Origin: Lachnospiraceae bacterium
GTDB lineage: Bacteria; Bacillota; Clostridia; Lachnospirales; Lachnospiraceae
NCBI GenBank assembly: GCA_017450065.1
Contig: JAFSYI010000083.1
Coordinates: 62,001 to 126,000, forward strand
Direction: 5' to 3'
DNA length: 64,000 nucleotides
Shown piece after piece: positions 1 to 64,000 of the stretch (the stretch's first letter is position 1; every line of letters begins with the position of its first letter). Under the pieces are notes generated by a model. That model did no database searches and was not told the origin of the DNA. It saw nothing but the letters and a program-made list of their open reading frames with translations. The position numbers and the translations under genes were made by a program.

Positions 1-1275
1 GGCATGATGGATGGCGGAGATACAGGCGGCGGAGATTCCGCACCTGCACCGGAGCCGGAACCCGCTGCGAGCATGTCGTCTGCTACGCCTGATGAGAGCC
101 TGCTTACAGATGCGGAGAAGGATGCGGTGGGCGAGGTTGCCAACATTAGTATGGGTACCTCGGCGACAACGCTGTATTCACTGGTTAACCGGAAGGTTAA
201 TATCACTACACCGGTGGTAACGCTGGCTACATGGAACCAGATAATAGATGACTATGAACGTCCCTGCGTGTTTATAAAGATAAAATACACCGTGGGACTG
301 GAAGGTACCAACATACTGGTACTTAAAGAAGATGATGTTAAGATAATCACCGATCTTATGATGGGCGGCGACGGTTCCAACACTGAAGGAGAGCTTGGAG
401 AACTGCATCTGAGCGCTATTTCGGAGGCGATGAACCAGATGATGGGTTCGGCAGCCACATCGCTCTCATCAATGCTCGGAAAGATGATAGATATAAGTCC
501 TCCGGAGGCAAGCCTTGTAGAGCTTGGATCGGTAGATCCCACAGATGATGTTTCAGCCTTCCTTCAGGACACATTTGTCAAGATCACTTTCAGAATGCAG
601 ATCGGTGATCTGATAGACAGTAAGATAATGCAGCTGTATCCTGTGGAATTCGCAAAGGATCTGTACAGCTACTTTATGGAGAGTCAGGAACCCGAACCTG
701 CTCCTCCGCCGCCACCGGCACCGGCACCTGCACCGATGCCGGCACCATCTCCAACGATGTCCGCACCTTCAATGGATATGGGAATGACGCAGGGAATGGG
801 CATGGGAATGGGTATGCCGGATATGTCCATGGGAATGGGTGCTCAGGCCGGAATGGGTATGGGCAGTATGCCCGGAATGGGAATGCCCCAGGGCATGGGA
901 ATGGGTGGAATGCCGGGAATGGGTATGTCACCCGGAATGGGCATGGGAATGGGCATGCAGCCACAGATGGGCATGCCAAACATAAACATCCAGCCCGCAT
1001 CATTCCAGCCGTTTTCGGCGGATATAAATGCTATGCAGAGCCAGGAGAACATTGAGCTTATAAAGGATGTTCCTCTTGAAGTAACTGTAGAGCTTGGCCG
1101 GACCCAAAAGTCCATAAGCGATATTCTGGACTTTGCGCCCGGCACCATAATAGAGCTTGACAAGATCGCCGGTGAGCCTGTTGATGTATTGGTAAACGGC
1201 AAGCTGGTAGCCAAGGGCGAAGTAGTAGTTATCGAAGAAAACTTTGGTGTCAGAGTAACTGAAATAATAAACTAA
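1..1275 (+). CDS. fliY: Flagellar motor switch phosphatase FliY, 5' end outside window
   Basis: Switch-complex component at the flagellar C-ring that dephosphorylates CheY-P and carries the FliN domain. The frame is open to base 1, and the usual N-terminal peptide of the family (LSQEEIDALL type) is missing, so the gene starts upstream and the first ATG at 4 is probably internal. Two CheC-type helices are visible near residues 41-60 (EKDAVGEVANISMG) and 130-150 (LSAISEAMNQMMGS). A FliN/SpoA domain fills the last 75 residues (VPLEVTVELG, then FGVRVTEIIN). Between them lies a Pro/Ala stretch and an unusual Met/Gly linker of about 65 residues. cheY follows after 18 bases. Identification is secure. 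Confidence 0.95.
   Translation, partial: GMMDGGDTGGGDSAPAPEPEPAASMSSATPDESLLTDAEKDAVGEVANISMGTSATTLYSLVNRKVNITTPVVTLATWNQIIDDYERPCVFIKIKYTVGLEGTNILVLKEDDVKIITDLMMGGDGSNTEGELGELHLSAISEAMNQMMGSAATSLSSMLGKMIDISPPEASLVELGSVDPTDDVSAFLQDTFVKITFRMQIGDLIDSKIMQLYPVEFAKDLYSYFMESQEPEPAPPPPPAPAPAPMPAPSPTMSAPSMDMGMTQGMGMGMGMPDMSMGMGAQAGMGMGSMPGMGMPQGMGMGGMPGMGMSPGMGMGMGMQPQMGMPNINIQPASFQPFSADINAMQSQENIELIKDVPLEVTVELGRTQKSISDILDFAPGTIIELDKIAGEPVDVLVNGKLVAKGEVVVIEENFGVRVTEIIN
774..981 (+). repeat. Met-Gly rich low-complexity linker repeat in fliY
   Basis: Alternating ATG and GGA/GGC/GGT codons give a chain of GMGM and PGMGM units between the phosphatase part and the FliN domain of FliY. The reading frame stays intact. 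It is inferred to be a flexible linker that may vary in length between strains by slippage. Confidence 0.8.
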
Positions 1276-1293
1276 AGGTTAGGAGAAAAGAAA

Positions 1294-1656
1294 ATGGCAA
1301 AGAATATTTTAATCAGTGATGACGCGGCGTTCATGAGAATGATGATCAAGGACATTCTTACAAAGAACGGGTACAATGTTGTCGGTGAGGCTGAGAACGG
1401 AGCCCGTGCTGTTGAGAAGTATAACGAGCTTAAGCCGGATCTCGTGCTTATGGATATCACCATGCCGGAAATGGACGGAATACAGGCGCTTAAGAAGATA
1501 AAGGAGAATGATCCGAGCGCTCTTGTTATCATGTGTTCGGCAATGGGACAGCAGGCAATGGTTATCGAATCCATCCAGGCCGGAGCAAAGGATTTCATCG
1601 TTAAGCCCTTCCAGGCAGATCGTGTTATCGAGGCTGTTAAAAAGGTCGTAGGTTAA
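1294..1656 (+). CDS. cheY: Chemotaxis response regulator CheY
   Basis: Single receiver domain of 120 residues that carries the chemotaxis signal from CheA to the flagellar switch. The acidic pair D9-D10, the phosphoacceptor D54 (LVLMDITMPEMDG), the switch Ser/Thr after VIMC and the lysine in IVKPF are all present, with no output domain. A GGAGAAAAGAAA ribosome site precedes the ATG. It lies between fliY and fliO as in Bacillus, which supports chemotaxis CheY over another regulator. A second CheY-like gene lies at 52912-53280. Confidence 0.95.
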   Translation: MAKNILISDDAAFMRMMIKDILTKNGYNVVGEAENGARAVEKYNELKPDLVLMDITMPEMDGIQALKKIKENDPSALVIMCSAMGQQAMVIESIQAGAKDFIVKPFQADRVIEAVKKVVG

Positions 1657-2037
1657 ATGCTCTCAGCTGTTCTGATATCCGGCGGGGTGGAGAGTGCGGC
1701 ACAGTTTCTTACGGTTCTTGTGCTTTTTATTGTTGTGCTTGCTCTTACTTACTTTACCACAAAATTTGTGGGGAACTATCAGAAGATGCAGGGATTCGGT
1801 AAAAACATAGAGGCTATAGAGACCTACAGGATTACCGGCAACAAGTTTCTGCAGATAGTCAGAGTGGGCAGGAAGTATTATCTGCTGTCCATAGGTAAGG
1901 ATGAGGTAAACAGCATTGCCGAGCTGTCAGAGGAGGAACTGGATCTTAATACAGATACGCCTGCGGTAAATGATCGTTTTAAGAATATGTTTGAGATTGC
2001 CAAAGACAAGATGACAAAACGGGGCGATAATCAATGA
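1657..2037 (+). CDS. fliO: Flagellar export protein FliO/FliZ
   Basis: Small membrane protein (126 residues) that helps assemble the FliP ring of the flagellar type III export gate. One membrane segment lies near residues 12-34, followed by a basic cytoplasmic part typical of FliO (IEAIETYRITGNKFLQIVRVG, then YYLLSIG). The ATG directly abuts the cheY stop (TAAATG) and the end overlaps fliP by four bases (ATGA), so translation is probably coupled. Sequence conservation in FliO is low. The call rests on size, topology and position before fliP. Confidence 0.88.
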   Translation: MLSAVLISGGVESAAQFLTVLVLFIVVLALTYFTTKFVGNYQKMQGFGKNIEAIETYRITGNKFLQIVRVGRKYYLLSIGKDEVNSIAELSEEELDLNTDTPAVNDRFKNMFEIAKDKMTKRGDNQ

Positions 2038-2912
2038 ATAAAGGTTCATATCATGGAAGCAGGCGTGTAAATGTTATGGTTTGCCTGCTTCTGTGTGTAT
2101 TTATCATTATGCTCATACCGGAGACGGTATTTGCTGCAAATACAAATCAAATCGGTATAACGGATGATTCGGGTACGGAAAACAGAACGGTTATAAACCG
2201 GCCCGGTTCGGCTGAGAATGCCGGAGACTTAAGAGAGCTTAATGTTGCCAACAATCTGACTGTGACCTATCAGGACGGAGAGGGTAATCTGTCGGGAACC
2301 TTAAGGATTCTCATTACGCTGACTCTGATAGCTTTGGCTCCGACGATCGTCATAATGATGACAAGCTTCACACGGATACTGATTGTAATGCACTTTGTCA
2401 GATCAGCGTTAGGTACCCAGTCGGCTCCACCCAATCAGGTGCTGATAGGGTTATCACTGTTTCTGACTTTTTTTATTATGAATCCTGTTATTACACAGAT
2501 CAATAATGAAGCAGTAAAACCATTTGAAGCAGGTGAGATCACACAGACGGAATTCCTTGATACGGCAGTACAGCCTTTAAGACAGTTTATGTACGGTCAG
2601 ACACAGACCAGGGATGTCAGGCTCTTTCTTGATATTGCCAATATAGGATCGGTTGAGGATATAGATGACATACCTACGAGGTGTCTGGTACCTGCATTTA
2701 TAATTAGTGAATTAAGAACAGCATTTATCATAGGATTCCTGATATATATCCCGTTTATAGTGATAGACATGGTTGTGGCATCAACGCTTATGTCCATGGG
2801 TATGATGATGCTTCCTCCCACAACGATCTCCATGCCGTTTAAGATACTGCTGTTTGTGCTTGCCGACGGATGGAATCTGGTTATCGGAAATCTTGTAAAG
2901 ACATTTTATTAA
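2034..2912 (+). CDS. fliP: Flagellar type III export gate protein FliP
   Basis: Core membrane subunit of the flagellar export gate. It has an N-terminal signal-like segment (residues about 12-34, cleavage possible after VFA), a polar stretch of about 60 residues, and then the conserved FliP body. The body includes TSFTRILIVMHFVR, the AFIIGFLIYIPFIVIDMVVAS segment and the terminal LADGWNLVIGNLV. At 292 residues it is longer than many FliP proteins; the excess is the N-terminal extracytoplasmic stretch. The start overlaps fliO and is followed by fliQ after 51 bases. Identity is certain from motif and order. Confidence 0.96.
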   Translation: MNKGSYHGSRRVNVMVCLLLCVFIIMLIPETVFAANTNQIGITDDSGTENRTVINRPGSAENAGDLRELNVANNLTVTYQDGEGNLSGTLRILITLTLIALAPTIVIMMTSFTRILIVMHFVRSALGTQSAPPNQVLIGLSLFLTFFIMNPVITQINNEAVKPFEAGEITQTEFLDTAVQPLRQFMYGQTQTRDVRLFLDIANIGSVEDIDDIPTRCLVPAFIISELRTAFIIGFLIYIPFIVIDMVVASTLMSMGMMMLPPTTISMPFKILLFVLADGWNLVIGNLVKTFY

Positions 2913-2963
2913 AGGCACAAGGTGGACATATGACTGTTATGAGAAGGGGTACGGGTAAAAGAT

Positions 2964-3233
2964 ATGTCGATTGATAATGTAGTGGAGATCACAAGAACGA
3001 CCTTATATACTATCATACTTACATCTGCTCCGATGCTGCTCGTTTCTCTTGTGATAGGTCTGGCCGTAAGCATATTCCAGACTGTGACTTCGATTCAGGA
3101 GCAGACACTGACTTTTGTGCCTAAGCTTGTCGGCATTTTTGTGATGATGATGATCCTGGGTCACTGGATGCTTAATAACATGACTGAATTCATGGTTGAG
3201 CTTTGGTCGGATTTTTCAATGTATATACGATAG
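2964..3233 (+). CDS. fliQ: Flagellar export gate protein FliQ
   Basis: An 89-residue protein with two membrane helices (about residues 16-38 and 52-74), the normal FliQ size and topology. Family features include the VSIFQTVTSIQEQTLTFVPKL stretch between the helices. FliQ packs around the FliP-FliR pore of the export apparatus. The ribosome site is weak (GGGTAAAAG), and a 14-codon reading frame with a better site begins at 2930 and ends inside the fliQ start. fliR follows after 26 bases. Confidence 0.95.
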   Translation: MSIDNVVEITRTTLYTIILTSAPMLLVSLVIGLAVSIFQTVTSIQEQTLTFVPKLVGIFVMMMILGHWMLNNMTEFMVELWSDFSMYIR

Positions 3234-3259
3234 AGTTATTATGAAGCAGAGGTCCGTGA

Positions 3260-4042
3260 ATGATCGATTATTCCTTTTCGTATGAAGATCTTGAGTTCTT
3301 CCTGCTCATTTTCATAAGGATTACCTGTTTTATAGTTACGGCACCGTTTTTTTCAATACAGAATATACCGAGACGGGTAAAAGCCGGGTGGAGCTTTTTT
3401 CTTGCTTTTATAATATATCAGACCATGGAGATGCATGTTGTGCCGCAGTATAATACGGTATACGGGTATGCGGCCCTTGCTCTCAAGGAGGCAATGGCAG
3501 GTCTTATGATCGGATTCGGAGCAAATATATGTAACTCCGTTATAAATCTGGCAGGACGTCTTGCGGACATGGAGATAGGTATTTCCATGGTTTCGTTGCT
3601 GGATCCGACAACAAGAGAGCAGAGCGGCTTTACCGGGGTGCTTTATCAGTATTCGATAATGCTGATAATGATGGTCACCAATCTGCACCATTATTTTATA
3701 AGGGCTCTGGTTGAGACGTTTAATCTTATACCGATAGGAATGGCGAAATTTGATTCGGATAAGATCATGACGGCCATTATGCAGTATCTGGATGATTATG
3801 TAATGATAGCCTTCAGGATATGTCTTCCGGTCGTTGCAACCATTATGCTTACGAATGCAGTCCTCGGTATCCTGGTAAAAAGCGCCCCTCAGATAAATAT
3901 GTTTTCGGTTGGTATACAGATTAAGCTGTTTATAGGTCTTGCGACTCTGATGATCACGATCGGGGTACTACCGAGTGCTTCGGATTTCATATTCGATGAA
4001 ATGAAGGTTATGATGACCGCAATGGTAAGGAGCATGACTTGA
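3260..4042 (+). CDS. fliR: Flagellar export gate protein FliR
   Basis: Membrane protein of 260 residues forming the export gate with FliP and FliQ. It is very hydrophobic, with about six membrane segments, and shows the FliR-typical patterns RRVKAGWSFFLAF near residue 35 and GILVKSAPQINMFSVGIQIK near residue 205. AGAGGT at 3248-3253 sits six bases before the ATG. The stop overlaps the TTG start of flhB (TTGA), which suggests coupled translation. Confidence 0.96.
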   Translation: MIDYSFSYEDLEFFLLIFIRITCFIVTAPFFSIQNIPRRVKAGWSFFLAFIIYQTMEMHVVPQYNTVYGYAALALKEAMAGLMIGFGANICNSVINLAGRLADMEIGISMVSLLDPTTREQSGFTGVLYQYSIMLIMMVTNLHHYFIRALVETFNLIPIGMAKFDSDKIMTAIMQYLDDYVMIAFRICLPVVATIMLTNAVLGILVKSAPQINMFSVGIQIKLFIGLATLMITIGVLPSASDFIFDEMKVMMTAMVRSMT

Positions 4043-5190
4043 ATAGAGCCGGATTATATACTAAAGACAATTTACTGTTCGATCTTGATCTCCAGTACTT
4101 TGCAAAGGAAGGACCCGGCGGTGAAAAGACCGAGCCCGCAACCGATAAAAAGAAGGATGATGCGAGAAAAGAAGGCCAGGTTGCCAAGAGTAAGGAGCTT
4201 AACGGCGCGATCAGCCTTTTTGCAATGTTTCTTGTATTGAAGGTATATGTAGGGAATCTCGGAACTTCATTTCTTCAGGTTTTTTCCGAGAGCTATAACA
4301 GGATCCCTGAGATGTCAAAGCTTATAGAGGGCATGATCATCCCCAGACAGTTCGCGGAAGTGATGAACCAGATCATTATCAGGATCCTGCTCATGCTGCT
4401 TCCCTTTCTGGCGGTCGCGTTTGCGGTTGCGTTTATAGTTGATCTGGTACAGGTTAAATGGAAGCCGACGAGCAAGCCGATGCAGCCGAAGTTCAGTAAG
4501 CTGGATCCGACAAAAGGGATCAAGCGTCTGTTTTCGGTGGATAAGCTGATGGAGCTTCTTAAGTCGCTTATTAAGCTTGTCATAATAGGCTATATGGCAT
4601 ACTCCACGCTTAAGGACGAGGCATCACAGCTGTTCCTGCTGTATGATATGCAGCTTATAAGCGCACTGAATCTTTTCGGGGATATCGTGATAAATATGTC
4701 TCTTAAGATATGCGCCGTATATCTTGTTATAGGCATAGTGGATTATGTATATCAGAAGCATAAGTTCAATGAGGATCTTAAGATGACCAAGCAGGAGGTC
4801 AAGGATGAGTGGAAGAACTCGGAAGGAGATCCGCAGATAAAGGGTAAACAGCGACAGAGAATGCAGGAAGCCAGCCGCAGGAGAATGATGCAGAATATCC
4901 CGCAGGCAGACGTGGTCATTACGAACCCCACGCATTTTGCCGTTGCACTTAAGTATGATACACAGGTGGCTCCTTCCCCGTATGTTGTGGCCAAGGGAGA
5001 GGATTTCCTGGCTGCAAAGATAAAGGAAGAAGCAGCCAGATACGAGATAGACATAGTGGAAAATAAACCGCTTGCAAGGATGCTTTATTATAATGTTGAG
5101 CTTGGCGCACAGATTCCGCCCGAGCTTTACAGTGCCGTAGCAGACATACTTGCGGCAATCTACAGTAAGAGAGAAGCAGAAACAGCATAA
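4039..5190 (+). CDS. flhB: Flagellar export switch protein FlhB
   Basis: FlhB changes the export substrate from rod-hook to filament proteins through autocleavage at an NPTH motif, seen here as VVITNPTHFAVALKYD. Four membrane helices precede a cytoplasmic domain with the usual linker (KQEVKDEWKNSEGDPQIKGKQR). The N-terminus carries the EKTEPATDKKKDDARKEGQV signature. The start is TTG at 4039, placed six bases after AAGGAG (4027-4032) and overlapping the fliR stop. Length (383) fits the family, and flhA follows. Confidence 0.96.
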   Translation: MNRAGLYTKDNLLFDLDLQYFAKEGPGGEKTEPATDKKKDDARKEGQVAKSKELNGAISLFAMFLVLKVYVGNLGTSFLQVFSESYNRIPEMSKLIEGMIIPRQFAEVMNQIIIRILLMLLPFLAVAFAVAFIVDLVQVKWKPTSKPMQPKFSKLDPTKGIKRLFSVDKLMELLKSLIKLVIIGYMAYSTLKDEASQLFLLYDMQLISALNLFGDIVINMSLKICAVYLVIGIVDYVYQKHKFNEDLKMTKQEVKDEWKNSEGDPQIKGKQRQRMQEASRRRMMQNIPQADVVITNPTHFAVALKYDTQVAPSPYVVAKGEDFLAAKIKEEAARYEIDIVENKPLARMLYYNVELGAQIPPELYSAVADILAAIYSKREAETA

Positions 5191-5251
5191 AAGGGATATG
5201 CCGGCTGCTTTTTGCAGAGGCAGTACATTTTATTTGAGGGGAGGGGATCGG

Positions 5252-7288
5252 ATGAAGATAGGAAAAGCTGATGTGGGCGTTGCCTTATATCTTATCTGCG
5301 CGTTTGTATTTCTGATCATTCCACTTAAGTCATTTGTTCTGGATATATGTCTGGCGCTTAACATGGCTGTTGCTTTTACCATACTGTTCAATTCGATGTT
5401 CGCCAAGGAAGTACTGGATATGTCGTTCTATCCGACAATGCTTTTGTTCACGACACTTTTCAGGATTTCCCTGAATGTTTCGTCAACGAGACTTATACTT
5501 TCGACAGGATCGCCCGGCAATGTAGTCGAGACATTCGGAAGCTTCGTCGGCGGCGGCGATCTGGTCATGGGTACAATAGTATTCATAATACTGCTCATAG
5601 TTCAGTTCATGGTAATAAATAAGGGTTCGGAACGTGTGGCTGAAGTTACCGCAAGGTTTACCCTGGATGCAATGCCCGGTAAGCAGATGGCAATAGATGC
5701 GGATCTTAATACGGGAGCCATTACCGATGAAGAAGCAAAGAGGAGACGTGACAAGATACAGGAGGAATCAAGCTTCTTCGGTTCCATGGATGGTGCCGTT
5801 AAGTACGTAAAGGGAGATGCGACAGCCGGACTTATCATAACTGCGGTTAATATTGTCGGCGGCATAATAATGGGAATGACCAGGGGAGGGCTTGATTTCC
5901 AGGAGGCTCTTCAGAAATACGCCATCCTCACCATAGGTGACGGACTCGTATCCCAGATCCCTTCGCTGGCTATCTCGCTTGCTACAGGTATTCTGGTTAC
6001 CAAGGGCGGCAAAGAGGCTGACTTCGGTAATGTTATAGTCAAACAGCTTTTCGGTCTTCCCAGAGCACTGTATATGACCGGTGGAATACTGACCTTCCTC
6101 GGTATATTTACTCCTCTGAATCTACTTCTGTTTGTCAGCTTCGGGGCAGTCTTTATAGTATGCGGCAGAATGATGGCAAATACTCTCGAAGAGGCCAAGG
6201 TCGAGGCGGCTGTGGATGAAACGGAAGCGGCGGCTGAAGAGATAAGGAAGCCTGAGAATGTTGTATCCCTGCTTCAGGTGGATCCGATCGAGCTGGAATT
6301 CGGTTACGGTATCATACCGCTTGCCGATGTTAACCAGGGCGGCGATCTTCTCGACCGTGTAGTTATGATAAGAAGACAGGTGGCTCTTGAAATGGGTACC
6401 GTGGTTCCCATCATAAGACTCCGCGACAATATCCAGCTTAATCCGAATCAGTATATAATCAAGATAAAGGGTATACAGGTCAGTGAAGGTGAGATCCTGT
6501 TCGATCACTATATGGCCATGAATCCGGGATATCTTGACGACGATATAGGCGGAATAGATACCGTTGAACCTTCATTCGGACTTCCGGCGAAATGGATCAC
6601 GGAATCCCAGAGGGAAATGGTCGAGAGTAAAGGCTGGACCGTTGTGGATCCGCCTTCAATAATAGCGACTCATCTGACCGAGATAATAAGACAGCATATT
6701 GCAGAGCTCCTGACAAGACAGGATGTTCAGAACCTTGTCAATAATATCAAAGAGACCAATCCTTCGCTGGTTGATGAGCTTACGCCCAAGCTTCTGGGTC
6801 TTGGCGAGATACAGAAGGTGCTTCAGAACCTTCTGAGAGAAGGTATATCCATCCGCGACCTGCTCACGATCTTTGAGACTCTGGCAGACCGTGCGGTTAT
6901 GACCAGGGATACCGATGTACTGACCGAATATGTAAGACAGAGCCTTAAGAGGGCGATAACTGCCAAGTATTTTCCGGCAGGTGAAGTCACACAGGTGATC
7001 ACGCTTGATCCGAGGATAGAACAGGAGATCATGGCAAACGTAAAGCAGAATGAGCAGGGAGCTTATCTTGTGCTGGATCCGGAAAGGATAAGGGCGATAC
7101 AGGATGCGGCTGACAGAGAAGCAAATAAGCTCATTGATCTCGGAAAGACTCCGATAATAATAACTTCGCCAATCGTAAGGATGTATTTTAAGAGTCTTAT
7201 CGAAGGCAAAAACAAGGATATCGTTGTCGTTTCATACAGCGAAGTCGACGGAGTTGAACTGCAGTCTGTTGGGGTGGTGACAGCTTAA
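5252..7288 (+). CDS. flhA: Flagellar export protein FlhA
   Basis: Large export-gate subunit with about eight membrane helices in the N-terminal half and a cytoplasmic docking domain for substrates and chaperones. Family marks are VAEVTARFTLDAMPGKQMAIDADLN, the DEEAKRRRDKIQEE FHIPEP-loop region, and FGYGIIPLAD at the start of the soluble domain. The frame is open upstream into flhB, but ATG 5252 after a GAGGGGAGGGG ribosome site gives 678 residues, the normal length. The TAATG junction at 7286-7290 overlaps flhF by one base. Confidence 0.95.
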   Translation: MKIGKADVGVALYLICAFVFLIIPLKSFVLDICLALNMAVAFTILFNSMFAKEVLDMSFYPTMLLFTTLFRISLNVSSTRLILSTGSPGNVVETFGSFVGGGDLVMGTIVFIILLIVQFMVINKGSERVAEVTARFTLDAMPGKQMAIDADLNTGAITDEEAKRRRDKIQEESSFFGSMDGAVKYVKGDATAGLIITAVNIVGGIIMGMTRGGLDFQEALQKYAILTIGDGLVSQIPSLAISLATGILVTKGGKEADFGNVIVKQLFGLPRALYMTGGILTFLGIFTPLNLLLFVSFGAVFIVCGRMMANTLEEAKVEAAVDETEAAAEEIRKPENVVSLLQVDPIELEFGYGIIPLADVNQGGDLLDRVVMIRRQVALEMGTVVPIIRLRDNIQLNPNQYIIKIKGIQVSEGEILFDHYMAMNPGYLDDDIGGIDTVEPSFGLPAKWITESQREMVESKGWTVVDPPSIIATHLTEIIRQHIAELLTRQDVQNLVNNIKETNPSLVDELTPKLLGLGEIQKVLQNLLREGISIRDLLTIFETLADRAVMTRDTDVLTEYVRQSLKRAITAKYFPAGEVTQVITLDPRIEQEIMANVKQNEQGAYLVLDPERIRAIQDAADREANKLIDLGKTPIIITSPIVRMYFKSLIEGKNKDIVVVSYSEVDGVELQSVGVVTA

Positions 7289-8532
7289 TGATAATCAAGA
7301 AGTTTCAGGGTAAAACAGAAGAAGAGGCCACACTGCTTGCCAGAAAAGAACTGGGTGATTCCGTAGTGATAATGAATGTACGGAGCGTCAAAAAAAAAGG
7401 CTTTACGGCACTGTTCCGCAAGCCTATGGTAGAGATCACGGCTGCGCTTGAGGATGAGCCGGAAAAAAATGTTTATAAGCCGTCGGCAAGGCAGCATTCA
7501 CCGTCAGCCGCAAGGAATGACAGGGTAACCGAAGACAGAAGCGGCAGTTCAATAAACATAAACGCCGGACTGGAGGCGGATATAATAAGAAATGCCCAGG
7601 TGGCGTCTGCCGGAAGCCATTCAAAGGACAGTTCGCAGTCTCTTGAGGAAAAGCTTGAAAGCCTGCATCTTCTGATAGAACAGCAGATGCTAAAGGAAAC
7701 CGAAGAGTCCGATTTTGACAGATCACCGGATGCGGACGAGCAGATGGCTTTCTTTAAGCTTATCTATAATACGCTTATCGACAATGAAGTGGATGAAAAG
7801 TACGCAAACGAAATAATAGATGAGCTGGAGAAGATAAGGAAGCCGGGTGCCGGAATAGATATTTTCCTGGCAAACATATATCAGAAGATGATACTTCAGT
7901 TTGGGCAGCCTTCAACAATAACTCCCGCGTCCGAAGGAACCAAGCTTGTATTTTTCATAGGGCCCACCGGGGTTGGTAAGACCACTACGATAGCAAAGCT
8001 TGCGTCCAGGCTGAATTTCGAGGATAAGAAAAGAGTAGCCTTAATAACCACTGATACCTACAGGATAGCCGCAGCCGAACAGCTGAGGACCTATGCAAAT
8101 ATCATGGATGCGCCGTTCAGGGTTATCTACACGGAAGATGAGATAAAGGAAGCTCTCAGGGAATTCGCAGAATATGATTATATCCTGGTGGATACGGCAG
8201 GACATTCGCATCATAACGAAGCACAGAAAAACAGTATGAAGCAGTTCGTACACTGTGTTGACGGAATCGTGGAAAAGGAGACCTATCTTGTGCTGAGCGC
8301 AACGACAAAATACAGGGATCTTATCAGTATAGCCGATGCGTACAGTGAAATAACGGATTACAAGCTGATCTTTACCAAGCTTGATGAGACAACCACCTTT
8401 GGCAATCTGTTCAACCTTAAGATGCATACGGGGGCTCAGATGTCATATATCACCTGCGGTCAGAACGTACCTGACGATATTGAGCAGTTCAGTCCGCAGA
8501 ATACGGTAAAACAGCTGTTGGGAGGCACGTGA
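7288..8532 (+). CDS. flhF: SRP-type GTPase FlhF
   Basis: GTPase that controls flagellar position and number and acts with FlhG. The last 190 residues hold the SRP-GTPase NG domain: P-loop GPTGVGKTTTIAK, then DTYRIAAAEQLRTYA, VDTAGHSHHN (the usual R after DTAG is H) and TKLDE. The first 120 residues begin with the basic FlhF N-domain (IIKKFQGKTEEEATLLARKE) and run into a polar, variable stretch. Start overlaps the flhA stop, and flhG follows after one base. Confidence 0.95.
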   Translation: MIIKKFQGKTEEEATLLARKELGDSVVIMNVRSVKKKGFTALFRKPMVEITAALEDEPEKNVYKPSARQHSPSAARNDRVTEDRSGSSININAGLEADIIRNAQVASAGSHSKDSSQSLEEKLESLHLLIEQQMLKETEESDFDRSPDADEQMAFFKLIYNTLIDNEVDEKYANEIIDELEKIRKPGAGIDIFLANIYQKMILQFGQPSTITPASEGTKLVFFIGPTGVGKTTTIAKLASRLNFEDKKRVALITTDTYRIAAAEQLRTYANIMDAPFRVIYTEDEIKEALREFAEYDYILVDTAGHSHHNEAQKNSMKQFVHCVDGIVEKETYLVLSATTKYRDLISIADAYSEITDYKLIFTKLDETTTFGNLFNLKMHTGAQMSYITCGQNVPDDIEQFSPQNTVKQLLGGT

Positions 8533-8533
8533 T

Positions 8534-9427
8534 ATGGATCAGGCGGAACATTTGAGAAATATAATAAAAATGAACGCCCAGGTGCAGCGCCCCACAGCCA
8601 GAGTCATAACCGTAACAAGCGGTAAGGGTGGAGTCGGAAAATCAAACGTTTCGATAAATCTGGCTGTCCAGCTGAGGCGTCTGGGGCAGAGGGTGATCAT
8701 ATTTGATGCCGATTTCGGACTGGCGAACATAGAAGTGATGTTCGGAGCGATACCGAAGCATAATCTCGGTGATCTTATATATCAGGGCAAGAATATAAAA
8801 GAGATAATCACAAGGGGTCCAATGGATATAGGCTTTATTTCCGGCGGTTCGGGAATAGCCGGGCTTACAAATCTCGGCAGGGACTATATCAATTATCTCA
8901 TACAGAATCTGGCGGAGCTTGATATGCTCGCCGATGTCATAATCATTGATACCGGAGCCGGAATATCGGATGCGGTCATAGAGTTCCTTGTGGCAAGCGG
9001 GGAGGTGTTGCTTGTGACTACGCCGGAACCCACATCGATCACGGATTCATATTCGCTTCTGAAGGCGCTCAACAGGCATGTGAGATTCAGCAGGGAGATG
9101 ACGACGATAAAGGTGGTCGCGAACAAGGTACGGAGTCCGGAGGAAGGCCAGCAGCTGTACAATAAGCTTAATGCCGTTGTCAGCAGATATTTAAAGATAC
9201 CGATAAGATATCTGGGATACGTGCCTGAGGATTCCCAGCTGGTAAGGGCGGTAATGCAGCAGACACCGATCTCGATAGACAATCCCAACGCAAAAAGCGC
9301 AAGGGCATTTGAGACTCTGGCGCATACGCTTACCAGCAACGCAGGCGAGGTTACGTTTAAAAAACACGGAATGACCGGATTCTTCGCCAATATGGTAAGG
9401 GGCATAAAAAGCAGGGAGTGGCAATAA
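8534..9427 (+). CDS. flhG: MinD-like ATPase FlhG (YlxH)
   Basis: ParA/MinD family ATPase that stimulates FlhF and regulates flagellar number. It has the deviant Walker A (SGKGGVGKSNVSINLA) with the signature lysine, the switch I stretch DADFGLANIEVMFG and Walker B with IIDTGAGISDAVIEF. The N-terminus (AEHLRNIIK) resembles the FlhF-activating helix of the family. GGGAGG lies just before the ATG. It is 297 residues long, as expected. Confidence 0.95.
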   Translation: MDQAEHLRNIIKMNAQVQRPTARVITVTSGKGGVGKSNVSINLAVQLRRLGQRVIIFDADFGLANIEVMFGAIPKHNLGDLIYQGKNIKEIITRGPMDIGFISGGSGIAGLTNLGRDYINYLIQNLAELDMLADVIIIDTGAGISDAVIEFLVASGEVLLVTTPEPTSITDSYSLLKALNRHVRFSREMTTIKVVANKVRSPEEGQQLYNKLNAVVSRYLKIPIRYLGYVPEDSQLVRAVMQQTPISIDNPNAKSARAFETLAHTLTSNAGEVTFKKHGMTGFFANMVRGIKSREWQ

Positions 9428-9490
9428 CGGGAAGTATATGCAGATAGTCCCGGGATGTAGATAAAAACAAGTTAAATCAGGGAGAAGGAT

Positions 9491-10219
9491 ATGTTATCAA
9501 AGTATGTTAAGACAGGAGACAAGCTGGAACTGGAAACCATCAACAGCTCAAAGGATAATAATGATCAGGGCGAGAAGAAGAATTACAGAAGCCAGGTTTA
9601 TGACATAATATCCGAGGATCAGATCAAGATCGGAATGCCTATGGAGCAGGGCAAGGTAATACTCCTGCCTGTAGACGGTGAATACAATCTATGCTTTTAC
9701 ACGCAGTCCGGTCTGTACCAGTGTCTTGCGAGGGTTATAGACAGGTACAAATCAGACAATATCTTCATACTTGTGATGGAGCTGACTACTGATATACGCA
9801 GATATCAGAGACGTGAGTATTATCGTCTGAACTGTGTTCTTGACATGAAAGCCAGGAATGTTTCGGATGAAGAGAGAAATTCGGCTCCGTATCTTGAACA
9901 GGTTCATTTTCTTGACACCGATATAACCTTTAACAACGGCGTTATGGTCGATATAAGCGGTGGAGGCGCAAGGTTCATATCCAAGGTGAAATACCCTAAG
10001 GGAAGCAACATCCGGTTTGTCTTCTCACTGTTTGTAAACGGAAAGCTTACAGAGTACAGACTGCTTGGACGCGTCCTTTATTCGGAAGAGCTTAACAGCA
10101 GACCGGGCTCATATGAACACAGGATACAGTTCATAAATATAATGAATGATGAACGTGAAAGCATAATTAAGTTCATCTTTGAAGAGGAAAGAAAAATCAG
10201 GCGCAGAGAGAAGGGATAA
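9491..10219 (+). CDS. PilZ-domain c-di-GMP-binding flagellar brake protein (YcgR/YpfA-like)
   Basis: A two-domain protein: an N-terminal YcgR-like beta domain (about residues 1-105) and a C-terminal PilZ domain. The c-di-GMP binding motif is present as RRYQRREYYRL near residue 112 (RxxxR), followed by VDISGGGARF (D/NxSxxG). Proteins of this build slow or stop the flagellar motor when c-di-GMP is high. Its place inside the flagellar operon supports that role. It starts 63 bases after flhG, and cheB follows after three bases. Confidence 0.9.
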   Translation: MLSKYVKTGDKLELETINSSKDNNDQGEKKNYRSQVYDIISEDQIKIGMPMEQGKVILLPVDGEYNLCFYTQSGLYQCLARVIDRYKSDNIFILVMELTTDIRRYQRREYYRLNCVLDMKARNVSDEERNSAPYLEQVHFLDTDITFNNGVMVDISGGGARFISKVKYPKGSNIRFVFSLFVNGKLTEYRLLGRVLYSEELNSRPGSYEHRIQFINIMNDERESIIKFIFEEERKIRRREKG

Positions 10220-10222
10220 GAA

Positions 10223-11479
10223 TTGAAGAAGAAAATACTGATCGTAGATGATTCTGCACTCATGAGAAGGGTTCTGTGTGATATAATAAATTCGGACAAC
10301 AGATTTGAGGTCGTCGAGTATGCCATTGACGGAGCGGACGGGTTCAAAAAAATATGTGCCAAGACTTACGATGCCGTTGTCCTGGACGTATACATGCCTA
10401 AGATGACAGGGCTTGAAATGCTTGAAGAGATGCAGAGAAGCAAGGTTTATGCCAATGTCCTGATGGCCAGTACGACAACGGGCGAGGGAGCGAAGGAAAC
10501 CATCAGGGCTCTCGACCTCGGCGCCGTGGATTTCATAAAAAAGCCGGAGAATGTCGCGGATGCAAGGCATGAGGAGTTCAAAAAGAGATTTCTCGATCTG
10601 CTTGATGTGGTAACAATGGCAAACAAAAACTACATGGCTAGAGCGGGAGCTCATTTTACACAGGATACGGCTCATAAAGGAACGACGTTCGTATCAAGAT
10701 ATGATGTGAACTTCCACACAGGCAGACCGGGTGCCGCAGCGGGATCACGTGCGGGTGATAGCGAGGCGGGTAAAACGGTCAAGCCGGCTGATGGAAGACC
10801 ATCATTATCAAGGTTCGGAACAGGCAGTACGAAGAGCAGTCTTACGACAGGCGGATGGACCGACATCCCGCCGGCATCCGAATCGCATCCCAGAGTTCCG
10901 GGCAGGAAGATAGTTGCCATAGCTTCGTCAACCGGAGGCCCCAAGGCACTGCAGGAGGTTATCCCAAGGCTTCCGGGAAATCTGAAGGCACCGGTTCTTC
11001 TGGTACAGCATATGCCCAGGGGCTTTACAGCATCACTTGCAAACCGTCTCAATGAACTGAGCGATGTGGAAGTGACCGAGGCAAAGGAAGGAGAAACCAT
11101 AGTAAGCGGTCATGTTTATATCGCTCCGGGAGGTGCTCATCTTAAAGCATCAAAGACGGCCGGGACCATGAAGCTCCATCTGACGGATGAACCGTCGAGA
11201 GAAGGTGTGAAGCCATGTGCCAATTATATGTATGAGTCTTTGGCCGGATGCGGATACGACGAAGTGGTATGTGTTGTCCTTACCGGAATGGGAGCTGACG
11301 GAACCGCCGGTATTGTTAATCTTAAGAAAAGTCAGAAGATTCATGTGATCGCACAGAATGAAGAAAGCTGTACCGTTTACGGGATGCCGCGAAGCATAGT
11401 TGAAGGTAAGCTTGCCGATGAGGTAGTTCCGCTTGCACAGGTTGCAGAACAAATTATTAAGAACGTGGGGGTATGTTAG
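10223..11479 (+). CDS. cheB: Chemotaxis protein-glutamate methylesterase CheB
   Basis: Removes methyl groups from, and deamidates, chemoreceptors. The receiver domain covers about residues 3-120 (D9-D10, phosphoacceptor D55, KKPEN lysine). A variable linker leads to the methylesterase domain from about residue 228. Its catalytic parts are visible: IASSTGGPKAL (Ser), VQHMPRGFTASLANRL (His) and VLTGMGADG (Asp). The start is TTG at 10223 behind GAGAAGGG. Three ATG-free bases separate it from the PilZ gene, and its end overlaps the cheA leader. Confidence 0.95.
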   Translation: MKKKILIVDDSALMRRVLCDIINSDNRFEVVEYAIDGADGFKKICAKTYDAVVLDVYMPKMTGLEMLEEMQRSKVYANVLMASTTTGEGAKETIRALDLGAVDFIKKPENVADARHEEFKKRFLDLLDVVTMANKNYMARAGAHFTQDTAHKGTTFVSRYDVNFHTGRPGAAAGSRAGDSEAGKTVKPADGRPSLSRFGTGSTKSSLTTGGWTDIPPASESHPRVPGRKIVAIASSTGGPKALQEVIPRLPGNLKAPVLLVQHMPRGFTASLANRLNELSDVEVTEAKEGETIVSGHVYIAPGGAHLKASKTAGTMKLHLTDEPSREGVKPCANYMYESLAGCGYDEVVCVVLTGMGADGTAGIVNLKKSQKIHVIAQNEESCTVYGMPRSIVEGKLADEVVPLAQVAEQIIKNVGVC

Positions 11480-11481
11480 CC

Positions 11482-13641
11482 ATGGATGTTAACCAGTATT
11501 TGGAAATCTTTCTCGATGAAACAAATGAGCATTTACAAAGTCTGAGTGACCAGCTGATGATCCTTGAGAATGAGCCGGAGAATGCGGATACGATAAACGA
11601 AATCTTCCGTGCGGCGCATTCATTAAAGGGTATGGCCGGAACAATGGGTTATAAGAGAATGCAGGCTCTTACTCACGATATGGAGAATGTGTTTTCGGAG
11701 ATCAGAAACGGCAAGATGAAGGTTACCAGTAATCTTGTGGATGTACTTTTCCAGACGCTTGATGCACTCGAAGAGTACAAAAACACGATCCAGGAAACCC
11801 AGGATGAAGGAACCAATGATAATGCCGCACTTATAAAGGCATTACAGCAGTGCCTTGATGAGGGAACCGGAACGGTATCGGAGGAAGCACCGGCAGCATC
11901 TTCGGATGCAAAGGAAGAGACTTCGGAAGCCGCTTCGGCAAACGGTGATAAGAAGTGGAAGAACATAGCGCTTCAGGAGCATGAGATAAATGCTCTTAAG
12001 GAAGCCGAAGAAAAGAAGCTGAATATTTACGGATGTACCGTATTTATCCAGGAGTCCTGTATCCTTAAAGCCGCAAGGGCATTTCTTGTGTTCAAGGCAG
12101 TTGAGGAGCTTGGAGAGATAATCATATCCGAGCCTTCGACACAGGATATAGAAGATGAGAAATTTGATTTTGACTTCAGTCTGTATATTATAAGCGAAGA
12201 AGGCTATGACAAGGTTGAAGCAGCAATAATGAGCGTGTCCGAGATAGACAGGGTTATCGGTGAGAAGGTTACGGCAGCCGACGCTATCGCAAACGGAGAG
12301 GCCAATGAAAAGGCAGTCGAGGCAAAGGAAGAGTCGGGAGCATCCGAAACGGCACAGCCGGCCAGGGAGGAGACCGCAGCGCCCGCAGCACCTGCACCTG
12401 CCGCTTCTTCGGCACCTGCAGCAGCACCTGCCGCTCAGGGAGGTAATGCACCTGCCAAGAAGGGAGCCAGCAAGCCTGTAGTAAACAGAACAGTCAGAGT
12501 GGATATAGAGAAGCTGGATGTACTGATGAATCTCGTGAGTGAGCTTATCATTGCGAAGAATTCGCTCGTATCATCGGCAGCATCGGGCGGACAGTCCGGA
12601 AACAGCAGCAATTTCAATGAGCAGATAGAATATCTTGAGAGCGTTACCACCAATCTTCATGAATCGGTTATGAAGGTTCGAATGGTTCCCATTGAGAGTA
12701 TTACTACCAAGTTCCCGAGAATGATCAGGGATCTTTCCAAGAAGCTCAATAAGAAGATGGAGCTGTATATGTCAGGTGAGGATACAGAGCTTGACCGTAC
12801 AGTGGTTGATGAGATAGGTGATCCTCTTATGCATATGCTCCGTAATTCGGCGGATCATGGTCTTGAATCGACTGAGGACAGAATTGCGAAGGGCAAGAAT
12901 CCTACCGGTTCGATCTTCCTTGATGCATATCAGGACGGTAATAACGTTGTCATAGAGGTTAAGGATGACGGTAACGGAATCGATGTTGAAGCTGTTAAGA
13001 GAAAGGCTATCGAACGCGGCACGATAACGGCAGAACAGGGCGAGAACATGAGCAGCAAGGAGATCATAGATCTGCTGTTCCTTCCCAGCTTCTCGACCGC
13101 AAAGGTGGTTTCGGATGTATCCGGACGAGGCGTCGGACTTGACGTTGTTAAGAGCAAGATCGAGGCTCTCGGCGGTGATGTAAGTGTTAAGACAAAGCTT
13201 GGTGAAGGTTCGACATTCTCAATAAGACTTCCGCTTACACTTGCGATAATACAGGCTCTCATGGTTATAGTCGGAGGCGAAACCTATGCGATCTCCCTCG
13301 GGTCGATAGATACCATAGAGGATATCAGTGAGAATGATGTGAAGTATGTTGAGGCCAAAGAAGTTATCCACTTAAGAGGAAATGTTATTCCCATTGTCAG
13401 ACTGCATGAAGTACTGGGTCTTGAGATGCCTAAAGAGAGTAGGGACAGGATGATAGTGGTTATAGTGAAGAAGGGCGACCAGTATGCGGGTCTTGTTGTT
13501 GATGAGCTTATAGGACAGCAGGAGATCGTTATCAAGTCACTTGGAAGATACATTAACTGCACAAGCAGGATGATAAGCGGCGCTACAATCCTTGGAGATG
13601 GCGAAGTGGCTCTTATTATCGATGCTAACTGTCTTATCTGA
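11482..13641 (+). CDS. cheA: Chemotaxis histidine kinase CheA
   Basis: Receptor-coupled kinase. The HPt (P1) domain holds H46 in RAAHSLKGMAGTMG. A CheY-binding P2-like domain spans about residues 165-270, and an Ala/Pro-rich linker of about 60 residues follows. Then come the dimer domain and the ATPase domain with N box MLRNSADHGLE, G1 VKDDGNGID and G2 GRGVGLDVVK. The C-terminal CheW-like P5 ends in MISGATILGDGEVALIID. An ATG at 11473 exists, but ATG 11482 is better spaced from GGGGG at 11467-11471. Length is 719 residues. Confidence 0.95.
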   Translation: MDVNQYLEIFLDETNEHLQSLSDQLMILENEPENADTINEIFRAAHSLKGMAGTMGYKRMQALTHDMENVFSEIRNGKMKVTSNLVDVLFQTLDALEEYKNTIQETQDEGTNDNAALIKALQQCLDEGTGTVSEEAPAASSDAKEETSEAASANGDKKWKNIALQEHEINALKEAEEKKLNIYGCTVFIQESCILKAARAFLVFKAVEELGEIIISEPSTQDIEDEKFDFDFSLYIISEEGYDKVEAAIMSVSEIDRVIGEKVTAADAIANGEANEKAVEAKEESGASETAQPAREETAAPAAPAPAASSAPAAAPAAQGGNAPAKKGASKPVVNRTVRVDIEKLDVLMNLVSELIIAKNSLVSSAASGGQSGNSSNFNEQIEYLESVTTNLHESVMKVRMVPIESITTKFPRMIRDLSKKLNKKMELYMSGEDTELDRTVVDEIGDPLMHMLRNSADHGLESTEDRIAKGKNPTGSIFLDAYQDGNNVVIEVKDDGNGIDVEAVKRKAIERGTITAEQGENMSSKEIIDLLFLPSFSTAKVVSDVSGRGVGLDVVKSKIEALGGDVSVKTKLGEGSTFSIRLPLTLAIIQALMVIVGGETYAISLGSIDTIEDISENDVKYVEAKEVIHLRGNVIPIVRLHEVLGLEMPKESRDRMIVVIVKKGDQYAGLVVDELIGQQEIVIKSLGRYINCTSRMISGATILGDGEVALIIDANCLI

Positions 13642-13672
13642 TATTATATAATGAATCAAAATAAAGAAAGAA

Positions 13673-13711
13673 GTCATAAGGAAGAAGACGGAAAAGGTAT
13701 CTGCTTATGAC
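13673..13711 (+). promoter_or_regulatory. Inverted repeat between cheA and cheW
   Basis: GTCATAAG at 13673-13680 is perfectly repeated in reverse complement at 13704-13711 with 23 bases between. It lies in the 88-base cheA-cheW gap just before the AAAAGGAGG ribosome site. It could be an RNA hairpin affecting processing or cheW translation. There is no T tract, so it is not a terminator. Confidence 0.4.
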
Positions 13712-13729
13712 GTTAAAAGGAGGGGCATC

Positions 13730-14197
13730 ATGGACGAGATAAGCTTAATGAATAACGAGTATGATACGACTCAGTTTATTGTAATAAACATAGGAGATGA
13801 GCAGTACGGTATAGATATTAAATACGTTGACAATATTGTACGTATGCAGAAGATAACAAGAGTACCCAACTGCCAGGACTATTTTAAGGGAGTAATAAAC
13901 TTAAGAGGTGAAGTGGTTCCGGTAATGAGCTTCAGAATGAAGGTTCATCTTCCCGAAGTGGATTATACCAACAAGACCAGGATAATAATCATCAAACTGG
14001 AGCCCAATGCTCCTGTCGGAATTATCGTAGATGCGGTTAAAGAGGTTGTGACACTTACGGATAACAATATTGACGCAGCTTCAAGAAGCAGCACAAACAA
14101 CGACCCCAGCTATATCAACGGTATCGGCAAGACGGGCGGAACTCTTATTTCGCTGCTTGATCTTAATGTTGTAATTTCTGAGAAGGAAACTGCCTGA
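13730..14197 (+). CDS. cheW: Chemotaxis coupling protein CheW
   Basis: Adaptor that joins CheA to chemoreceptors. The whole 155-residue protein is one CheW domain: FIVINIGDEQYGIDIKYVDNI, then the receptor/kinase contact region RVPNCQDYFKGVINLRGEVVPVM, and IIVDAVKEVV. An AAAAGGAGG ribosome site stands before the ATG. It follows cheA and precedes cheC, as in other clostridial che operons. Confidence 0.95.
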   Translation: MDEISLMNNEYDTTQFIVINIGDEQYGIDIKYVDNIVRMQKITRVPNCQDYFKGVINLRGEVVPVMSFRMKVHLPEVDYTNKTRIIIIKLEPNAPVGIIVDAVKEVVTLTDNNIDAASRSSTNNDPSYINGIGKTGGTLISLLDLNVVISEKETA

Positions 14198-14226
14198 TTC
14201 TCAAGTGGTTTTATGAGGTAGATTAA

Positions 14227-14844
14227 ATGGCTAAGATCGATCTTAACAATATGGAGGGTGTTTATTTCGACATCCTGAAGGAAATAGGTAATATCGGTGC
14301 AGGGAATGCAACTACTGCGCTCGCCCAGCTTCTTAATACCAAGGTTGATATGAAGGTGCCCAAGGTAGACCTTCTTGAGTTCTCCGAGGTAGGAGAAGCA
14401 ATGGGTGGCGAGGAGCAGCTCATGGCCGGGATTTATCAGCTTGTTGAAGGCGATATTACAGGGAGCATAATGTTCCTGCTTGAAGAGAAATCAGCTATAA
14501 CCTTGATAAGCAAGCTTATGGGAACGCCGGAGGTGGATAATGTTTCGGAGTTCGGAGAAATGGAGTATTCGGCACTTAAAGAGATAGGAAATATAATTAC
14601 AGGTTCCTATCTGTCTTCCCTTTCCATGCTTACCAATCTGAAGATAATCTCTTCGATTCCGGCGATAAGCATAGATATGTGCGGATCCATTCTGAGTGTT
14701 CCGGCAATTGAATTTGGGGAATTGGGTGACAAGATGCTTCTGATACAGACAGAGTTTTCTGATGACATGAAGCTTGACGGATTCTTTATACTTGTTCCGG
14801 ATCTTGAATCATATGATAAGATTTTAGGCTCTTTGGGCATGTAA
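14227..14844 (+). CDS. cheC: CheY-P phosphatase CheC
   Basis: Chemotaxis phosphatase of 205 residues that works with CheD. Two phosphatase helices with the family pattern (D/S)xxxExxN are visible: YFDILKEIGNIGAGNA near residue 14 and YSALKEIGNIITGSY near residue 116. The ATG follows GAGGTAG. It is one of three CheC/CheX/FliY-type proteins in this window, with FliY at the left edge and a CheX-like protein at 52332-52865. Confidence 0.94.
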   Translation: MAKIDLNNMEGVYFDILKEIGNIGAGNATTALAQLLNTKVDMKVPKVDLLEFSEVGEAMGGEEQLMAGIYQLVEGDITGSIMFLLEEKSAITLISKLMGTPEVDNVSEFGEMEYSALKEIGNIITGSYLSSLSMLTNLKIISSIPAISIDMCGSILSVPAIEFGELGDKMLLIQTEFSDDMKLDGFFILVPDLESYDKILGSLGM

Positions 14845-14857
14845 AAGGTAAACGATT

Positions 14858-15343
14858 ATGGGTGAAATGATAAAGGTTGGTATGGCGGACCTTAAGCTGT
14901 GCAAGGCTCCCGATGCTATAACAACTCTTGGGTTGGGTTCATGCATCGGAATTGCAATAAGGGATCCGGTAACGAAGATTGGCGGTCTGGCACATATCAT
15001 GCTTCCCGACAGCAAGAAGATCGCCAATAACACGTGTATAGCTAAATTTGCGGATACAGGGATCGCCGAGCTGGTGCGCATCATGGTTGCCGCAGGTGCT
15101 TCCAGAACAAGGCTGGTAGCAAAGATAGCCGGCGGGGCGCAGATGTTCGCATTGCAGAGCAAAACGGAGACCATGGCTGTAGGCGCGAGAAACGCCGAAG
15201 CGGTGGTAAAGATACTTGGTGAGATGAAGATCCCGATCCTTGCACAGGATACCGGATTGAATTACGGACGTACAGTGGAATTCTTTCCCGAAACCGGAGA
15301 TTTTGTTATCAAGGCAGTGGGCAGGGATGTAAAAAAGATATAG
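14858..15343 (+). CDS. cheD: Chemoreceptor glutamine deamidase CheD
   Basis: Deamidates receptor glutamines and modulates CheC. The catalytic Cys-His pair is visible as LGLGSCIGIAI and GGLAHIMLPDS, with the later Thr region (AQDTGLNYGRTV) also conserved. The size (161 residues) is normal. The ATG at 14858 has an AAAGGT site; an internal ATG at 14870 is possible. Thirteen bases separate it from cheC. Confidence 0.95.
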   Translation: MGEMIKVGMADLKLCKAPDAITTLGLGSCIGIAIRDPVTKIGGLAHIMLPDSKKIANNTCIAKFADTGIAELVRIMVAAGASRTRLVAKIAGGAQMFALQSKTETMAVGARNAEAVVKILGEMKIPILAQDTGLNYGRTVEFFPETGDFVIKAVGRDVKKI

Positions 15344-15357
15344 CAGGTATATGTTAT

Positions 15358-15663
15358 ATGAATACTAAGAAGGTGCCGCTTTTTGTTATGCTTTTGGCAG
15401 GTGCGGTAGCCTGCATAGTTACATATTTGGATCATTACAGTCTTCATGACATGCTTGTCGTGTTGCTGATAGTGCTTATATTATTTCTTATTATAGGACT
15501 TGTCATCAAGAAGGTATTTGATAAGTTTGAAATATCGGATGATAAACGTGTTGATGACGAGGGCGAAGTGCTTGAGAAGCAGGATGGGGATGCTGAAGGA
15601 GACGGTGGGGAAGAAATTCCCGAGAATGTGATAACGGAAGAAGAGCAACCGTTGCAACAGTGA
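15358..15663 (+). CDS. Small membrane protein of unknown function between cheD and fliA
   Basis: A 101-residue protein with two adjacent hydrophobic segments (about residues 6-24 and 30-50) and a strongly acidic C-terminal tail of about 40 residues rich in Glu and Asp. No family was recognised. It is tightly placed between cheD and the flagellar sigma gene on the same strand, so it is probably co-transcribed and may serve motility, but function cannot be read from the sequence. Confidence 0.75.
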   Translation: MNTKKVPLFVMLLAGAVACIVTYLDHYSLHDMLVVLLIVLILFLIIGLVIKKVFDKFEISDDKRVDDEGEVLEKQDGDAEGDGGEEIPENVITEEEQPLQQ

Positions 15664-15701
15664 TACAGCAGTGCCGAAGGGTAAATAAAACGGAGTGACA
15701 T

Positions 15702-16469
15702 ATGGACGACGCAGGCAGACTTAAGCTTTGGGCTGATTATGCCAAGAATCCGACCCGTGAGCTGAGAGAAAAAATAATATTGGAATATGCACCGCTTGTA
15801 AAGGTCGTTGCCGGAAGGCTGTCCATGTATCTGGGGTATAATGTTGAATATGATGACCTTGTAAGCTACGGCATATTCGGGCTTATAGATGCAATAGACA
15901 AGTTCGATGCATGCAAGGAAGTAAAGTTCGAAACATATGCGAGTCTTCGGATAAGAGGTGCAATACTTGACCAGATAAGAAAGATGGATTGGATCCCGCG
16001 GACGGTAAGAAAACGTCAGCGGGATATATCCAATGCAATAAAAGATATCGAAAGCAAAACAGGGCGTACTGCTACTGATGAGGAGATATCACAGGCGCTG
16101 GGTATTTCAAGCGAAGAATATGATGACTGGCAATCCCAGATGAAGGTTACCAATATTATATCGCTTGATGAGTTTACCGAATCGGGAGCAAATGATATAA
16201 GCGAAAGTACCACCGTTTCGCGTTATGAGCTTCCGGAAGAAGCTGTTGAAAAGGAGGAGCTTAAGATAGTTCTTAAGGAATCCATGGATCAGCTGACGGA
16301 AAAGGAACGGCAGGTAATCCTTATGTATTACTATGAGGATCTTACACTGAAGGAAATAAGTAACGTGTTGGAGGTGTCGGAATCCCGTGTATCACAACTT
16401 CATACAAAAGCGCTAAATAAAATGCGGGGGAAGATGGGTAAATATATGGGAGTGCTTATTAACTCATAG
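15702..16469 (+). CDS. fliA: Flagellar RNA polymerase sigma factor FliA/SigD (sigma-28)
   Basis: Directs transcription of late flagellar and chemotaxis genes. Region 2 is clear (YAPLVKVVAGRLSMYLGYNVEYDDLVSYGIFGLIDAIDKFD, a hallmark of this group, seen in shorter parts). Region 3 carries RKMDWIPRTVRKR, and region 4 ends in TLKEISNVLEVSESRVSQLHTKAL. Length (255) fits. A GGAG site precedes the ATG. No anti-sigma FlgM gene is in the window. Position after cheD matches Bacillus sigD. Confidence 0.95.
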   Translation: MDDAGRLKLWADYAKNPTRELREKIILEYAPLVKVVAGRLSMYLGYNVEYDDLVSYGIFGLIDAIDKFDACKEVKFETYASLRIRGAILDQIRKMDWIPRTVRKRQRDISNAIKDIESKTGRTATDEEISQALGISSEEYDDWQSQMKVTNIISLDEFTESGANDISESTTVSRYELPEEAVEKEELKIVLKESMDQLTEKERQVILMYYYEDLTLKEISNVLEVSESRVSQLHTKALNKMRGKMGKYMGVLINS

Positions 16470-16529
16470 AATGAGCAGAGTGAATAAGCGATCATACGGC
16501 AGGATGCATACAGCAAGAGGGAGAATCAT

Positions 16530-18131
16530 ATGGGAGATCAGAACGCATATTTCAGACTGCGAATAAAGAGTGACGGGACTTATCTGGAGCTTATACCGCC
16601 TCAGGGGAACGGGGATGCCTTTTCATTTACAGAAATGCAGGATTATCTTATAAGGCACGGTCAGGCAGTAGATAAGCTCGAGGTTGCAAAGGCAATACAG
16701 AATGCGGCGGGCGGTAAGTGTGAGATAAAGCTTGACAGTAAAGCCGGTCATGAAATATCCGAGAGTTATGAACTTGACGTTTCTGATGATAAGATGAGCT
16801 GTAAGGTGCGCTTTTTTCCGGCGTCTGACGGAGGAATGGAGCTTAAGAAGGAAGAGCTTATTAATGATCTTAAGTTCAAAAGGATATGCTTTGGCATTCA
16901 TGATGATGTTATAGACAGTTTTTTTAAGGATAAAAAGTATTGCACCGATTATATAATAGCTGACGGTGAAAAGCCCGTCGAAGGCTGTGACGGAAGAATA
17001 GATTATCTGTTTAATACAAATCCGGATACCAGGCCTTCTCTCAGAGAAGACGGAACGGTAGACTTCTTTAATCTTCAGATCATAAGCTCCTGTAAGGAAG
17101 GAGATGTGGTCGCAAGACTTACACCGGCAGAGCACGGAAAGAACGGCAGGGATGTATTCGGAAAAGAGGTTCAGCCGAGAGAGGTTTTTGAACCGAAATT
17201 CAGTTACGGCCATAATCTGAAGGTTTCGGATGACGGTCTTGAGCTTATATCGGAGCTCAGCGGAAATGTAACACTGGTAGACGATAAGGTATTTGTATCG
17301 AATATCTATGAAGTGAATGATGTTGATACATCTACGGGAAATATAGAATATGACGGTGATGTTCATGTCGCCGGCAGCGTTAAAGCAGGCTTTTCCGTAA
17401 AAGCAAGCGGAAACGTGGATGTAAAGGGGGTTGTTGAAGGCGCTTATGTGGAAGCGGGCGGAGATATAATCATTGCCAGGGGAATGAATGGCATGAGCCG
17501 CGGTAAGCTGGTTGCCGGACGCAATGTTATTTCCAAATTTATTGAGAATTCAACGGTTGAAGCTGCCGGATATGTTCATTCGGAAGCGATACTTCACAGT
17601 AATATCATAAGCAAGTCGGATATCGTAGTCACCGGAAAGAAAGGTTTCATAACCGGTGGAAGCATACATGCACTCGGAAATGTAGAAGCCAAGACTATAG
17701 GATCCGAGATGGGGGTTGATACCGATATCCAGGTCGGCGCGGATCCGACGGTAAAGCTTAAAGCAGCAGCCATGGAGCAGGAGATAAAGGAGAATAATAA
17801 GAAGCTCGCACAGATCAAACCTGTTCTTGCGACTCTGATGATGCGCGTCAAGAAGGGAGACAGGCTTACGCCCGATCAGCAGCGCAATCTCCGGCAGATG
17901 TCGGATGATTTCAAACAGCTTAATGAAACGATCGCAAAACAGATGGATGAGTATGAGGAGTATCTGTCCAAAATGGAGGTTACGGACAGTGAATCGGAGA
18001 TAAGGGTTTCGGGATGTGCATATCCCGGTACACGCATTACGATAAGCGAGATTTATCTTCAGCTGAAATCACCGGCTCAACATTCGAGGTTCGTAAAAGA
18101 AGGCGCAGATGTAAGGATCAGACCTCTTTAA
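16530..18131 (+). CDS. FapA/DUF342 beta-helix protein
   Basis: A 533-residue protein of the FapA (DUF342) family. The N-terminal part is mixed. A central stretch of about residues 215-400 has the short glycine-valine repeats of a right-handed beta helix (VHVAGSVKAGFSVKASGNVDV, then VEAGGDIIIARG). A coiled-coil-like region near residues 410-480 leads to a small C-terminal domain. Family members occur near polar flagella or cell-division genes, and their exact role is unclear. Its location directly after the flagellar sigma factor suggests a motility or polarity function. Confidence 0.85.
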   Translation: MGDQNAYFRLRIKSDGTYLELIPPQGNGDAFSFTEMQDYLIRHGQAVDKLEVAKAIQNAAGGKCEIKLDSKAGHEISESYELDVSDDKMSCKVRFFPASDGGMELKKEELINDLKFKRICFGIHDDVIDSFFKDKKYCTDYIIADGEKPVEGCDGRIDYLFNTNPDTRPSLREDGTVDFFNLQIISSCKEGDVVARLTPAEHGKNGRDVFGKEVQPREVFEPKFSYGHNLKVSDDGLELISELSGNVTLVDDKVFVSNIYEVNDVDTSTGNIEYDGDVHVAGSVKAGFSVKASGNVDVKGVVEGAYVEAGGDIIIARGMNGMSRGKLVAGRNVISKFIENSTVEAAGYVHSEAILHSNIISKSDIVVTGKKGFITGGSIHALGNVEAKTIGSEMGVDTDIQVGADPTVKLKAAAMEQEIKENNKKLAQIKPVLATLMMRVKKGDRLTPDQQRNLRQMSDDFKQLNETIAKQMDEYEEYLSKMEVTDSESEIRVSGCAYPGTRITISEIYLQLKSPAQHSRFVKEGADVRIRPL

Positions 18132-18153
18132 CGGTCACAGGAGAACAGTATAT

Positions 18154-18465
18154 ATGATAAGTCCGATTGAAATGAATGCTGTTATATCAAGGACTCAGGA
18201 TATAGCCAGTCTCAGACATAACGAGGATAATAAAGCAACTCTTGACAACGCCAATGTTCAGAATCAGATGGATGTTAAGAGAGATGAAGAAGCTTATACT
18301 GTTCAGACTGCTGCGCAAAGTGATGGAACTGATACCCATCATGATGCAAAGGAAAAAGGAAAGAACGAGTATTTTGATATAAGGCGTAAGGATAAGAAAG
18401 CTAAGGAAGATGACGGAGTGGTCAGGGTTAAGTCAGCTTCGCCGGGTTTTGATCTTAGGATATGA
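18154..18465 (+). CDS. Small hydrophilic protein of unknown function
   Basis: A 103-residue, highly charged, soluble protein with no membrane segment. The start is MISPIEMNAVISRTQDIASLRH, and the C-terminus is Lys/Asp-rich with VRVKSASPGFDLRI. An AGGAG site precedes the ATG. Comparable small proteins sit at this spot, after the sigma factor, in clostridial flagellar operons, but no function is known to me. It is probably real because it has its own ribosome site and lies within the operon with short gaps. Confidence 0.7.
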   Translation: MISPIEMNAVISRTQDIASLRHNEDNKATLDNANVQNQMDVKRDEEAYTVQTAAQSDGTDTHHDAKEKGKNEYFDIRRKDKKAKEDDGVVRVKSASPGFDLRI

Positions 18466-18502
18466 TGATAATATCAACTTGTAACTGAGTAGGAGAAGGA
18501 AT

Positions 18503-19201
18503 ATGACCCCTATGGAAATAACACTCCTTATAGTCGGAGTGATTATTTTTTGTCTGAGTTTTCTTATAAAGGATAAAGAACAGACTGAACAGATTTATGA
18601 CGAGGAAACGCTCAGAAATCAGGTGAGACGGATTACCGAGCGGGAACTGGACAGTATGAATCTTAAGGTTAAGGAGGCTGCCGACAGTTCCATAGAATAT
18701 GCCATGGAGAAGGCGGAAAGAGGCCTTGAGAAGATTTCGAATGAAAAGATCATGGCCGTGAGCGAATACTCGAATACGATCATGGATGAAATTAACAAGA
18801 GTCATAAAGAGGTGATGTTCCTTTATGACATGCTGACCGATAAGCAGACTGACCTCAAGAATACCGTACGAAAGGCTGAAGCCGCGGCAAAAGGGGTAGA
18901 GGATGCCGGAAAGTCAGCCATGGAACAGGCGGCGCAGCAGACACCGTCAAAGAAAACGACACAGCAGACGGCAAGGGAACAGGATGGGCAGAGAGATGAG
19001 GTTTATAATGGTTTTGAGGCATTTGACAACAGCAGGATAAGCAGAGTAGAGGCAGAAACTGTGATCGGTCCGGAGCCTGATAACAATAACCGCAGGATAA
19101 TAGAGCTTCATAAAAACGGAAGAACAGCGGTTGAGATCGCGAGGGAGCTCAATCTTGGAGTGGGTGAGGTCAATCTTGTGCTGGATCTGTTTGAGAGGTA
19201 G
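18503..19201 (+). CDS. SwrB-like (DUF6115-type) membrane-anchored coiled-coil protein
   Basis: One N-terminal membrane helix (about residues 5-22), a long coiled coil (about residues 35-145), a polar linker, and a C-terminal helix-turn-helix-like tail (RRIIELHKNGRTAVEIAREL, ending GVGEVNLVLDLFER). This architecture and its place downstream of the flagellar sigma gene match Bacillus SwrB/YlxL, which helps activate the flagellar export apparatus. The match is by layout and tail motif; overall similarity was not tested. Confidence 0.7.
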   Translation: MTPMEITLLIVGVIIFCLSFLIKDKEQTEQIYDEETLRNQVRRITERELDSMNLKVKEAADSSIEYAMEKAERGLEKISNEKIMAVSEYSNTIMDEINKSHKEVMFLYDMLTDKQTDLKNTVRKAEAAAKGVEDAGKSAMEQAAQQTPSKKTTQQTAREQDGQRDEVYNGFEAFDNSRISRVEAETVIGPEPDNNNRRIIELHKNGRTAVEIARELNLGVGEVNLVLDLFER

Positions 19202-19207
19202 AGATAA

Positions 19208-20092
19208 ATGCAGCTAAAGAGCTATTTAAGAGGATTCGGCTGCGGACTGTTCATATCAGCGGTGCTTATGGGAATAGCCATGTCGTATAGCCGTAATACC
19301 ATGACAGATGAAGAAGTGAAGATAAGAGCGGCAGAGCTTGGAATGGTAGAAGAGGATTCTGTGCTTGTCAGGCCGTCTGCCAATGATACGCCCACACCTG
19401 TTGTTCAGTTAACACCCGATACGGGAAATGAAAGCAATACGGTAACAGACCCTTCCGCGTCAGGTAAAAAGAGCGTTAAGGATGACGGTGAAAAAGATGC
19501 GGATGCCGGGGATAAGACCGGAGAGAAAGCGGCCGGGAACGAAGCAGTAAAGGAAGATGAAACGGAAGAGGAAACCAAAGGTACAAACGCAGTAAAAGAG
19601 GATGTAAAAGAACAGGAAAAGACCGGAGCGGAAGCGGTAAAGGAAGATACGGACAAGGCAAAAGAGGAGGATAGCGGGGAAGCATACGAGAATGAAGACA
19701 GGCTCGCCGCAATGGGGATGAATACACAGGCTCCGGAGTCAGATACCGGAACTGACAGCAAAACCGGAAACGAAAACAAAACCGAAACGAAATTCGGAGC
19801 AAAAACAGAGACGGAAGCAAAGTCAGACTCAGGCTTAAAATCCGGGGAAGAAACAAAAGAAGAGACGAAAACAAACAGTACGGAAACATACACGCTGGAG
19901 ATATCAAAGGGAGCATCTTCACCCGGTGTTGCCGGTCTTCTGAAAAAGAGCGGTCTGGTGGATGATGCAGCTGCATTTGACGATTACTTATGCAGAAACG
20001 GATATGATAAGAGGATCCAGAACGGGGTATTTAAGATTCCTGCCGGAGCCGGATATGAAGAAATAGCTAAGATAATCACAAGGAGCAGGTAA
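19208..20092 (+). CDS. Membrane-anchored protein with MltG/YceG-like LysM-type domain only
   Basis: One membrane helix near residues 10-28, a very long Lys/Glu/Thr/Asp-rich low-complexity region (about residues 60-225), and a C-terminal domain of about 65 residues (LEISKGASSPGVAGLLKKSGL, then NGVFKIPAGAGYEEIAKII). The last part resembles the LysM-like domain that begins MltG/YceG endolytic transglycosylases. The catalytic transglycosylase domain is absent, so an enzymatic role is unlikely. It may bind cell-wall glycan. It lies six bases after the SwrB-like gene. Confidence 0.65.
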   Translation: MQLKSYLRGFGCGLFISAVLMGIAMSYSRNTMTDEEVKIRAAELGMVEEDSVLVRPSANDTPTPVVQLTPDTGNESNTVTDPSASGKKSVKDDGEKDADAGDKTGEKAAGNEAVKEDETEEETKGTNAVKEDVKEQEKTGAEAVKEDTDKAKEEDSGEAYENEDRLAAMGMNTQAPESDTGTDSKTGNENKTETKFGAKTETEAKSDSGLKSGEETKEETKTNSTETYTLEISKGASSPGVAGLLKKSGLVDDAAAFDDYLCRNGYDKRIQNGVFKIPAGAGYEEIAKIITRSR

Positions 20093-20127
20093 ATAAGCCT
20101 GCAGGTTAACGAAAGGGGATCATTTAT

Positions 20128-21015
20128 ATGGGAGACTATGTATTAAGCTGCTGTTCGACTGCTGATATGCCGGAAGAGTATTTTAAGAAAAGGAATATTG
20201 CTTATTGCTGCTTCCATTTCTATATAGGCGGCAGGATGTATCTGGATGATCTTGGCCATTCAATGAGCTTTGATGAATTCTACAGAAGAATGGCAGAGGG
20301 AGAGGATACAAAGACTTCCCAGCTTAATGTAGAAGAATATATAACCCATTTTGAGAAGTATCTTGCTGAGGGAAAGGATATAATCCATCTGTGCTTATCC
20401 AGCGGCATTTCAGGGACCATCAATTCAGCCAATATTGCAAGAGACGATCTTATCGCAAAATATCCGGACAGAAAGCTCCTGGTAATCGATTCGTTTGCGG
20501 CAAGCGGAGGATACGGACTCCTCATGGATAAGCTTGCGGACCTGAGAGATGAGGGGAAAACGATCGACGAGCTTGCTGATTTCGTTATGAAAAACAGACT
20601 GAAGGTTCATCACTGGTTTTACACCGGGGATCTCACATATCTGATAAGAGGCGGAAGAGTAAGCAAGGTTTCCGGATTCTTCGGAAATATGCTCAACATA
20701 TGTCCCCTGCTTAATGTAAATAATGAAGGAAAGCTGATACCAAGATATAAGATAAGAACCAAAAAGAAGGTAATGGAGGCGTGTGTTGAACAGATGCTGC
20801 TTCATGCCGAAGGAGGAGAGCAGTATCAGGGCAAGGTCTTTGTGAATCATGCGGCATGCCGTGAGGATGCTCTCGCGGTTATCAGCCTTATGGAGGAGAA
20901 GATGCCCGGGATTAAGGGGAAGGTGGAGCTTAACTATATAGGAACCACTATCGGTGCTCATACAGGCCCGGGGCTCGTTGCTGTGTTCTTCTGGGGGGAT
21001 GAGCGAACGAACTGA
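20128..21015 (+). CDS. DegV family fatty-acid-binding protein (first copy)
   Basis: DegV/FakB-type protein of 295 residues. Family features: an N-terminal strand with CCSTAD, the SSGISGTINSANIA loop, GGRVSK, and the C-terminal IGTTIGAHTGPGLVAVFFW. Proteins of this family bind a fatty acid, which the kinase FakA phosphorylates before membrane lipid synthesis. No FakA gene is present here. It follows the MltG-like gene by 35 bases with a GAAAGGGGA ribosome site. A second copy follows; the two are clearly diverged. Confidence 0.88.
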   Translation: MGDYVLSCCSTADMPEEYFKKRNIAYCCFHFYIGGRMYLDDLGHSMSFDEFYRRMAEGEDTKTSQLNVEEYITHFEKYLAEGKDIIHLCLSSGISGTINSANIARDDLIAKYPDRKLLVIDSFAASGGYGLLMDKLADLRDEGKTIDELADFVMKNRLKVHHWFYTGDLTYLIRGGRVSKVSGFFGNMLNICPLLNVNNEGKLIPRYKIRTKKKVMEACVEQMLLHAEGGEQYQGKVFVNHAACREDALAVISLMEEKMPGIKGKVELNYIGTTIGAHTGPGLVAVFFWGDERTN

Positions 21016-21050
21016 CCGGCCCGGATATACATGTAAGAGATTAAGGTAAC

Positions 21051-21066
21051 TATATTTTAAAATATA
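21051..21066. promoter_or_regulatory. Perfect 16-base AT palindrome between two degV genes
   Basis: TATATTTTAAAATATA at 21051-21066 is fully self-complementary and lies in the 82-base gap before the second degV gene. It could be an operator or overlap a -10 element. No convincing -35 box was found at proper spacing. Palindromes in AT-rich gaps can also arise by chance. Confidence 0.3.
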
Positions 21067-21097
21067 CCCTTATGACAAATCTTGATAGGAGAAAAAT

Positions 21098-21967
21098 ATG
21101 AAAGTAGCGGTCATGACCGATACAAACAGCGGTATATCGTTAGATGAAGCAAGTGAAATGGGGATATTCTGCATGCCCATGCCGGTTATAATTGACGAAC
21201 AGGAATACATAGAGGATATGAATCTGACACAGGAGCGGTTCTTTGAGATACTCGCTTCGGAAGCTGTGATATCGACATCCCAGCCCTCACCGGGTAATCT
21301 TATGGATATGTGGGATGAAATACTTAAATCCGGATATGATGAGATACTGTATATTCCGATGTCGTCAGGACTCAGCAGTTCGACTCAGAATGCCCAGACA
21401 TTTGCGGAGGATTATGACGGTAAAGTTATGATAGCGGATAATCACCGGATCTCGGTAACCCAGCGTCAGTCTGTCATGGATGCTCTGGTTCTTGCGGAAG
21501 CAGGAAAAAATGCTTTGGAAATAAAGAACGAGCTTGAGAGGACAGCTTATGATTCGGTAGTTTATCTGGCAGTTGAAGATCTTAATTATCTTAAAAGGAC
21601 CGGACGTGTAAACGCAACAGCAGCCACTGTTGGTAACGTCCTGGGGATTAAGCCGATACTCAGAACTACCGGAGAAGCATTTGAAGTCAGAACTGCGGTA
21701 AGAGGAATTAAGAAGGCTGCGTCACGGATAATAGAAGAGCTTGAGAATGAGCTTAATACAAGGTTTGCGGGAATAAGCCATGAAGAGCTGATCATAGGTA
21801 CAGCAGGTTCTTTTATAAACAAGATGGATGCGGGGAACTGGTGCTCCGTTGTTAAAGAGGCATTTCCGGATGTTGAAGTCTATTATGATGAATTATCATG
21901 CTCGGTATCTTCTCACACGGGGCCTAATGCGATGGGAGTAGGAATCAGCAGAAAAATAAAGCTTTAA
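21098..21967 (+). CDS. DegV family fatty-acid-binding protein (second copy)
   Basis: A 289-residue DegV/FakB-like protein. It shows VAVMTDTNSGIS at the start, STSQPSPGN, the MSSGLSSSTQNAQTF loop, LKRTGRVN and the terminal VSSHTGPNAMGVG, all in family order. It differs clearly from the copy just upstream, so this is an old paralogue rather than a recent duplication. It is the last gene before the strong bidirectional terminator at 21991-22027. Substrate preference cannot be told. Confidence 0.88.
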   Translation: MKVAVMTDTNSGISLDEASEMGIFCMPMPVIIDEQEYIEDMNLTQERFFEILASEAVISTSQPSPGNLMDMWDEILKSGYDEILYIPMSSGLSSSTQNAQTFAEDYDGKVMIADNHRISVTQRQSVMDALVLAEAGKNALEIKNELERTAYDSVVYLAVEDLNYLKRTGRVNATAATVGNVLGIKPILRTTGEAFEVRTAVRGIKKAASRIIEELENELNTRFAGISHEELIIGTAGSFINKMDAGNWCSVVKEAFPDVEVYYDELSCSVSSHTGPNAMGVGISRKIKL

Positions 21968-21990
21968 TTACAAAAACAATAATTACGGAC

Positions 21991-22027
21991 AAAAAAAGAG
22001 ACAGGTAAAGCAACCCGTCTCTTTTTT
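21991..22027. terminator. Bidirectional rho-independent terminator
   Basis: AAAAAAGAGAC and GTCTCTTTTTT form an 11-bp stem around a 14-base loop, with A and T tracts on both sides. It lies between the end of the second degV gene and the convergent CAP-domain gene, so it can end transcription from both directions. It is the first clear terminator downstream of the flagellar genes. Confidence 0.85.
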
Positions 22028-22040
22028 GAGGAGTATCGGA

Positions 22041-22607
22041 TTAATAACCGAATTCCTGTGCCCAATAATATGTTCCGTCATCTGCGGCATAAATAGAAAT
22101 TGAACATTTGGTGAATTCAGGCCATAGGATATTTTCAGCATGTGTAGGACTGTTCATCCATGCATCAACTGCTTCAACTGCGCTGTCAAACCCATATGCC
22201 AAATTCTCGCCACCCTGTACCTTACTGTTAACGGTATACCAAGGCTTGCCGTTCGGTCTGGTATGTGAGAACGAAACTTCACATTCCTGCGCACGAACAC
22301 TTGATGTAGCCTCAAGGTTACCATCCCACTTTAAGGCCTTCAGCCCGTTAGCTGCTCTCTCTGCATTGATACCGTCAAGAGCATCAAGAGCCATGTTGCG
22401 TAAGCCCTGGTCTGAATCTGAAGAAGCGGCAAGAGCGATAGCTTCATCATCAATGCTGAAAGTTGTTTGACTGTCAATTTCGGCCAGATCACGCTTAGCA
22501 GAACTGTCGCCGATACCTACACCTTTAAAATTCAACAAGATTGCACATGCCACGACGGGAACAAGCACTACCCCTGCTATGATCCCTATAAGAGATTTTT
22601 TCTTCAT
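22041..22607 (-). CDS. CAP-domain (SCP/PR1-like) secreted or membrane-anchored protein
   Basis: A 188-residue protein with an N-terminal hydrophobic helix (about residues 6-27, KKKSLIGI start) and a C-terminal CAP domain of about 125 residues. CAP marks are INAERAANGLKALKWD, FSHTRPNGKPWYTVN, GGENLAYGF and the end segment DGTYYWAQEFGY. The histidine and glutamate of the CAP cleft are present. Bacterial CAP proteins have mostly unknown extracellular roles. Reading on the minus strand, AAAGGAGG stands ahead of the ATG. It is a single gene facing the flagellar operon. Confidence 0.88.
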   Translation of the reverse strand: MKKKSLIGIIAGVVLVPVVACAILLNFKGVGIGDSSAKRDLAEIDSQTTFSIDDEAIALAASSDSDQGLRNMALDALDGINAERAANGLKALKWDGNLEATSSVRAQECEVSFSHTRPNGKPWYTVNSKVQGGENLAYGFDSAVEAVDAWMNSPTHAENILWPEFTKCSISIYAADDGTYYWAQEFGY

Positions 22608-22926
22608 GATGTCCTCCTTTGGATCTTACACCCTATAACATACCAAGTACACGCAAAGATGCACTTTGCATATATATTATCTCATAACTTAAAATAAAAT
22701 TCAACAGGATTATGTTAAAAAAATCACAAAATTTTTATAACGTGACATGTTAAAAAGACTGTCGAAGATAAACAAAATAAAAAAGATTTATATCCGGGAT
22801 TTTAGTTTATAACTACTTCTTGTATATAATCCGTAAATATTGTAATATATATAGTGGTTGTTTTCAAGGGTGAATAAAGAAACGGTCTGCGTGACCGGAA
22901 CAGGCGGGAGTATAAACGGGAATATC
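22608..22926. other. AT-rich intergenic region between divergent genes
   Basis: About 320 bases with no gene. It must hold the promoters of the CAP gene (minus) and the CPBP gene (plus). A TATAAT hexamer lies at 22825-22830 on the plus strand with only a poor -35 (TTAGTT) 17 bases upstream. No clear CAP promoter, riboswitch or structured RNA was recognised. Confidence 0.5.
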
Positions 22927-24066
22927 ATGGATAAGGAAATGGAAGCCGGAACGGTATCTGATAACACGTCGGAAGAAGCTGCGAGAAAAGCGGAAGAAGT
23001 AAAGCAGGAAGCTGAAGAAGTAACGCAGGAAGCCGAAGAAGTAAAGCAGGAAGCCGAAGAAGTAAAGCAGGAAACCGAAGAAGTAAAGCAGGAAGCTGAA
23101 GAAGAAATAAAACAGAAAACGGAAGAAGCAGAGCAGAAAGCCGGAGAAAAGGCAGCCGGGATAAAGAGCACGGGAAGAGACAGGGGAGTCCTGCTTTATC
23201 TGGTCTTCGTATTTGTTTCTACATATTTATATGAGTATATTTTTGTTATAAGATTTCTTAAGAATAATCCGCAGTATTCGATCGCTTCAATATCAATGAG
23301 GCTTGCGCTTGCAATGTTCCTCCCGGCACTTTCGGCAGTGGCGGCGAGGTATGCTACGGGCGAAAGGTTTAAAAACAGTTATATAAGCTTTAATTTTAAG
23401 GATGGAAGATACAGGTATTATCTGATAGCGTGGTTTGCACCCGTGGTCCTTACGCTCGCGGGATGTTTTGCCTACTATACTATATTTCCGGGAGATTACT
23501 CGCCGGAAATGGAGTATATCATAAAAACATATGAGAAACAGGGCCTTTCGGGTATTACGCCGGAAGGAATGAGACTTCAGGCACTTTCACAGGCGATAAC
23601 CAGCATTCTGATAGCACCCATACTTAACTGCGTGACCTGTTTCGGCGAGGAATGGGGATGGAGAGGATATCTCCTCCCGAGGCTCAGGGATAAGCTGGCA
23701 TCCGCGCCGCTGATGATCGTCATGGGTGTAATATGGGGATTATGGCATGCACCGCTTATCGTAGCGGGGCATAATTACGGATATGATTATTTCCTTTATC
23801 CGTTTACGGGTATAGCGGCAATGATCCTGTTCTGCTTTTCGATAGGTACGATATTGTCCTATGTTACCCTGAAAACAGGATCATGTGTTCCGGCAGTTAT
23901 AGGTCACGGAGCCATAAACGGCTTCAGTGCGATCGGAATATATTTTTCCAAAACAGGAGGACATTTACTGCTCGGACCCACCCCGGCCGGAGTGGTTGCC
24001 GGCCTGCCGTGTCTTATTACAGCCGTCATACTCATACATTTTATGAAGAAAGATGAGCAAAAATAA
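22927..24066 (+). CDS. CPBP family intramembrane metalloprotease with repetitive N-terminus
   Basis: Integral membrane protein with about eight helices and the CPBP (Abi/Rce1-like) motifs: EEWGWRGYLLP at about residue 241 (EExxxR), GLWHAPLIV (FxxxH-type) and VIGHGAINGF (HxxxN). These residues form the proposed zinc protease site. The first 75 residues are soluble and contain a heptad repeat of Ala-Glu-Glu-Val-Lys-Gln-Glu type. The start is uncertain: ATG 22927 has GGGA nearby, while in-frame TTG 22858 and GTG 22870 lie upstream. The end overlaps the next gene by 14 bases. Confidence 0.82.
   Translation: MDKEMEAGTVSDNTSEEAARKAEEVKQEAEEVTQEAEEVKQEAEEVKQETEEVKQEAEEEIKQKTEEAEQKAGEKAAGIKSTGRDRGVLLYLVFVFVSTYLYEYIFVIRFLKNNPQYSIASISMRLALAMFLPALSAVAARYATGERFKNSYISFNFKDGRYRYYLIAWFAPVVLTLAGCFAYYTIFPGDYSPEMEYIIKTYEKQGLSGITPEGMRLQALSQAITSILIAPILNCVTCFGEEWGWRGYLLPRLRDKLASAPLMIVMGVIWGLWHAPLIVAGHNYGYDYFLYPFTGIAAMILFCFSIGTILSYVTLKTGSCVPAVIGHGAINGFSAIGIYFSKTGGHLLLGPTPAGVVAGLPCLITAVILIHFMKKDEQK
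22990..23094 (+). repeat. Five tandem 21-base repeats in the CPBP gene
   Basis: Five consecutive units of the form GCN GAA GAA GTA AAG CAG GAA encode AEEVKQE, with small changes (V-T, A-T), followed by degenerate copies to about 23140. The unit keeps the reading frame and predicts a charged helical or coiled-coil stalk. Copy number may differ between strains. Confidence 0.9.
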
Positions 24067-25093
24067 AAGTAAGCAAAAAAAAACTTTTAATAATGGTGAT
24101 GGTTGTGGTACAATAGAAATGGTGTATCGGGTTAAAAAGTGGCGGAAACGTATTATTGCTGTTTCCGTTATGGCTGTTTTCCTTACGATAGCATTATGCT
24201 ATCCCAACGGAAGTGCACGGGAAAGCCTGATGGACGGCGATGCGAAGAGCCTTCTCATATCACAGCTTCAGCTGGAGGCATACAGGAATCTGGCCGATGA
24301 ACAGGTAAAGGAAGCCGCGGAAGAGGATAAGGGACAGGATGCCCCTGAGGGCTCTGCGGAAGATAAGGAACCGGCAGTATCAGAGGAGGTAGAGGAGCTG
24401 AGAAAGTCGGCGGAAGAAAGTTCCGATTCAGTTAAGGATTCAACCGCTGCCGTTAAACGGGCTTATCTTACTTTTGATGACGGGCCGAGTCCGAATACCG
24501 ATAAGATACTCGATATACTCGATGAATATAACGTAAAAGGTAATTTTTTTGTAATAGGAAGATTTGCCGAAGGATACAAGGAACAGTATAACCGTATAAT
24601 ACGGGAAGGGCATGTGCTTGGGATGCACTCTTTTTCACATATTTATACGGAGGTATACGAATCAGTCGATTCATTTACGGCGGATCTTAATCATGTTCAA
24701 TATGTGATTTACAGTATAACGGGATATACTCCTACCATATATCGTTTTCCCGGAGGAAGCTCCAATAATATTTCCACTATTGACATGAAGGAATTTATAG
24801 ATATACTTGATAAACGTGGGATAGTTTATTATGACTGGAATGTAAACAGCGGAGATGCCGAGACGGCAAAGCTTCCCAAAGAGCAGATAATAAATAATGT
24901 GTTTGAAGGTATAAACGGTCTTGAGAGTGCAGAGGAGAGGAACGAAGTTATGATACTGTTCCATGATCTTAAGGAGAAGACCACGACCGTAGAAGCACTA
25001 CCTGTAATAATAGAGGGATTACAGGCGCAAGGTTATATAATTGTCCCTATAGGCGATTATACGAAGCTGATACAATATCCAAATATAAAATAA
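24053..25093 (+). CDS. Polysaccharide deacetylase family protein
   Basis: Membrane-anchored NodB-fold carbohydrate esterase 4 of 346 residues. An N-terminal membrane helix (about residues 32-50) is followed by an acidic linker and the catalytic domain from about residue 140. The motifs are LTFDDGPSP (Asp-Asp), MHSFSHIY (HxxxH, metal), YRFPGGSS (RxxPxG) and ILFHDLKEKT. It probably deacetylates cell-wall glycan. ATG 24053 overlaps the protease gene by 14 bases; ATG 24119 (MVYRVKKW) is an alternative start that would still keep the helix. Confidence 0.88.
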   Translation: MSKNKSKQKKTFNNGDGCGTIEMVYRVKKWRKRIIAVSVMAVFLTIALCYPNGSARESLMDGDAKSLLISQLQLEAYRNLADEQVKEAAEEDKGQDAPEGSAEDKEPAVSEEVEELRKSAEESSDSVKDSTAAVKRAYLTFDDGPSPNTDKILDILDEYNVKGNFFVIGRFAEGYKEQYNRIIREGHVLGMHSFSHIYTEVYESVDSFTADLNHVQYVIYSITGYTPTIYRFPGGSSNNISTIDMKEFIDILDKRGIVYYDWNVNSGDAETAKLPKEQIINNVFEGINGLESAEERNEVMILFHDLKEKTTTVEALPVIIEGLQAQGYIIVPIGDYTKLIQYPNIK

Positions 25094-25131
25094 GGGCTGG
25101 CGTCCCGAAATAAGAGAATGGAGGATGTGAC

Positions 25132-26151
25132 ATGAGTTTTTTTAAGGATTTTAAGGAGGATTTATCACAGGCTGTAAATGAGCTTATGCCTGAAGAGGAA
25201 GCCGCTGCAGCCGGTCAGGCAGCTCCTGTGGAGGAAGAAGAATCTCCGACGCAGAGCGATGACTATTCCGATCTTTTTGCCAAGTTTGAGGATGACGCCT
25301 CCCCGGCAGAACCCGAACCTGTTCAGGAAGCCGAGCCTGAAGAGGAATATGAAGAGGTGGTAGAGGAAATTGTTGAGGAGGTTGAACCGGACGAGGACTA
25401 TGACGGTGAAGAAGAAGAGGTCATCGAGGAAGTAGTTTACGTTGATGAAGACGGGAATCCTATAGATATTGCCGAAGGCGAAGAAGTAGAGTTCGTTGAA
25501 GAAGAGTATGACGGAGACCTTGATATTCCCGAAGAGCCGGCATCTTATGAGCAGACGATGGCAGAGCTTTCCGGAGAATCCAAACAGGAAGAGGATCCCA
25601 TCTACGGACCGGGTCCGATCAATACGGTGACTTCTCCGATTTTTGGCGATCCGGAGCCTCAGTCGGCACCTATTAATACAATATGGAACGACAATTCAAA
25701 GAGCGATGCGGGTACGATCATCAGAGGAATGACCGTAACAGGAAACATAGCTTCCGAAGGAAGCCTGGATGTTCATGGCTCCGTGGAAGGCAATATAGAG
25801 ATAAACGGTAAGCTGACGATCACCGGTAAGATTGACGGTGACAGCAAGGCAGATGAGATATTTGTTAACGGAGCAAAGATCATAGGAGGCCTGTTCTCCA
25901 ATAATTCAGTTAAGGTTGCCGGCGGTTCGGTTATCAAGGGTAACATAAAGGCATCGGCTGCTGTCGTTGCAGGAGCCGTAAAGGGTGATATTGACGTACA
26001 GGGTCCTGTAATACTGGATGCCACGGCGGTAATAGTTGGTAATATCAAGTCCAAGTCAATACAGATAAATAACGGAGCTATAATTGAAGGTTCATGCTCA
26101 CAGTGCTACTCCGATGTTACCGCAAATAATTATTTTGACGAAGAAGAGTAG
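25132..26151 (+). CDS. Bactofilin-like polymer-forming protein
   Basis: A 339-residue protein. The first 190 residues are strongly acidic (long Glu/Asp/Val runs). A bactofilin (DUF583) domain of about 130 residues follows, with the repeated turns of a beta helix: GTIIRGMTVTGNIASEG, VHGSVEGNIEINGKL, then VKGDIDVQG and VGNIKSKSIQING. Bactofilins self-assemble into filaments that shape cells or place cell-wall enzymes. The neighbouring deacetylase and CPBP genes fit an envelope role. The acidic N-terminus is much longer than in simple bactofilins. Confidence 0.88.
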   Translation: MSFFKDFKEDLSQAVNELMPEEEAAAAGQAAPVEEEESPTQSDDYSDLFAKFEDDASPAEPEPVQEAEPEEEYEEVVEEIVEEVEPDEDYDGEEEEVIEEVVYVDEDGNPIDIAEGEEVEFVEEEYDGDLDIPEEPASYEQTMAELSGESKQEEDPIYGPGPINTVTSPIFGDPEPQSAPINTIWNDNSKSDAGTIIRGMTVTGNIASEGSLDVHGSVEGNIEINGKLTITGKIDGDSKADEIFVNGAKIIGGLFSNNSVKVAGGSVIKGNIKASAAVVAGAVKGDIDVQGPVILDATAVIVGNIKSKSIQINNGAIIEGSCSQCYSDVTANNYFDEEE

Positions 26152-26188
26152 GATATGGCGCTCTAATAAGGAATAAAGAGGAGCTTAT

Positions 26189-26884
26189 ATGAAGAGAATT
26201 CTGCTAAAACTGAGTGGTGAAGCTCTGGCGGGAGATAAAAAGAACGGATTTGATGATGATACGATATTAAAGGTCGCAGATCAGGTGAAGCGTATTACCG
26301 ATGACGGAACCGAGGTCGGAGTCGTTATTGGAGGAGGAAACTTCTGGCGTGGCCGGACAAGCGAGAATATAGACAGGACCAAGGCCGATCAGATTGGTAT
26401 GCTGGCAACGGTAATGAACTGTATATATGTATCTGAAATATTCAGATCGGTGGGCATGAAAACGGCTATACTGACACCGTTTGAATGCGGCTCCTTTACA
26501 AAACTCTTCTCAAAGGACAGGGCAAATAAGTATTTTTCAAAGGGAATGGTTGTCTTTTTCGCCGGAGGGACCGGACATCCGTATTTCTCGACGGATACGG
26601 GAGTGGTTCTCAGAGCGGTTGAGGTAGAGGCTGACGGAATACTTCTGGCCAAGGCTATAGACGGCGTATATACAAGCGATCCGAAGACAGATCCGACGGC
26701 AGTAAAGTATGATGAAATAAGCATACAGGAGGTCATAGATAAGCAGCTTAAGGTTGTTGATCTGACGGCATCCATACTGGCGATGGAGAATAAGATGCCG
26801 ATGTATGTGTTCAGTCTTAACGAAGAAGGAAGCATAGTAAATACCATAGAAGGACGTTTCAGCGGAACAAGAGTCACTGTTTAG
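26189..26884 (+). CDS. pyrH: Uridylate kinase
   Basis: UMP kinase of the amino-acid-kinase fold that converts UMP to UDP with ATP. It shows KRILLKLSGEALAG at the start, VGVVIGGGNFWRGR, MNCIYVSEIFR, FFAGGTGHPYFSTDTG and LAKAIDGVYTSDPK. Length (231) is normal. An AAGAGGAGC site precedes the ATG. The pyrH-frr pair is followed by uppS-cdsA-dxr-rseP as in many Bacillota. Usually rpsB and tsf precede pyrH, but here the bactofilin gene does. Confidence 0.97.
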   Translation: MKRILLKLSGEALAGDKKNGFDDDTILKVADQVKRITDDGTEVGVVIGGGNFWRGRTSENIDRTKADQIGMLATVMNCIYVSEIFRSVGMKTAILTPFECGSFTKLFSKDRANKYFSKGMVVFFAGGTGHPYFSTDTGVVLRAVEVEADGILLAKAIDGVYTSDPKTDPTAVKYDEISIQEVIDKQLKVVDLTASILAMENKMPMYVFSLNEEGSIVNTIEGRFSGTRVTV

Positions 26885-26909
26885 GATATTCAGATAAAGA
26901 GGATACGCT

Positions 26910-27464
26910 ATGGATGACAGGATTAAAGAATACGATCAGAAAATGCAGAAGACCATAGATCATTTGAATTCGGATTATATGGCTATAAGAGCAGGACGTG
27001 CCAATCCGCACGTGCTTGACAAGATAAAGGTTGATTATTACGGTACACCTACTCCGATACAGCAGGTTGGCAATATTTCCATTCCGGAAGCACGTATGAT
27101 GCAGATTCAGCCATGGGAAAAGTCGCTGCTTAAGGAAATAGAAAAGGCAATACAGCAGTCTGATATAGGAATAAATCCCACGAATGACGGAAACGTTATA
27201 AGACTTGTATTCCCGGAGCTTACCGAAGAAAGAAGAAAAGACCTTGTTAAGGAAGTCAAGAAAAAGGGAGAAGCAGACAAGGTAGCGATCAGAAATATCA
27301 GAAGAGACGGAAATGAAGCATTTAAGAAGCTTGCCAAATCCCAGGATATTTCGGAAGATGAGATAAAACAGCTTGAGGATGAGCTTCAGAAGCTTACAGA
27401 CAAGTATATCAAACAGGTCGATCAGATGATAGACGAAAAATCAAAGGATATACTGAAAGTATAA
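26910..27464 (+). CDS. frr: Ribosome recycling factor
   Basis: Separates ribosomes from mRNA after termination, together with EF-G. The 184-residue protein has the full RRF pattern: RAGRANPHVLDKIKVDYYGT, IQQVGNISIPEARMMQIQPW, NDGNVIRLVFPELTEERRKDL and KKLAKSQDISEDE. It begins 25 bases after pyrH. A terminator-like hairpin follows at 27489. Confidence 0.97.
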   Translation: MDDRIKEYDQKMQKTIDHLNSDYMAIRAGRANPHVLDKIKVDYYGTPTPIQQVGNISIPEARMMQIQPWEKSLLKEIEKAIQQSDIGINPTNDGNVIRLVFPELTEERRKDLVKEVKKKGEADKVAIRNIRRDGNEAFKKLAKSQDISEDEIKQLEDELQKLTDKYIKQVDQMIDEKSKDILKV

Positions 27465-27488
27465 GGTTTATATAAAATGCGATGCAAT

Positions 27489-27521
27489 AAAGGGCAAGGC
27501 GGTTATTCGTCGTGCCCTTTT
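27489..27521 (+). terminator. Terminator or attenuator between frr and uppS
   Basis: AAAGGGCA at 27489-27496 pairs with TGCCCTTT at 27513-27520, giving an 8-bp stem with a 16-base loop and a short T run. It may partly terminate pyrH-frr transcripts, or adjust expression of uppS and the genes behind it. Confidence 0.55.
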
Positions 27522-27581
27522 ATAAACGGATACGGAGATATTTTCTGTTTGAACTGATCGTTAAAGGAAACGGAGGTATAT

Positions 27582-28292
27582 ATGGGGGATGAACTGAAGG
27601 TTCCCGAGCATGTGGCCATCATCCTGGATGGTAACGGACGATGGGCCAAGAGCAAAGGGATGCCAAGAAATTACGGACATATACAGGGGGCAAAGGCCGT
27701 TGAGGATATGTGTGAGATAGCATGGAACCGCGGAATTAAGTATCTGACCGTATATGCGTTTTCCACAGAGAACTGGTCGAGACCGGATGATGAAGTGGAG
27801 GCTCTTATGGGACTTCTCCGGAATTACTTAAAGACCTGTATAAAAAGAGCAAAAAAGAATAATATGTGTGTGAGGATACTCGGTGACAAATCAAAACTTG
27901 CCGAGGATATACAGAAGAGTATTTACGAACTTGAGCAGATGAGCAGGGATTTTGACGGACTTCATTTTCAGGTGGCGATCAACTACGGAAGCCGGGATGA
28001 GATGCTGAGAGCAGTGAACAGGATCATTAAGGACAGGGATGCAGGCCATGTGGGAGATGCTGAAGTAAGTACTGAGCTGTTTGAATCATATCTGGATACA
28101 GCAGGCCTGCCGGCACCGGATCTTCTCATCCGTACCAGCGGGGAGCAGAGGCTCAGTAATTTCCTTTTGTGGCAGCTGGCCTATACCGAATTCTATTTTA
28201 CCGATGTACATTGGCCGGATTTCGGTGCGGAAGAGCTGGAGAAAGCCATTGAAGCATATAATAAACGGGAACGAAGATTCGGAGGTGTGTAG
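27582..28292 (+). CDS. uppS: Undecaprenyl diphosphate synthase
   Basis: Makes the C55 lipid carrier for cell-wall synthesis from isopentenyl diphosphate. Cis-prenyltransferase motifs are clear: AIILDGNGRWAKSKGMPRNYGH with catalytic D16, YAFSTENWSRP, VAINYGSRDEM, and the end pattern DLLIRTSGEQRLSNFLLWQLAYTEF. It is 236 residues long. ACGGAGG lies ahead of the ATG. The cdsA gene follows after two bases. Confidence 0.97.
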   Translation: MGDELKVPEHVAIILDGNGRWAKSKGMPRNYGHIQGAKAVEDMCEIAWNRGIKYLTVYAFSTENWSRPDDEVEALMGLLRNYLKTCIKRAKKNNMCVRILGDKSKLAEDIQKSIYELEQMSRDFDGLHFQVAINYGSRDEMLRAVNRIIKDRDAGHVGDAEVSTELFESYLDTAGLPAPDLLIRTSGEQRLSNFLLWQLAYTEFYFTDVHWPDFGAEELEKAIEAYNKRERRFGGV

Positions 28293-28294
28293 AA

Positions 28295-29134
28295 ATGTTT
28301 AAGACCAGAGTGATAAGCGGAGTGGCGTTGGTTATCCTTATTGCGATAATGAATTTTTCGGGCGGACCGGTAATGGCCCTGATCCTGTTCCTGTTATCGG
28401 TACAGGGTCTGTTTGAATTCTACAGAGCCATAGGAGTATATGATGAATCAGGGGATGGAAAACACAGTCTCATAGAGAATATAGGATATGCCGGGAGCGC
28501 TGTTTATTATGCCGCAGCCATGATCTTCAATAACAACAGCATAGTCAAGCTTATACTTATTCTTTGCGTGGTTCTTCTTGCCATGCTTGCCGCATATGTA
28601 TTAACATTTCCGAAGTACAGCGGTGAGATGATCATGAAAGCCTTCTTTGGATTCATGTATGTACCCGTGATGATGTGTTTCATATTTCTTACAAGAAATA
28701 TACAGGGAGGTGCGTATCTGGTATGGCTTATTTACATCTCTTCATGGATAAGTGATACATGCGCATATCTGATAGGATCAAGGTATGGAAGGATCAGGCT
28801 TGCGCCCGAGCTTTCTCCGGCAAAATCCGTTGAAGGTGCCATTGGCGGCATAGCGGGATCGGCATTTATATCTGTGATATTTTCCGTTTTCTTTATGAAA
28901 CAGTACGGTTCCGGGTTTGTTCTGGGCCCTCTGTGGTTTATGCTGATCGGCATTGTCGGATCGATAGCTTCACAGGTAGGAGATCTTGCAGCCTCGGCAT
29001 TTAAGAGAAATCATGATGTTAAGGACTACGGAGTCATAATTCCCGGACATGGTGGGATACTTGACAGATTTGACAGTGTTATCTTTACAGCTCCCATGAT
29101 CTATTTCCTCGCAGAGCTTATTATAAAACTGTAA
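28295..29134 (+). CDS. cdsA: Phosphatidate cytidylyltransferase
   Basis: Integral membrane enzyme that makes CDP-diacylglycerol, the precursor of most phospholipids. It has about eight hydrophobic helices and the family signature near the C-terminus: SQVGDLAASAFKRNHDVKDYG followed by PGHGGILDRFDSVIF. Length 279 is typical. It begins two bases after uppS (GGAGGTGT site overlapping the uppS end) and is followed by dxr. Confidence 0.96.
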   Translation: MFKTRVISGVALVILIAIMNFSGGPVMALILFLLSVQGLFEFYRAIGVYDESGDGKHSLIENIGYAGSAVYYAAAMIFNNNSIVKLILILCVVLLAMLAAYVLTFPKYSGEMIMKAFFGFMYVPVMMCFIFLTRNIQGGAYLVWLIYISSWISDTCAYLIGSRYGRIRLAPELSPAKSVEGAIGGIAGSAFISVIFSVFFMKQYGSGFVLGPLWFMLIGIVGSIASQVGDLAASAFKRNHDVKDYGVIIPGHGGILDRFDSVIFTAPMIYFLAELIIKL

Positions 29135-29149
29135 CTTAAGGTGAGTATA

Positions 29150-30295
29150 ATGAAGGTATTATCCATTCTCGGTTCCACCGGCTCGATAGGAACCCAGACA
29201 CTTGATATAGTAAGAGCCAACAAAGAAGAATTAAGGGTCGGCGCACTGGCGGCCGGCTCCAACATAGACCTGCTTGAAAAACAGATACGGGAGTTCAGAC
29301 CGGGGCTTGCGGCTGTCTATGATGAAAAGAAAGCAGAGGAGCTCAGGATAAGAACAGCAGATCTTAATGTGAAGATAGCCGGAGGCATGGATGGCGTTAT
29401 TGAAGCCGCTGTATACGGAGATTCGGATACCGTTGTAACCTCAATGGTGGGTATGATCGGTATACGTCCGACCGTGGCTGCAATAAAGGCAGGTAAGAAC
29501 ATAGCCCTTGCCAATAAGGAGACTCTCGTATGCGCGGGACATATTATAATGCCTATGGCGGAAGAGTACAATGTATCCATTCTGCCGGTTGACAGTGAGC
29601 ACAGTGCGATATTCCAGTCCATGAACGGTGAGAACAGGAAGAGGATATCAAAGATACTTCTGACTGCATCCGGAGGACCCTTCAGAGGTAAGAAAAGAGA
29701 AGAATTAAGTAAAATGACGGTTGAGGATGCTCTGAAGCATCCGAACTGGTCTATGGGAAGAAAGATTACGGTTGATTCTGCGACACTCGTAAATAAAGGG
29801 CTTGAGGTGATGGAGGCCGGATGGCTGTTTGATGTACCTACAGACCGGATCCAGGTGGTTGTTCATCCTCAGAGTATTATACATTCGATGGTTGAATACG
29901 AGGACGGAGCGGTGATCGCACAGCTTGGGATGCCTGATATGAAGCTTCCCATACAGTATGCCCTGTTTTATCCCGACAGACGTTATCTTGATGCCAAAAG
30001 AGTAGATTTCTTCAGGCTGAAGGAAATTACTTTTGAGGAGCCTGATACAGATACATTCAGAGGACTTAAGCTTGCGATGAGGGCGTCGGCGGAGGGAGGT
30101 TCAATGCCTACGGTCTTCAACGCGGCCAATGAGAAGGCGGTTGCAATGTTCCTTGACAGGAAAACAGGTTTCCTGGATATATACGATATCATAGAGTCAG
30201 CCATGGATGCGCACAGTACGATCCCGGATCCTGATATCGATTCAATACTGGAAACGGAAAAGGAAACCTACAGGTATGTAGAAAGCAGGTGGTAA
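29150..30295 (+). CDS. dxr: 1-deoxy-D-xylulose 5-phosphate reductoisomerase
   Basis: Second enzyme of the MEP isoprenoid pathway; it makes MEP from DXP with NADPH. Seen here: NADPH loop LGSTGSIGTQTLDIV, ALANKETLVCAG, metal site LPVDSEHSAIFQ, substrate loop TASGGPFRG and later NPSWSMGRK-type segment (HPNWSMGRKITVDSATL). ATG 29150 is chosen because AAGGTGAG at 29138-29145 spaces it properly; the GTG at 29141 is part of that site. The protein is 381 residues. Its product pathway feeds uppS in the same operon. Confidence 0.96.
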   Translation: MKVLSILGSTGSIGTQTLDIVRANKEELRVGALAAGSNIDLLEKQIREFRPGLAAVYDEKKAEELRIRTADLNVKIAGGMDGVIEAAVYGDSDTVVTSMVGMIGIRPTVAAIKAGKNIALANKETLVCAGHIIMPMAEEYNVSILPVDSEHSAIFQSMNGENRKRISKILLTASGGPFRGKKREELSKMTVEDALKHPNWSMGRKITVDSATLVNKGLEVMEAGWLFDVPTDRIQVVVHPQSIIHSMVEYEDGAVIAQLGMPDMKLPIQYALFYPDRRYLDAKRVDFFRLKEITFEEPDTDTFRGLKLAMRASAEGGSMPTVFNAANEKAVAMFLDRKTGFLDIYDIIESAMDAHSTIPDPDIDSILETEKETYRYVESRW

Positions 30296-30296
30296 A

Positions 30297-31355
30297 GTGG
30301 ATCGTATAGTCAGCTTAATATATACGTTGTTGATAATCTGTATTGTCGTTGTGGTGCATGAATTCGGGCACTATATCATTGCCAGATCAAATGGGATATA
30401 TGTAAAGGAATTCTGGGTGGGGTTCGGCCCGACTCTTCTTTCGTTTACAAAGAATGATACCCTGTTTTGTCTTAAACCGATACCGTTTGGAGGAGCATGC
30501 ATATTTGAAGACGACCCCGAATGTGAAGAACCGGAAAAACTATATGGAAATTCGGGCGTATGGGCAAGGATACTGACAACATTTGCCGGTCCGATGTTTA
30601 ACATAGTACTTGCCTTTGTCTTAAGTGTGCTTATCCTTTCGCTGGCAGCTTCAAGCGTGGTCATGACAACCGAACTGGTGGAAGTGACCAATGGTTCGCC
30701 TGCGCAGGCAGCCGGACTGAAAAAAGGCGATATAATAAGAAAATACAACGGCAAAAATGTTGATATCTCAACCGAAGTGATCATATTTAATACGGTGGCC
30801 GACGGTGAACCTGTAGCACTTACCTATGAAAGGGAAGGAAAGCTGTACAATGTATCCGTAAGGCCCGAATACTCTGAGAAATACGGAAGATATCTGTTCG
30901 GTATCAATTTCGGGACAAGTCTTAAAGAGTGGTCATCGACGGATATCCTTAAGTATTCGGTTTATTATGTGAGGATGAACATACGGAGTACGGTTTACGG
31001 TCTTAAGGGACTCTTTGCCGGAAGGCTCGGAATGGACAGCTTAAGCGGTCCGGTAGGTACAGCCAAGATAGTAGGAGATGTATATATGGAGGCAAAACAG
31101 GAAGGACTGCCTACGGTTGTGCTTAATATGCTGAATCTTGCCCTGATCATTTCGGCAAGCCTTGGTATAATGAACCTTCTGCCGCTTCCGGGACTCGACG
31201 GTGGCAAGCTTATACTTCTGTTCATTGAGGCGATACGAAGGAAGCCGGTCGGAAGGGATAAGGAAGCAGTGGTGAATTTCGTCGGATTTGCCGTGCTGAT
31301 GATAATAATGGTAATTGTTATGTATAATGATATCCTTAAATTTGTAAGGAAATAA
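30297..31355 (+). CDS. rseP: Site-2 intramembrane metalloprotease RseP/RasP
   Basis: Membrane zinc protease that cleaves anti-sigma factors and signal-peptide remnants. The zinc motif HEFGH begins at H21 within the first helix. A PDZ domain lies around residues 115-185 (VEVTNGSPAQAAGLKKGDII), and the second active-site motif NLLPLPGLDGGKL lies near residue 296. The start is GTG at 30297, one base after the dxr stop and behind AGGTGG. It completes the conserved uppS-cdsA-dxr-rseP block. Confidence 0.95.
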   Translation: MDRIVSLIYTLLIICIVVVVHEFGHYIIARSNGIYVKEFWVGFGPTLLSFTKNDTLFCLKPIPFGGACIFEDDPECEEPEKLYGNSGVWARILTTFAGPMFNIVLAFVLSVLILSLAASSVVMTTELVEVTNGSPAQAAGLKKGDIIRKYNGKNVDISTEVIIFNTVADGEPVALTYEREGKLYNVSVRPEYSEKYGRYLFGINFGTSLKEWSSTDILKYSVYYVRMNIRSTVYGLKGLFAGRLGMDSLSGPVGTAKIVGDVYMEAKQEGLPTVVLNMLNLALIISASLGIMNLLPLPGLDGGKLILLFIEAIRRKPVGRDKEAVVNFVGFAVLMIIMVIVMYNDILKFVRK

Positions 31356-31358
31356 GAA

Positions 31359-33563
31359 ATGGGTGCAATTGCTCTGATAAGGTGGCTTATAGCCTGCTTC
31401 GCTGTTTCGATGCTTATGAAGCCGGTTTTTGATTTCAGGGGGCTGCGTTTGACGGATGAGGGCTTTTCAATGAGCTTCGGGATCGGAACGGCAGTCTCTT
31501 TTTTTCCTGTTTTCTGGCTCTGTGTGATCACAGGCTGCCCCTTTAACACAGTTACATGCAGGATGGGTCTGATCCTTACATCACTATGCTTTGGCATTAT
31601 AAAATTAAGGAAGGGCTCCCGGAAGAAAGTACGCATGACAGTTCCTGAAAGAACGGCAGCGGAAAGACGAAGGAGGTTCTTAACGGGATTCTTTGTTTTC
31701 GCCGTTCTTCTGACAGCTGCGGCCTATATAAAAGGCTTTAAACCGATGATCGATTACCAGACCGAGCAGTATATGGATTTTGGCTTTATGAAAGCCATGT
31801 ACCGTCAGCAGAAGCTTCCTCCGGACGATATGTGGTGTACCGGTGAGAGGATAAATTATTATTATCTCGGACAGGCGATAGCGGTATGGCTGTGCAGGAT
31901 AAGCGGTGTGACACCCGGGTATGGTTACAATCTTATGCTCTGCACACTGTTTGCTTCACTTATGATGACAGTATACACGTTGGTGGAGGCATTCCTTCGG
32001 GCATACAGGGGGATGGGCAGGGCAGGTGCTTATACCGGAGGAGCGGCGGCTGCACTCATGTGCGCACTTGGAGGAAACGGACACTGGATAATCTACGGGA
32101 TCGTACAGCAGCTGTATCACAAGGTAAGAGGCACTGAACCGTCGAAGAGATACTGGTTTCCGGAATCCACGGTATATATCGGTAATTATCCCGATATCCC
32201 CGATAAGGGTAAACATGAGTTTCCTTCATATACGCTGATCCTCGGAGATCTGCATGCACATGTATGCAATATGCTCTTTACGATCCCGCTGCTTGCGGTA
32301 CTCCTTGATTATGCATTATGCGAAACGGATGGCAGCGATCCATATTCTCCGTATGAAAGCGTAAATGGCCATACCGGACGCGGTAAGAAGCGTATGCGTG
32401 ATCTTACGGCACAGATATGCAGTCCGCATATGATCCTGACGGGAATAATGCTGGGACTGTTCAAGGGAGTTAATTATTGGGATTTTCCCATATATTACGT
32501 GGTTGCCGGAGCCGTGATCCTGTTTACGGATATCAAGAAGGAAGGCATAAGTATGTCAACCCTGGCGAAGGTGCTGCTTAAGGGTGCATTTATCCTGCTG
32601 CTTTCGGCATTCATCATCCTTCCGTTCACTGTAAATTATGTAAAACCCGTGTCGGGTATACATTTTGCAGACGGTCACTCGCCCTTATACAAGCTTATTA
32701 TCATCTGGTTTGCCCACGTTATCATGGCCTCGGTACTGATAATATATATCATGACGGGGCGGAACGGGAGAAAGGCCGGGGGGACGGAAGGCGTAATGGC
32801 TGCTCTTGCACTGTGCGGACTCGGGCTTCTGCTTATGCCGGAAATAATATATGTTAAGGATATATACGGTGATGCCTATCAGCGGTATAATACGATGTTT
32901 AAGCTCACCTTCCAGGGATTCATACTGCTGTCCCTAAGCTCGGGGATGTGTATAGGATTACTGCTTGACAGAGGCATGACTTTAGTAAAAAATAATAAAA
33001 AGACAGGCTCGTTCATGCTCATCGGTTCGTTTGTGTTCTGCATATGGGTATTGTTGCTTGCGGGCTATACGGTTTGGTCGGTCAGAGCATGGTTCGGGAA
33101 TATATTCAGGACGGAGAACAGGACCGGGATTTCCGCAGTAAGCTTTATTGACAATGACAGATCGTTTGAAAATGAGAGAGATGCCATAGAAATACTTAAT
33201 TCGGATAAGGACAGGGAGCTGCGTATCATTGAGGAGGCCGGTAACAGCTACTCCCCGGAAAACAGACTGTCGGTGTTCACAGGGGCATCCACCGTATCCG
33301 GATGGTATGTTCATGAATGGGTCTGGCATAATGACAGTGAAGAGGTGAGGGAACGGCACAAAGAGGTTAACAACTTCTACAGCTGCGGATATGAGGATTA
33401 CTGCAGGGCACTGATTTTGAAATATGATATCGATTATATATATGTCGGTCCGAAGGTGCTTGAAAAATATAACGTGGATCCTGCAGGCTTTTCGGGGCTC
33501 GGGGAGCATGTCTGGGAGAGCGCTGACGGAAGATATATGCTTATCAGAGTGTTTAAGGACTGA
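31359..33563 (+). CDS. Large DUF2298 (YYY-motif) membrane protein, possible glycosyltransferase
   Basis: A 734-residue protein with about 12-14 hydrophobic segments. It carries the tyrosine-rich YYY pattern of DUF2298: ERINYYYLGQAIAVWLCRISGV, preceded by an acidic segment DYQTEQYMDFGFMKAM, and later DAYQRYNTMFKLTFQGF. DUF2298 proteins are thought to belong to the GT-C type membrane glycosyltransferases, but no substrate is established. The last 100 residues are soluble and probably extracytoplasmic. It begins three bases after rseP, an uncommon partner for that gene. Confidence 0.8.
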   Translation: MGAIALIRWLIACFAVSMLMKPVFDFRGLRLTDEGFSMSFGIGTAVSFFPVFWLCVITGCPFNTVTCRMGLILTSLCFGIIKLRKGSRKKVRMTVPERTAAERRRRFLTGFFVFAVLLTAAAYIKGFKPMIDYQTEQYMDFGFMKAMYRQQKLPPDDMWCTGERINYYYLGQAIAVWLCRISGVTPGYGYNLMLCTLFASLMMTVYTLVEAFLRAYRGMGRAGAYTGGAAAALMCALGGNGHWIIYGIVQQLYHKVRGTEPSKRYWFPESTVYIGNYPDIPDKGKHEFPSYTLILGDLHAHVCNMLFTIPLLAVLLDYALCETDGSDPYSPYESVNGHTGRGKKRMRDLTAQICSPHMILTGIMLGLFKGVNYWDFPIYYVVAGAVILFTDIKKEGISMSTLAKVLLKGAFILLLSAFIILPFTVNYVKPVSGIHFADGHSPLYKLIIIWFAHVIMASVLIIYIMTGRNGRKAGGTEGVMAALALCGLGLLLMPEIIYVKDIYGDAYQRYNTMFKLTFQGFILLSLSSGMCIGLLLDRGMTLVKNNKKTGSFMLIGSFVFCIWVLLLAGYTVWSVRAWFGNIFRTENRTGISAVSFIDNDRSFENERDAIEILNSDKDRELRIIEEAGNSYSPENRLSVFTGASTVSGWYVHEWVWHNDSEEVRERHKEVNNFYSCGYEDYCRALILKYDIDYIYVGPKVLEKYNVDPAGFSGLGEHVWESADGRYMLIRVFKD

Positions 33564-33637
33564 ATCTGCAGCCTTAAGATAAAAGGATACGACCGTGATC
33601 TGATTCCGGTAATAAAATATGGTGAGGTTACTGCCCG

Positions 33638-35323
33638 ATGAAAAAAAAGATAGAAACCATAAAACAGAGGATCGCAGCGCATAAGGTACAGAAGGAGCTG
33701 CAGAAAGGCAGACGGGATAAGGGTGCAACGATCAAGAGGATAGTGGCATTTTTTAACAGATATCTGGCTGTCTGTTTTGTGTTTATTCTGGTTTATCTCT
33801 TCCTGTTATATCTGCTGGTGAGGGTTGAACGAAATGTTCCCGGTTCGACCATAAAAACAATGGGACACGCCATATGGTATTCCCTGGCGACACTGACAAC
33901 GGTCGGATACGGAGATTTCTATCCGGTGACACCGGCGGGACGTGTCATAGCATCCGTTTTCCTTGTACTGGGTATCGGCCTTTTGGGTTTCTTTGTAGGC
34001 TTCATGGTTGAATTCTTTGCAAGGATAAGACCGGCGGTCATTCTTTCGATCAATGCGGCAAAGCCATGGTATATATTCACGGCCAGGTCGCCGCAGGCAA
34101 TGATATTTGCCGAGAATCTTAAGGCTGTCCGCCATGATGCAATGATAATTTACGCTTCCACAAAGGACGATGACAAAAGCTCGAGGTTTATCTCGGTATC
34201 ATGGCCGGTTGAGGAACTTATAGAACGGCGTGGTTCGCTGTATGATGCACATGTCATGTGCATGAAGGAAAATGAAATGGAGAATTTCCTCGATGCTGTG
34301 GCTCTGTCGGATATCGAGGTTCCGATAATCTGTCTTGCGGATTTTACTCCCGCACATCATCCGATGAACATCAATTTCTTCTCGCTTACGGACTGTACCG
34401 CGCGTATATTCTGGCAGCAGTATCCCATAACCGGGAAGACCGAGACGATACTGCTTATAGGGTTTGGAAACGCAGGTTCGGTTATGCTTGACAGGGCTAT
34501 TGAGCTTAATGTCCTGTATGACGATCAGAGCATCCGTTATCATGTGTTCGGCGAATCGAGCGAATACAGAAGGAACCGGAAGCTTCTTTCTGATATAGTT
34601 TCGGTGAATGAGATAGTTGATGACAGGGACTGCATAATTTTCCACGATGATCTGTGGAATACGGATGAAGAGCTGCTGGCTTCGGCTGACAGGATCGTCC
34701 TGTGTGCGGATGAGGAGCAGGAGAATATTGAAATACTGCATACAATACAGAAATTCTTTACCGTAAGAGGTTCGATCTATATTTACAACAGTAATGTCCG
34801 AAGCGTGGCAACGCCGTTCGGGCAGACAAGGGATGTGCTTACTCCGGCATTCGTGCTTCATAACTGCCTGAGTGACATGGCATTGTGCAGACATGAAATG
34901 TTCCGGTTTATGTTTGGCGGAGATATTCCCATGTGGGAGAACCTCAACAGCCTTATTAAGGATATTAATTATGTTACGACCGATCATATAAGTGTGAAGG
35001 TCCGTATGCTGCTTGGTGATGAAGCACCCAATAAGCCCTTCGATGAAATTCCGCCCGAAATACTGAGAAAGGCTGCAGCGGTTTTTGATTCGATGGAGGG
35101 CGAGGAAAAGGAAAGGCTCAGACGCATCGAACATAACAGGAATATCCGCTTCTATAAGCTTCATAATTTCCGCTACGGAGAGACGATTGATGATGAACAG
35201 AGGATCAATCCGCTGATAAGGCCGTATGATGAGCTGGATGAGAGAGGAAAGGTTCTTGCGGATACCTCATGGGCCCTGATCACTGAGCTTGCTTCGCATA
35301 AGGAAGCCAAGAGACGCAGATAG
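33638..35323 (+). CDS. Two-helix K+ channel with RCK-like region and C-terminal RyR-like domain
   Basis: The N-terminal 150 residues form an ion-channel pore: helix at about 30-52, pore loop with selectivity filter TVGYGD (88-93), and a second helix at about 103-126. A cytoplasmic part of about 400 residues follows. It includes a Rossmann-like GFGNAG at 275-280, as in RCK/TrkA-N regulatory domains. Residues about 496-555 resemble an RyR repeat (KLHNFRYGETIDDEQR, NPLIRPYDELDERGKVLADTSW). The filter predicts potassium selectivity. A nucleotide or similar ligand for the soluble part is only an inference. It is on the same strand as the DUF2298 gene, 74 bases away. Confidence 0.8.
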   Translation: MKKKIETIKQRIAAHKVQKELQKGRRDKGATIKRIVAFFNRYLAVCFVFILVYLFLLYLLVRVERNVPGSTIKTMGHAIWYSLATLTTVGYGDFYPVTPAGRVIASVFLVLGIGLLGFFVGFMVEFFARIRPAVILSINAAKPWYIFTARSPQAMIFAENLKAVRHDAMIIYASTKDDDKSSRFISVSWPVEELIERRGSLYDAHVMCMKENEMENFLDAVALSDIEVPIICLADFTPAHHPMNINFFSLTDCTARIFWQQYPITGKTETILLIGFGNAGSVMLDRAIELNVLYDDQSIRYHVFGESSEYRRNRKLLSDIVSVNEIVDDRDCIIFHDDLWNTDEELLASADRIVLCADEEQENIEILHTIQKFFTVRGSIYIYNSNVRSVATPFGQTRDVLTPAFVLHNCLSDMALCRHEMFRFMFGGDIPMWENLNSLIKDINYVTTDHISVKVRMLLGDEAPNKPFDEIPPEILRKAAAVFDSMEGEEKERLRRIEHNRNIRFYKLHNFRYGETIDDEQRINPLIRPYDELDERGKVLADTSWALITELASHKEAKRRR

Positions 35324-35375
35324 AAGAGAGAATGATACAGATCCCATAAAAACAAAATTCAGGGAAGTATGTAAA

Positions 35376-35402
35376 GAGCAGCTGTAAATATTACAGCTGC
35401 TC
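35376..35402. terminator. Strong hairpin between convergent channel gene and metF
   Basis: GAGCAGCTGTAA at 35376-35387 and TTACAGCTGCTC at 35391-35402 form a perfect 12-bp stem with a 3-base loop. The right arm includes the last codons and stop of metF. There is little T tract on either side, so it may stop transcription weakly or protect 3' ends. Confidence 0.55.
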
Positions 35403-36251
35403 AAGTATTGCTTTTACGGTCTTTGCACTGTTCATTGCGTAGATATGTATTCCGTGTACACCCTCTGAGCGAAGAGTACGGATCTGTCCTGCGGCATATT
35501 CGGTACCGTACTTAAACATTTCATCCGGATCGTCACCGTGAAGAGCGATTATGTCGCTTAACTTCTTCGGAACGGAAGAACCCGAGAGCGTTACCGAACG
35601 TCCCAGCTGACCGGCTTTTGTTATGGGCATTATACCGCAGGTTACAGGTATTTCTATCCCGTTTCTGTGAAGCAGGTCGAAATATTTTAAGAAAAGGTCA
35701 TTGTCAAAGCACATCTGGGTGGTCATAAAATCAAGCCCCGCGTCAACCTTGCGTTTTATATTTGCAATGTCAGCCGAAAGACTGTCGGACTCGGGATGCT
35801 TCTCCGGATAACAGGCACCGCCGATACATACGGAATCATGCCTCCGGTCTCTGATATATCCCACCATCTCGTTGGCGTACATGAATTCGCGGCTGTTAAA
35901 CTGCTCGTCCGTCATTGACAGGGGTCTGTCTCCGCGAAGTGCCAAAAGATTCTTTAATGAGGCTTTATCGAATTCGTCAAGCGCTTTGTCAAGGTCTGCT
36001 TTCGTATAACCGACGCAGGTCATGTGACAGAGGGCTTCAATCTTTTTTTCGTTCTGGATGTAGGACGCTACTTCAAGTGTTTTCTTTGAGTTGCTTCCGC
36101 CGGCTCCGTAGGTAACGCTGATGAAATCGGGGTTGAGTGCGGCAAGCTCGTCGATCGTGCTGAATACGCCGGCAAATTCATCATCCTTCTTCGGAGGAAA
36201 TACTTCGAAAGAGAGGAGAGAGGATCCGGAGGCAAATAAATCTTTTATCAT
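35391..36251 (-). CDS. metF: Methylenetetrahydrofolate reductase
   Basis: Flavoenzyme of the TIM-barrel MTHFR family that makes 5-methyltetrahydrofolate. Visible marks: FEVFPPKKDDEF at the start with the catalytic Glu, FISVTYGAGGSNSKKTLEVA, NLLALRGDRP, GGACYPEKHPES and FMTTQMCFDND. It has 286 residues. On the minus strand AAAGGAG stands six bases before the ATG, and a promoter at 36299-36327 faces it. It is a single gene convergent with the channel gene. Confidence 0.96.
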   Translation of the reverse strand: MIKDLFASGSSLLSFEVFPPKKDDEFAGVFSTIDELAALNPDFISVTYGAGGSNSKKTLEVASYIQNEKKIEALCHMTCVGYTKADLDKALDEFDKASLKNLLALRGDRPLSMTDEQFNSREFMYANEMVGYIRDRRHDSVCIGGACYPEKHPESDSLSADIANIKRKVDAGLDFMTTQMCFDNDLFLKYFDLLHRNGIEIPVTCGIMPITKAGQLGRSVTLSGSSVPKKLSDIIALHGDDPDEMFKYGTEYAAGQIRTLRSEGVHGIHIYAMNSAKTVKAILEQL

Positions 36252-36279
36252 GTGGGTCTCCTTTGTTTAAGGCTTTTTA

Positions 36280-36308
36280 TTGATATTTTTGCTCAAATAT
36301 TTTATCAT
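36280..36308 (+). promoter_or_regulatory. Sigma-A-type promoter for the moxR operon
   Basis: TTGATA at 36280-36285, a 17-base spacer and TATCAT at 36303-36308. Each box differs from consensus at one position. Transcription would begin near 36315, about 30 bases before the moxR start. It overlaps the oppositely oriented metF promoter. Confidence 0.6.
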
Positions 36309-36327
36309 ATACATATATTATTTACAA
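36299..36327 (-). promoter_or_regulatory. Sigma-A-type promoter for metF
   Basis: Reading the minus strand: TTGTAA (36327-36322), a 17-base spacer and TAAAAT (36304-36299) preceded by TGA as an extended -10. The -10 box lies inside the region covered by the divergent moxR promoter, so the two may exclude each other. Confidence 0.6.
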
Positions 36328-36346
36328 ACGGATATCGAAGGGAAGA

Positions 36347-37177
36347 ATGTATAACATGGATATAAACAAAGACGGATTTAAGAGTACGACGACTTATGTG
36401 GCTTCAAACGAGCTGATGTCAGCTGTAAACGTGGCAAGGCTTCTGGAAAAGCCCCTGCTTATAAAGGGTGAACCGGGCACAGGTAAGACAATGCTTGCAA
36501 ATGCCATAGCCGAATCGCTGGGGATGAAGCTTATTATATGGAATATCAAATCAACCACCAAGGCTCAGGACGGATTGTATGTTTACGATACCATACAGCG
36601 GCTTTATGACGGTCAGTTCGGAGAAGAGGGAGTGGACGATATAAGCAGGTACATAAAGCTCGGCAAACTCGGTGAGGCTTTTTCGTCAGACGAGCAGGTG
36701 GTCCTGCTCATAGATGAGATAGATAAGGCCGACCTTGAGTTCCCCAATGATCTTTTGTGGGAACTTGACCAGATGGAATTCTATATTCATGAAACAAAGG
36801 AAACGGTAAAGGCAAAACACCGTCCCATCGTGATAATAACATCAAATGCGGAGAAGGAGCTTCCGGATGCATTCTTAAGAAGATGTATATTCCATTATAT
36901 TGCTTTTCCCGATAAGGAGCTGATGAGTGAGATAGTTAGGACACATTTCGACAGTCTGGATGAGAATCTGCTCGGTGAGGCGCTTAAGGCCTTCTATGAG
37001 ATAAGGGAGATCCGGGATGTTAAGAAGAAGCCCAGCACGTCCGAGCTCATTGACTGGATAAGGGCACTGCAGCTTGGCGGGATACCGGCAGAGAAGATAT
37101 GCTCCGAGCTTCCGTTTGTCGGGACGGTCATAAAGAAGGATGAGGATCTTGAAGCAGTAGTGAGAAGAAACGTATAG
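36347..37177 (+). CDS. MoxR-type AAA+ ATPase
   Basis: A 276-residue AAA+ ATPase of the MoxR group. Walker A is GEPGTGKT at 41-48, Walker B VVLLIDEIDKADLEFPN, sensor 1 IVIITSNAEKELPDAFLRRC, where the Arg finger lies. MoxR proteins act with VWA partners as chaperone-like machines that insert metals or mature protein complexes. The VWA partner follows after 13 bases. ATG 36347 is close to AAGGGAAG; ATG 36356 is an alternative. It is the first gene of a predicted five-gene operon. Confidence 0.92.
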   Translation: MYNMDINKDGFKSTTTYVASNELMSAVNVARLLEKPLLIKGEPGTGKTMLANAIAESLGMKLIIWNIKSTTKAQDGLYVYDTIQRLYDGQFGEEGVDDISRYIKLGKLGEAFSSDEQVVLLIDEIDKADLEFPNDLLWELDQMEFYIHETKETVKAKHRPIVIITSNAEKELPDAFLRRCIFHYIAFPDKELMSEIVRTHFDSLDENLLGEALKAFYEIREIRDVKKKPSTSELIDWIRALQLGGIPAEKICSELPFVGTVIKKDEDLEAVVRRNV

Positions 37178-37190
37178 ATCAGGTATACAG

Positions 37191-38402
37191 ATGTTCACAG
37201 ATTATTTCTTTTTTTTAAGAGATCATGAAATGGATGTGTCTTTATCCGAATGGCTTACCCTTATCGATGCGGTCGATAAGGGTCTTACGCATGCTTCTCT
37301 TACGGAATTTTACTATATTTCCCGCATGATACTGTGCAAGAGCGAGAATGAGTTCGATAAATATGACATGCTGTTTAACGATTATTTCAAGGGTATCCAC
37401 ATGGAACCCGAGGATGTGTCGGAGCAGATGAAGAGATGGCTTGACAAGAGCGATTTCGCGCAGACAGCCGAGCAGGAAATGATGAAGAAGCTCATCGACG
37501 GGGAAGTGAACAGGATAGAGGAAACAAAGGAAGAGGTTCTGGAAAAGTTCAGGGAACGCCAGAAGGATCAGGAATCCGAGCATAACGGCGGCAACCAGTG
37601 GATAGGAACCATGGGTAATTCCTCGTTTGGCAATCTTGGCGGACATATGGGCGGCGTAAGGATCGGCGGAACCACAGGCTATCAGTCGGCTTTTCAGGTG
37701 ATAGGTGAGAGAAAATTCAGGGATTTCCGCAATGACAGGGTGCTTGACAACAGACAGTTCCAGGTGGCACTCAGGAAGCTGCGACAGTTTTCAACCAGAC
37801 TTGATGTGCCCAAGACCGAACTGGATATAAACGGAACGATAGATAAAACCTGTAATAACGGAGGATGCCTTCAGCTGGTATTTGACAGACCGAGAAAGAA
37901 TACGGTGAAGCTCCTTCTGCTCATGGATTCGGGTGGTACCATGATTCCGTACAGTACGCTGCTTAACGAGCTGTTCCAGTCGGTTAATAAGTCCAATCAT
38001 TTCAAGGATGTCAAGACATATTATTTTCACAACTGTATTTACGCAAGGCTGTACAATACGCCGGAGTGCGAATTCGGCGACTGGATAGAAACCGAGTGGA
38101 TATTCAAAAATCTTGACAGTGATTACAAGGTGATAATCGTCGGAGACGCCGCAATGGCCCCTGAGGAACTGTATTCGGATACAGGGAATTACAGGGGACC
38201 AAACGACGGTCTGTCCGGATATGAGTGGCTTAAGCTGATGAAGAAGAACTTCAAACGCATAATATGGCTCAATCCGAAGATGGCGCCCGGAAATGCTCCG
38301 TGGAGGGAGGCGGAGACTGCGGTAAAGGGGCTTTTCAGAATGAACAGGCTTACTGTGGACGGCCTTAAGGACGGGATGAAATATCTCATGCAGACCGGCT
38401 GA
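37191..38402 (+). CDS. CoxE-like VWA-domain protein, MoxR partner
   Basis: A 403-residue protein with an N-terminal helical region (about 1-125), a glycine-rich stretch (NGGNQWIGTMGNSSFGNLGG, about 130-160) and a C-terminal VWA domain. The metal-adhesion site, usually DxSxS, reads D246-S-G-G-T, with the Ser positions changed. Such MoxR partners are known from CoxD/CoxE-like pairs. The target here is unknown. It lies 13 bases after moxR and 51 bases before a response regulator gene. Confidence 0.85.
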   Translation: MFTDYFFFLRDHEMDVSLSEWLTLIDAVDKGLTHASLTEFYYISRMILCKSENEFDKYDMLFNDYFKGIHMEPEDVSEQMKRWLDKSDFAQTAEQEMMKKLIDGEVNRIEETKEEVLEKFRERQKDQESEHNGGNQWIGTMGNSSFGNLGGHMGGVRIGGTTGYQSAFQVIGERKFRDFRNDRVLDNRQFQVALRKLRQFSTRLDVPKTELDINGTIDKTCNNGGCLQLVFDRPRKNTVKLLLLMDSGGTMIPYSTLLNELFQSVNKSNHFKDVKTYYFHNCIYARLYNTPECEFGDWIETEWIFKNLDSDYKVIIVGDAAMAPEELYSDTGNYRGPNDGLSGYEWLKLMKKNFKRIIWLNPKMAPGNAPWREAETAVKGLFRMNRLTVDGLKDGMKYLMQTG

Positions 38403-38453
38403 CCGGCACGGATGTGTGGGCTGAACAATACAGCTTGACAGGGAGGAATGCAT

Positions 38454-39515
38454 ATGTATAAGGTTATGATCGTCGATGATAATATGACCAACCTTATCAT
38501 GGCCAAGAAGATATTGGAGGAGGTATATGAGGTCGTACCCGTTAACGCGGGTAAAACGGCTCTTGAGTTTCTGCGCGATATGCCTGATCCTCCGGATATC
38601 ATTCTGCTTGATATAGATATGCCGGATGTGAACGGATTCTATGTATTAAGCGAGATGAAGAACGATCCGAGACTTATCGACGTAAGGGTGATCTTCCTGA
38701 CAGCACAGGACGATCCGACTACCGAGGTTGAAGGATACTACCTCGGAGCAGTTGATTATATACGAAAGCCTTATACGACAGCACTGCTGAGAAAGCGTCT
38801 TGAGGTTCACGTCCAGAGTATCGAGACCGAACGTAAGCTTAAAAAGCTTAATGATAATCTTACAACAACCGTTAAGGAAAAGGTCCATAACATAGTGGAG
38901 CTTGAGTATGCCATGGTGGAGATGTTTGCGTCTCTCATGGGCAGCCGTTCCCATATGATAGCGGAACACAGCGAGCGTGTACAGAAGTATATGGAGCTGT
39001 TCCTGACGGAGATCATAAAGACGGGAAGGTTTCCGATAACAGAGGAAGACAAGCAGCTTCTTGTATTCGCAAGCAAGCTGCATGATATGGGAAAGATATG
39101 CATGACAGACAGATGTATCGCGGATATGGTTGATTTAAGCCTTCAGGAGAAGGAATTTAACCATGCGCATACGATCATGGGGGCAGAGGCCTGTAAGAAG
39201 GTAACGAATGCCATCACAAACAGTAAGTTCCTGCTTTATGTATATAATCTGTGCAGATATCATCATGAAAGATGGGACGGCAAGGGTTATCCGGATCACA
39301 TGATGACAACAGACATACCTATGGAAGCGAGGATACTTACCATAGTAAACAGTTATGATAACTTCAGGTTCAACAATGACGGGGCCGAGCCGCTTACACA
39401 CAGGGAAGCAGTAAAGAGGATAGCACTCTGGAGCGGCACTCATTATGATCCGGAATTTGTGGAACTGTTTTTGACATGCTCCGATCGGTTCGAACATGCT
39501 GCTGATAAGGAATGA
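38454..39515 (+). CDS. Response regulator with HD-GYP domain
   Basis: Receiver domain (about residues 2-120, D8-D9, phosphoacceptor D53, RKPYT lysine) joined by a helix to an HD-GYP domain. Motifs of the latter are seen: KLHDMGKI (H210-D211), HTIMGAE, and YHHERWDGKGYP (H270-H271, G278-Y279-P280). HD-GYP domains hydrolyse c-di-GMP, so this may be a phosphodiesterase controlled by phosphorylation. ATG 38454 is preferred over 38448 because GGGAGG at 38441-38446 lies seven bases before it. Likely partners are the two kinases downstream. Confidence 0.92.
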   Translation: MYKVMIVDDNMTNLIMAKKILEEVYEVVPVNAGKTALEFLRDMPDPPDIILLDIDMPDVNGFYVLSEMKNDPRLIDVRVIFLTAQDDPTTEVEGYYLGAVDYIRKPYTTALLRKRLEVHVQSIETERKLKKLNDNLTTTVKEKVHNIVELEYAMVEMFASLMGSRSHMIAEHSERVQKYMELFLTEIIKTGRFPITEEDKQLLVFASKLHDMGKICMTDRCIADMVDLSLQEKEFNHAHTIMGAEACKKVTNAITNSKFLLYVYNLCRYHHERWDGKGYPDHMMTTDIPMEARILTIVNSYDNFRFNNDGAEPLTHREAVKRIALWSGTHYDPEFVELFLTCSDRFEHAADKE

Positions 39516-39524
39516 CACTGCTGT

Positions 39525-41642
39525 ATGAAGGAAATGGTCGCAGGTTTTAAGGATAAATATTTCTCCGACAGCTTATCGCCGGAGGTAAGGATATATAACG
39601 GAATGAATCTGATAGTGGTATGCGGTCTGCTGCTGTCTACTGTTCTTATACGCCTTTTTTTCCCGACCGTAAGGGCATTTCTTGTTACATACGCAGCTGC
39701 CGCGACGGCTCTGTATACCGTATATATAGGCAATTCGACACATAAATATGAATTTCATGCGATTATAATGTCATGTGTTCTCAATTTTATCTTTTTCCCT
39801 ACTATCTACTTTGAATACGGCAAGCTTTATTTCTGTATTCCCGTATACTTTATTATCGGGCTTATGTACAATGTTTTCCTTCTGAAGAGAAAAACAGCCG
39901 TGTTGATCACATTAACAGACATAGTGGCTTATGTGTCCGTACTTTTTGCCGGAGAGCTCTATCATGATATCAACAATGACATTGCGGCGGAATCCATTAA
40001 GGATTACCTTGCGGTGTATGTAGGTATATGCATAATAGCCATGTGCGGCGGAGCAGCCGTAAGGTACAGGATCCATCTTCACAGACTCGAAGAGGAAAAC
40101 CTTGAGAAGCTGCATAAGGAAGCCCTGGATGCATATGTGAACATGGATATTTTCCTGGTAAATATGTCGCATGAGATAAGGACTCCGATGAATGCGATAA
40201 TAGGAACCATAGGCCTGCTGCTTGACCAGGACGTTAACGATCATGTGAAGGAATGCGTCTATAATATCCTTAACTCCTCGAATGCGCTCCTGTCACTCAC
40301 GGATGAAGTGATGGATCTGTCCAAATCCGGATCGCAGGATATTGTACTGGTGAATTCAAGATTTGATCTTTCGAAGCTTCTCATGGAGATAATAAACATG
40401 ACTTCGGTCCGGCTTATGGACTCGAGGATCCGATTCTTTGTTGAGATAGACGGACGGCTTCCGCAGTATGCCTTCGGTGACGGCCCGAGGCTCAGGCAGG
40501 TATTTATAAATATTCTGAACAATGCGGTAAAGTATACAAAGGAAGGCAGGATCATACTGAGGGTAGCCGGTGAGGCGATCGATGACAATGAGCTGATGCT
40601 GAGGGTCGAGGTGGAGGATACCGGAGTAGGTATCAAATCAGAGAATATCCCGCATCTTTTCGAGCTCTATAAGAGGATAGACCTGACAGATGACGGACTT
40701 AATGCTGTAGAGGGAACCGGACTGGGACTGGCGATATGCAAGGAAATAATAGAGAAGATGTCCGGAGAAATAACCGTAAAGAGCAGCTATCATGTGGGAA
40801 GCAACTTCGGGTTCAACGTTCCGATACAGGAGGATTCCAACGAAAGAATAGTAGCGCTTACTACTCCAAATATATACAGTGTGCTTATTTATGTGGGCGA
40901 TGATGACGAGTGTGTGGCGCTTAAGAGGATATTCAACGAGCTGCAGGTATACTCCGAGGTGGTAAACGATAAGAGAAGCTTCGAAACAGCGGTACTTAAC
41001 AATAAGTATTCGCATATATTTGTTTCAGCGAAGCATTACTACGGTGATATGCGCTTTCTTGAACATGAGCTTACCGATGAGCATCTTGTGATAATCGCCA
41101 ACCTTAACGAATCCATATCGGTAAACAAGATAGGCTTTGTAATGACAAGACCGATCCATATCATAGGAGTGGCAGCAGTGCTTATGAACAGGGATTCGAC
41201 ATATTCGAGAGAGGTTGTAAAGAAGGGTGATTTCACCTGTCCGGATGCTACTATACTTGTTGTCGACGACAATCTTACCAACCTTAACGTGGCCGGCGGA
41301 ATACTCAGGAAATACGGAGCCACCGTCCTGACGGCGCTGAGCGGAAAGGAATGCCTCGATATACTCGAAAAAGAACATATTGACATTATTTATCTTGATT
41401 ATATGATGCCGGAGATGAACGGTATTGACACACTTGAATGCATACGGAAGATGGACGGCGGGGCATTTGCGGATCTTCCGGTCGTTTCCCTTACGGCCAA
41501 TGTCATAAATGGCGCAAGGGAAATGTTCCTTGAAGCGGGATTTTCCGATTTCATCAGTAAACCGATAGACATTGATAGAATAGAGAGATCACTGAAGAAT
41601 CTGCTTCCTCCCGAGCTGATACAGTACAAGAAACAGGTGTAA
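39525..41642 (+). CDS. Membrane hybrid histidine kinase with receiver domain
   Basis: A 705-residue sensor with about six N-terminal membrane helices (to about residue 185) and no recognised periplasmic sensor domain. HisKA has H216 in NMSHEIRTPMNAI. The ATPase shows FINILNNAVKYT, DTGVGI and GTGLGLAICKEI. A short pseudo-receiver-like region precedes a C-terminal receiver (ILVVDDNLTN, IIYLDYMMPEMNG, FISKPID). The start (ATG 39525) lacks a strong ribosome site; 39534 is possible. It begins nine bases after the HD-GYP gene. Confidence 0.93.
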   Translation: MKEMVAGFKDKYFSDSLSPEVRIYNGMNLIVVCGLLLSTVLIRLFFPTVRAFLVTYAAAATALYTVYIGNSTHKYEFHAIIMSCVLNFIFFPTIYFEYGKLYFCIPVYFIIGLMYNVFLLKRKTAVLITLTDIVAYVSVLFAGELYHDINNDIAAESIKDYLAVYVGICIIAMCGGAAVRYRIHLHRLEEENLEKLHKEALDAYVNMDIFLVNMSHEIRTPMNAIIGTIGLLLDQDVNDHVKECVYNILNSSNALLSLTDEVMDLSKSGSQDIVLVNSRFDLSKLLMEIINMTSVRLMDSRIRFFVEIDGRLPQYAFGDGPRLRQVFINILNNAVKYTKEGRIILRVAGEAIDDNELMLRVEVEDTGVGIKSENIPHLFELYKRIDLTDDGLNAVEGTGLGLAICKEIIEKMSGEITVKSSYHVGSNFGFNVPIQEDSNERIVALTTPNIYSVLIYVGDDDECVALKRIFNELQVYSEVVNDKRSFETAVLNNKYSHIFVSAKHYYGDMRFLEHELTDEHLVIIANLNESISVNKIGFVMTRPIHIIGVAAVLMNRDSTYSREVVKKGDFTCPDATILVVDDNLTNLNVAGGILRKYGATVLTALSGKECLDILEKEHIDIIYLDYMMPEMNGIDTLECIRKMDGGAFADLPVVSLTANVINGAREMFLEAGFSDFISKPIDIDRIERSLKNLLPPELIQYKKQV

Positions 41643-41644
41643 TC

Positions 41645-44434
41645 TTGAAAGATATTAAAAGCAGCAGAGCAAAAAAGATAATAGAATATCTGAATGATGA
41701 GAACATTTCAATGAACCGCAAGAAATTCTATCTTGTTACAGGTTACGTTGTTCCCGTTCTCCTTATTGCGCTTATAACTGTCCCGTTCGTACACTATACC
41801 ACACAGGTGGTGATAATGGAGATAGCATATATCCTGGTTCTTCTGGGATCAGCTTATATTGTGTGGAGATTTGAGGAATACAGGCTTTTCTCATATGTTT
41901 TGAGCATAGCCACATGCTTCTTTATCCTGCCCGCCATATTCTTTACCACAGGATATATTTATAACGGAGGACCGGTGCTTATCGCTGCTTCGGTAATCCT
42001 CACATTTTTTCTGGTAGAGGACCGGGGGGTATATATAATAGTATTTCTTGAGCTTGTATATTATGCGCTTATGTTCATTTTCTGTTTTCAAAACCGTGAA
42101 ATGCTTAGCTATTATCTTGAGAATAACTGTACTTTTCCCGAGAAGGTGATGATTTTCCTGTTCGGGTGCCTGCTCCCGGTACTTATCGTTTCATATCAGA
42201 CGGCGCTGTTTGAAAATATAAAGTTAAGAAAAGAACAGTCATATATTTCAATAAGAAATTCAGAGCTGAGCAAGATCAGGTTTCTTGCAAATATGACTCA
42301 TGAGATACGTAATCCCATGAATGCGATAGTGGGCATGAATGAGCTTATCCTAAAGGAGGAGCTTACTCCGGGAGCAAGGGAGCAGGCACAGGTCATAAAG
42401 GAGGCTTCCTCACAGCTTCTCCGTATTGTTAATAATATCCTTATTTATTCCAAGCTTGATTCGAACAAGTGGGAAGCCGTTCCGGTTAAATACAGCTTCA
42501 AGGAGCTTATGCGCGAGGTCATAGACAATGTTTCACGCGGGATGCAGGAGGAGGGCGCGGAGTTCTACGTCTTTGTTGACAGGAACATCCCGTCATATCT
42601 GTTCGGCGACAGTCAGGGAGTCAAGCAGGTATTTATGTATCTTCTGTATAATTCCATTCAGCAGACAATAAGACGCAGCATGTCGCTGGAGGTAAAAGCG
42701 GAAAAAGTCGTGGATGAGCATATGCTCAGGTTTAAGTGCCGTATTGCCGAAACAGGTTCGGGAATGCCGGAAGCAGATGTTGATTCGCTTCTTGGTGCCT
42801 TTAACAAGTATGACTCAAGAAGAAACGCGACGCTTAAGGGACTGGGACTTGAGATATCGATATGCAACGAGCTTTTATCCATGATGGACGGTTTCCTTAA
42901 GATCGAGAGCGTGGTTGATGTAGGTACGGCGATAATATTCGAGTTTTCCAATTATATCATAGATGACACGCCCATGCTCGCCGTTGATGAATCAATGGAA
43001 AGACATGTTCTTGTTTATCTCCATGACAAGGATGAGGATATCGTATGGAAACGGCTTATGGAGGATATAAAGATCAGCCCCGTTTATGCGGCAGGTCCGG
43101 TGGCCTTTAAGAATGAGATAGCGGATCACCGGTATACCCATATTTTTATCTGGCAGAAGGATTATGAGCCTCTTAAGGATATCCTCCGTCAGACCATGTG
43201 CGAGGAAATAACGTACATAATCACGGATTTCAGCCATGTTTACAGGGATTTCGGCGACTGCAGGATAATGAGAAAGCCGATCTCATGTCTGAATATCATA
43301 GATGTACTGAACGGTAAATGGTCTGCGGACGACTATATGAGAACAAGAACGTCGGAACGTTACATCTTCCCGGATGCAAGGATACTTGTTGTAGACGACA
43401 GCCTTGTTAATCTTAAGGTACTCGGAAGCGTGCTTGAGAACTTCGGTATCGAAGCCAAATCCGCATCGAGCGGAAAGGAATGCCTGGAGATACTTAAAAA
43501 TGAGGAATTCGACCTGATACTTCTCGACCATTTAATGCCGGAGATGGATGGAATAGAAGCTCTAAGGAGAATAAAACAGATTCCCGGAAAGAATTCAAAG
43601 ATCCCGGTTCTGTGCGTTACTGCCGAGCTTGGAAGAGATGTCGGGGAACGGCTTATGGAGGAAGGCTTTGACGATTATATCGCAAAGCCGGTTAAGGACT
43701 ATCACCTTGCCAGACTGTTAAAAAAATATCTGCCGGACGATCTTGCGATAGTTATTGAGAATGCGGTTCCTGAGAAGGAAGATACATCTGCAAAGGCTGA
43801 GAATACCGTAAAGGAAGAAGAGGGTGATCCTCTTTCAATAGATACTGTAAAGGGTATTGAGAATGTGGGCGGAGATGAGGATGTATATTATATCGTCCTG
43901 AGTACCTATTATCATGAGGGACTTGAGAAGTGGAAGGCCGTTCCCGAAGAGTTCCTGGCAGATGATATACCGCTCTTTACGACCAATGTACATGCACTTA
44001 AGAGCAGCTCGGCAAGCATCGGTGCATATGTTATCTCCGAAAAGTTCAAGAAGCTTGAATTCGCCGGTAAGGAAAACAACAGAACATATATCGAGGCAAA
44101 TCTTGACGAATGCCTTGAGAATTTCAGGGTACTGCTGGAACGGGTTAAGGATATGCTTGTGGAAAGAGGAGTATACGAAGAGCCGGGACAGGATATGTCC
44201 GCAGTCGAGGGGCTTGAGGAGACTGCCGTTGATAAGGAGCTTATAACCGATCTGCAGCAGAGCCTTAACAGCGTTAATCTTAAAAGGTGTGAGGAGATCC
44301 TTGAATCCCTGGGAGGACAGAATTTCGGAAGTGAGATCAATTCAATGATAAAGAAGATGAAGGATGCCTACGAAATGTTTGATTACCATACGGTAAAGGA
44401 TCTGACAGCAGAACTGCTGGATAACATACAGTAA
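41645..44434 (+). CDS. Membrane hybrid histidine kinase with receiver and HPt domains
   Basis: A 929-residue phosphorelay kinase. About six membrane helices are followed by HisKA (H219 in NMTHEIRNPMNAI), an ATPase domain, a degenerate receiver-like segment, a receiver (ILVVDDSLVNLK, LILLDHLMPEMDG, YIAKPVK) and a C-terminal HPt with H783 (VHALKSSSASIG). The G1 box is AETGSGM, with Glu369 where Asp is normal. The start is TTG 41645, five bases after AGGTG and two bases after the preceding kinase. It shares layout with that kinase but adds the HPt. Confidence 0.93.
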   Translation: MKDIKSSRAKKIIEYLNDENISMNRKKFYLVTGYVVPVLLIALITVPFVHYTTQVVIMEIAYILVLLGSAYIVWRFEEYRLFSYVLSIATCFFILPAIFFTTGYIYNGGPVLIAASVILTFFLVEDRGVYIIVFLELVYYALMFIFCFQNREMLSYYLENNCTFPEKVMIFLFGCLLPVLIVSYQTALFENIKLRKEQSYISIRNSELSKIRFLANMTHEIRNPMNAIVGMNELILKEELTPGAREQAQVIKEASSQLLRIVNNILIYSKLDSNKWEAVPVKYSFKELMREVIDNVSRGMQEEGAEFYVFVDRNIPSYLFGDSQGVKQVFMYLLYNSIQQTIRRSMSLEVKAEKVVDEHMLRFKCRIAETGSGMPEADVDSLLGAFNKYDSRRNATLKGLGLEISICNELLSMMDGFLKIESVVDVGTAIIFEFSNYIIDDTPMLAVDESMERHVLVYLHDKDEDIVWKRLMEDIKISPVYAAGPVAFKNEIADHRYTHIFIWQKDYEPLKDILRQTMCEEITYIITDFSHVYRDFGDCRIMRKPISCLNIIDVLNGKWSADDYMRTRTSERYIFPDARILVVDDSLVNLKVLGSVLENFGIEAKSASSGKECLEILKNEEFDLILLDHLMPEMDGIEALRRIKQIPGKNSKIPVLCVTAELGRDVGERLMEEGFDDYIAKPVKDYHLARLLKKYLPDDLAIVIENAVPEKEDTSAKAENTVKEEEGDPLSIDTVKGIENVGGDEDVYYIVLSTYYHEGLEKWKAVPEEFLADDIPLFTTNVHALKSSSASIGAYVISEKFKKLEFAGKENNRTYIEANLDECLENFRVLLERVKDMLVERGVYEEPGQDMSAVEGLEETAVDKELITDLQQSLNSVNLKRCEEILESLGGQNFGSEINSMIKKMKDAYEMFDYHTVKDLTAELLDNIQ

Positions 44435-44514
44435 GTGCAAGGGTGAGTATGCAAAAGTGTACAGCCCCAAGGGGTACCCACTTATGATATATGTCAATAA
44501 AGGAGGAAAAAATA

Positions 44515-45351
44515 ATGGGAGAAATATACGACAAGCTGATAAGGTGTCATGAAAGTGTTGCAAAAAGGATAAGCTTTAAGCCCAGGGTAGCGCTGGTACT
44601 CGGCTCCGGACTCGGAGATTACGGAAACGATATAAAGATAGAGGATACTCTGCCTTACGAAGAGATAGACGGCTTTCCGGTTTCCACCGTTCCGGGACAT
44701 AAGGGACGCTTTTTGTTCGGATATGTTAAGGATGTACCGGTTGTGTGCATGCAGGGAAGGGTGCATTATTACGAAGGATATCCACTGTCGGATGTTGTAC
44801 TGCCTACGAGGCTTATGCATATGATGGGAGCCAAAATACTGTTCCTGACCAACGCCTCGGGTGGAATCAATCTTGATTTCTCCGCAGGTGATTTCATGCT
44901 CATAACCGATCATATATCATGCTTTGCGCCGAATCCTCTTATAGGACAGAATATAGATGAGCTGGGAACGAGATTCCCGGATATGAGTTCCGTATATGAC
45001 AAAGAACTCTGCGATCTGGTAAGAGCTTCGGCAAAGGACCTTGGCATCGGCATAAAGGAAGGAGTTTATGTGCAGCTTACGGGTCCTTCATTTGAGACAC
45101 CTGCCGAGATCAGGATGCTCAAGGCTCTTGGGGCAGACGCGGTCGGTATGAGTACGGTAGTAGAGGCTATAGCAGCCAATCATTGCGGAATGAGGATCTG
45201 CGGGATCTCATGTGTATGTAATCTCGCTGCGGGACTCAGCCCTAATCCGCTCACACACGAAGAGGTACAGGAGGCGGCCAATGCAGCGGCACCGCTGTTT
45301 AAGAAGCTTGTCACTGACTCGATCATACGTTTCGGAGGCCTTCATGACTGA
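44515..45351 (+). CDS. punA: Purine-nucleoside phosphorylase
   Basis: Cleaves purine nucleosides with phosphate to base and ribose 1-phosphate. The trimeric (PNP II) type is shown by VALVLGSGLGDYG, STVPGHKGRF, CMQGRVHYYEGY, LTNASGGIN and VGMSTVVEAIAANHCGM. ATG 44515 is preceded by AAAGGAGG; an upstream in-frame ATG at 44491 lacks such a site. It is 278 residues and overlaps the following lipoprotein gene by eight bases. It leads a nucleoside salvage block. Confidence 0.95.
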   Translation: MGEIYDKLIRCHESVAKRISFKPRVALVLGSGLGDYGNDIKIEDTLPYEEIDGFPVSTVPGHKGRFLFGYVKDVPVVCMQGRVHYYEGYPLSDVVLPTRLMHMMGAKILFLTNASGGINLDFSAGDFMLITDHISCFAPNPLIGQNIDELGTRFPDMSSVYDKELCDLVRASAKDLGIGIKEGVYVQLTGPSFETPAEIRMLKALGADAVGMSTVVEAIAANHCGMRICGISCVCNLAAGLSPNPLTHEEVQEAANAAAPLFKKLVTDSIIRFGGLHD

Positions 45352-46423
45352 TTTTTGCAAAAACAGATATGTCTTATGCATATTGACAATGATACTTTGG
45401 AGCCTGTCATTATCCGGCTGCGGAAAGAATACGGACATCGCATTCATTACGGATATGGGAACGGTTCAGGACGGCTCGTTCAATCAGGGAGCATATGAAG
45501 GCGTTACGCGATATCTGGAAGGAAAGGATAAGACCTGCAGGATATATGAGCCGGACGGAGCATCCACTGCGGAATATCTTAAGAACATAAAGGCTGCCGT
45601 ACATGACGGCGCCGATGTCATAGTATGCCCCGGAGTGCTCTTTGAAGAAGCGATATATTCCGCCCAGAAGAAATATCCGAGAGTACACTTCATACTTGTG
45701 GACGGGGTACCGCATGATGCCTCCGGAAGGGACAGGACGATAAAGAAGAATACAATGCCTATAATGTTCGCCGAGGAGCAGGCGGGTTTTCTGGCGGGAT
45801 ATTCGGCTGTAAGGGACGGAAATACCGAACTTGGATTCGTGGGAGGAACCAATCAGGAATCGGTTATACAGTTTGGATACGGTTTCGTTCAGGGAGCCGA
45901 TTACGCAGCGATAGAGACAGGCCGGAACGTAAATATCAAATACTGCTACGCAAACACCTTTCTTGAGAGCGATGAAGTAAAGAGCATGTGCTCCGCCTGG
46001 TATAGGGGTGGCACACAGGTTATTTTTGCCTGCGGCGGTGCCATGGGAAGATCGGTATTTGCGGCGGCTGAGGAAAACGGCGGAAAGGTTATAGGTGTAG
46101 ACGTCGATCAGAGTAAGGATTCGGAAACGATAATAACATCTGCGGAGAAAATGCTGGGCAATGCTGTATATTACGGCCTGTCGGACAGTTATTCTGATCA
46201 GTTTAAAGGCGGTTCGGTATATGAAATGAACGCAACGAACGGCGGAATAGGACTGGAGATGGAGAATTCAAGATTCGAGAGCTTTACCGAGGATCAGTAT
46301 AAGGCCATACTGGATCAGCTGATAAGCGGAAGGATAGTACCGTACAGCGCTGCCGATCACGGAAACACATCGGATCTTGAACTGGTAAATACACAGGTAT
46401 ATTATCTGGAGCTTAATAAATGA
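45344..46423 (+). CDS. BMP family nucleoside-binding lipoprotein
   Basis: A 359-residue surface lipoprotein with a signal segment ending in the lipobox LSLSGCGKN. It has the BMP/PnrA fold: IAFITDMGTVQDGSFNQGAYEGV, FAEEQAGFLAGYSAV, GFVGGTNQESVIQFGYGFVQGA, ACGGAMGRSVF and VIGVDVDQS. Such proteins deliver nucleosides to an ABC transporter. ATG 45344 sits five bases after GGAGG, inside the end of punA. The frame is open further upstream but has no other good start. No ABC permease or ATPase gene is nearby. Confidence 0.92.
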   Translation: MTDFCKNRYVLCILTMILWSLSLSGCGKNTDIAFITDMGTVQDGSFNQGAYEGVTRYLEGKDKTCRIYEPDGASTAEYLKNIKAAVHDGADVIVCPGVLFEEAIYSAQKKYPRVHFILVDGVPHDASGRDRTIKKNTMPIMFAEEQAGFLAGYSAVRDGNTELGFVGGTNQESVIQFGYGFVQGADYAAIETGRNVNIKYCYANTFLESDEVKSMCSAWYRGGTQVIFACGGAMGRSVFAAAEENGGKVIGVDVDQSKDSETIITSAEKMLGNAVYYGLSDSYSDQFKGGSVYEMNATNGGIGLEMENSRFESFTEDQYKAILDQLISGRIVPYSAADHGNTSDLELVNTQVYYLELNK

Positions 46424-46440
46424 TAAAGAGGTGGCTGTGA

Positions 46441-46857
46441 ATGTTGGACTATAAGGTATTGATAGAGGCAGCTTTTGAGGCAAGAAGGAATGCATATGCA
46501 CCTTACTCACATTACAGAGTGGGAGCTGCACTTCTGTGCAAAGACGGAACGATAGTAAAGGGCTGTAATGTTGAGAATGCGTCATACGGCCTAAGTAACT
46601 GCGCTGAGAGGACGGCCGTGTTTAAGGCTGTATCGGAGGGAAAGACGAGGTTTGAGGCAATAGCTGTTGCAGGTGGCCCGGATGATATGCAGTCAAAGGA
46701 TTATGCATATCCCTGCGGAGCATGCAGACAGGTGTTAAGAGAGTTCTGCCCGCCCATGCAGTTAAAGGTGATAGTGGCAAGAGCTGTCGATGACTATAAG
46801 GAATACAGACTCAGTGAGCTTCTGCCTGACAGCTTCGGGCCGGATTCCCTGGTATAA
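46441..46857 (+). CDS. cdd: Cytidine deaminase
   Basis: Small zinc deaminase (138 residues) that converts cytidine or deoxycytidine to uridine forms. The zinc site is C54-A-E56 and PC92GAC95RQ. The substrate motif VENASYGL is also present. It lies 17 bases after the BMP lipoprotein gene behind GAGGTG. Its place fits uptake and breakdown of nucleosides by this operon. Confidence 0.95.
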   Translation: MLDYKVLIEAAFEARRNAYAPYSHYRVGAALLCKDGTIVKGCNVENASYGLSNCAERTAVFKAVSEGKTRFEAIAVAGGPDDMQSKDYAYPCGACRQVLREFCPPMQLKVIVARAVDDYKEYRLSELLPDSFGPDSLV

Positions 46858-46953
46858 CGTTCGCGAAATGAACAATCCGTTAATCATATAAAAGTATAGT
46901 TTTGACCCCTAAATCATAATATATTGAAAAAAGAAAAAGAAAAGGAGAACGAA

Positions 46954-48240
46954 ATGAATATCAGGTTTTATAATGCAAAAATACTTACCATGATTGAGGG
47001 ACAGGAGATATTTGAAGGTGAGCTTCATGTTGAAGGAAGCAGGATAGCCTATACAGGTGCCGCGCTGAGTGATGAGGAGATGAAAGCAGACGGAAGAAGC
47101 TTTGACAGGGAGATTGATTGTGAAGGAAATCTCCTGATGCCCGGATTTAAGAATGCACATACTCATTCGGGGATGACTCTTATGAGATCGTATGCCGACG
47201 GATTGCCGCTTCAGGAGTGGCTTGAGACTAAGATATTCCCGCTGGAAGCGAAAATGACCGGAGATGACTGTGCTCTTCTTACAAAGCTTGCTGTCCTTGA
47301 ATATCTTACATCGGGGATCACATCTATCATGGACATGTATCTTTCGCCGGAGGAGATAGCAACAGCATGTGAAGAAACCGGAATGAGAGTGGTACAGGTA
47401 AGCGGGATCAATAAGTTCGGACCATCGATTGAGGTATTTGAGGAAAGATACAATAAGCTTAACGGAAGGCATCCGCTGAGCAGCTATATGATGGGCTTTC
47501 ATGCAGAATATACCTGTGACAGGGAACTGCTTGAGAAGCTTTCGGAGCTTGCGCACAAGTATAAGGCTCCGATGTATACACATAATTCTGAAACCGTTAA
47601 AGAGGTCGGGGAATGTAAGGAACGCTATGGGATGACACCCACTGTTTTCCTTGATTCCCTGGGACTCTTTGATTTCGGCGGAGGCGGGTATCACTGCTGC
47701 CATATGTCTGATGAGGATATAGAGGTGTTTAAGAAAAGAGGGCTTTCGGCTGTTACCAATCCCGGCTCAAACACCAAGCTGGCAAGCGGTATCGCCCCGG
47801 TTAAGAGGTTCCTTGATGAAGGTATAAATGTTGCAATAGGTACGGACGGGCCTTCATCAAACAACTGTCTTGATATGTTCAGGGAGATGTTTCTTGTAAC
47901 CGGACTGGCGAAGTTAAGAGAAAAGGATGCCTCGGTCGTGAGCGGTCTTGATGTTCTTAAGATGGCAACAGTGAACGGGGCAAAAGCCATGGGACTGAAC
48001 GACTGTGATGTCCTTGAAAAGGACAAGGAAGCCGATATCATAATGATAGACCTGAAGCAGCCAAACATGCAGCCCGTAAATGATATTCCCAATAATATAG
48101 TTTACAGCGGAAGCAAACAGAATGTTAAGATGACTATGATCCACGGGAAGATACTGTATGAGGACGGAAAATTCGATATTGGAATATCACCCGAAGAAAT
48201 ATATAAGCAGGCTGCCGCAATACAGGAGAGACTGTTCTGA
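46954..48240 (+). CDS. Amidohydrolase of the MTA/SAH deaminase type
   Basis: Metal-dependent amidohydrolase of 428 residues. The zinc residues are visible in KNAHTHSGMTLMRSYADGLPL (HxH), GFHAEYTCD, the conserved HNSETVKEV and TDGPSSNNCLDMF. The loop LQEWLETKIFPLE is typical of S-adenosylhomocysteine/methylthioadenosine deaminases (TrzN/SsnA relatives). The neighbours also handle nucleosides, which supports an adenosine-type substrate. AAAGGAG at 46941-46947 sets ATG 46954; an upstream TTG is unlikely. The stop overlaps the next gene by one base. Confidence 0.88.
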   Translation: MNIRFYNAKILTMIEGQEIFEGELHVEGSRIAYTGAALSDEEMKADGRSFDREIDCEGNLLMPGFKNAHTHSGMTLMRSYADGLPLQEWLETKIFPLEAKMTGDDCALLTKLAVLEYLTSGITSIMDMYLSPEEIATACEETGMRVVQVSGINKFGPSIEVFEERYNKLNGRHPLSSYMMGFHAEYTCDRELLEKLSELAHKYKAPMYTHNSETVKEVGECKERYGMTPTVFLDSLGLFDFGGGGYHCCHMSDEDIEVFKKRGLSAVTNPGSNTKLASGIAPVKRFLDEGINVAIGTDGPSSNNCLDMFREMFLVTGLAKLREKDASVVSGLDVLKMATVNGAKAMGLNDCDVLEKDKEADIIMIDLKQPNMQPVNDIPNNIVYSGSKQNVKMTMIHGKILYEDGKFDIGISPEEIYKQAAAIQERLF

Positions 48241-49952
48241 TGGAATACCTTTGGTTCATACTTATATGCCTTGCTCTTGTTATTGCTATCTTTACGGAAG
48301 GCTCTCTGCGTGAAAAGAAAAACAGGAAAGCGTACAGGGAGTATTTAAAAGAATCATACGGAAAGAAGAGCAGTATCGAGCTGTCTGAGGACGACATAAA
48401 GAATATAGCGCTGTATCACAGAAAAAAGGCAGAGGAAGAGAAAGGGACATTCTTTATAGACGATATTACCTGGAACGACCTTGGGATGGACGATGTTTTC
48501 AGGCAGATGAATACATGCGCATGTGCACTTGGCGAGGAAGAGCTTTATCACAGGCTTCACAGACCGGTTCTTGATGAGGATGATGAGTATAAGCGTTTCT
48601 GTGTACTCAGAGAGTACTTTGATGCTAATGAAGAGGATAGGATTAGCGTCAAAGAAATTCTTCATGATATAGGTATTTACAGAAAAACGTCGATCACCAG
48701 GATCTTTTCCTATGTTGAGGTTCTGGCTCCGGAATCCAATATGCAGCATTATATTGTTATCTTTCTGATGCTGGCAGCTTTGGTAATGATCTTTGTTATG
48801 CCCGGTTTTGGGGTATTGATGACTGTCGCGATGATGATAGTTTCAATAGGAATGTATCTTAAGCAAAAGAAGGCACTTGATCCTGTGATAGTAACGTTTA
48901 ACTATGCTGCCAGAATGCTTAAGGCCTGTGATCTGCTTGAAAAAAAAGCACCCGGGATACTGGAAGATGAGATCAGGCTTCTTAAGGAGAACGGCAGACC
49001 GTTGCGTAATATGCTGAGGTATTCGGTATGGATATCAAACGGTTCGGTATCAATGGACAATCCGGTAATGCTTTTGCTTGAGTATGTTAAGATGATCTTT
49101 CATCTTGATCTTATCATCATAAACAGACTTATCGGACTTCTTAAGAGCCATATAAAGGAAATAGATGAGCTGCGAAGGATACTGGGTACGACAGATGCGG
49201 TCCTGGCAGCTGCCTCATATATGAGAAGCCTCAGCATATCCTGTATACCGGAACCGGTGCCGGGAGAGAAGGCTTTTTTCAGTGTTGAGGAATGCATACA
49301 TCCGATGATAAAGAGTCCTGTTGCAAACAGTATAGAGACAGAGGGACCGATCCTGCTGACGGGATCGAATGCATCAGGTAAATCCACCTTCCTTAAAGCT
49401 GCGGCGATATGCGCGCTGATGGCACAGACACTGGGCTATGCGCCGGCAAAGAGCTTAAGGTCGTCAAGGTTTAAGATATATACATCCATGGCGCTTAATG
49501 ACAATATAAGAAACGGCGAAAGTTATTTTGTTGTCGAGATAAAGTCTTTAAAAAGAATACTTGATGCGGGTACGGGGAAGGAACCGGTGCTGTGCTGTAT
49601 CGATGAGGTGTTAAGAGGCACAAATACGGTGGAAAGGATCGCCGCTTCGACAAGGATACTGAGAAGCCTTGCCCGTCCGGATTATATAGCGTTTGCCGCA
49701 ACCCATGATGTGGAACTGACGAGGCTCCTTGAGAATGAATACAGGAATTATCATTTCGAGGAGGAAGTAACGCTCAATGACGTGAAGTTCAACTATCTTT
49801 TAAAAACAGGACCGGCCGTTTCAAGAAACGCGATCAGGCTTTTGAGCGTAATGGGGTATGACAGGGAACTTGTTTCGGATGCTGAGAAAATGGTTGAGGA
49901 TTTTATGTCAACCGGAAACTGGCAGAAGGAAGTCCGTGACATTAAACGGTAA
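48240..49952 (+). CDS. Membrane-anchored MutS-like ATPase
   Basis: A 570-residue protein whose C-terminal 220 residues are a MutS-type ATPase: Walker A GSNASGKS at 375-382, SYFVVEIKSLKRIL, Walker B CCIDEVLRGTNTVERIAAS and AATHDVEL. The N-terminal mismatch-recognition and connector domains of MutS are missing. Instead there are membrane segments at about residues 3-20 and about 165-205, with helical regions between. It is not MutS, MutS2 or a Smr protein. Related proteins are widespread in Clostridia, but function is unknown. Start and previous stop share one base (TGATG). Confidence 0.85.
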   Translation: MEYLWFILICLALVIAIFTEGSLREKKNRKAYREYLKESYGKKSSIELSEDDIKNIALYHRKKAEEEKGTFFIDDITWNDLGMDDVFRQMNTCACALGEEELYHRLHRPVLDEDDEYKRFCVLREYFDANEEDRISVKEILHDIGIYRKTSITRIFSYVEVLAPESNMQHYIVIFLMLAALVMIFVMPGFGVLMTVAMMIVSIGMYLKQKKALDPVIVTFNYAARMLKACDLLEKKAPGILEDEIRLLKENGRPLRNMLRYSVWISNGSVSMDNPVMLLLEYVKMIFHLDLIIINRLIGLLKSHIKEIDELRRILGTTDAVLAAASYMRSLSISCIPEPVPGEKAFFSVEECIHPMIKSPVANSIETEGPILLTGSNASGKSTFLKAAAICALMAQTLGYAPAKSLRSSRFKIYTSMALNDNIRNGESYFVVEIKSLKRILDAGTGKEPVLCCIDEVLRGTNTVERIAASTRILRSLARPDYIAFAATHDVELTRLLENEYRNYHFEEEVTLNDVKFNYLLKTGPAVSRNAIRLLSVMGYDRELVSDAEKMVEDFMSTGNWQKEVRDIKR

Positions 49953-49960
49953 CTGTTAAG

Positions 49961-49991
49961 AACAGGTCTGAAGATGCCGGACACCTGTTTT
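49961..49991 (+). terminator. Terminator-like hairpin after the MutS-like gene
   Basis: AACAGGT at 49961-49967 pairs with ACCTGTT at 49983-49989 around a 15-base loop and ends in a short T run. It lies between the MutS-like gene and rnhA. The stem is short, so read-through is likely. Confidence 0.45.
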
Positions 49992-50016
49992 ATGCATATT
50001 TAAGAGGAGACAGTAA

Positions 50017-50493
50017 ATGGAGGAAGTCAGGATATACACGGACGGCTCCGCAAGAAGCAATCCCGAGGGACCGGGAGGATACGGAACCATCCTTCATTAT
50101 GTAGATAAAAAAGGCGAACTTCATGTGAGGGAATACAGTGCGGGATATAAGAAAACCACAAATAACAGGATGGAGCTTATGGCCGTGATAGCAGGCCTTG
50201 AGGCACTTAACCGTCCCTGCAGGGTGGAGATCATATCGGATTCAAAATACGTTACGGATGCCTTTAATCAGCACTGGATAGACAGCTGGGTAAGGAATAA
50301 CTGGAGGACTTCACAGAAGAAGCCCGTGTTAAATCCCGATCTGTGGAAACGTCTGCTTAAGGCTAAGGAAGGCCATGAAGTGACATTCACATGGGTTAAG
50401 GGACACGCCGGACATTCGGAAAACGAAAGATGTGATAAGCTTGCGACAGCGGCTGCCGACGGTGATGATCTGCTTGATGATATTGTTGACTAA
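50017..50493 (+). CDS. rnhA: Ribonuclease HI
   Basis: Cuts the RNA strand of RNA-DNA hybrids. The 158-residue enzyme has the DEDD metal residues: IYTDGSARSNPEGPGG (D9), NNRMELMAVIAGL, IISDSKYVTDAF and GHSENERCDKLA. AAGAGGAGA lies ahead of the ATG. The stop codon lies inside a candidate promoter for the small downstream gene. Confidence 0.96.
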   Translation: MEEVRIYTDGSARSNPEGPGGYGTILHYVDKKGELHVREYSAGYKKTTNNRMELMAVIAGLEALNRPCRVEIISDSKYVTDAFNQHWIDSWVRNNWRTSQKKPVLNPDLWKRLLKAKEGHEVTFTWVKGHAGHSENERCDKLATAAADGDDLLDDIVD

Positions 50494-50515
50494 TATGGCG
50501 GCATGATGTTATAGT
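50486..50515 (+). promoter_or_regulatory. Promoter for the 52-residue protein gene
   Basis: TTGACT at 50486-50491, an 18-base spacer and TATAGT at 50510-50515; each box has one mismatch to consensus. It overlaps the rnhA stop and would give a leader of about 80 bases. That leader holds GATGCTG at about 50539 and CAGCATT at about 50577, which may pair. Confidence 0.55.
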
Positions 50516-50604
50516 AATCCATAGTGTAATTATCCGGAAGATGCTGAATGTCGGGCAGGCCGGAAAGGTTACCATACAGCATTTAGGAAAGGCGGGGTAT
50601 TAAT

Positions 50605-50763
50605 ATGGTTGCGTTTTTCAATGAATTTGTTTCATATCTTCTGCTTGTCGTTATCATGGCGGCAGTGGCTGTTTGCGGAGTATTTGCGGGAAAGAAGCTG
50701 AGAGACAGTAAGAATGCGAAGGAAGCAGTGGCCGGAACAGACAGTAAGAGTGATGAGGCTTAG
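50605..50763 (+). CDS. Small membrane protein of 52 residues
   Basis: ATG 50605 follows GGCGGGG and opens a 52-codon frame ending in TAG. It has one membrane helix (about residues 8-28, small and beta-branched residues), then KKLRDSKN and a polar, charged tail. This is a typical single-pass small protein with its tail in the cytoplasm. It has its own likely promoter and ribosome site. I do not recognise a named family; similar short proteins occur in Lachnospiraceae as hypothetical genes, from memory. Confidence 0.7.
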   Translation: MVAFFNEFVSYLLLVVIMAAVAVCGVFAGKKLRDSKNAKEAVAGTDSKSDEA

Positions 50764-50804
50764 TAATAATAAGTATTCGGAATACGGAGTGGAGATATTT
50801 TACT

Positions 50805-52313
50805 ATGGATATAATATACAGAAGTACAAGGGGTGACAGTAAACCGTACACGGCTTCACAGGCTGTGATAAAGGGTCTGTGCGATGACGGCGGCCTGTTC
50901 GTACCCGACAGGTTTCCGAAGCTTGGCGTGGAACTGGACAGACTTCCCGGACTGAGCTACAGGGAAACGGCATATGAGGTTATGAAGGAGTTCCTCACGG
51001 ATTATACCAGGGAGGAGCTTCTTGACTGTATAAACAGAGCCTATGACGGGAAATTTGATGATGAAGAGATAGCACCGCTTGTAAAGAAGGGTGATCAGTT
51101 CTTCCTGGAGCTGTTCCATGGGAGGACCATTGCATTTAAGGATATGGCTCTGTCCATTCTGCCGCATCTTCTTACGACTGCGATGAAGAAGAATAAGGTT
51201 GATAAAGAAGTCGTTATTCTTACCGCAACCTCAGGAGATACCGGGAAAGCTGCGCTTGCCGGCTTTGCGGATGTTCCGGGGACCAGGATAATCGTATTCT
51301 ATCCCAAAGGCGGAGTGAGCAGGATACAGGAACTTCAGATGGTTACCGAAAAGGGTAAGAACACCAAAGTTGTCGGAGTAAGAGGGAATTTTGACGACTG
51401 TCAGACAGGAGTTAAGAATATCTTTAATGATGAGGCACTGAAAGAAGAGCTTGATAAGTTCGGATATGTATTTTCATCCGCCAATTCGATCAATATAGGC
51501 CGGCTTATTCCTCAGGTTGCATATTATGTTTATGCGTACGGACGCATGATAAAAAGCGGTGAGATAAAGGCCGGTGAAAGTATTGATTTTGTTGTGCCAA
51601 CCGGTAATTTCGGGAATATCCTTGCAGGATACTATGCAAAGAAGATGGGACTTCCGGTAAACAGGCTGATATGTGCTTCGAATGAGAACAGGGTTCTGTA
51701 CGACTTCTTCAGAACAGGCTGCTATGACAGAAACAGAGAGTTCATACTTACGTCTTCCCCGTCAATGGATATTCTTATATCAAGTAATCTTGAGAGACTC
51801 ATATATCTTATCTGCGGAAGTGATCCCAAGGCAAACGCCGGTCTGATGGAAAGCCTTAGAAGAGACGGTAAATATGAGATCAGCAGGGAGATGGCCGGAG
51901 AACTTAAGGATTTTTGCGGATATTATGCCGGGGAGGATGAGGTGTTTGCGACGATAAGGGATCTGTATGAAAAAACAGGTTATGTCATTGATACGCATAC
52001 TGCAGTGGCAGCTGCCGCAGACCGTAAGCATAAGGCGGAAGCAGGTGACGGTATAAAGAGTGTGATCGTATCAACAGCCAGTCCGTACAAATTTACCGGG
52101 AATGTAATGAAGGCGATCTTAAGTAACAAAGGTGCGGATGCGATTAAGAGTCCTGAAGAGAAGGATGATTTCGAACTGGTTGATGAGCTGAGCGTCCTGT
52201 CAAAGGTTAAGATACCGCCGGCAGTTGAAGAAATAAGAAATGCAAAGATACTTCATGATACCGTATGTGACGTGAAGGATATGAAAGAAACAGTAAGGAG
52301 CAGCCTTTTGTAA
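50805..52313 (+). CDS. thrC: Threonine synthase
   Basis: PLP enzyme that turns O-phosphohomoserine into threonine. The PLP lysine is K112 in HGRTIAFKDMALS. Other marks are ATSGDTGKAALAGF, IVFYPKGGVSRIQELQM, SANSINIGRLIPQ and VPTGNFGNILAGYYAKKMG. At 502 residues it is the long (yeast/E. coli-like) form. GGAGTGGAG precedes the ATG. The gene ends in a strong terminator that includes its stop codon. No other threonine gene is nearby. Confidence 0.96.
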   Translation: MDIIYRSTRGDSKPYTASQAVIKGLCDDGGLFVPDRFPKLGVELDRLPGLSYRETAYEVMKEFLTDYTREELLDCINRAYDGKFDDEEIAPLVKKGDQFFLELFHGRTIAFKDMALSILPHLLTTAMKKNKVDKEVVILTATSGDTGKAALAGFADVPGTRIIVFYPKGGVSRIQELQMVTEKGKNTKVVGVRGNFDDCQTGVKNIFNDEALKEELDKFGYVFSSANSINIGRLIPQVAYYVYAYGRMIKSGEIKAGESIDFVVPTGNFGNILAGYYAKKMGLPVNRLICASNENRVLYDFFRTGCYDRNREFILTSSPSMDILISSNLERLIYLICGSDPKANAGLMESLRRDGKYEISREMAGELKDFCGYYAGEDEVFATIRDLYEKTGYVIDTHTAVAAAADRKHKAEAGDGIKSVIVSTASPYKFTGNVMKAILSNKGADAIKSPEEKDDFELVDELSVLSKVKIPPAVEEIRNAKILHDTVCDVKDMKETVRSSLL

Positions 52314-52326
52314 GGCTGCTCCTTTT
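52295..52326 (+). terminator. Rho-independent terminator of thrC
   Basis: AAGGAGCAGCCTT at 52295-52307 pairs perfectly with AAGGCTGCTCCTT at 52312-52324 around TTGT, followed by TT. The thrC stop TAA lies in the loop and right arm. The opposite strand carries the converging CheX-like gene, which begins to end six bases away. Confidence 0.85.
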
Positions 52327-52331
52327 ATCTT

Positions 52332-52865
52332 TTATCCTATATCCAGTGAACCGGGAAGTTCATACAGGAGGAACTTGACGGTTCCGAATGAGAATTTGAT
52401 CGGAATTATCGTTATCTTTCCGTTGACATCGGTCGTCAGATTGATGCTTTCCGTGTTTTTGGGAGCATTAAGGCTTAGTTCACATACATTAAGCTTGCTG
52501 AGCAGAACGATAAAGAGACCGTTGTGGAGATTGAGGAAATCAACTATTGCCTCCTTACAAAGATCATCAAATGTATCTATACCAAGCTTGGCATACTGCT
52601 CGGCAAAGTGTGTAAGTACCGCAGGATCGCCGTCTATAGCTGAATAGGCAGAAGGAACACCGGTAATATCCTGTGAAAGTTCCTGCCCGGCTCTGTATGT
52701 GTCCACAGTTTCTATCGTGCCCATGATTATTGAAGAGTCAACATACAGTGACACATCTTCAACAAGCTTTTCTATATATGCCTTTACAAAAGCAGTTAAT
52801 GAATCGGATATTTCGGCATAATTTGAGTTGCTGAGAATATTTAACGTCAATTCATCATTTGTCAT
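52332..52865 (-). CDS. CheX-like chemotaxis phosphatase domain protein
   Basis: A 177-residue protein with a CheX/CheC-like build: a strand-helix core with FDDLCKEAIVDFLNLHNGLFIVLL where these phosphatases have their ExxN helix (E-A-I-V-D-F-L-N), and two N-terminal helices. It directly follows a CheY-like gene on the same strand (46 bases), and AGGAG precedes its ATG. It may act on that regulator. The similarity is distant, so a non-catalytic role cannot be excluded. Confidence 0.62.
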   Translation of the reverse strand: MTNDELTLNILSNSNYAEISDSLTAFVKAYIEKLVEDVSLYVDSSIIMGTIETVDTYRAGQELSQDITGVPSAYSAIDGDPAVLTHFAEQYAKLGIDTFDDLCKEAIVDFLNLHNGLFIVLLSKLNVCELSLNAPKNTESINLTTDVNGKITIIPIKFSFGTVKFLLYELPGSLDIG

Positions 52866-52911
52866 ATTTTTCTCCTGTGAATGAGTGGAAATAAAGGTAT
52901 TGCTTTACCGT

Positions 52912-53280
52912 TCATGAGGGAAGGTTATGATCCAGAACCTGTTTAAGAAGCTCGGCATCTACAGGCTTCTGTATGAAATCCTTCGCACCGGCCTTTATTA
53001 CCTCTCTTAAGTGAGTCTGTGTTCCGACGGAAGAGATGACTATTATAACGGCATGAGGATCGAATTCGATTATTTCCTTTGTAGCCGTGATACCGTCCTT
53101 TACAGGCATTACTATATCAAGGAAAACGATGTCGGGCTTCTCCTCTTTGTATTTGTTTACCGCGTCTTCGCCGTTTGAAACCTCTATTACGTTTTCGTAA
53201 CCGAAGGAATTAAGCATTCCTGTCATGCTCTTTCGGGCAAGTATGGAATCATCGCATACGAGCAGTTTGATATCAGACAT
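52912..53280 (-). CDS. CheY-like single-domain response regulator
   Basis: A 122-residue receiver domain. D9-D10 lie in LLVCDDSILARKS, the phosphoacceptor in DIVFLDIVMPVKDG, the Ser in VIVISSVG, and the lysine in FIQKPVD. There is no output domain. The start at 53280 is supported by AGGAGG six bases upstream on the minus strand; a longer frame begins at 53301 without such a site. A promoter lies at 53338-53366. It is distinct from the flagellar cheY at 1294 and is paired with a CheX-like protein. Confidence 0.92.
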   Translation of the reverse strand: MSDIKLLVCDDSILARKSMTGMLNSFGYENVIEVSNGEDAVNKYKEEKPDIVFLDIVMPVKDGITATKEIIEFDPHAVIIVISSVGTQTHLREVIKAGAKDFIQKPVDAELLKQVLDHNLPS

Positions 53281-53337
53281 TCGGAACCTCCTATAATACA
53301 AATCACATTTTGCCTTGCAGGTAACATTTATGTATTG

Positions 53338-53366
53338 ATTTTAATATAATCTTTCAGAATAATCAA
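53338..53366 (-). promoter_or_regulatory. Promoter for the CheY/CheX-like pair
   Basis: Minus strand: TTGATT (53366-53361), 17-base spacer, TAAAAT (53343-53338). The boxes are close to sigma-A consensus. It lies between citrate synthase and the regulator gene, so the pair has its own start of transcription. Confidence 0.6.
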
Positions 53367-53388
53367 TGATTTGAAGGGTTTTTGTCAA

Positions 53389-54759
53389 TCATTTGTCCCT
53401 TGTGTTGATCGGGATATATGTATGATCTTCACAGATGGGCTTATATGCGGGACGGATGATCTTGCCGTCATTTACAAGCTCTTCCAGTCTGTGCGCACTC
53501 CATCCGACTATCCTTGCGATGGCAAAGATGGGTGTATAGAGCTCTTTCGGCAGCCCGAGCATCTCGTAAACAAGTCCCGAATAGAAGTCGACATTACAGC
53601 AGACGCCCTTATAAATCTTTCTTTCATCGGCTATTATCCTGGGAGCAAGCCGTGCAACTCTTGAATAAAGGCCAAATTCCTCCTCAAGTCCCTTTTCGAC
53701 TGCGAGCTTCTCCACAAAGCTTCTGAAGATCTGCTCACGCGGATCGGAGAGGGAGTATACGGCATGTCCCATACCATAGATGAGTCCCTGTTTATCAAAT
53801 GCTTCCTTATGAAGCAGTTTTTTGAGATAATCCGCTATTTCGTCCTCGTTGCGCCAGTCCTTTACAACCTTCTTCATGTCGGCGAACATATCCACCACCT
53901 TAAGGTTGGCACCACCGTGCCTCGGACCTTTAAGTGAGCCTATTGCAGCAGCGATAACGGAATATGTATCCGTACCCGATGAGCTGACAACATGAGTGGT
54001 AAAGGTTGAATTGTTTCCGCCGCCGTGTTCCATGTGAAGTACGAGCGCGACATCAAGGATACGTGCTTCCAGAGGAGTATATGTTTTGTTTGCTCTCAGG
54101 ATGCGAAGGATGTTTTCGGAAGTGGAAAGCCTGTCCTTCGGAGAGTGTATATAGAGGCTTTTGCCGTCATGATAGTGCCTGTATGCCTGATAACCGTAAA
54201 CGGAAAGAAGAGGAAACAGACTGATAAGCTGAAGACACTGCCTGAGAACATTGGGTATTGATATATCGTTTGCGTTATCATCATATGAGTAAAGTGTCAG
54301 AACACTCCTTGCAAGGGTGTTCATCATATCACGGCTCGGTGCCTTCATGATAATGTCTCTTACAAAGCTTGTGGGAAGCGTTCTGTATTCGGCCAGAAGC
54401 CTGCAGAAATCTTCAAGCTCACGCTTGGTCGGAAGCTTTCCGAACAGAAGGAGATAGGTTACCTCTTCAAAGCCGAAACGTTCCTCACTGGTAAAGCCGC
54501 GCACAAGATCCCTTACATTATAACCTCTGTAAAACAGTTCGCCTGCGATGGGTATCTGTTCTCCGTTTACGATCTTATTCGCACGTACATCCGAAATATT
54601 GGTAAGGCCGCTAAGAACACCCTTTCCGTTAAGATCACGAAGCCCGCGCTTTACCTCATATCTGGTGTACAGCTCAGGATCGATCATATTTCCCTTATTG
54701 GATAATTCCGCAAGCTGTAATATCTGTGGTGTTATTTCGTAATAGTTACCTGTGTTCAT
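53389..54759 (-). CDS. Citrate synthase
   Basis: Condenses oxaloacetate and acetyl-CoA, or a related reaction. The C-terminal core is complete: HMEHGGGNNSTFTTHVVSSSG with its catalytic His, GPRHGGANLK, YGMGHAVYSLSDPRE and the end IVGWSAHRLEEL. The protein is 456 residues. Two adjacent ATG codons (54762, 54759) follow AAGGGGA; 54759 has the better spacing. The upstream leader has a promoter and a perfect inverted repeat. Citrate versus methylcitrate synthesis cannot be told from sequence alone. Confidence 0.93.
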   Translation of the reverse strand: MNTGNYYEITPQILQLAELSNKGNMIDPELYTRYEVKRGLRDLNGKGVLSGLTNISDVRANKIVNGEQIPIAGELFYRGYNVRDLVRGFTSEERFGFEEVTYLLLFGKLPTKRELEDFCRLLAEYRTLPTSFVRDIIMKAPSRDMMNTLARSVLTLYSYDDNANDISIPNVLRQCLQLISLFPLLSVYGYQAYRHYHDGKSLYIHSPKDRLSTSENILRILRANKTYTPLEARILDVALVLHMEHGGGNNSTFTTHVVSSSGTDTYSVIAAAIGSLKGPRHGGANLKVVDMFADMKKVVKDWRNEDEIADYLKKLLHKEAFDKQGLIYGMGHAVYSLSDPREQIFRSFVEKLAVEKGLEEEFGLYSRVARLAPRIIADERKIYKGVCCNVDFYSGLVYEMLGLPKELYTPIFAIARIVGWSAHRLEELVNDGKIIRPAYKPICEDHTYIPINTRDK

Positions 54760-54781
54760 CATAAATCCCCTTGTCAAAAAG

Positions 54782-54803
54782 TTTTATGCTTCCCGGCATA
54801 AAA
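54782..54803 (-). promoter_or_regulatory. Perfect inverted repeat in the citrate synthase leader
   Basis: TTTTATGC and GCATAAAA enclose six bases. On the minus strand the repeat lies about 20 bases after the predicted transcription start and about 23 bases before the start codon, and is followed by CTTTTT. It may be an operator for a repressor or a small attenuator hairpin. Confidence 0.45.
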
Positions 54804-54828
54804 GCCGTATAACAACACTTCAAACAAC

Positions 54829-54858
54829 ATTTTAACATGAAATTTAATGAAGTGGCAA
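54829..54858 (-). promoter_or_regulatory. Promoter for citrate synthase
   Basis: Minus strand: TTGCCA (54858-54853), 18-base spacer, TAAAAT (54834-54829) with TGT before it as an extended -10. It gives a leader of about 60 bases that contains the inverted repeat. Confidence 0.55.
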
Positions 54859-54948
54859 GTACGCATGTCTTTTTTTCACGCCACGGACCGTTTCCCGCTG
54901 TAATGCTCCCGGAACATGATCTGCAACTGGTCTGGGCTGAAGTGTTGT

Positions 54949-54957
54949 GATACAATG
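54949..54957 (+). promoter_or_regulatory. Extended -10 element before the aminopeptidase gene
   Basis: TGATACAAT fits an extended -10 box (TGnTATAAT with one change). The -35 region 17 bases upstream (TGGTCT) is poor. It is placed about 40 bases before the start codon. Confidence 0.4.
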
Positions 54958-54997
54958 TTCTGAAGGAAGTTATCAAATTCGTAACAGGGAGCCTGAA

Positions 54998-56815
54998 ATG
55001 GGAAGAGAACACAGTGGGAGAATAACGGAAGTACAAAGAATGATGGATGAGCAGGGAATCGATATTGCGCTCGTGTTCACATCTGACGAACACAGTTCGG
55101 AATATATAGACGACCATTATAAGCTCAGGGAATATCTGACGGGATTTACGGGGTCTGCAGGCAGCCTTCTGATAAGAAGGGATAGGGCTTTGCTATGGAC
55201 AGACGGAAGGTATTTCATACAGGCAGGGAAGGAGCTTTCGGGAAGCGGAACAGAGCTTATGAAATCCGGAATGCCGGGAGTCCCCACTCTTATGGAGTAC
55301 ATAAGAAAAGCAGCGGACGAGGCATATGCAAAAGGCGGAAAACTGAGGATAGGTACAGATCTTAAGCTCATAACCGGTAAGTTCTGTAATGAGCTTCTGG
55401 CAATGAAGGATAAGGGAGTAAAGATAAAGGATATCGACATTGCGGCGGCAGTATGGAAGGACAGACCGCGTATAACACATAACAGGATATACGGGCTTCC
55501 TGATGAAACTGCGGGAAAAAGCACAGGGGAAAAGCTTTCGGAGCTCAGGAAATATCTTGAGAAGATATCTGCGGATTCGGTTATAATTTCGGATCTGGGC
55601 AGCGTGATGTGGCTGTTCAATATAAGAGGGAGCGACATAATGTACAGTCCTGTCGCATATTCATACGGTTATGTTGACAGGGAGGGAGCTTATCTGTTCG
55701 CGGAAGGAAGCTGTGTGGACGAAGAGTTAAGAAGCAGGCTCCTGGCATCCGGCACCGAAGTAAAGGAATATGATGATTTTTACGATCATTTAAGCTGGCT
55801 TAAGGGTATGAAGACGGTATGCGATCCCGCCACGCTCAATGCGTATGCATACAGTCTTATAAGAAAGAATGAACTGATCGAAAGACCGGCTTATCATTAT
55901 ATTAAAAAGCATATTAAAAATGAAACGGAACGGAAGCTTGCAAGAGACCGGCATGTAGAAGACGGACTTGCACTGACCAGATTCATCTACAGGATAAAGA
56001 AGGCGGTAAAAGAAGGTGAAATAAGCGGTAAGCGGACAGACGAGCATGAAGCGGCGGTCATACTTGATAAGATGAGAGGCGAAATACAGGGTAACAGGGG
56101 ACTGAGCTTTGAAACCATATCCGCATACGGAAGCAACGGGGCGATAGTCCATTACAGTCCCGGAATTACGGGAAGCGCCGTGCTTAAGCCGGAAGGCTTT
56201 CTACTCGTTGATTCCGGAGGCCAGTATGAGGGCGCCACGACAGACGTTACGAGAACAATAGCTCTTGGAAAGCTTACGGAGGATATGAAGCTTGATTACA
56301 CAGCCGTGTTAAAGGGAATGCTGGATCTTTCGGATGCTGTTTTTCCCGAAGGGATACGCGGAGAGAACCTTGATGTCCTGGCAAGACGTCCGATATGGGA
56401 AAGATTTACGGATTACAGGCACGGAACCGGACACGGAGTGGGAGCGATGCTGAATGTGCATGAGGGACCTCAGGCCATAAGATGCAGGATAGATCCGGAT
56501 AATCAGCAGCCGCCGCTGTCGGAAGGCATGATAACCTCCGATGAGCCCGGTATTTATATAGAAGGAAAATACGGGATAAGGATAGAAAATCTTCTTCTGT
56601 GTACACTGAAGAAAACCAATGAGTGGGGGAGGTTTCTGGGCTTTGATACACTGACACTGGTTCCGTACGAAAGAGAAGCCATAGTGGTCACGCAGCTTAC
56701 GGAACGCCAGAAGCGGCTTATAAACGATTATCACAGAACGATATACTATCTCTATTCGCCACGTATGGACAGAGAGGAAAGGGAGTGGCTTGCGGAAGTG
56801 ACGGCTCAGATTTGA
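54998..56815 (+). CDS. Xaa-Pro aminopeptidase (M24 family)
   Basis: Cleaves N-terminal residues before proline. A 605-residue three-part protein: two creatinase-like N-terminal domains (SGRITEVQRMMDEQGIDIALV, WTDGRYFIQAGKEL) and an M24 metallopeptidase domain. Metal ligands are visible in LVDSGGQYEGATTDVTRT (Asp pair), HGTGHGVGAMLNVHEGP (His), SDEPGIYIEGKYGIRIEN (Glu) and the final Glu. The length fits the APP1-like group. ATG 54998 follows AGGGAG by six bases, and the frame upstream to 54947 lacks a good start. It is transcribed divergently from citrate synthase. Confidence 0.92.
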   Translation: MGREHSGRITEVQRMMDEQGIDIALVFTSDEHSSEYIDDHYKLREYLTGFTGSAGSLLIRRDRALLWTDGRYFIQAGKELSGSGTELMKSGMPGVPTLMEYIRKAADEAYAKGGKLRIGTDLKLITGKFCNELLAMKDKGVKIKDIDIAAAVWKDRPRITHNRIYGLPDETAGKSTGEKLSELRKYLEKISADSVIISDLGSVMWLFNIRGSDIMYSPVAYSYGYVDREGAYLFAEGSCVDEELRSRLLASGTEVKEYDDFYDHLSWLKGMKTVCDPATLNAYAYSLIRKNELIERPAYHYIKKHIKNETERKLARDRHVEDGLALTRFIYRIKKAVKEGEISGKRTDEHEAAVILDKMRGEIQGNRGLSFETISAYGSNGAIVHYSPGITGSAVLKPEGFLLVDSGGQYEGATTDVTRTIALGKLTEDMKLDYTAVLKGMLDLSDAVFPEGIRGENLDVLARRPIWERFTDYRHGTGHGVGAMLNVHEGPQAIRCRIDPDNQQPPLSEGMITSDEPGIYIEGKYGIRIENLLLCTLKKTNEWGRFLGFDTLTLVPYEREAIVVTQLTERQKRLINDYHRTIYYLYSPRMDREEREWLAEVTAQI

Positions 56816-56862
56816 TCGTATAAAAATTGTACGGAAAATAAGGCGGCAAAGTAAGCTTTCAG

Positions 56863-56891
56863 TTGTCAAAGACTGATTCTCGTGGTAAAAT
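56863..56891 (+). promoter_or_regulatory. Strong sigma-A promoter for pckA
   Basis: TTGTCA at 56863-56868, 17-base spacer, TAAAAT at 56886-56891 with TGG before it (extended -10). Transcription would start near 56898, giving a leader of about 57 bases. Confidence 0.7.
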
Positions 56892-56954
56892 AGTTGTCGG
56901 CAAGTTCATGGATCACCATAGAACATAAATTTTTTGAAAGGAAGAGGTATAATT

Positions 56955-58568
56955 ATGGCAAATGTTGATTTAACCAAGTATGGTATCACCGGCGCGACTG
57001 AGATCGTTTACAATCCTTCTTATGAAGCATTGTTCGAGGAGGAGACTAAGGAAGGTCTTACCGGCTACGATGTAGGTACAATGACAGAGCTCGATACCGT
57101 TAACGTTATGACAGGTGAGTTCACAGGACGTTCACCTAAAGATAAGTACATCGTTATGGATGAGAATTCAAAGGACACCGTATGGTGGACAAGCGATGCA
57201 TATAAGAATGACAACCATCCTATGAGCGAGAAGACATGGGAAGCAGTTAAGGAGCTTGCAAAGAAAGAGCTGTCAAACAAGAGACTTTTCGTTGTTGATG
57301 CTTTCTGCGGTGCAAACCCTGATTCGAGGATGGCAGTACGTTTCATCATGGAAGTGGCCTGGCAGGCACATTTCGTTAAGAACATGTTCATCCAGCCTAC
57401 AGCAGATGAACTTGAGAAGTTCGAGCCTGATTTCGTTGTTTACAACGCATCCAAGGCTAAGGTTGAGAACTACAAGGAGCTTGATCTTAATTCAGAGACC
57501 TGCGTGGCATTCAATATCACCAGCCGCGAGCAGGTTATCATCAATACATGGTACGGCGGAGAGATGAAGAAGGGTATGTTCTCAATGATGAACTACTATC
57601 TGCCTCTTAAGGGTATTGCATCAATGCACTGCTCAGCCAATACAGATATGGAAGGTAAGCATACAGCTATCTTCTTCGGTCTTTCGGGAACAGGTAAGAC
57701 CACACTTTCTACAGATCCCAAGAGGCTTCTTATCGGTGATGATGAGCACGGCTGGGATGATGAAGGCGTATTTAACTTCGAGGGCGGCTGCTATGCCAAG
57801 GTTATCAACCTTGACAAGGAATCTGAGCCCGATATCTACAATGCTATCAAGAGAAATGCTCTTCTTGAGAACGTAACGGTTGATGCAAACGGCAAGATTG
57901 ATTTTGCTGATAAGTCAGTTACAGAGAATACACGTGTTTCTTATCCTATCGAGCACATCGAGAAGATCGCCAAGAACGTTAACAAGATCTCTTCGGGTCC
58001 TCAGGCTGATAATGTTATCTTCCTTTCGGCTGATGCGTTCGGAGTACTTCCTCCGGTATCTATCCTTGATCCCGAGCAGACACAGTACTACTTCCTTTCA
58101 GGCTTTACCGCTAAGCTTGCGGGAACAGAGCGTGGTATCACAGAGCCTACACCTACATTCTCGGCTTGCTTCGGTCAGGCATTCCTTGAGCTTCATCCTA
58201 CCAAGTACGGTGAAGAACTTGTTAAGAAGATGAAGAAGAGCGGAGCTAAGGCTTATCTTGTAAATACAGGCTGGAACGGAACAGGCAAGAGAATTTCCAT
58301 TAAGGATACAAGAGGTATCATCGATGCTATCCTTAACGGTGATGTTCTTAAGGCTCCTACCAAGAAGATCCCTTACTTCAACTTCGAAGTACCCACAGAG
58401 CTTCCGGGAGTTGATACAAACATTCTTGATCCCAGAGATACATATGCCGATGCTTCCGAGTGGGAGACAAAGGCTAAGGATCTTGCAGGCAGGTTCATCA
58501 AGAACTTCGCTAAGTACGAGACCAATGATGCAGGTAAGGCACTTGTTAAGGCAGGTCCCCAGCTGTAA
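56955..58568 (+). CDS. pckA: Phosphoenolpyruvate carboxykinase (ATP)
   Basis: Interconverts oxaloacetate and PEP with ATP/ADP. The ATP-type features are clear: [40 protein letters not shown] (P-loop), [29 protein letters not shown], and STDPK. It has 537 residues. ATG 56955 follows AGGAAGAGG; an upstream TTG is unlikely. Codon use differs from the neighbours (more CGT, GCT, AAC, TTC, few AGA), which suggests very high expression. Strong promoter and terminator flank it, so it is probably transcribed alone. In rumen and gut clostridia it often works in the carboxylating direction. Confidence 0.97.
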
Positions 58569-58613
58569 TCAGGTTTTAAAGATAACAGTTCAGACCAAAA
58601 GATATGAAATGTC

Positions 58614-58645
58614 AGGGAGCCCGTATGATGCGGGCTCCTTTTTTC
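58614..58645 (+). terminator. Rho-independent terminator of pckA
   Basis: GGAGCCCG at 58616-58623 pairs with CGGGCTCC at 58631-58638, with a 7-base loop and T6 after the stem. It is a clean intrinsic terminator directly downstream of pckA. Confidence 0.9.
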
Positions 58646-58668
58646 TTTCATTTGTTGTATTGTCCGCC

Positions 58669-58697
58669 TTTTCATAGGACATTAAATATGATAAAAT
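58669..58697 (+). promoter_or_regulatory. Promoter for tyrS and the following genes
   Basis: TTTTCA at 58669-58674, 17-base spacer, TAAAAT at 58692-58697 preceded by TGA. Only about 27 bases separate the likely start of transcription from the tyrS ATG, too short for a T-box. Confidence 0.55.
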
Positions 58698-58730
58698 ACA
58701 TCTGTTTTAATATTATTTTGGGAGGATATT

Positions 58731-59960
58731 ATGAAGATTTATGATGAACTTGTTGCCAGGGGACTCATTGCCCAGGTGACGGATGAAGAAGGAATAAAGA
58801 ATCTTATCGACAATGGCAAGGCTGTTTTCTATATAGGCTTTGACCCTACTGCGGACAGCCTGCATGTGGGACATTTTATGACACTCTGCCTTATGAAGAG
58901 ACTGCAGATGGCAGGTAATAAGCCAATCGCGCTTCTGGGTGGGGGTACAGGAATGATCGGTGATCCTTCGGGCAAGACAGATATGCGTAAGATGATGACC
59001 AGGGAAACGATCGCCCATAACATTGAGTGCTTCAAGAAGCAGATGAGCAGATTCATTGATTTCTCTGAGGACAAGGCGATTATGGTAAATAACGCCGACT
59101 GGCTTATGGATCTTAACTATGTTGATATGCTCCGTGAGGTCGGGCCCTATTTCTCCGTATCCAATATGCTTCGCGCCGAGTGTTATAAGCAGCGCATGGA
59201 CAGGGACGGAGGTCTTACGTTCCTTGAGTTCAACTATATGATAATGCAGAGTTATGATTTCCTTGAACTGTACAGGAAATATGGATGTAATCTGCAGTTC
59301 GGCGGTGACGACCAGTGGTCGAACATGCTGGGCGGACGTGAGCTTATCCGTAAGAAGCTTGGCAAGAATGACGCCGAGGCAATGACGATAACCCTTCTTC
59401 TTAACTCCGAAGGTAAGAAGATGGGCAAGACGGAGAAGGGTGCCGTATGGCTCGATCCCGAGAAAACCACACCTTATGATTTCTACCAGTACTGGAGAAA
59501 TGTGGCAGATGCGGACGTTCTTAAGTGCATCCGTATGCTGACCTTCCTGCCGCTTGAAGAGATCGACAGGATGGACAAATGGGAAGGAGCACAGCTTAAC
59601 GAGGCCAAAGAAATACTTGCATATGAACTTACAAAGCTTGTACACGGTGAGGATGAGGCTGTCAAGGCAAGGGACGCAGCACGAGCGATATTTACGTCAG
59701 GAGATTCTGCCGATATGCCCACTGTGGAGATCGGTGAAGCAGATCTTAAGGATGGTGCCATAGATATCCAGGCTGTACTCGTTAAAGCAGGCATGGCGAC
59801 ATCCAGGTCTGATGCAAGAAGAAGTGTTGAAGGCGGGGGAGTGACAGTTGACGGAGAGAAGGTTACGGATCTGTTTATGAGCTTTAAGCCTGAAGATATC
59901 GGAGATGGAAGGGTTTTAAAAAAGGGAAAGAAGACATTTAAGAAGATCATATACAAATAG
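58731..59960 (+). CDS. tyrS: Tyrosyl-tRNA synthetase
   Basis: Charges tRNA-Tyr. Class I signatures: [14 protein letters not shown] (HIGH-like, HVGH at 45-48) and [15 protein letters not shown] (KMSKS-like). A C-terminal S4 domain is present ([19 protein letters not shown]). Length is 409. GGGAGG precedes the ATG. No T-box leader was found. A STAS-phosphotransferase fusion gene starts ten bases downstream, so tyrS probably leads a longer transcript. Confidence 0.97.
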
Positions 59961-59970
59961 GGAGAACGGA

Positions 59971-61074
59971 ATGAAGAGTGAATACAGGGACGGAGCATAT
60001 ACATTCTTTCTCGAGGGAAGGATCGATTCTTCAAACGTCGATCTTATGGAGACAGAGATAAGGGATAAAAGCATACTTTTTGACGATATGGACCTTGCCT
60101 TTGACATGGAGGGACTTGAATATATTTCAAGTGCCGGCTTAAGAGTGCTGCTCAAGGTAAGAAAAGCGGCAAAAAAAACGATAAGGATAACAAATGTATC
60201 GGATGAGATATTTGATATCTTTGATGTTACCGGCTTCGGTGATATGTTTGAAATAGAACGTAAGATGCGTACCATATCACTTAGGGGATGCAAAAAAATA
60301 AGCTCTGCCCTGAACGGAGAGATCTTTCAGCTTTCGGAAGATGAGATGATCAAGGTCTACGGGAAAAATGTGTCCATGAACGAAGTGAAAAGCGAGAGAA
60401 AACGTGCACAGACTGCTCTGATATACGGGATTCCCACGCTGATCCCTTATGATGTGGTCAGGTGTGATGAGGGATTCGGACTGATCTATGAGAAAGCCGA
60501 GATGACTTCACTGGCATACATATTAAGCCGTAATACTGATAAGACCGAGACCTGTGCGAAGATGCTCGGGAAGCTTATGAGTGAGCTGCACAGTACAGAG
60601 ATCCCTAAAGGCAGGCTTCCGGATATCAAGGACCGTTACAGAGAATGGATAGCGGAGCTGAATGACCCGGATGACAGCAAGGTGGCTGTATTTTCCAAAC
60701 TGATCGATTCCATAGCCGACAGCAATACATATGTTCACGGAGATATCAATCTGAACAGTGTGATGATACATAAGGATGAGCTTATACTCCTGGATATGGC
60801 CGGAAGTGCAACAGGACATGCGATCTTCGATCTGCAGGCCCTGTTTGCATCTCTTGTTGCCATAGAGAAGAGGACAGAGGGATACTGCAGAAAGAATTAC
60901 GGTCTGTCCGCCAAGGTATGCGAAAATTTCTGGAACATATTTTTCGATACATATATGAAACACAGGCAACAGGAGATCAGATCAATGAATGAGCTTCTGG
61001 CAAAGTATTTTGTATTAAAGGAAAATATTCTAAATAAGCTTGCAATAAAGAACCGTTTTGAGAACCGGGCATAG
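59971..61074 (+). CDS. STAS domain fused to APH-like phosphotransferase
   Basis: Residues about 1-100 are a STAS (anti-sigma-antagonist) domain: YTFFLEGRIDSSNVD and the phosphoserine-type loop YISSAGLRVLL (S53/S54). Residues about 105-340 resemble the aminoglycoside/choline-kinase fold: VHGDINLNSVMI with H256 and D258, and LLDMAGSATGHAIFDL with D275. The layout matches proteins grouped as TIGR02172. The metal-binding Asn of HGDxxxxN is Ser263 here. Function is unknown; phosphorylation of a small molecule or protein in a switching pathway is an inference. GGGAG precedes the ATG. Confidence 0.82.
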   Translation: MKSEYRDGAYTFFLEGRIDSSNVDLMETEIRDKSILFDDMDLAFDMEGLEYISSAGLRVLLKVRKAAKKTIRITNVSDEIFDIFDVTGFGDMFEIERKMRTISLRGCKKISSALNGEIFQLSEDEMIKVYGKNVSMNEVKSERKRAQTALIYGIPTLIPYDVVRCDEGFGLIYEKAEMTSLAYILSRNTDKTETCAKMLGKLMSELHSTEIPKGRLPDIKDRYREWIAELNDPDDSKVAVFSKLIDSIADSNTYVHGDINLNSVMIHKDELILLDMAGSATGHAIFDLQALFASLVAIEKRTEGYCRKNYGLSAKVCENFWNIFFDTYMKHRQQEIRSMNELLAKYFVLKENILNKLAIKNRFENRA

Positions 61075-61097
61075 GATGACAGAAAAAGAGGTGTCGT

Positions 61098-61886
61098 ATG
61101 AGAGGAGAATTACCAGGTAAACAGATAGAGATCAAGCCAACGGCAAGATCCGGTGTGCAGCTGTTCGATGAAACAGAGCTGCTTTATGACAAACGTCATA
61201 CCTGTCCGGTATGCAGAAGGGATTTTATGGTCAAAACCTTAAGGAACGGGAAGCTGAGGCCTGACAAGCTTGATATGGATATGCGGCAGCAGTATTTAAA
61301 CATAGATCCGGTAAAATACCGTATTATAGAATGTCCTGTGTGCGGATATGCCGATATGGATATAACCTTTGAAAAGATAAACCAGAGGGAAATAGATGCG
61401 CTTAAGAGTAAATGCATTAAGCTGTATAATTCCGTTCCGGTCACGGAAGGGGTAAGAGAATATGATATAGCGTACAGATATTACAAATCAGCCATAAGAT
61501 GCGATCTTATCCGCGGGGCTAAGAGCGGGAAAAGGGCTTATACTGCTCTCTATACCGCATGGCTTCTAAGGGGATGGAGGGAGAGTACGGTCGCTGCCGG
61601 AGATGAGATCCACCAGTCCGATCCCATGAGTGAAGCCGAGGAGCTTAAGCTTCTGAAATATGTTTACGGGAATTTCCAAGAGGCTGTGTTACATGAAGAG
61701 TTCCCCATAAACGGACTGCCGGAAGAGGTATTCGACATCATTATGGCGGCGATTGCCTATAAGCTTGATAATGGAGCCGAGGCAGGACAGTATATCTTAC
61801 GTGCGATACGTAATACCAACCTTAAAGGCGCACTGCGGCGTCATGCCGAGGATTTGCGGGATATGATCAAAGGTTCGGAGAAGTGA
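61098..61886 (+). CDS. DUF2225 zinc-ribbon protein
   Basis: A 262-residue soluble protein. Two CPVC knuckles (C36/C39 and C79/C82) in TCPVCRRDFM and ECPVCGYADMD define a DUF2225 zinc ribbon. The rest is helical, with repeat-like (TPR-type) helices (YRYYKSAIRCDLIRG, AYTALYTAWLLRGW). Function is unknown. The gene lies 23 bases after the STAS fusion and overlaps or nearly abuts the adenylating enzyme, so all three are likely expressed together. Confidence 0.82.
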   Translation: MRGELPGKQIEIKPTARSGVQLFDETELLYDKRHTCPVCRRDFMVKTLRNGKLRPDKLDMDMRQQYLNIDPVKYRIIECPVCGYADMDITFEKINQREIDALKSKCIKLYNSVPVTEGVREYDIAYRYYKSAIRCDLIRGAKSGKRAYTALYTAWLLRGWRESTVAAGDEIHQSDPMSEAEELKLLKYVYGNFQEAVLHEEFPINGLPEEVFDIIMAAIAYKLDNGAEAGQYILRAIRNTNLKGALRRHAEDLRDMIKGSEK

Positions 61887-61891
61887 GAGAA

Positions 61892-63397
61892 ATGAAGACA
61901 AATATCCTTGAGTATCTGGAAGAGGCGGCAGGGAGACTGCCGGATAAATGTGCATATTTCGATGAGGAGATAGGCTACACTTATGGCCATATGATGTCTG
62001 AGGTAAGGTCGATAGGGACGAAGCTTATTAAAAAGCTTAATGCAAAATGCCGTCCGGTGCTTATCTATATGGAGAAATCTCCGGCTGCACTGGCGGCTTT
62101 CTGGGGTACCGTGGCAAGCAGGAACTTCTATGTTCCGCTTGATACCAACATGCCCGAAATGAGGATAAGGCTCATAGTGGAGAACCTTAAGCCCGCAGCG
62201 GTGATCACGGATATGGCGCACTATGATCTGGCAAGGAAGTTCTCCAATAATGTGTTTATTTTTGAGGAGATGACGGACACTCCCGTCGATGAGGAGCTGC
62301 TATGCAGGAGGATGTCATCGGCGATAGATACGGATCCGGTATATGTTCTTTATACATCCGGGTCTACGGGAGTACCCAAGGGTGTAGTTGTAAGCCACCG
62401 TTCGCTTATAGATTATGTGGAGCAGTTCTGCAATGAGATAGATATAAGAGAGGATGATGTGATAGCCAATCAGGCGCCGTTTTATTTTGACGCATCGCTT
62501 ATCGACATATACTGTACGCTCCGGGCAGGCGGTTCAATGGGTATAGTGCCTCTTGAATATTTCAGTATACCTCTGAAGCTTCTTGAATTTTTGCAGAAAT
62601 ACAATATAACAACAGTGCGATGGGTACCGTCTGCAATGAAGATGGTATCAACATTCAAGGGATTTAAATCCATACGTCCGGATAAGCTGCGTAAGGTCAT
62701 TTTCGGAGCGGAATCCATGCCGGCCAAGGTATATAATTACTGGAAGGATAATTATCCGGAAGCGGTCTTTGTCCAGATATACGGACCGACGGAGATAACC
62801 GGAGTATGCACCTATTATATTGTGGACAGGGATTACGGAGATGACGAAACAATCCCTATAGGAAAGGCATTCAGGAATACCGAGGTATTCCTGCTTGACG
62901 AGGATGACAAGCTTATAAGCCGGTCGGACATTACCGGAGAGATATGTGTAAAGGGTTCGTGCCTTGCCCTTGGTTATTATAACGCCAAGGAGAAGAGTGA
63001 TGAGGTCTTTGTCCAGAATCCGCTCAATCCGTATTACAGCGAAAAGATATACAGAACGGGGGATCTGGCAAAATACAATGAACGTAAGGAACTGGTATTT
63101 GTATCCCGTAAGGACTTCCAGATAAAGCATATGGGTCACAGGATCGAGCTTGGCGAAATCGAGACTGCCGTTATGGCTCTGCCGAATATGAAGAATGCCT
63201 GCTGTCTTTTTGATCAGGAGAAACAGAAGATAATCCTGTTCTACGAGACGGATGCTTATGACGATATTACCATAACGGAAGCACTTAAGAAGCGGCTTCA
63301 AAGATACATGCTTCCGAACGTATATCACAGGCTTGATGAACTGCCGATGCTTCATAACGGCAAGGTGGACAGGGTGAAGCTAAAGGAAATGATGTAA
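61892..63397 (+). CDS. DltA-like amino-acid adenylating enzyme
   Basis: Stand-alone AMP-forming ligase of about 500 residues. Motifs in order: A3 YTSGSTGVPKGVVVSH, A4 PFYFDASLIDIY, A5 QIYGPTEITG, A7 YRTGDLAKY, A8 GHRIELGEIE and the A10 lysine in HNGKVDR. The A4 Asp normally contacts the amino group of an amino acid. It is built like DltA (D-alanine activation) but no carrier protein or DltB gene is in view. ATG 61892 is preferred; GTG 61883, overlapping the DUF2225 stop, is also possible. Confidence 0.85.
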   Translation: MKTNILEYLEEAAGRLPDKCAYFDEEIGYTYGHMMSEVRSIGTKLIKKLNAKCRPVLIYMEKSPAALAAFWGTVASRNFYVPLDTNMPEMRIRLIVENLKPAAVITDMAHYDLARKFSNNVFIFEEMTDTPVDEELLCRRMSSAIDTDPVYVLYTSGSTGVPKGVVVSHRSLIDYVEQFCNEIDIREDDVIANQAPFYFDASLIDIYCTLRAGGSMGIVPLEYFSIPLKLLEFLQKYNITTVRWVPSAMKMVSTFKGFKSIRPDKLRKVIFGAESMPAKVYNYWKDNYPEAVFVQIYGPTEITGVCTYYIVDRDYGDDETIPIGKAFRNTEVFLLDEDDKLISRSDITGEICVKGSCLALGYYNAKEKSDEVFVQNPLNPYYSEKIYRTGDLAKYNERKELVFVSRKDFQIKHMGHRIELGEIETAVMALPNMKNACCLFDQEKQKIILFYETDAYDDITITEALKKRLQRYMLPNVYHRLDELPMLHNGKVDRVKLKEMM

Positions 63398-63454
63398 GGT
63401 GATATCCGGACAATAAAACGAATCAAAGAAATGAGAAGGAGTAAGGAGGTAATC

Positions 63455-64000
63455 ATGAAGGAAAGATACTTAAGGAAGCTGACAGCGATGCTCGCAGCGG
63501 CAACGATGGTCTCCGGGATGTTAACAGGCTGTGCCGGTATGGATGGCGTGAACATAAACATCAACGACCAGAACGTGTTTAAAGGCAGTGATGCGGCCGT
63601 GCAGGAGGAAGGGAGCGTATCGGGCGATGAAGCAGTCGCGGGAGACCGGATGGAATTCTGGACTGAGGATTCCGAAGCTGCTGCTTCGATCAGGGATTAT
63701 GTTGCGAAGGTTACGGATGAATCTTCGGATGCATTTATACCCGTTGAGGACAGGATAGCTGTATTTGATCTTGACGGTACTCTTATGGGAGAGCTGTATC
63801 CGTCTTACTTTGAATACATGATGTTCATCCACAGGGCTCTCGACGATGAAACATATGAAGCACCGGATGATATGAAGGTATTTGCGCAGGAGCTCAACGA
63901 TGCAGTGCATAAGAAGGGTGCGATGCCCGACGATCCTGAGCGTATGCATGCAAAGTATGCAGGTAAGGCATATGCCGGGATGACGCCCGATGAACTTAAG
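63455..64000 (+). CDS. HAD-family phosphatase lipoprotein, 3' end outside window
   Basis: AAGGAGGT at 63443-63450 precedes ATG 63455; the frame stays open to the last base (182 codons). A signal segment ends in the lipobox MLTGC (C26), so the product is a lipoprotein. A polar region follows, then HAD motif I VFDLDGTLMGE (D105, D107). The DxDGT form suggests a class B/C acid-phosphatase-like HAD enzyme on the cell surface. It lies 57 bases after the adenylating enzyme on the same strand and may belong to that cluster. Later motifs are beyond the edge. Confidence 0.82.
   Translation, partial: MKERYLRKLTAMLAAATMVSGMLTGCAGMDGVNININDQNVFKGSDAAVQEEGSVSGDEAVAGDRMEFWTEDSEAAASIRDYVAKVTDESSDAFIPVEDRIAVFDLDGTLMGELYPSYFEYMMFIHRALDDETYEAPDDMKVFAQELNDAVHKKGAMPDDPERMHAKYAGKAYAGMTPDELK

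Follow-up and report, generated by a model that had tools for sequence, protein, structure and literature searches.

Which function is served by the four uncommon genes that lie close together behind tyrS, and do they belong to one unit? The window, i.e. the whole analysed stretch of 64,000 nucleotides (positions 62001-126000 of a 206,561-base contig), ends within the fourth of them. In the preliminary description, these genes had been read as a cell-envelope modification or signalling pathway, in which the STAS-APH fusion might be a switch and the DUF2225 protein a scaffold. Their location behind tyrS was borne out, the order by the open reading frames (ORFs) and the families by Pfam and TIGR matches (Table 1). 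ORFs were called mechanically, longest first and with open ends allowed, and therefore some starts were wrong and some genes were at first missed; the carrier proteins of loci L069, L094 and L096 and the SGNH protein of L086 were recovered by tblastn. Scans for promoters and terminators gave numbers near the shuffled expectation (26 vs 29.9 and 10 vs 9.3, respectively).

Table 1. Genes at the 3' end of the window.
Feature	Positions	Strand	Evidence
tyrS	58731..59960	+	ORF; related loci
STAS-APH fusion, 367 aa, inserted module gene 1	59971..61074	+	Pfam STAS, sub-threshold APH
DUF2225 protein, 262 aa, four Cys, inserted module gene 2	61098..61886	+	PF09986
AdA, stand-alone amino acid adenylase, 504 aa, pocket DAIWIGIGV	61883..63397	+	TIGR01733, pocket table
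HAD lipoprotein, first 570 bases, accessory	63431..64000	+	PF12710 on whole protein; ORFs

The gaps from tyrS to STAS-APH and from STAS-APH to DUF2225 are 10 and 23 bases long. AdA may start at GTG 61883, overlapping the DUF2225 gene by 4 bases, or at ATG 61892 (gap 5), and the HAD lipoprotein at ATG 63431 (gap 33) or ATG 63455 (gap 57). The latter gene leaves the window and ends at L002:6570. The complete protein has 712 aa and matches PF12710 (3.3e-7); the part inside the window is without a Pfam match.

A recurring five-gene cassette starting with the adenylase

AdA is gene 1 of a conserved cassette, the remainder of which lies beyond the window. Past position 64000, where an acyl carrier protein (ACP), an MBOAT or an SGNH protein had been suggested as worth looking for, all three genes are present, together with a glutamate-2,3-aminomutase-like radical SAM enzyme (KamA), the most informative of the partners; the ACP gene is placed between AdA and the MBOAT gene. 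AdA orthologues, defined by at least 62% identity, were found in 31 of 37 genomes of the genus, own genome included. Wherever the contig continues, AdA is followed by ACP, MBOAT and SGNH, in some cases with accessory genes interposed, and tyrS lies directly 5' of the cassette or of inserts in 20 of the 31 genus loci. The order AdA-ACP-MBOAT-SGNH-KamA recurs in the genus of the window and in three other genera. The idea of an envelope modification thus gained support from the downstream genes as far as the adenylase is concerned and lost it for the four-gene block, which is not conserved in relatives. Two lipoproteins, an IMPase and the STAS-APH and DUF2225 genes are insertions in the lineage of the window. 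Some copies of the cassette adjoin glycosyltransferases, a UDP-sugar dehydrogenase or a DegT aminotransferase. A Paenibacillus plasmid record (AdA 37.7%) contains an ACP, and MBOAT, SGNH and KamA had no blastp match in the 17.5 kb that were read. The sequences show the parts of the cassette, the conservation of their catalytic residues and the recurrence of the five-gene unit.

The MBOAT protein ends in the hexapeptide FIYGAF, so that an FxYxxF motif is fused to its C-terminus. This hexapeptide is exact in 56 of 62 MBOATs, and the Tyr at position -4 is found in all 62. Both MBOAT His residues are present, and the DltB equivalog model TIGR04091 scored 133.7 bits vs a cut-off of 375. In the SGNH protein, Ser59, Asp286 and His290 take the Ser/Asp/His positions by alignment; its Pfam match is below cut-off, and DltD gave no match. 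The only PF04914 match of the genome is located elsewhere and covers 80 positions (23.4 bits vs a cut-off of 22.7). DltX (PF12459) had no match in the own genome, which is 88% complete, and matches in 2 of 14 control genomes.

Adenylase pocket and aminomutase

AdA matches the AMP-binding family PF00501 (9.7e-67) and exceeds the cut-off of TIGR01733 (330 vs 317.4 bits). The DltA model TIGR01734 reached 291.1 bits vs a cut-off of 559.85, and none of 61 genomes had a match over this cut-off. In alignments, Gly275 of AdA occupies the position of Cys268 in B. cereus DltA, a residue that selects the D-Ala enantiomer according to the available text of PMC8972799. Trp247 aligns with a Ser of B. cereus DltA, via the related adenylase of L085. 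Asp203 is retained in a hydrophobic pocket that contains small residues. For a cargo with a free carboxylate one would expect a basic residue, but the nine pocket positions examined include none. Ile207 of the AdA clade corresponds to Lys in a sister clade. Lys253 was discarded as a cargo determinant: the position is basic in all 31 rows of the genus, yet two of the three further genera have no basic residue there; Arg246 persists in further genera, but also in three genomes of the genus that lack KamA.

KamA scored 603.2 bits with TIGR04368, 47 below the cut-off of 650, and this model is its best by 175 bits. Aligned to 2a5h, it carries Lys and Asn at the lysine-type Asp sites, a pair that we take to mark glutamate enzymes. 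The same pair is found in KamA-related sequences, including three over-cut-off homologues.

The presence of KamA follows the adenylase pocket. It was found in 27 of 28 genus genomes with the pocket DAIW[IV]GIGV (the exception being G008), in none of the three with DAVWIGNGV, two of which are 99% complete, and in none of 38 loci with other pockets. In 21 of the 28 DAIW loci KamA lies in the same locus; the other seven stop at a contig edge, and in six of these genomes KamA is located on a different contig, next to MBOAT/SGNH and/or trpS. This KamA occurs in 29 genus genomes, in each case near SGNH apart from G017, whose contig stops after trpS. A prediction made in advance was borne out in both further genera. 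Among 397 genomes of the family, five KamA sequences with at least 64% identity were found, own sequence included, all inside the cassette, and the SGNH and kamA frames overlap by 1 or 4 bases in four loci (L075, L078, L091, L268). Because the three genomes without KamA form one clade, loss of KamA and change of the pocket count as one event, and since the 38 loci with other pockets lack KamA, the link is special to this branch. Most co-occurrence of KamA and cassette falls within one genus. Nine genomes of the order have a match over the TIGR04368 cut-off; three of these were inspected over 5-6 kb around the gene and contained no cassette gene there.

Related cassettes carry other enzymes. 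A racemase is present in 9 of 18 DAKW[AGC] loci and a PLP-decarboxylase-like enzyme in 8 of 10 DVKW/IARW loci, with no cross-over between these pocket groups.

Proposed function and relation to known systems

We consider it likely that this carrier-dependent MBOAT-SGNH cassette aminoacylates a surface polymer and includes a dedicated cargo-making enzyme. KamA would move an amino group from C2 to C3, with glutamate as the most likely substrate, and the resulting beta-amino acid is perhaps beta-glutamate. AdA would adenylate the beta-amino acid and load it on the ACP. The MBOAT protein would pass the acyl group through the membrane and onto the Tyr in its C-terminal FIYGAF, from where the SGNH protein may accept it on Ser59 and esterify a surface glycopolymer. 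All the chemical steps are our inference, as are the beta-amino nature of the cargo, the glycopolymer as its acceptor and the regulation. More tentatively, and with the balance slightly against it, a surface glycopolymer may bear a beta-amino acid in ester linkage, in the simplest case beta-glutamate, supplied by the dedicated aminomutase, and the cassette may be one branch of a larger family in which MBOAT-SGNH cassettes, fed by a carrier and with a fused shuttle, each have their own amino acid, cargo enzyme and matching pocket. The lack of a basic residue at the nine pocket positions examined counts against beta-glutamate.

An alpha-amino acid cargo (Gly, L- or D-Ala, or a hydrophobic residue), with KamA acting later or on another substrate, seems somewhat unlikely. 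AdA shares Asp203 with alpha-amino acid adenylases, and a hydrophobic pocket with small residues would suit such a cargo. However, beta-amino acid adenylases likewise have a conserved Asp in contact with the amino group, as described in the accessible part of PMC11284099, and an alpha-cargo leaves the linkage of KamA without explanation.

Beta-glutamate also occurs as a compatible solute. The name occurs in the available part of a paper on solutes (PMC1224877). That the cassette is the plain Dlt D-alanylation system of this lineage, and KamA a mere neighbour producing an osmolyte, is nevertheless unlikely. The overall logic is the same as in Dlt, the only solved relatives of the MBOAT protein by sequence are DltB, and AdA matches DltA models below cut-off. 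Gly275 and Trp247 at the Cys268 and Ser sites, the lack of a DltX match and of any over-cut-off TIGR01734 match speak against it, and KamA accompanies the cassette across four genera and in several settings, at times with overlapping frames.

Aminoacylation with a dedicated cargo enzyme, as preferred here, shares with DltXABCD a stand-alone adenylase, a carrier protein, an MBOAT protein and an SGNH-type partner, as well as the acyl-Tyr shuttle motif FxYxxF (PMC12148441, as far as its text was available). The differences are the fusion of the motif to the MBOAT protein without a detected DltX, Gly in place of Cys268, the linked aminomutase, and an adenylase, carrier and MBOAT protein that are all under the curated Dlt cut-offs. 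Canonical Dlt is therefore disfavoured by cut-offs, pocket and DltX, and the cassette appears to be a variant of the D-alanine system into which, in this species, two genes of signalling type have been inserted. A hexapeptide on the MBOAT C-terminus and a separate SGNH transferase are likewise found in PatA/PatB O-acetylation; its donor is acetyl-CoA, in contrast to the carrier and adenylase here. Other fused-motif MBOAT-SGNH pathways are described without a carrier protein in the same excerpts of PMC12148441, whereas an ACP gene is present in this cassette. In incednine biosynthesis (IdnL4, IdnL1, ACP), a proposed glutamate 2,3-aminomutase is likewise combined with a stand-alone adenylase and an ACP. 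That pathway feeds a polyketide synthase, with beta-glutamate being decarboxylated by IdnL3, whereas the proposed target here is the MBOAT-SGNH pair; activity of IdnL4 itself was not seen in vitro (both from the available sections of PMC11284099). AlmEFG, which attaches glycine to lipopolysaccharide, also uses a Dlt-like adenylase and a carrier for another amino acid (PMC3783018, in part), but AlmG has an LPLAT domain and the system has no MBOAT-SGNH pair. The PLP enzyme of related cassettes matches TIGR03099, of the exosortase-A-associated ligase/PLP decarboxylase pair (TIGR03098, TIGR03099), below cut-off (2 of 8 tested); the cassette of the window contains no such enzyme.

The inserted gene pair and implications

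The STAS-APH and DUF2225 genes form an independent module, and a DUF2225 gene directly follows the STAS-APH orthologue in all eight occurrences. The fusion matches STAS PF01740 (1.9e-10), and remains under the cut-offs of APH PF01636 (20.6 vs 23.2 bits) and TIGR02172 (100.7 vs 228.2 bits). Lys128, Glu142, Asp258 and Asp275, presumably the Lys, Glu, catalytic Asp and metal Asp of APH-type kinases, are invariant in 20 sequences. The alignment revealed neither an APH-type Gly-rich loop nor the metal-binding Asn in the STAS-APH clade. All eight members have the loop SSALNGE, at what we assume to be the nucleotide loop, and Ser263, at the presumed metal-binding position that is Asn in all 12 aligned paralogues. 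No SpoIIE phosphatase or RsbW-like ATPase was seen among the neighbouring genes here; SpoIIE is found in G016. Some STAS-APH paralogues adjoin, or are fused to, SpoIIE/RsbW-like domains.

The DUF2225 protein (PF09986, 5.5e-36) has Cys 36, 39, 79 and 82 invariant in 23 sequences. Most relatives contain a single copy; in 10 of the 20 loci read, its neighbour is a gene that looks glnS-like by eye, and in one relative DUF2225 is fused to a cyclic-nucleotide domain. No function follows from this gene setting and fusion. Two further DUF2225 matches were rejected as cassette parts: the weak one of L112 is a MerR/methyltransferase-like ORF (by eye), and that of L099 is the only copy of its genome, where it has a glnS-like neighbour and lies five genes away from the ACP. 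In the open-licence PMC literature, as far as its text was accessible, we found no function for DUF2225 and no mention of TIGR02172.

The pair is probably a regulatory add-on. That STAS-APH, DUF2225, adenylase and HAD lipoprotein constitute one signalling pathway is very improbable: the close spacing speaks for it, as do the neighbours of the pair in G011, an MBOAT gene recognised by Pfam and a gene without Pfam match that looks SGNH-like by eye, and in G005, a homologue of the C-terminal part of the HAD lipoprotein, but only two of the 37 genus genomes, G000 and G032, have the pair in front of the adenylase, six of the eight occurrences of the pair have other neighbours, and the HAD lipoprotein gene is present in 5 of 31 AdA loci of the genus.

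Teichoic acid D-alanylation sets surface charge and tolerance to cationic peptides in Gram-positive bacteria. If the proposed function is true, surface aminoacylation would be more varied than the D-Ala and Gly cases, with a parallel system for a different, genetically encoded amino acid in bacteria related to gut and rumen Clostridia, to judge from the names of related records. The cassette also unites two designs that are kept apart in the available text of PMC12148441, one carrier-fed with DltX and the other with a fused motif and fed by CoA. Because adenylase pocket and cargo enzyme match, substrates can be predicted and tested directly.

Genes past the window end and the cassette within the genus

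ORF calling and profile searches bore out the four ORFs of the preliminary description, together with their spacing and families. The window end falls within the HAD lipoprotein gene, with another 80 kb of contig beyond, and the acyl carrier protein (ACP), MBOAT and SGNH genes that were to be sought past position 64000 are all present. A 6S RNA lies directly 3' of kamA.

Features by fetched stretch; L002 is C52:121000-140900 (C52, contig JAFSYI010000083.1), and window position equals L002 position + 58999
Feature	Location	Strand	Remark
HAD lipoprotein, 712 aa	L002:4432-6570	+	
Second lipoprotein-like ORF, 650 aa	L002:6567-8519	+	weak GH43 match
Acyl carrier protein, 75 aa	L002:8620-8847	+	Ser31
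MBOAT, 549 aa	L002:8854-10503	+	last six codons (FIYGAF) at 10483-10500
Inositol monophosphatase family protein	L002:10517-11290	+	
SGNH-type protein, 332 aa	L002:11303-12301	+	Pfam match below cut-off
trpS	L002:12400-13539	+	
KamA-family radical SAM enzyme, 407 aa	L002:13559-14782	+	
6S RNA	L002:14858-15038	+	48.6 bits, gathering 46.4
SGNH genes with Cys nucleophile	L083, L084, L103, L104, L112-L117, L123, L124, L126, L127, L129, L136		

Orthologues of the stand-alone adenylase AdA (at least 62% identity) were found in 31 of the 37 genus genomes, own included. Neighbourhoods were fetched for all 31 loci, and cassette genes overlooked by ORF calling were recovered in a separate search. The order AdA-ACP-MBOAT-SGNH-(trpS)-KamA recurs in these loci, and this cassette is well supported as a gene unit. 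Directly upstream lies tyrS in 20 of the 31, adjoining AdA or, in two, inserts. The preliminary description had suggested one pathway for the four genes behind tyrS; they are not a conserved unit, as the STAS-APH/DUF2225 pair sits between tyrS and AdA only in the own genome and G032. These two genomes are also the only ones, of the genus loci read, to carry the GH43-like lipoprotein and inositol monophosphatase inserts. The MBOAT of G030 appears split into two pieces in different frames (L098:9504-10713) and is cut by the contig end.

The STAS-APH and DUF2225 genes

STAS-APH orthologues of at least 58% identity occur in 7 of 99 other genomes searched (eight with the own genome), and DUF2225 is the next gene in all eight. 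The pair is adjoined by a cyclic-nucleotide-binding protein in G021 (Pfam) and G036 (by eye), a SpoIIE phosphatase in G016, PlsY in G008, an MBOAT and an SGNH-like gene in G011 (the latter by eye, without Pfam match), and a homologue of the C-terminal part of the HAD lipoprotein in G005. A second DUF2225, besides another copy, is present in all eight genomes with the pair; a second match was found in 4 of 29 genus genomes without it, two of the four being partial. The other DUF2225 of the own genome (L221:7360-8229) precedes clpS/clpA-like genes (by eye), and a copy adjoins a glnS-like gene in 10 of 20 loci read. DUF2225 is fused to a cyclic-nucleotide-binding domain at L237:7526-8656, and in L035, from G021, a separate cyclic-nucleotide protein lies 3' of it, with an FkbH-like protein (L035:9010-10788) near this trio.

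Residues K128, E142, D258 and D275 of STAS-APH are invariant in 20 sequences. In the pair-type clade the nucleotide loop is SSALNGE, and position 263 is Ser where 12 of 12 paralogues have Asn. Judged from these residues, STAS-APH may have little or no kinase activity and serve as a sensor. Elsewhere, STAS-APH is fused to an RsbW-like ATPase domain (L045:4590-6167), and near one paralogue lies a MATE-like transporter that ends in an ATPase-like stretch (L048:10394-12166, by eye). In G013 a protein that by eye resembles a methyltransferase, and ends in a STAS domain, follows kamA by 15 bases (L070:5037-6278).

KamA and the adenylase pocket

The AdA pocket was read from the alignment at nine positions, which we take to be those lining it. 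Of the genus loci, 28 have DAIW[IV]GIGV and three have DAVWIGNGV. Across 69 AdA loci, compared as stretches of up to about 21.6 kb, KamA was present in 21 of 28 with DAIW, none of three with DAVW and none of 38 with other pockets. All seven DAIW loci without KamA stop at a contig edge; in six of these genomes a different contig carries KamA, next to MBOAT/SGNH and/or trpS (trpS only in G017), so that 27 of 28 DAIW genomes have KamA. The remaining one, G008, has no KamA in its genome. Within the DAVW trio, no KamA orthologue was found in G010 and G025 (99% complete), and G031 is 70% complete. The trio forms one clade nested among DAIW rows of the tree, and the association of KamA loss with the pocket thus counts as one evolutionary event. 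A distant KamA-like homologue (39-40%) lies elsewhere in G025 (L257:4275-5747) and G031 (L256:3461-4968), each beside a STAS protein. Neither KamA nor an AdA orthologue of at least 62% was found in G005, G028, G029 and G027 (59% complete). In G021 and G026 KamA accompanies cassette genes, with AdA absent at, or cut by, the contig end.

Beyond the genus, a set of 397 family genomes that includes the own one and G025 was searched with AdA (E limit 1e-190). Close orthologues were found in two other genera, and a prediction set beforehand, that a DAIW pocket goes with KamA and FxYxxF, came true in both: the pocket is DAIWIGIGV, the MBOATs end in FIYIQF and FIYLQF, and KamA with HPKQ directly follows SGNH. 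A KamA search of 397 family genomes (E limit 1e-110) gave matches in 14, five at 64% or more and nine at 45-49%. All five, from the own genome, G314, G346 and two members of a fourth genus, lie within the cassette; in the fourth genus, AdA of G126 has the pocket DAIWIGIGI and the G438 contig begins at ACP.

The best model for KamA is glutamate 2,3-aminomutase (603.2 bits, cut-off 650; lysine model 427.9), and Lys and Asn occupy two Asp sites of lysine 2,3-aminomutase 2a5h. Of 392 genomes sampled from the order, nine have a glutamate 2,3-aminomutase over the cut-off; three of the nine were read for 5-6 kb around the gene and show no cassette gene there. AdA fails the DltA model (291.1 bits, cut-off 559.85) and carries Gly at the position of DltA Cys268, the residue that selects D-Ala (PMC8972799). 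The main objection is chemical: an acidic cargo is expected, yet none of the nine pocket positions is basic. Arg246, adjoining Trp247, occurs throughout the 31 genus rows, including the KamA-less trio, and in the three other genera; the 38 remaining AdA rows all lack it.

Transfer machinery, related cassettes and acceptor

The own MBOAT ends in FIYGAF. We compared 62 MBOAT ORFs, those of at least 440 aa in the 69 loci, a few being second MBOATs outside the cassette: an exact C-terminal FxYxxF is found in 56, the other six retain Tyr at -4, and both MBOAT His are kept in all. The carrier Ser is present in 53 of 53 aligned sequences. Every SGNH sequence aligned from the genus has Ser at the nucleophile position. 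In a set of 56 SGNH sequences, His290 is kept in 55 and Asp286 in 49. FxYxxF is described in PMC12148441 as an acyl shuttle that lies on DltX in the Dlt pathway and is fused to MBOAT in others, which, in the words of that paper, "lack a similar carrier protein". Unlike the split drawn there, the present cassette combines a carrier with an MBOAT-fused motif. DltX gave no match in the own genome (88% complete).

Loci outside the genus were picked by AdA similarity (relatives, plus 27 used of the best 80 matches listed), and their pocket classes are clades, so branches do not count as independent cases. A racemase occurs in 9 of 18 DAKW[AGC] loci, eight directly upstream of AdA; the two tested against NCBIfam are of the aspartate/cysteate type. 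A PLP-decarboxylase-like enzyme occurs in 4 of 6 DVKW and 4 of 4 IARW loci, directly behind AdA or ACP (L099:9942-11174, L118, L121, L131, L132, L135, L137, L139); the two tested are related to lysA and the exosortase-A-associated TIGR03099, below cut-off. No cross-over of the two enzymes between pocket classes was seen in the loci read. The SGNH nucleophile is Cys instead of Ser (GDCE) in all 16 SGNH genes found with DAKW[AGC] pockets and in 2 of 2 with DVHW pockets. That enzyme type follows pocket class without cross-over, together with the SGNH Cys of the DAKW class, suggests a separate amino acid for each cassette branch.

Some cassette copies adjoin polysaccharide genes: a GT11 family gene, a DegT aminotransferase, GT2 and an ABC transporter in L086, a UDP-sugar dehydrogenase and GT2 in L095, and GT2 in L081; the gene family that includes the L086 GT11-like gene is present in five genus loci. 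A surface glycopolymer is therefore the likely acceptor. KamA would make a beta-amino acid, AdA and ACP would load it, and MBOAT and SGNH would esterify the glycopolymer. We read the cassette as a novel form of MBOAT-SGNH/Dlt system whose cargo is a prediction.
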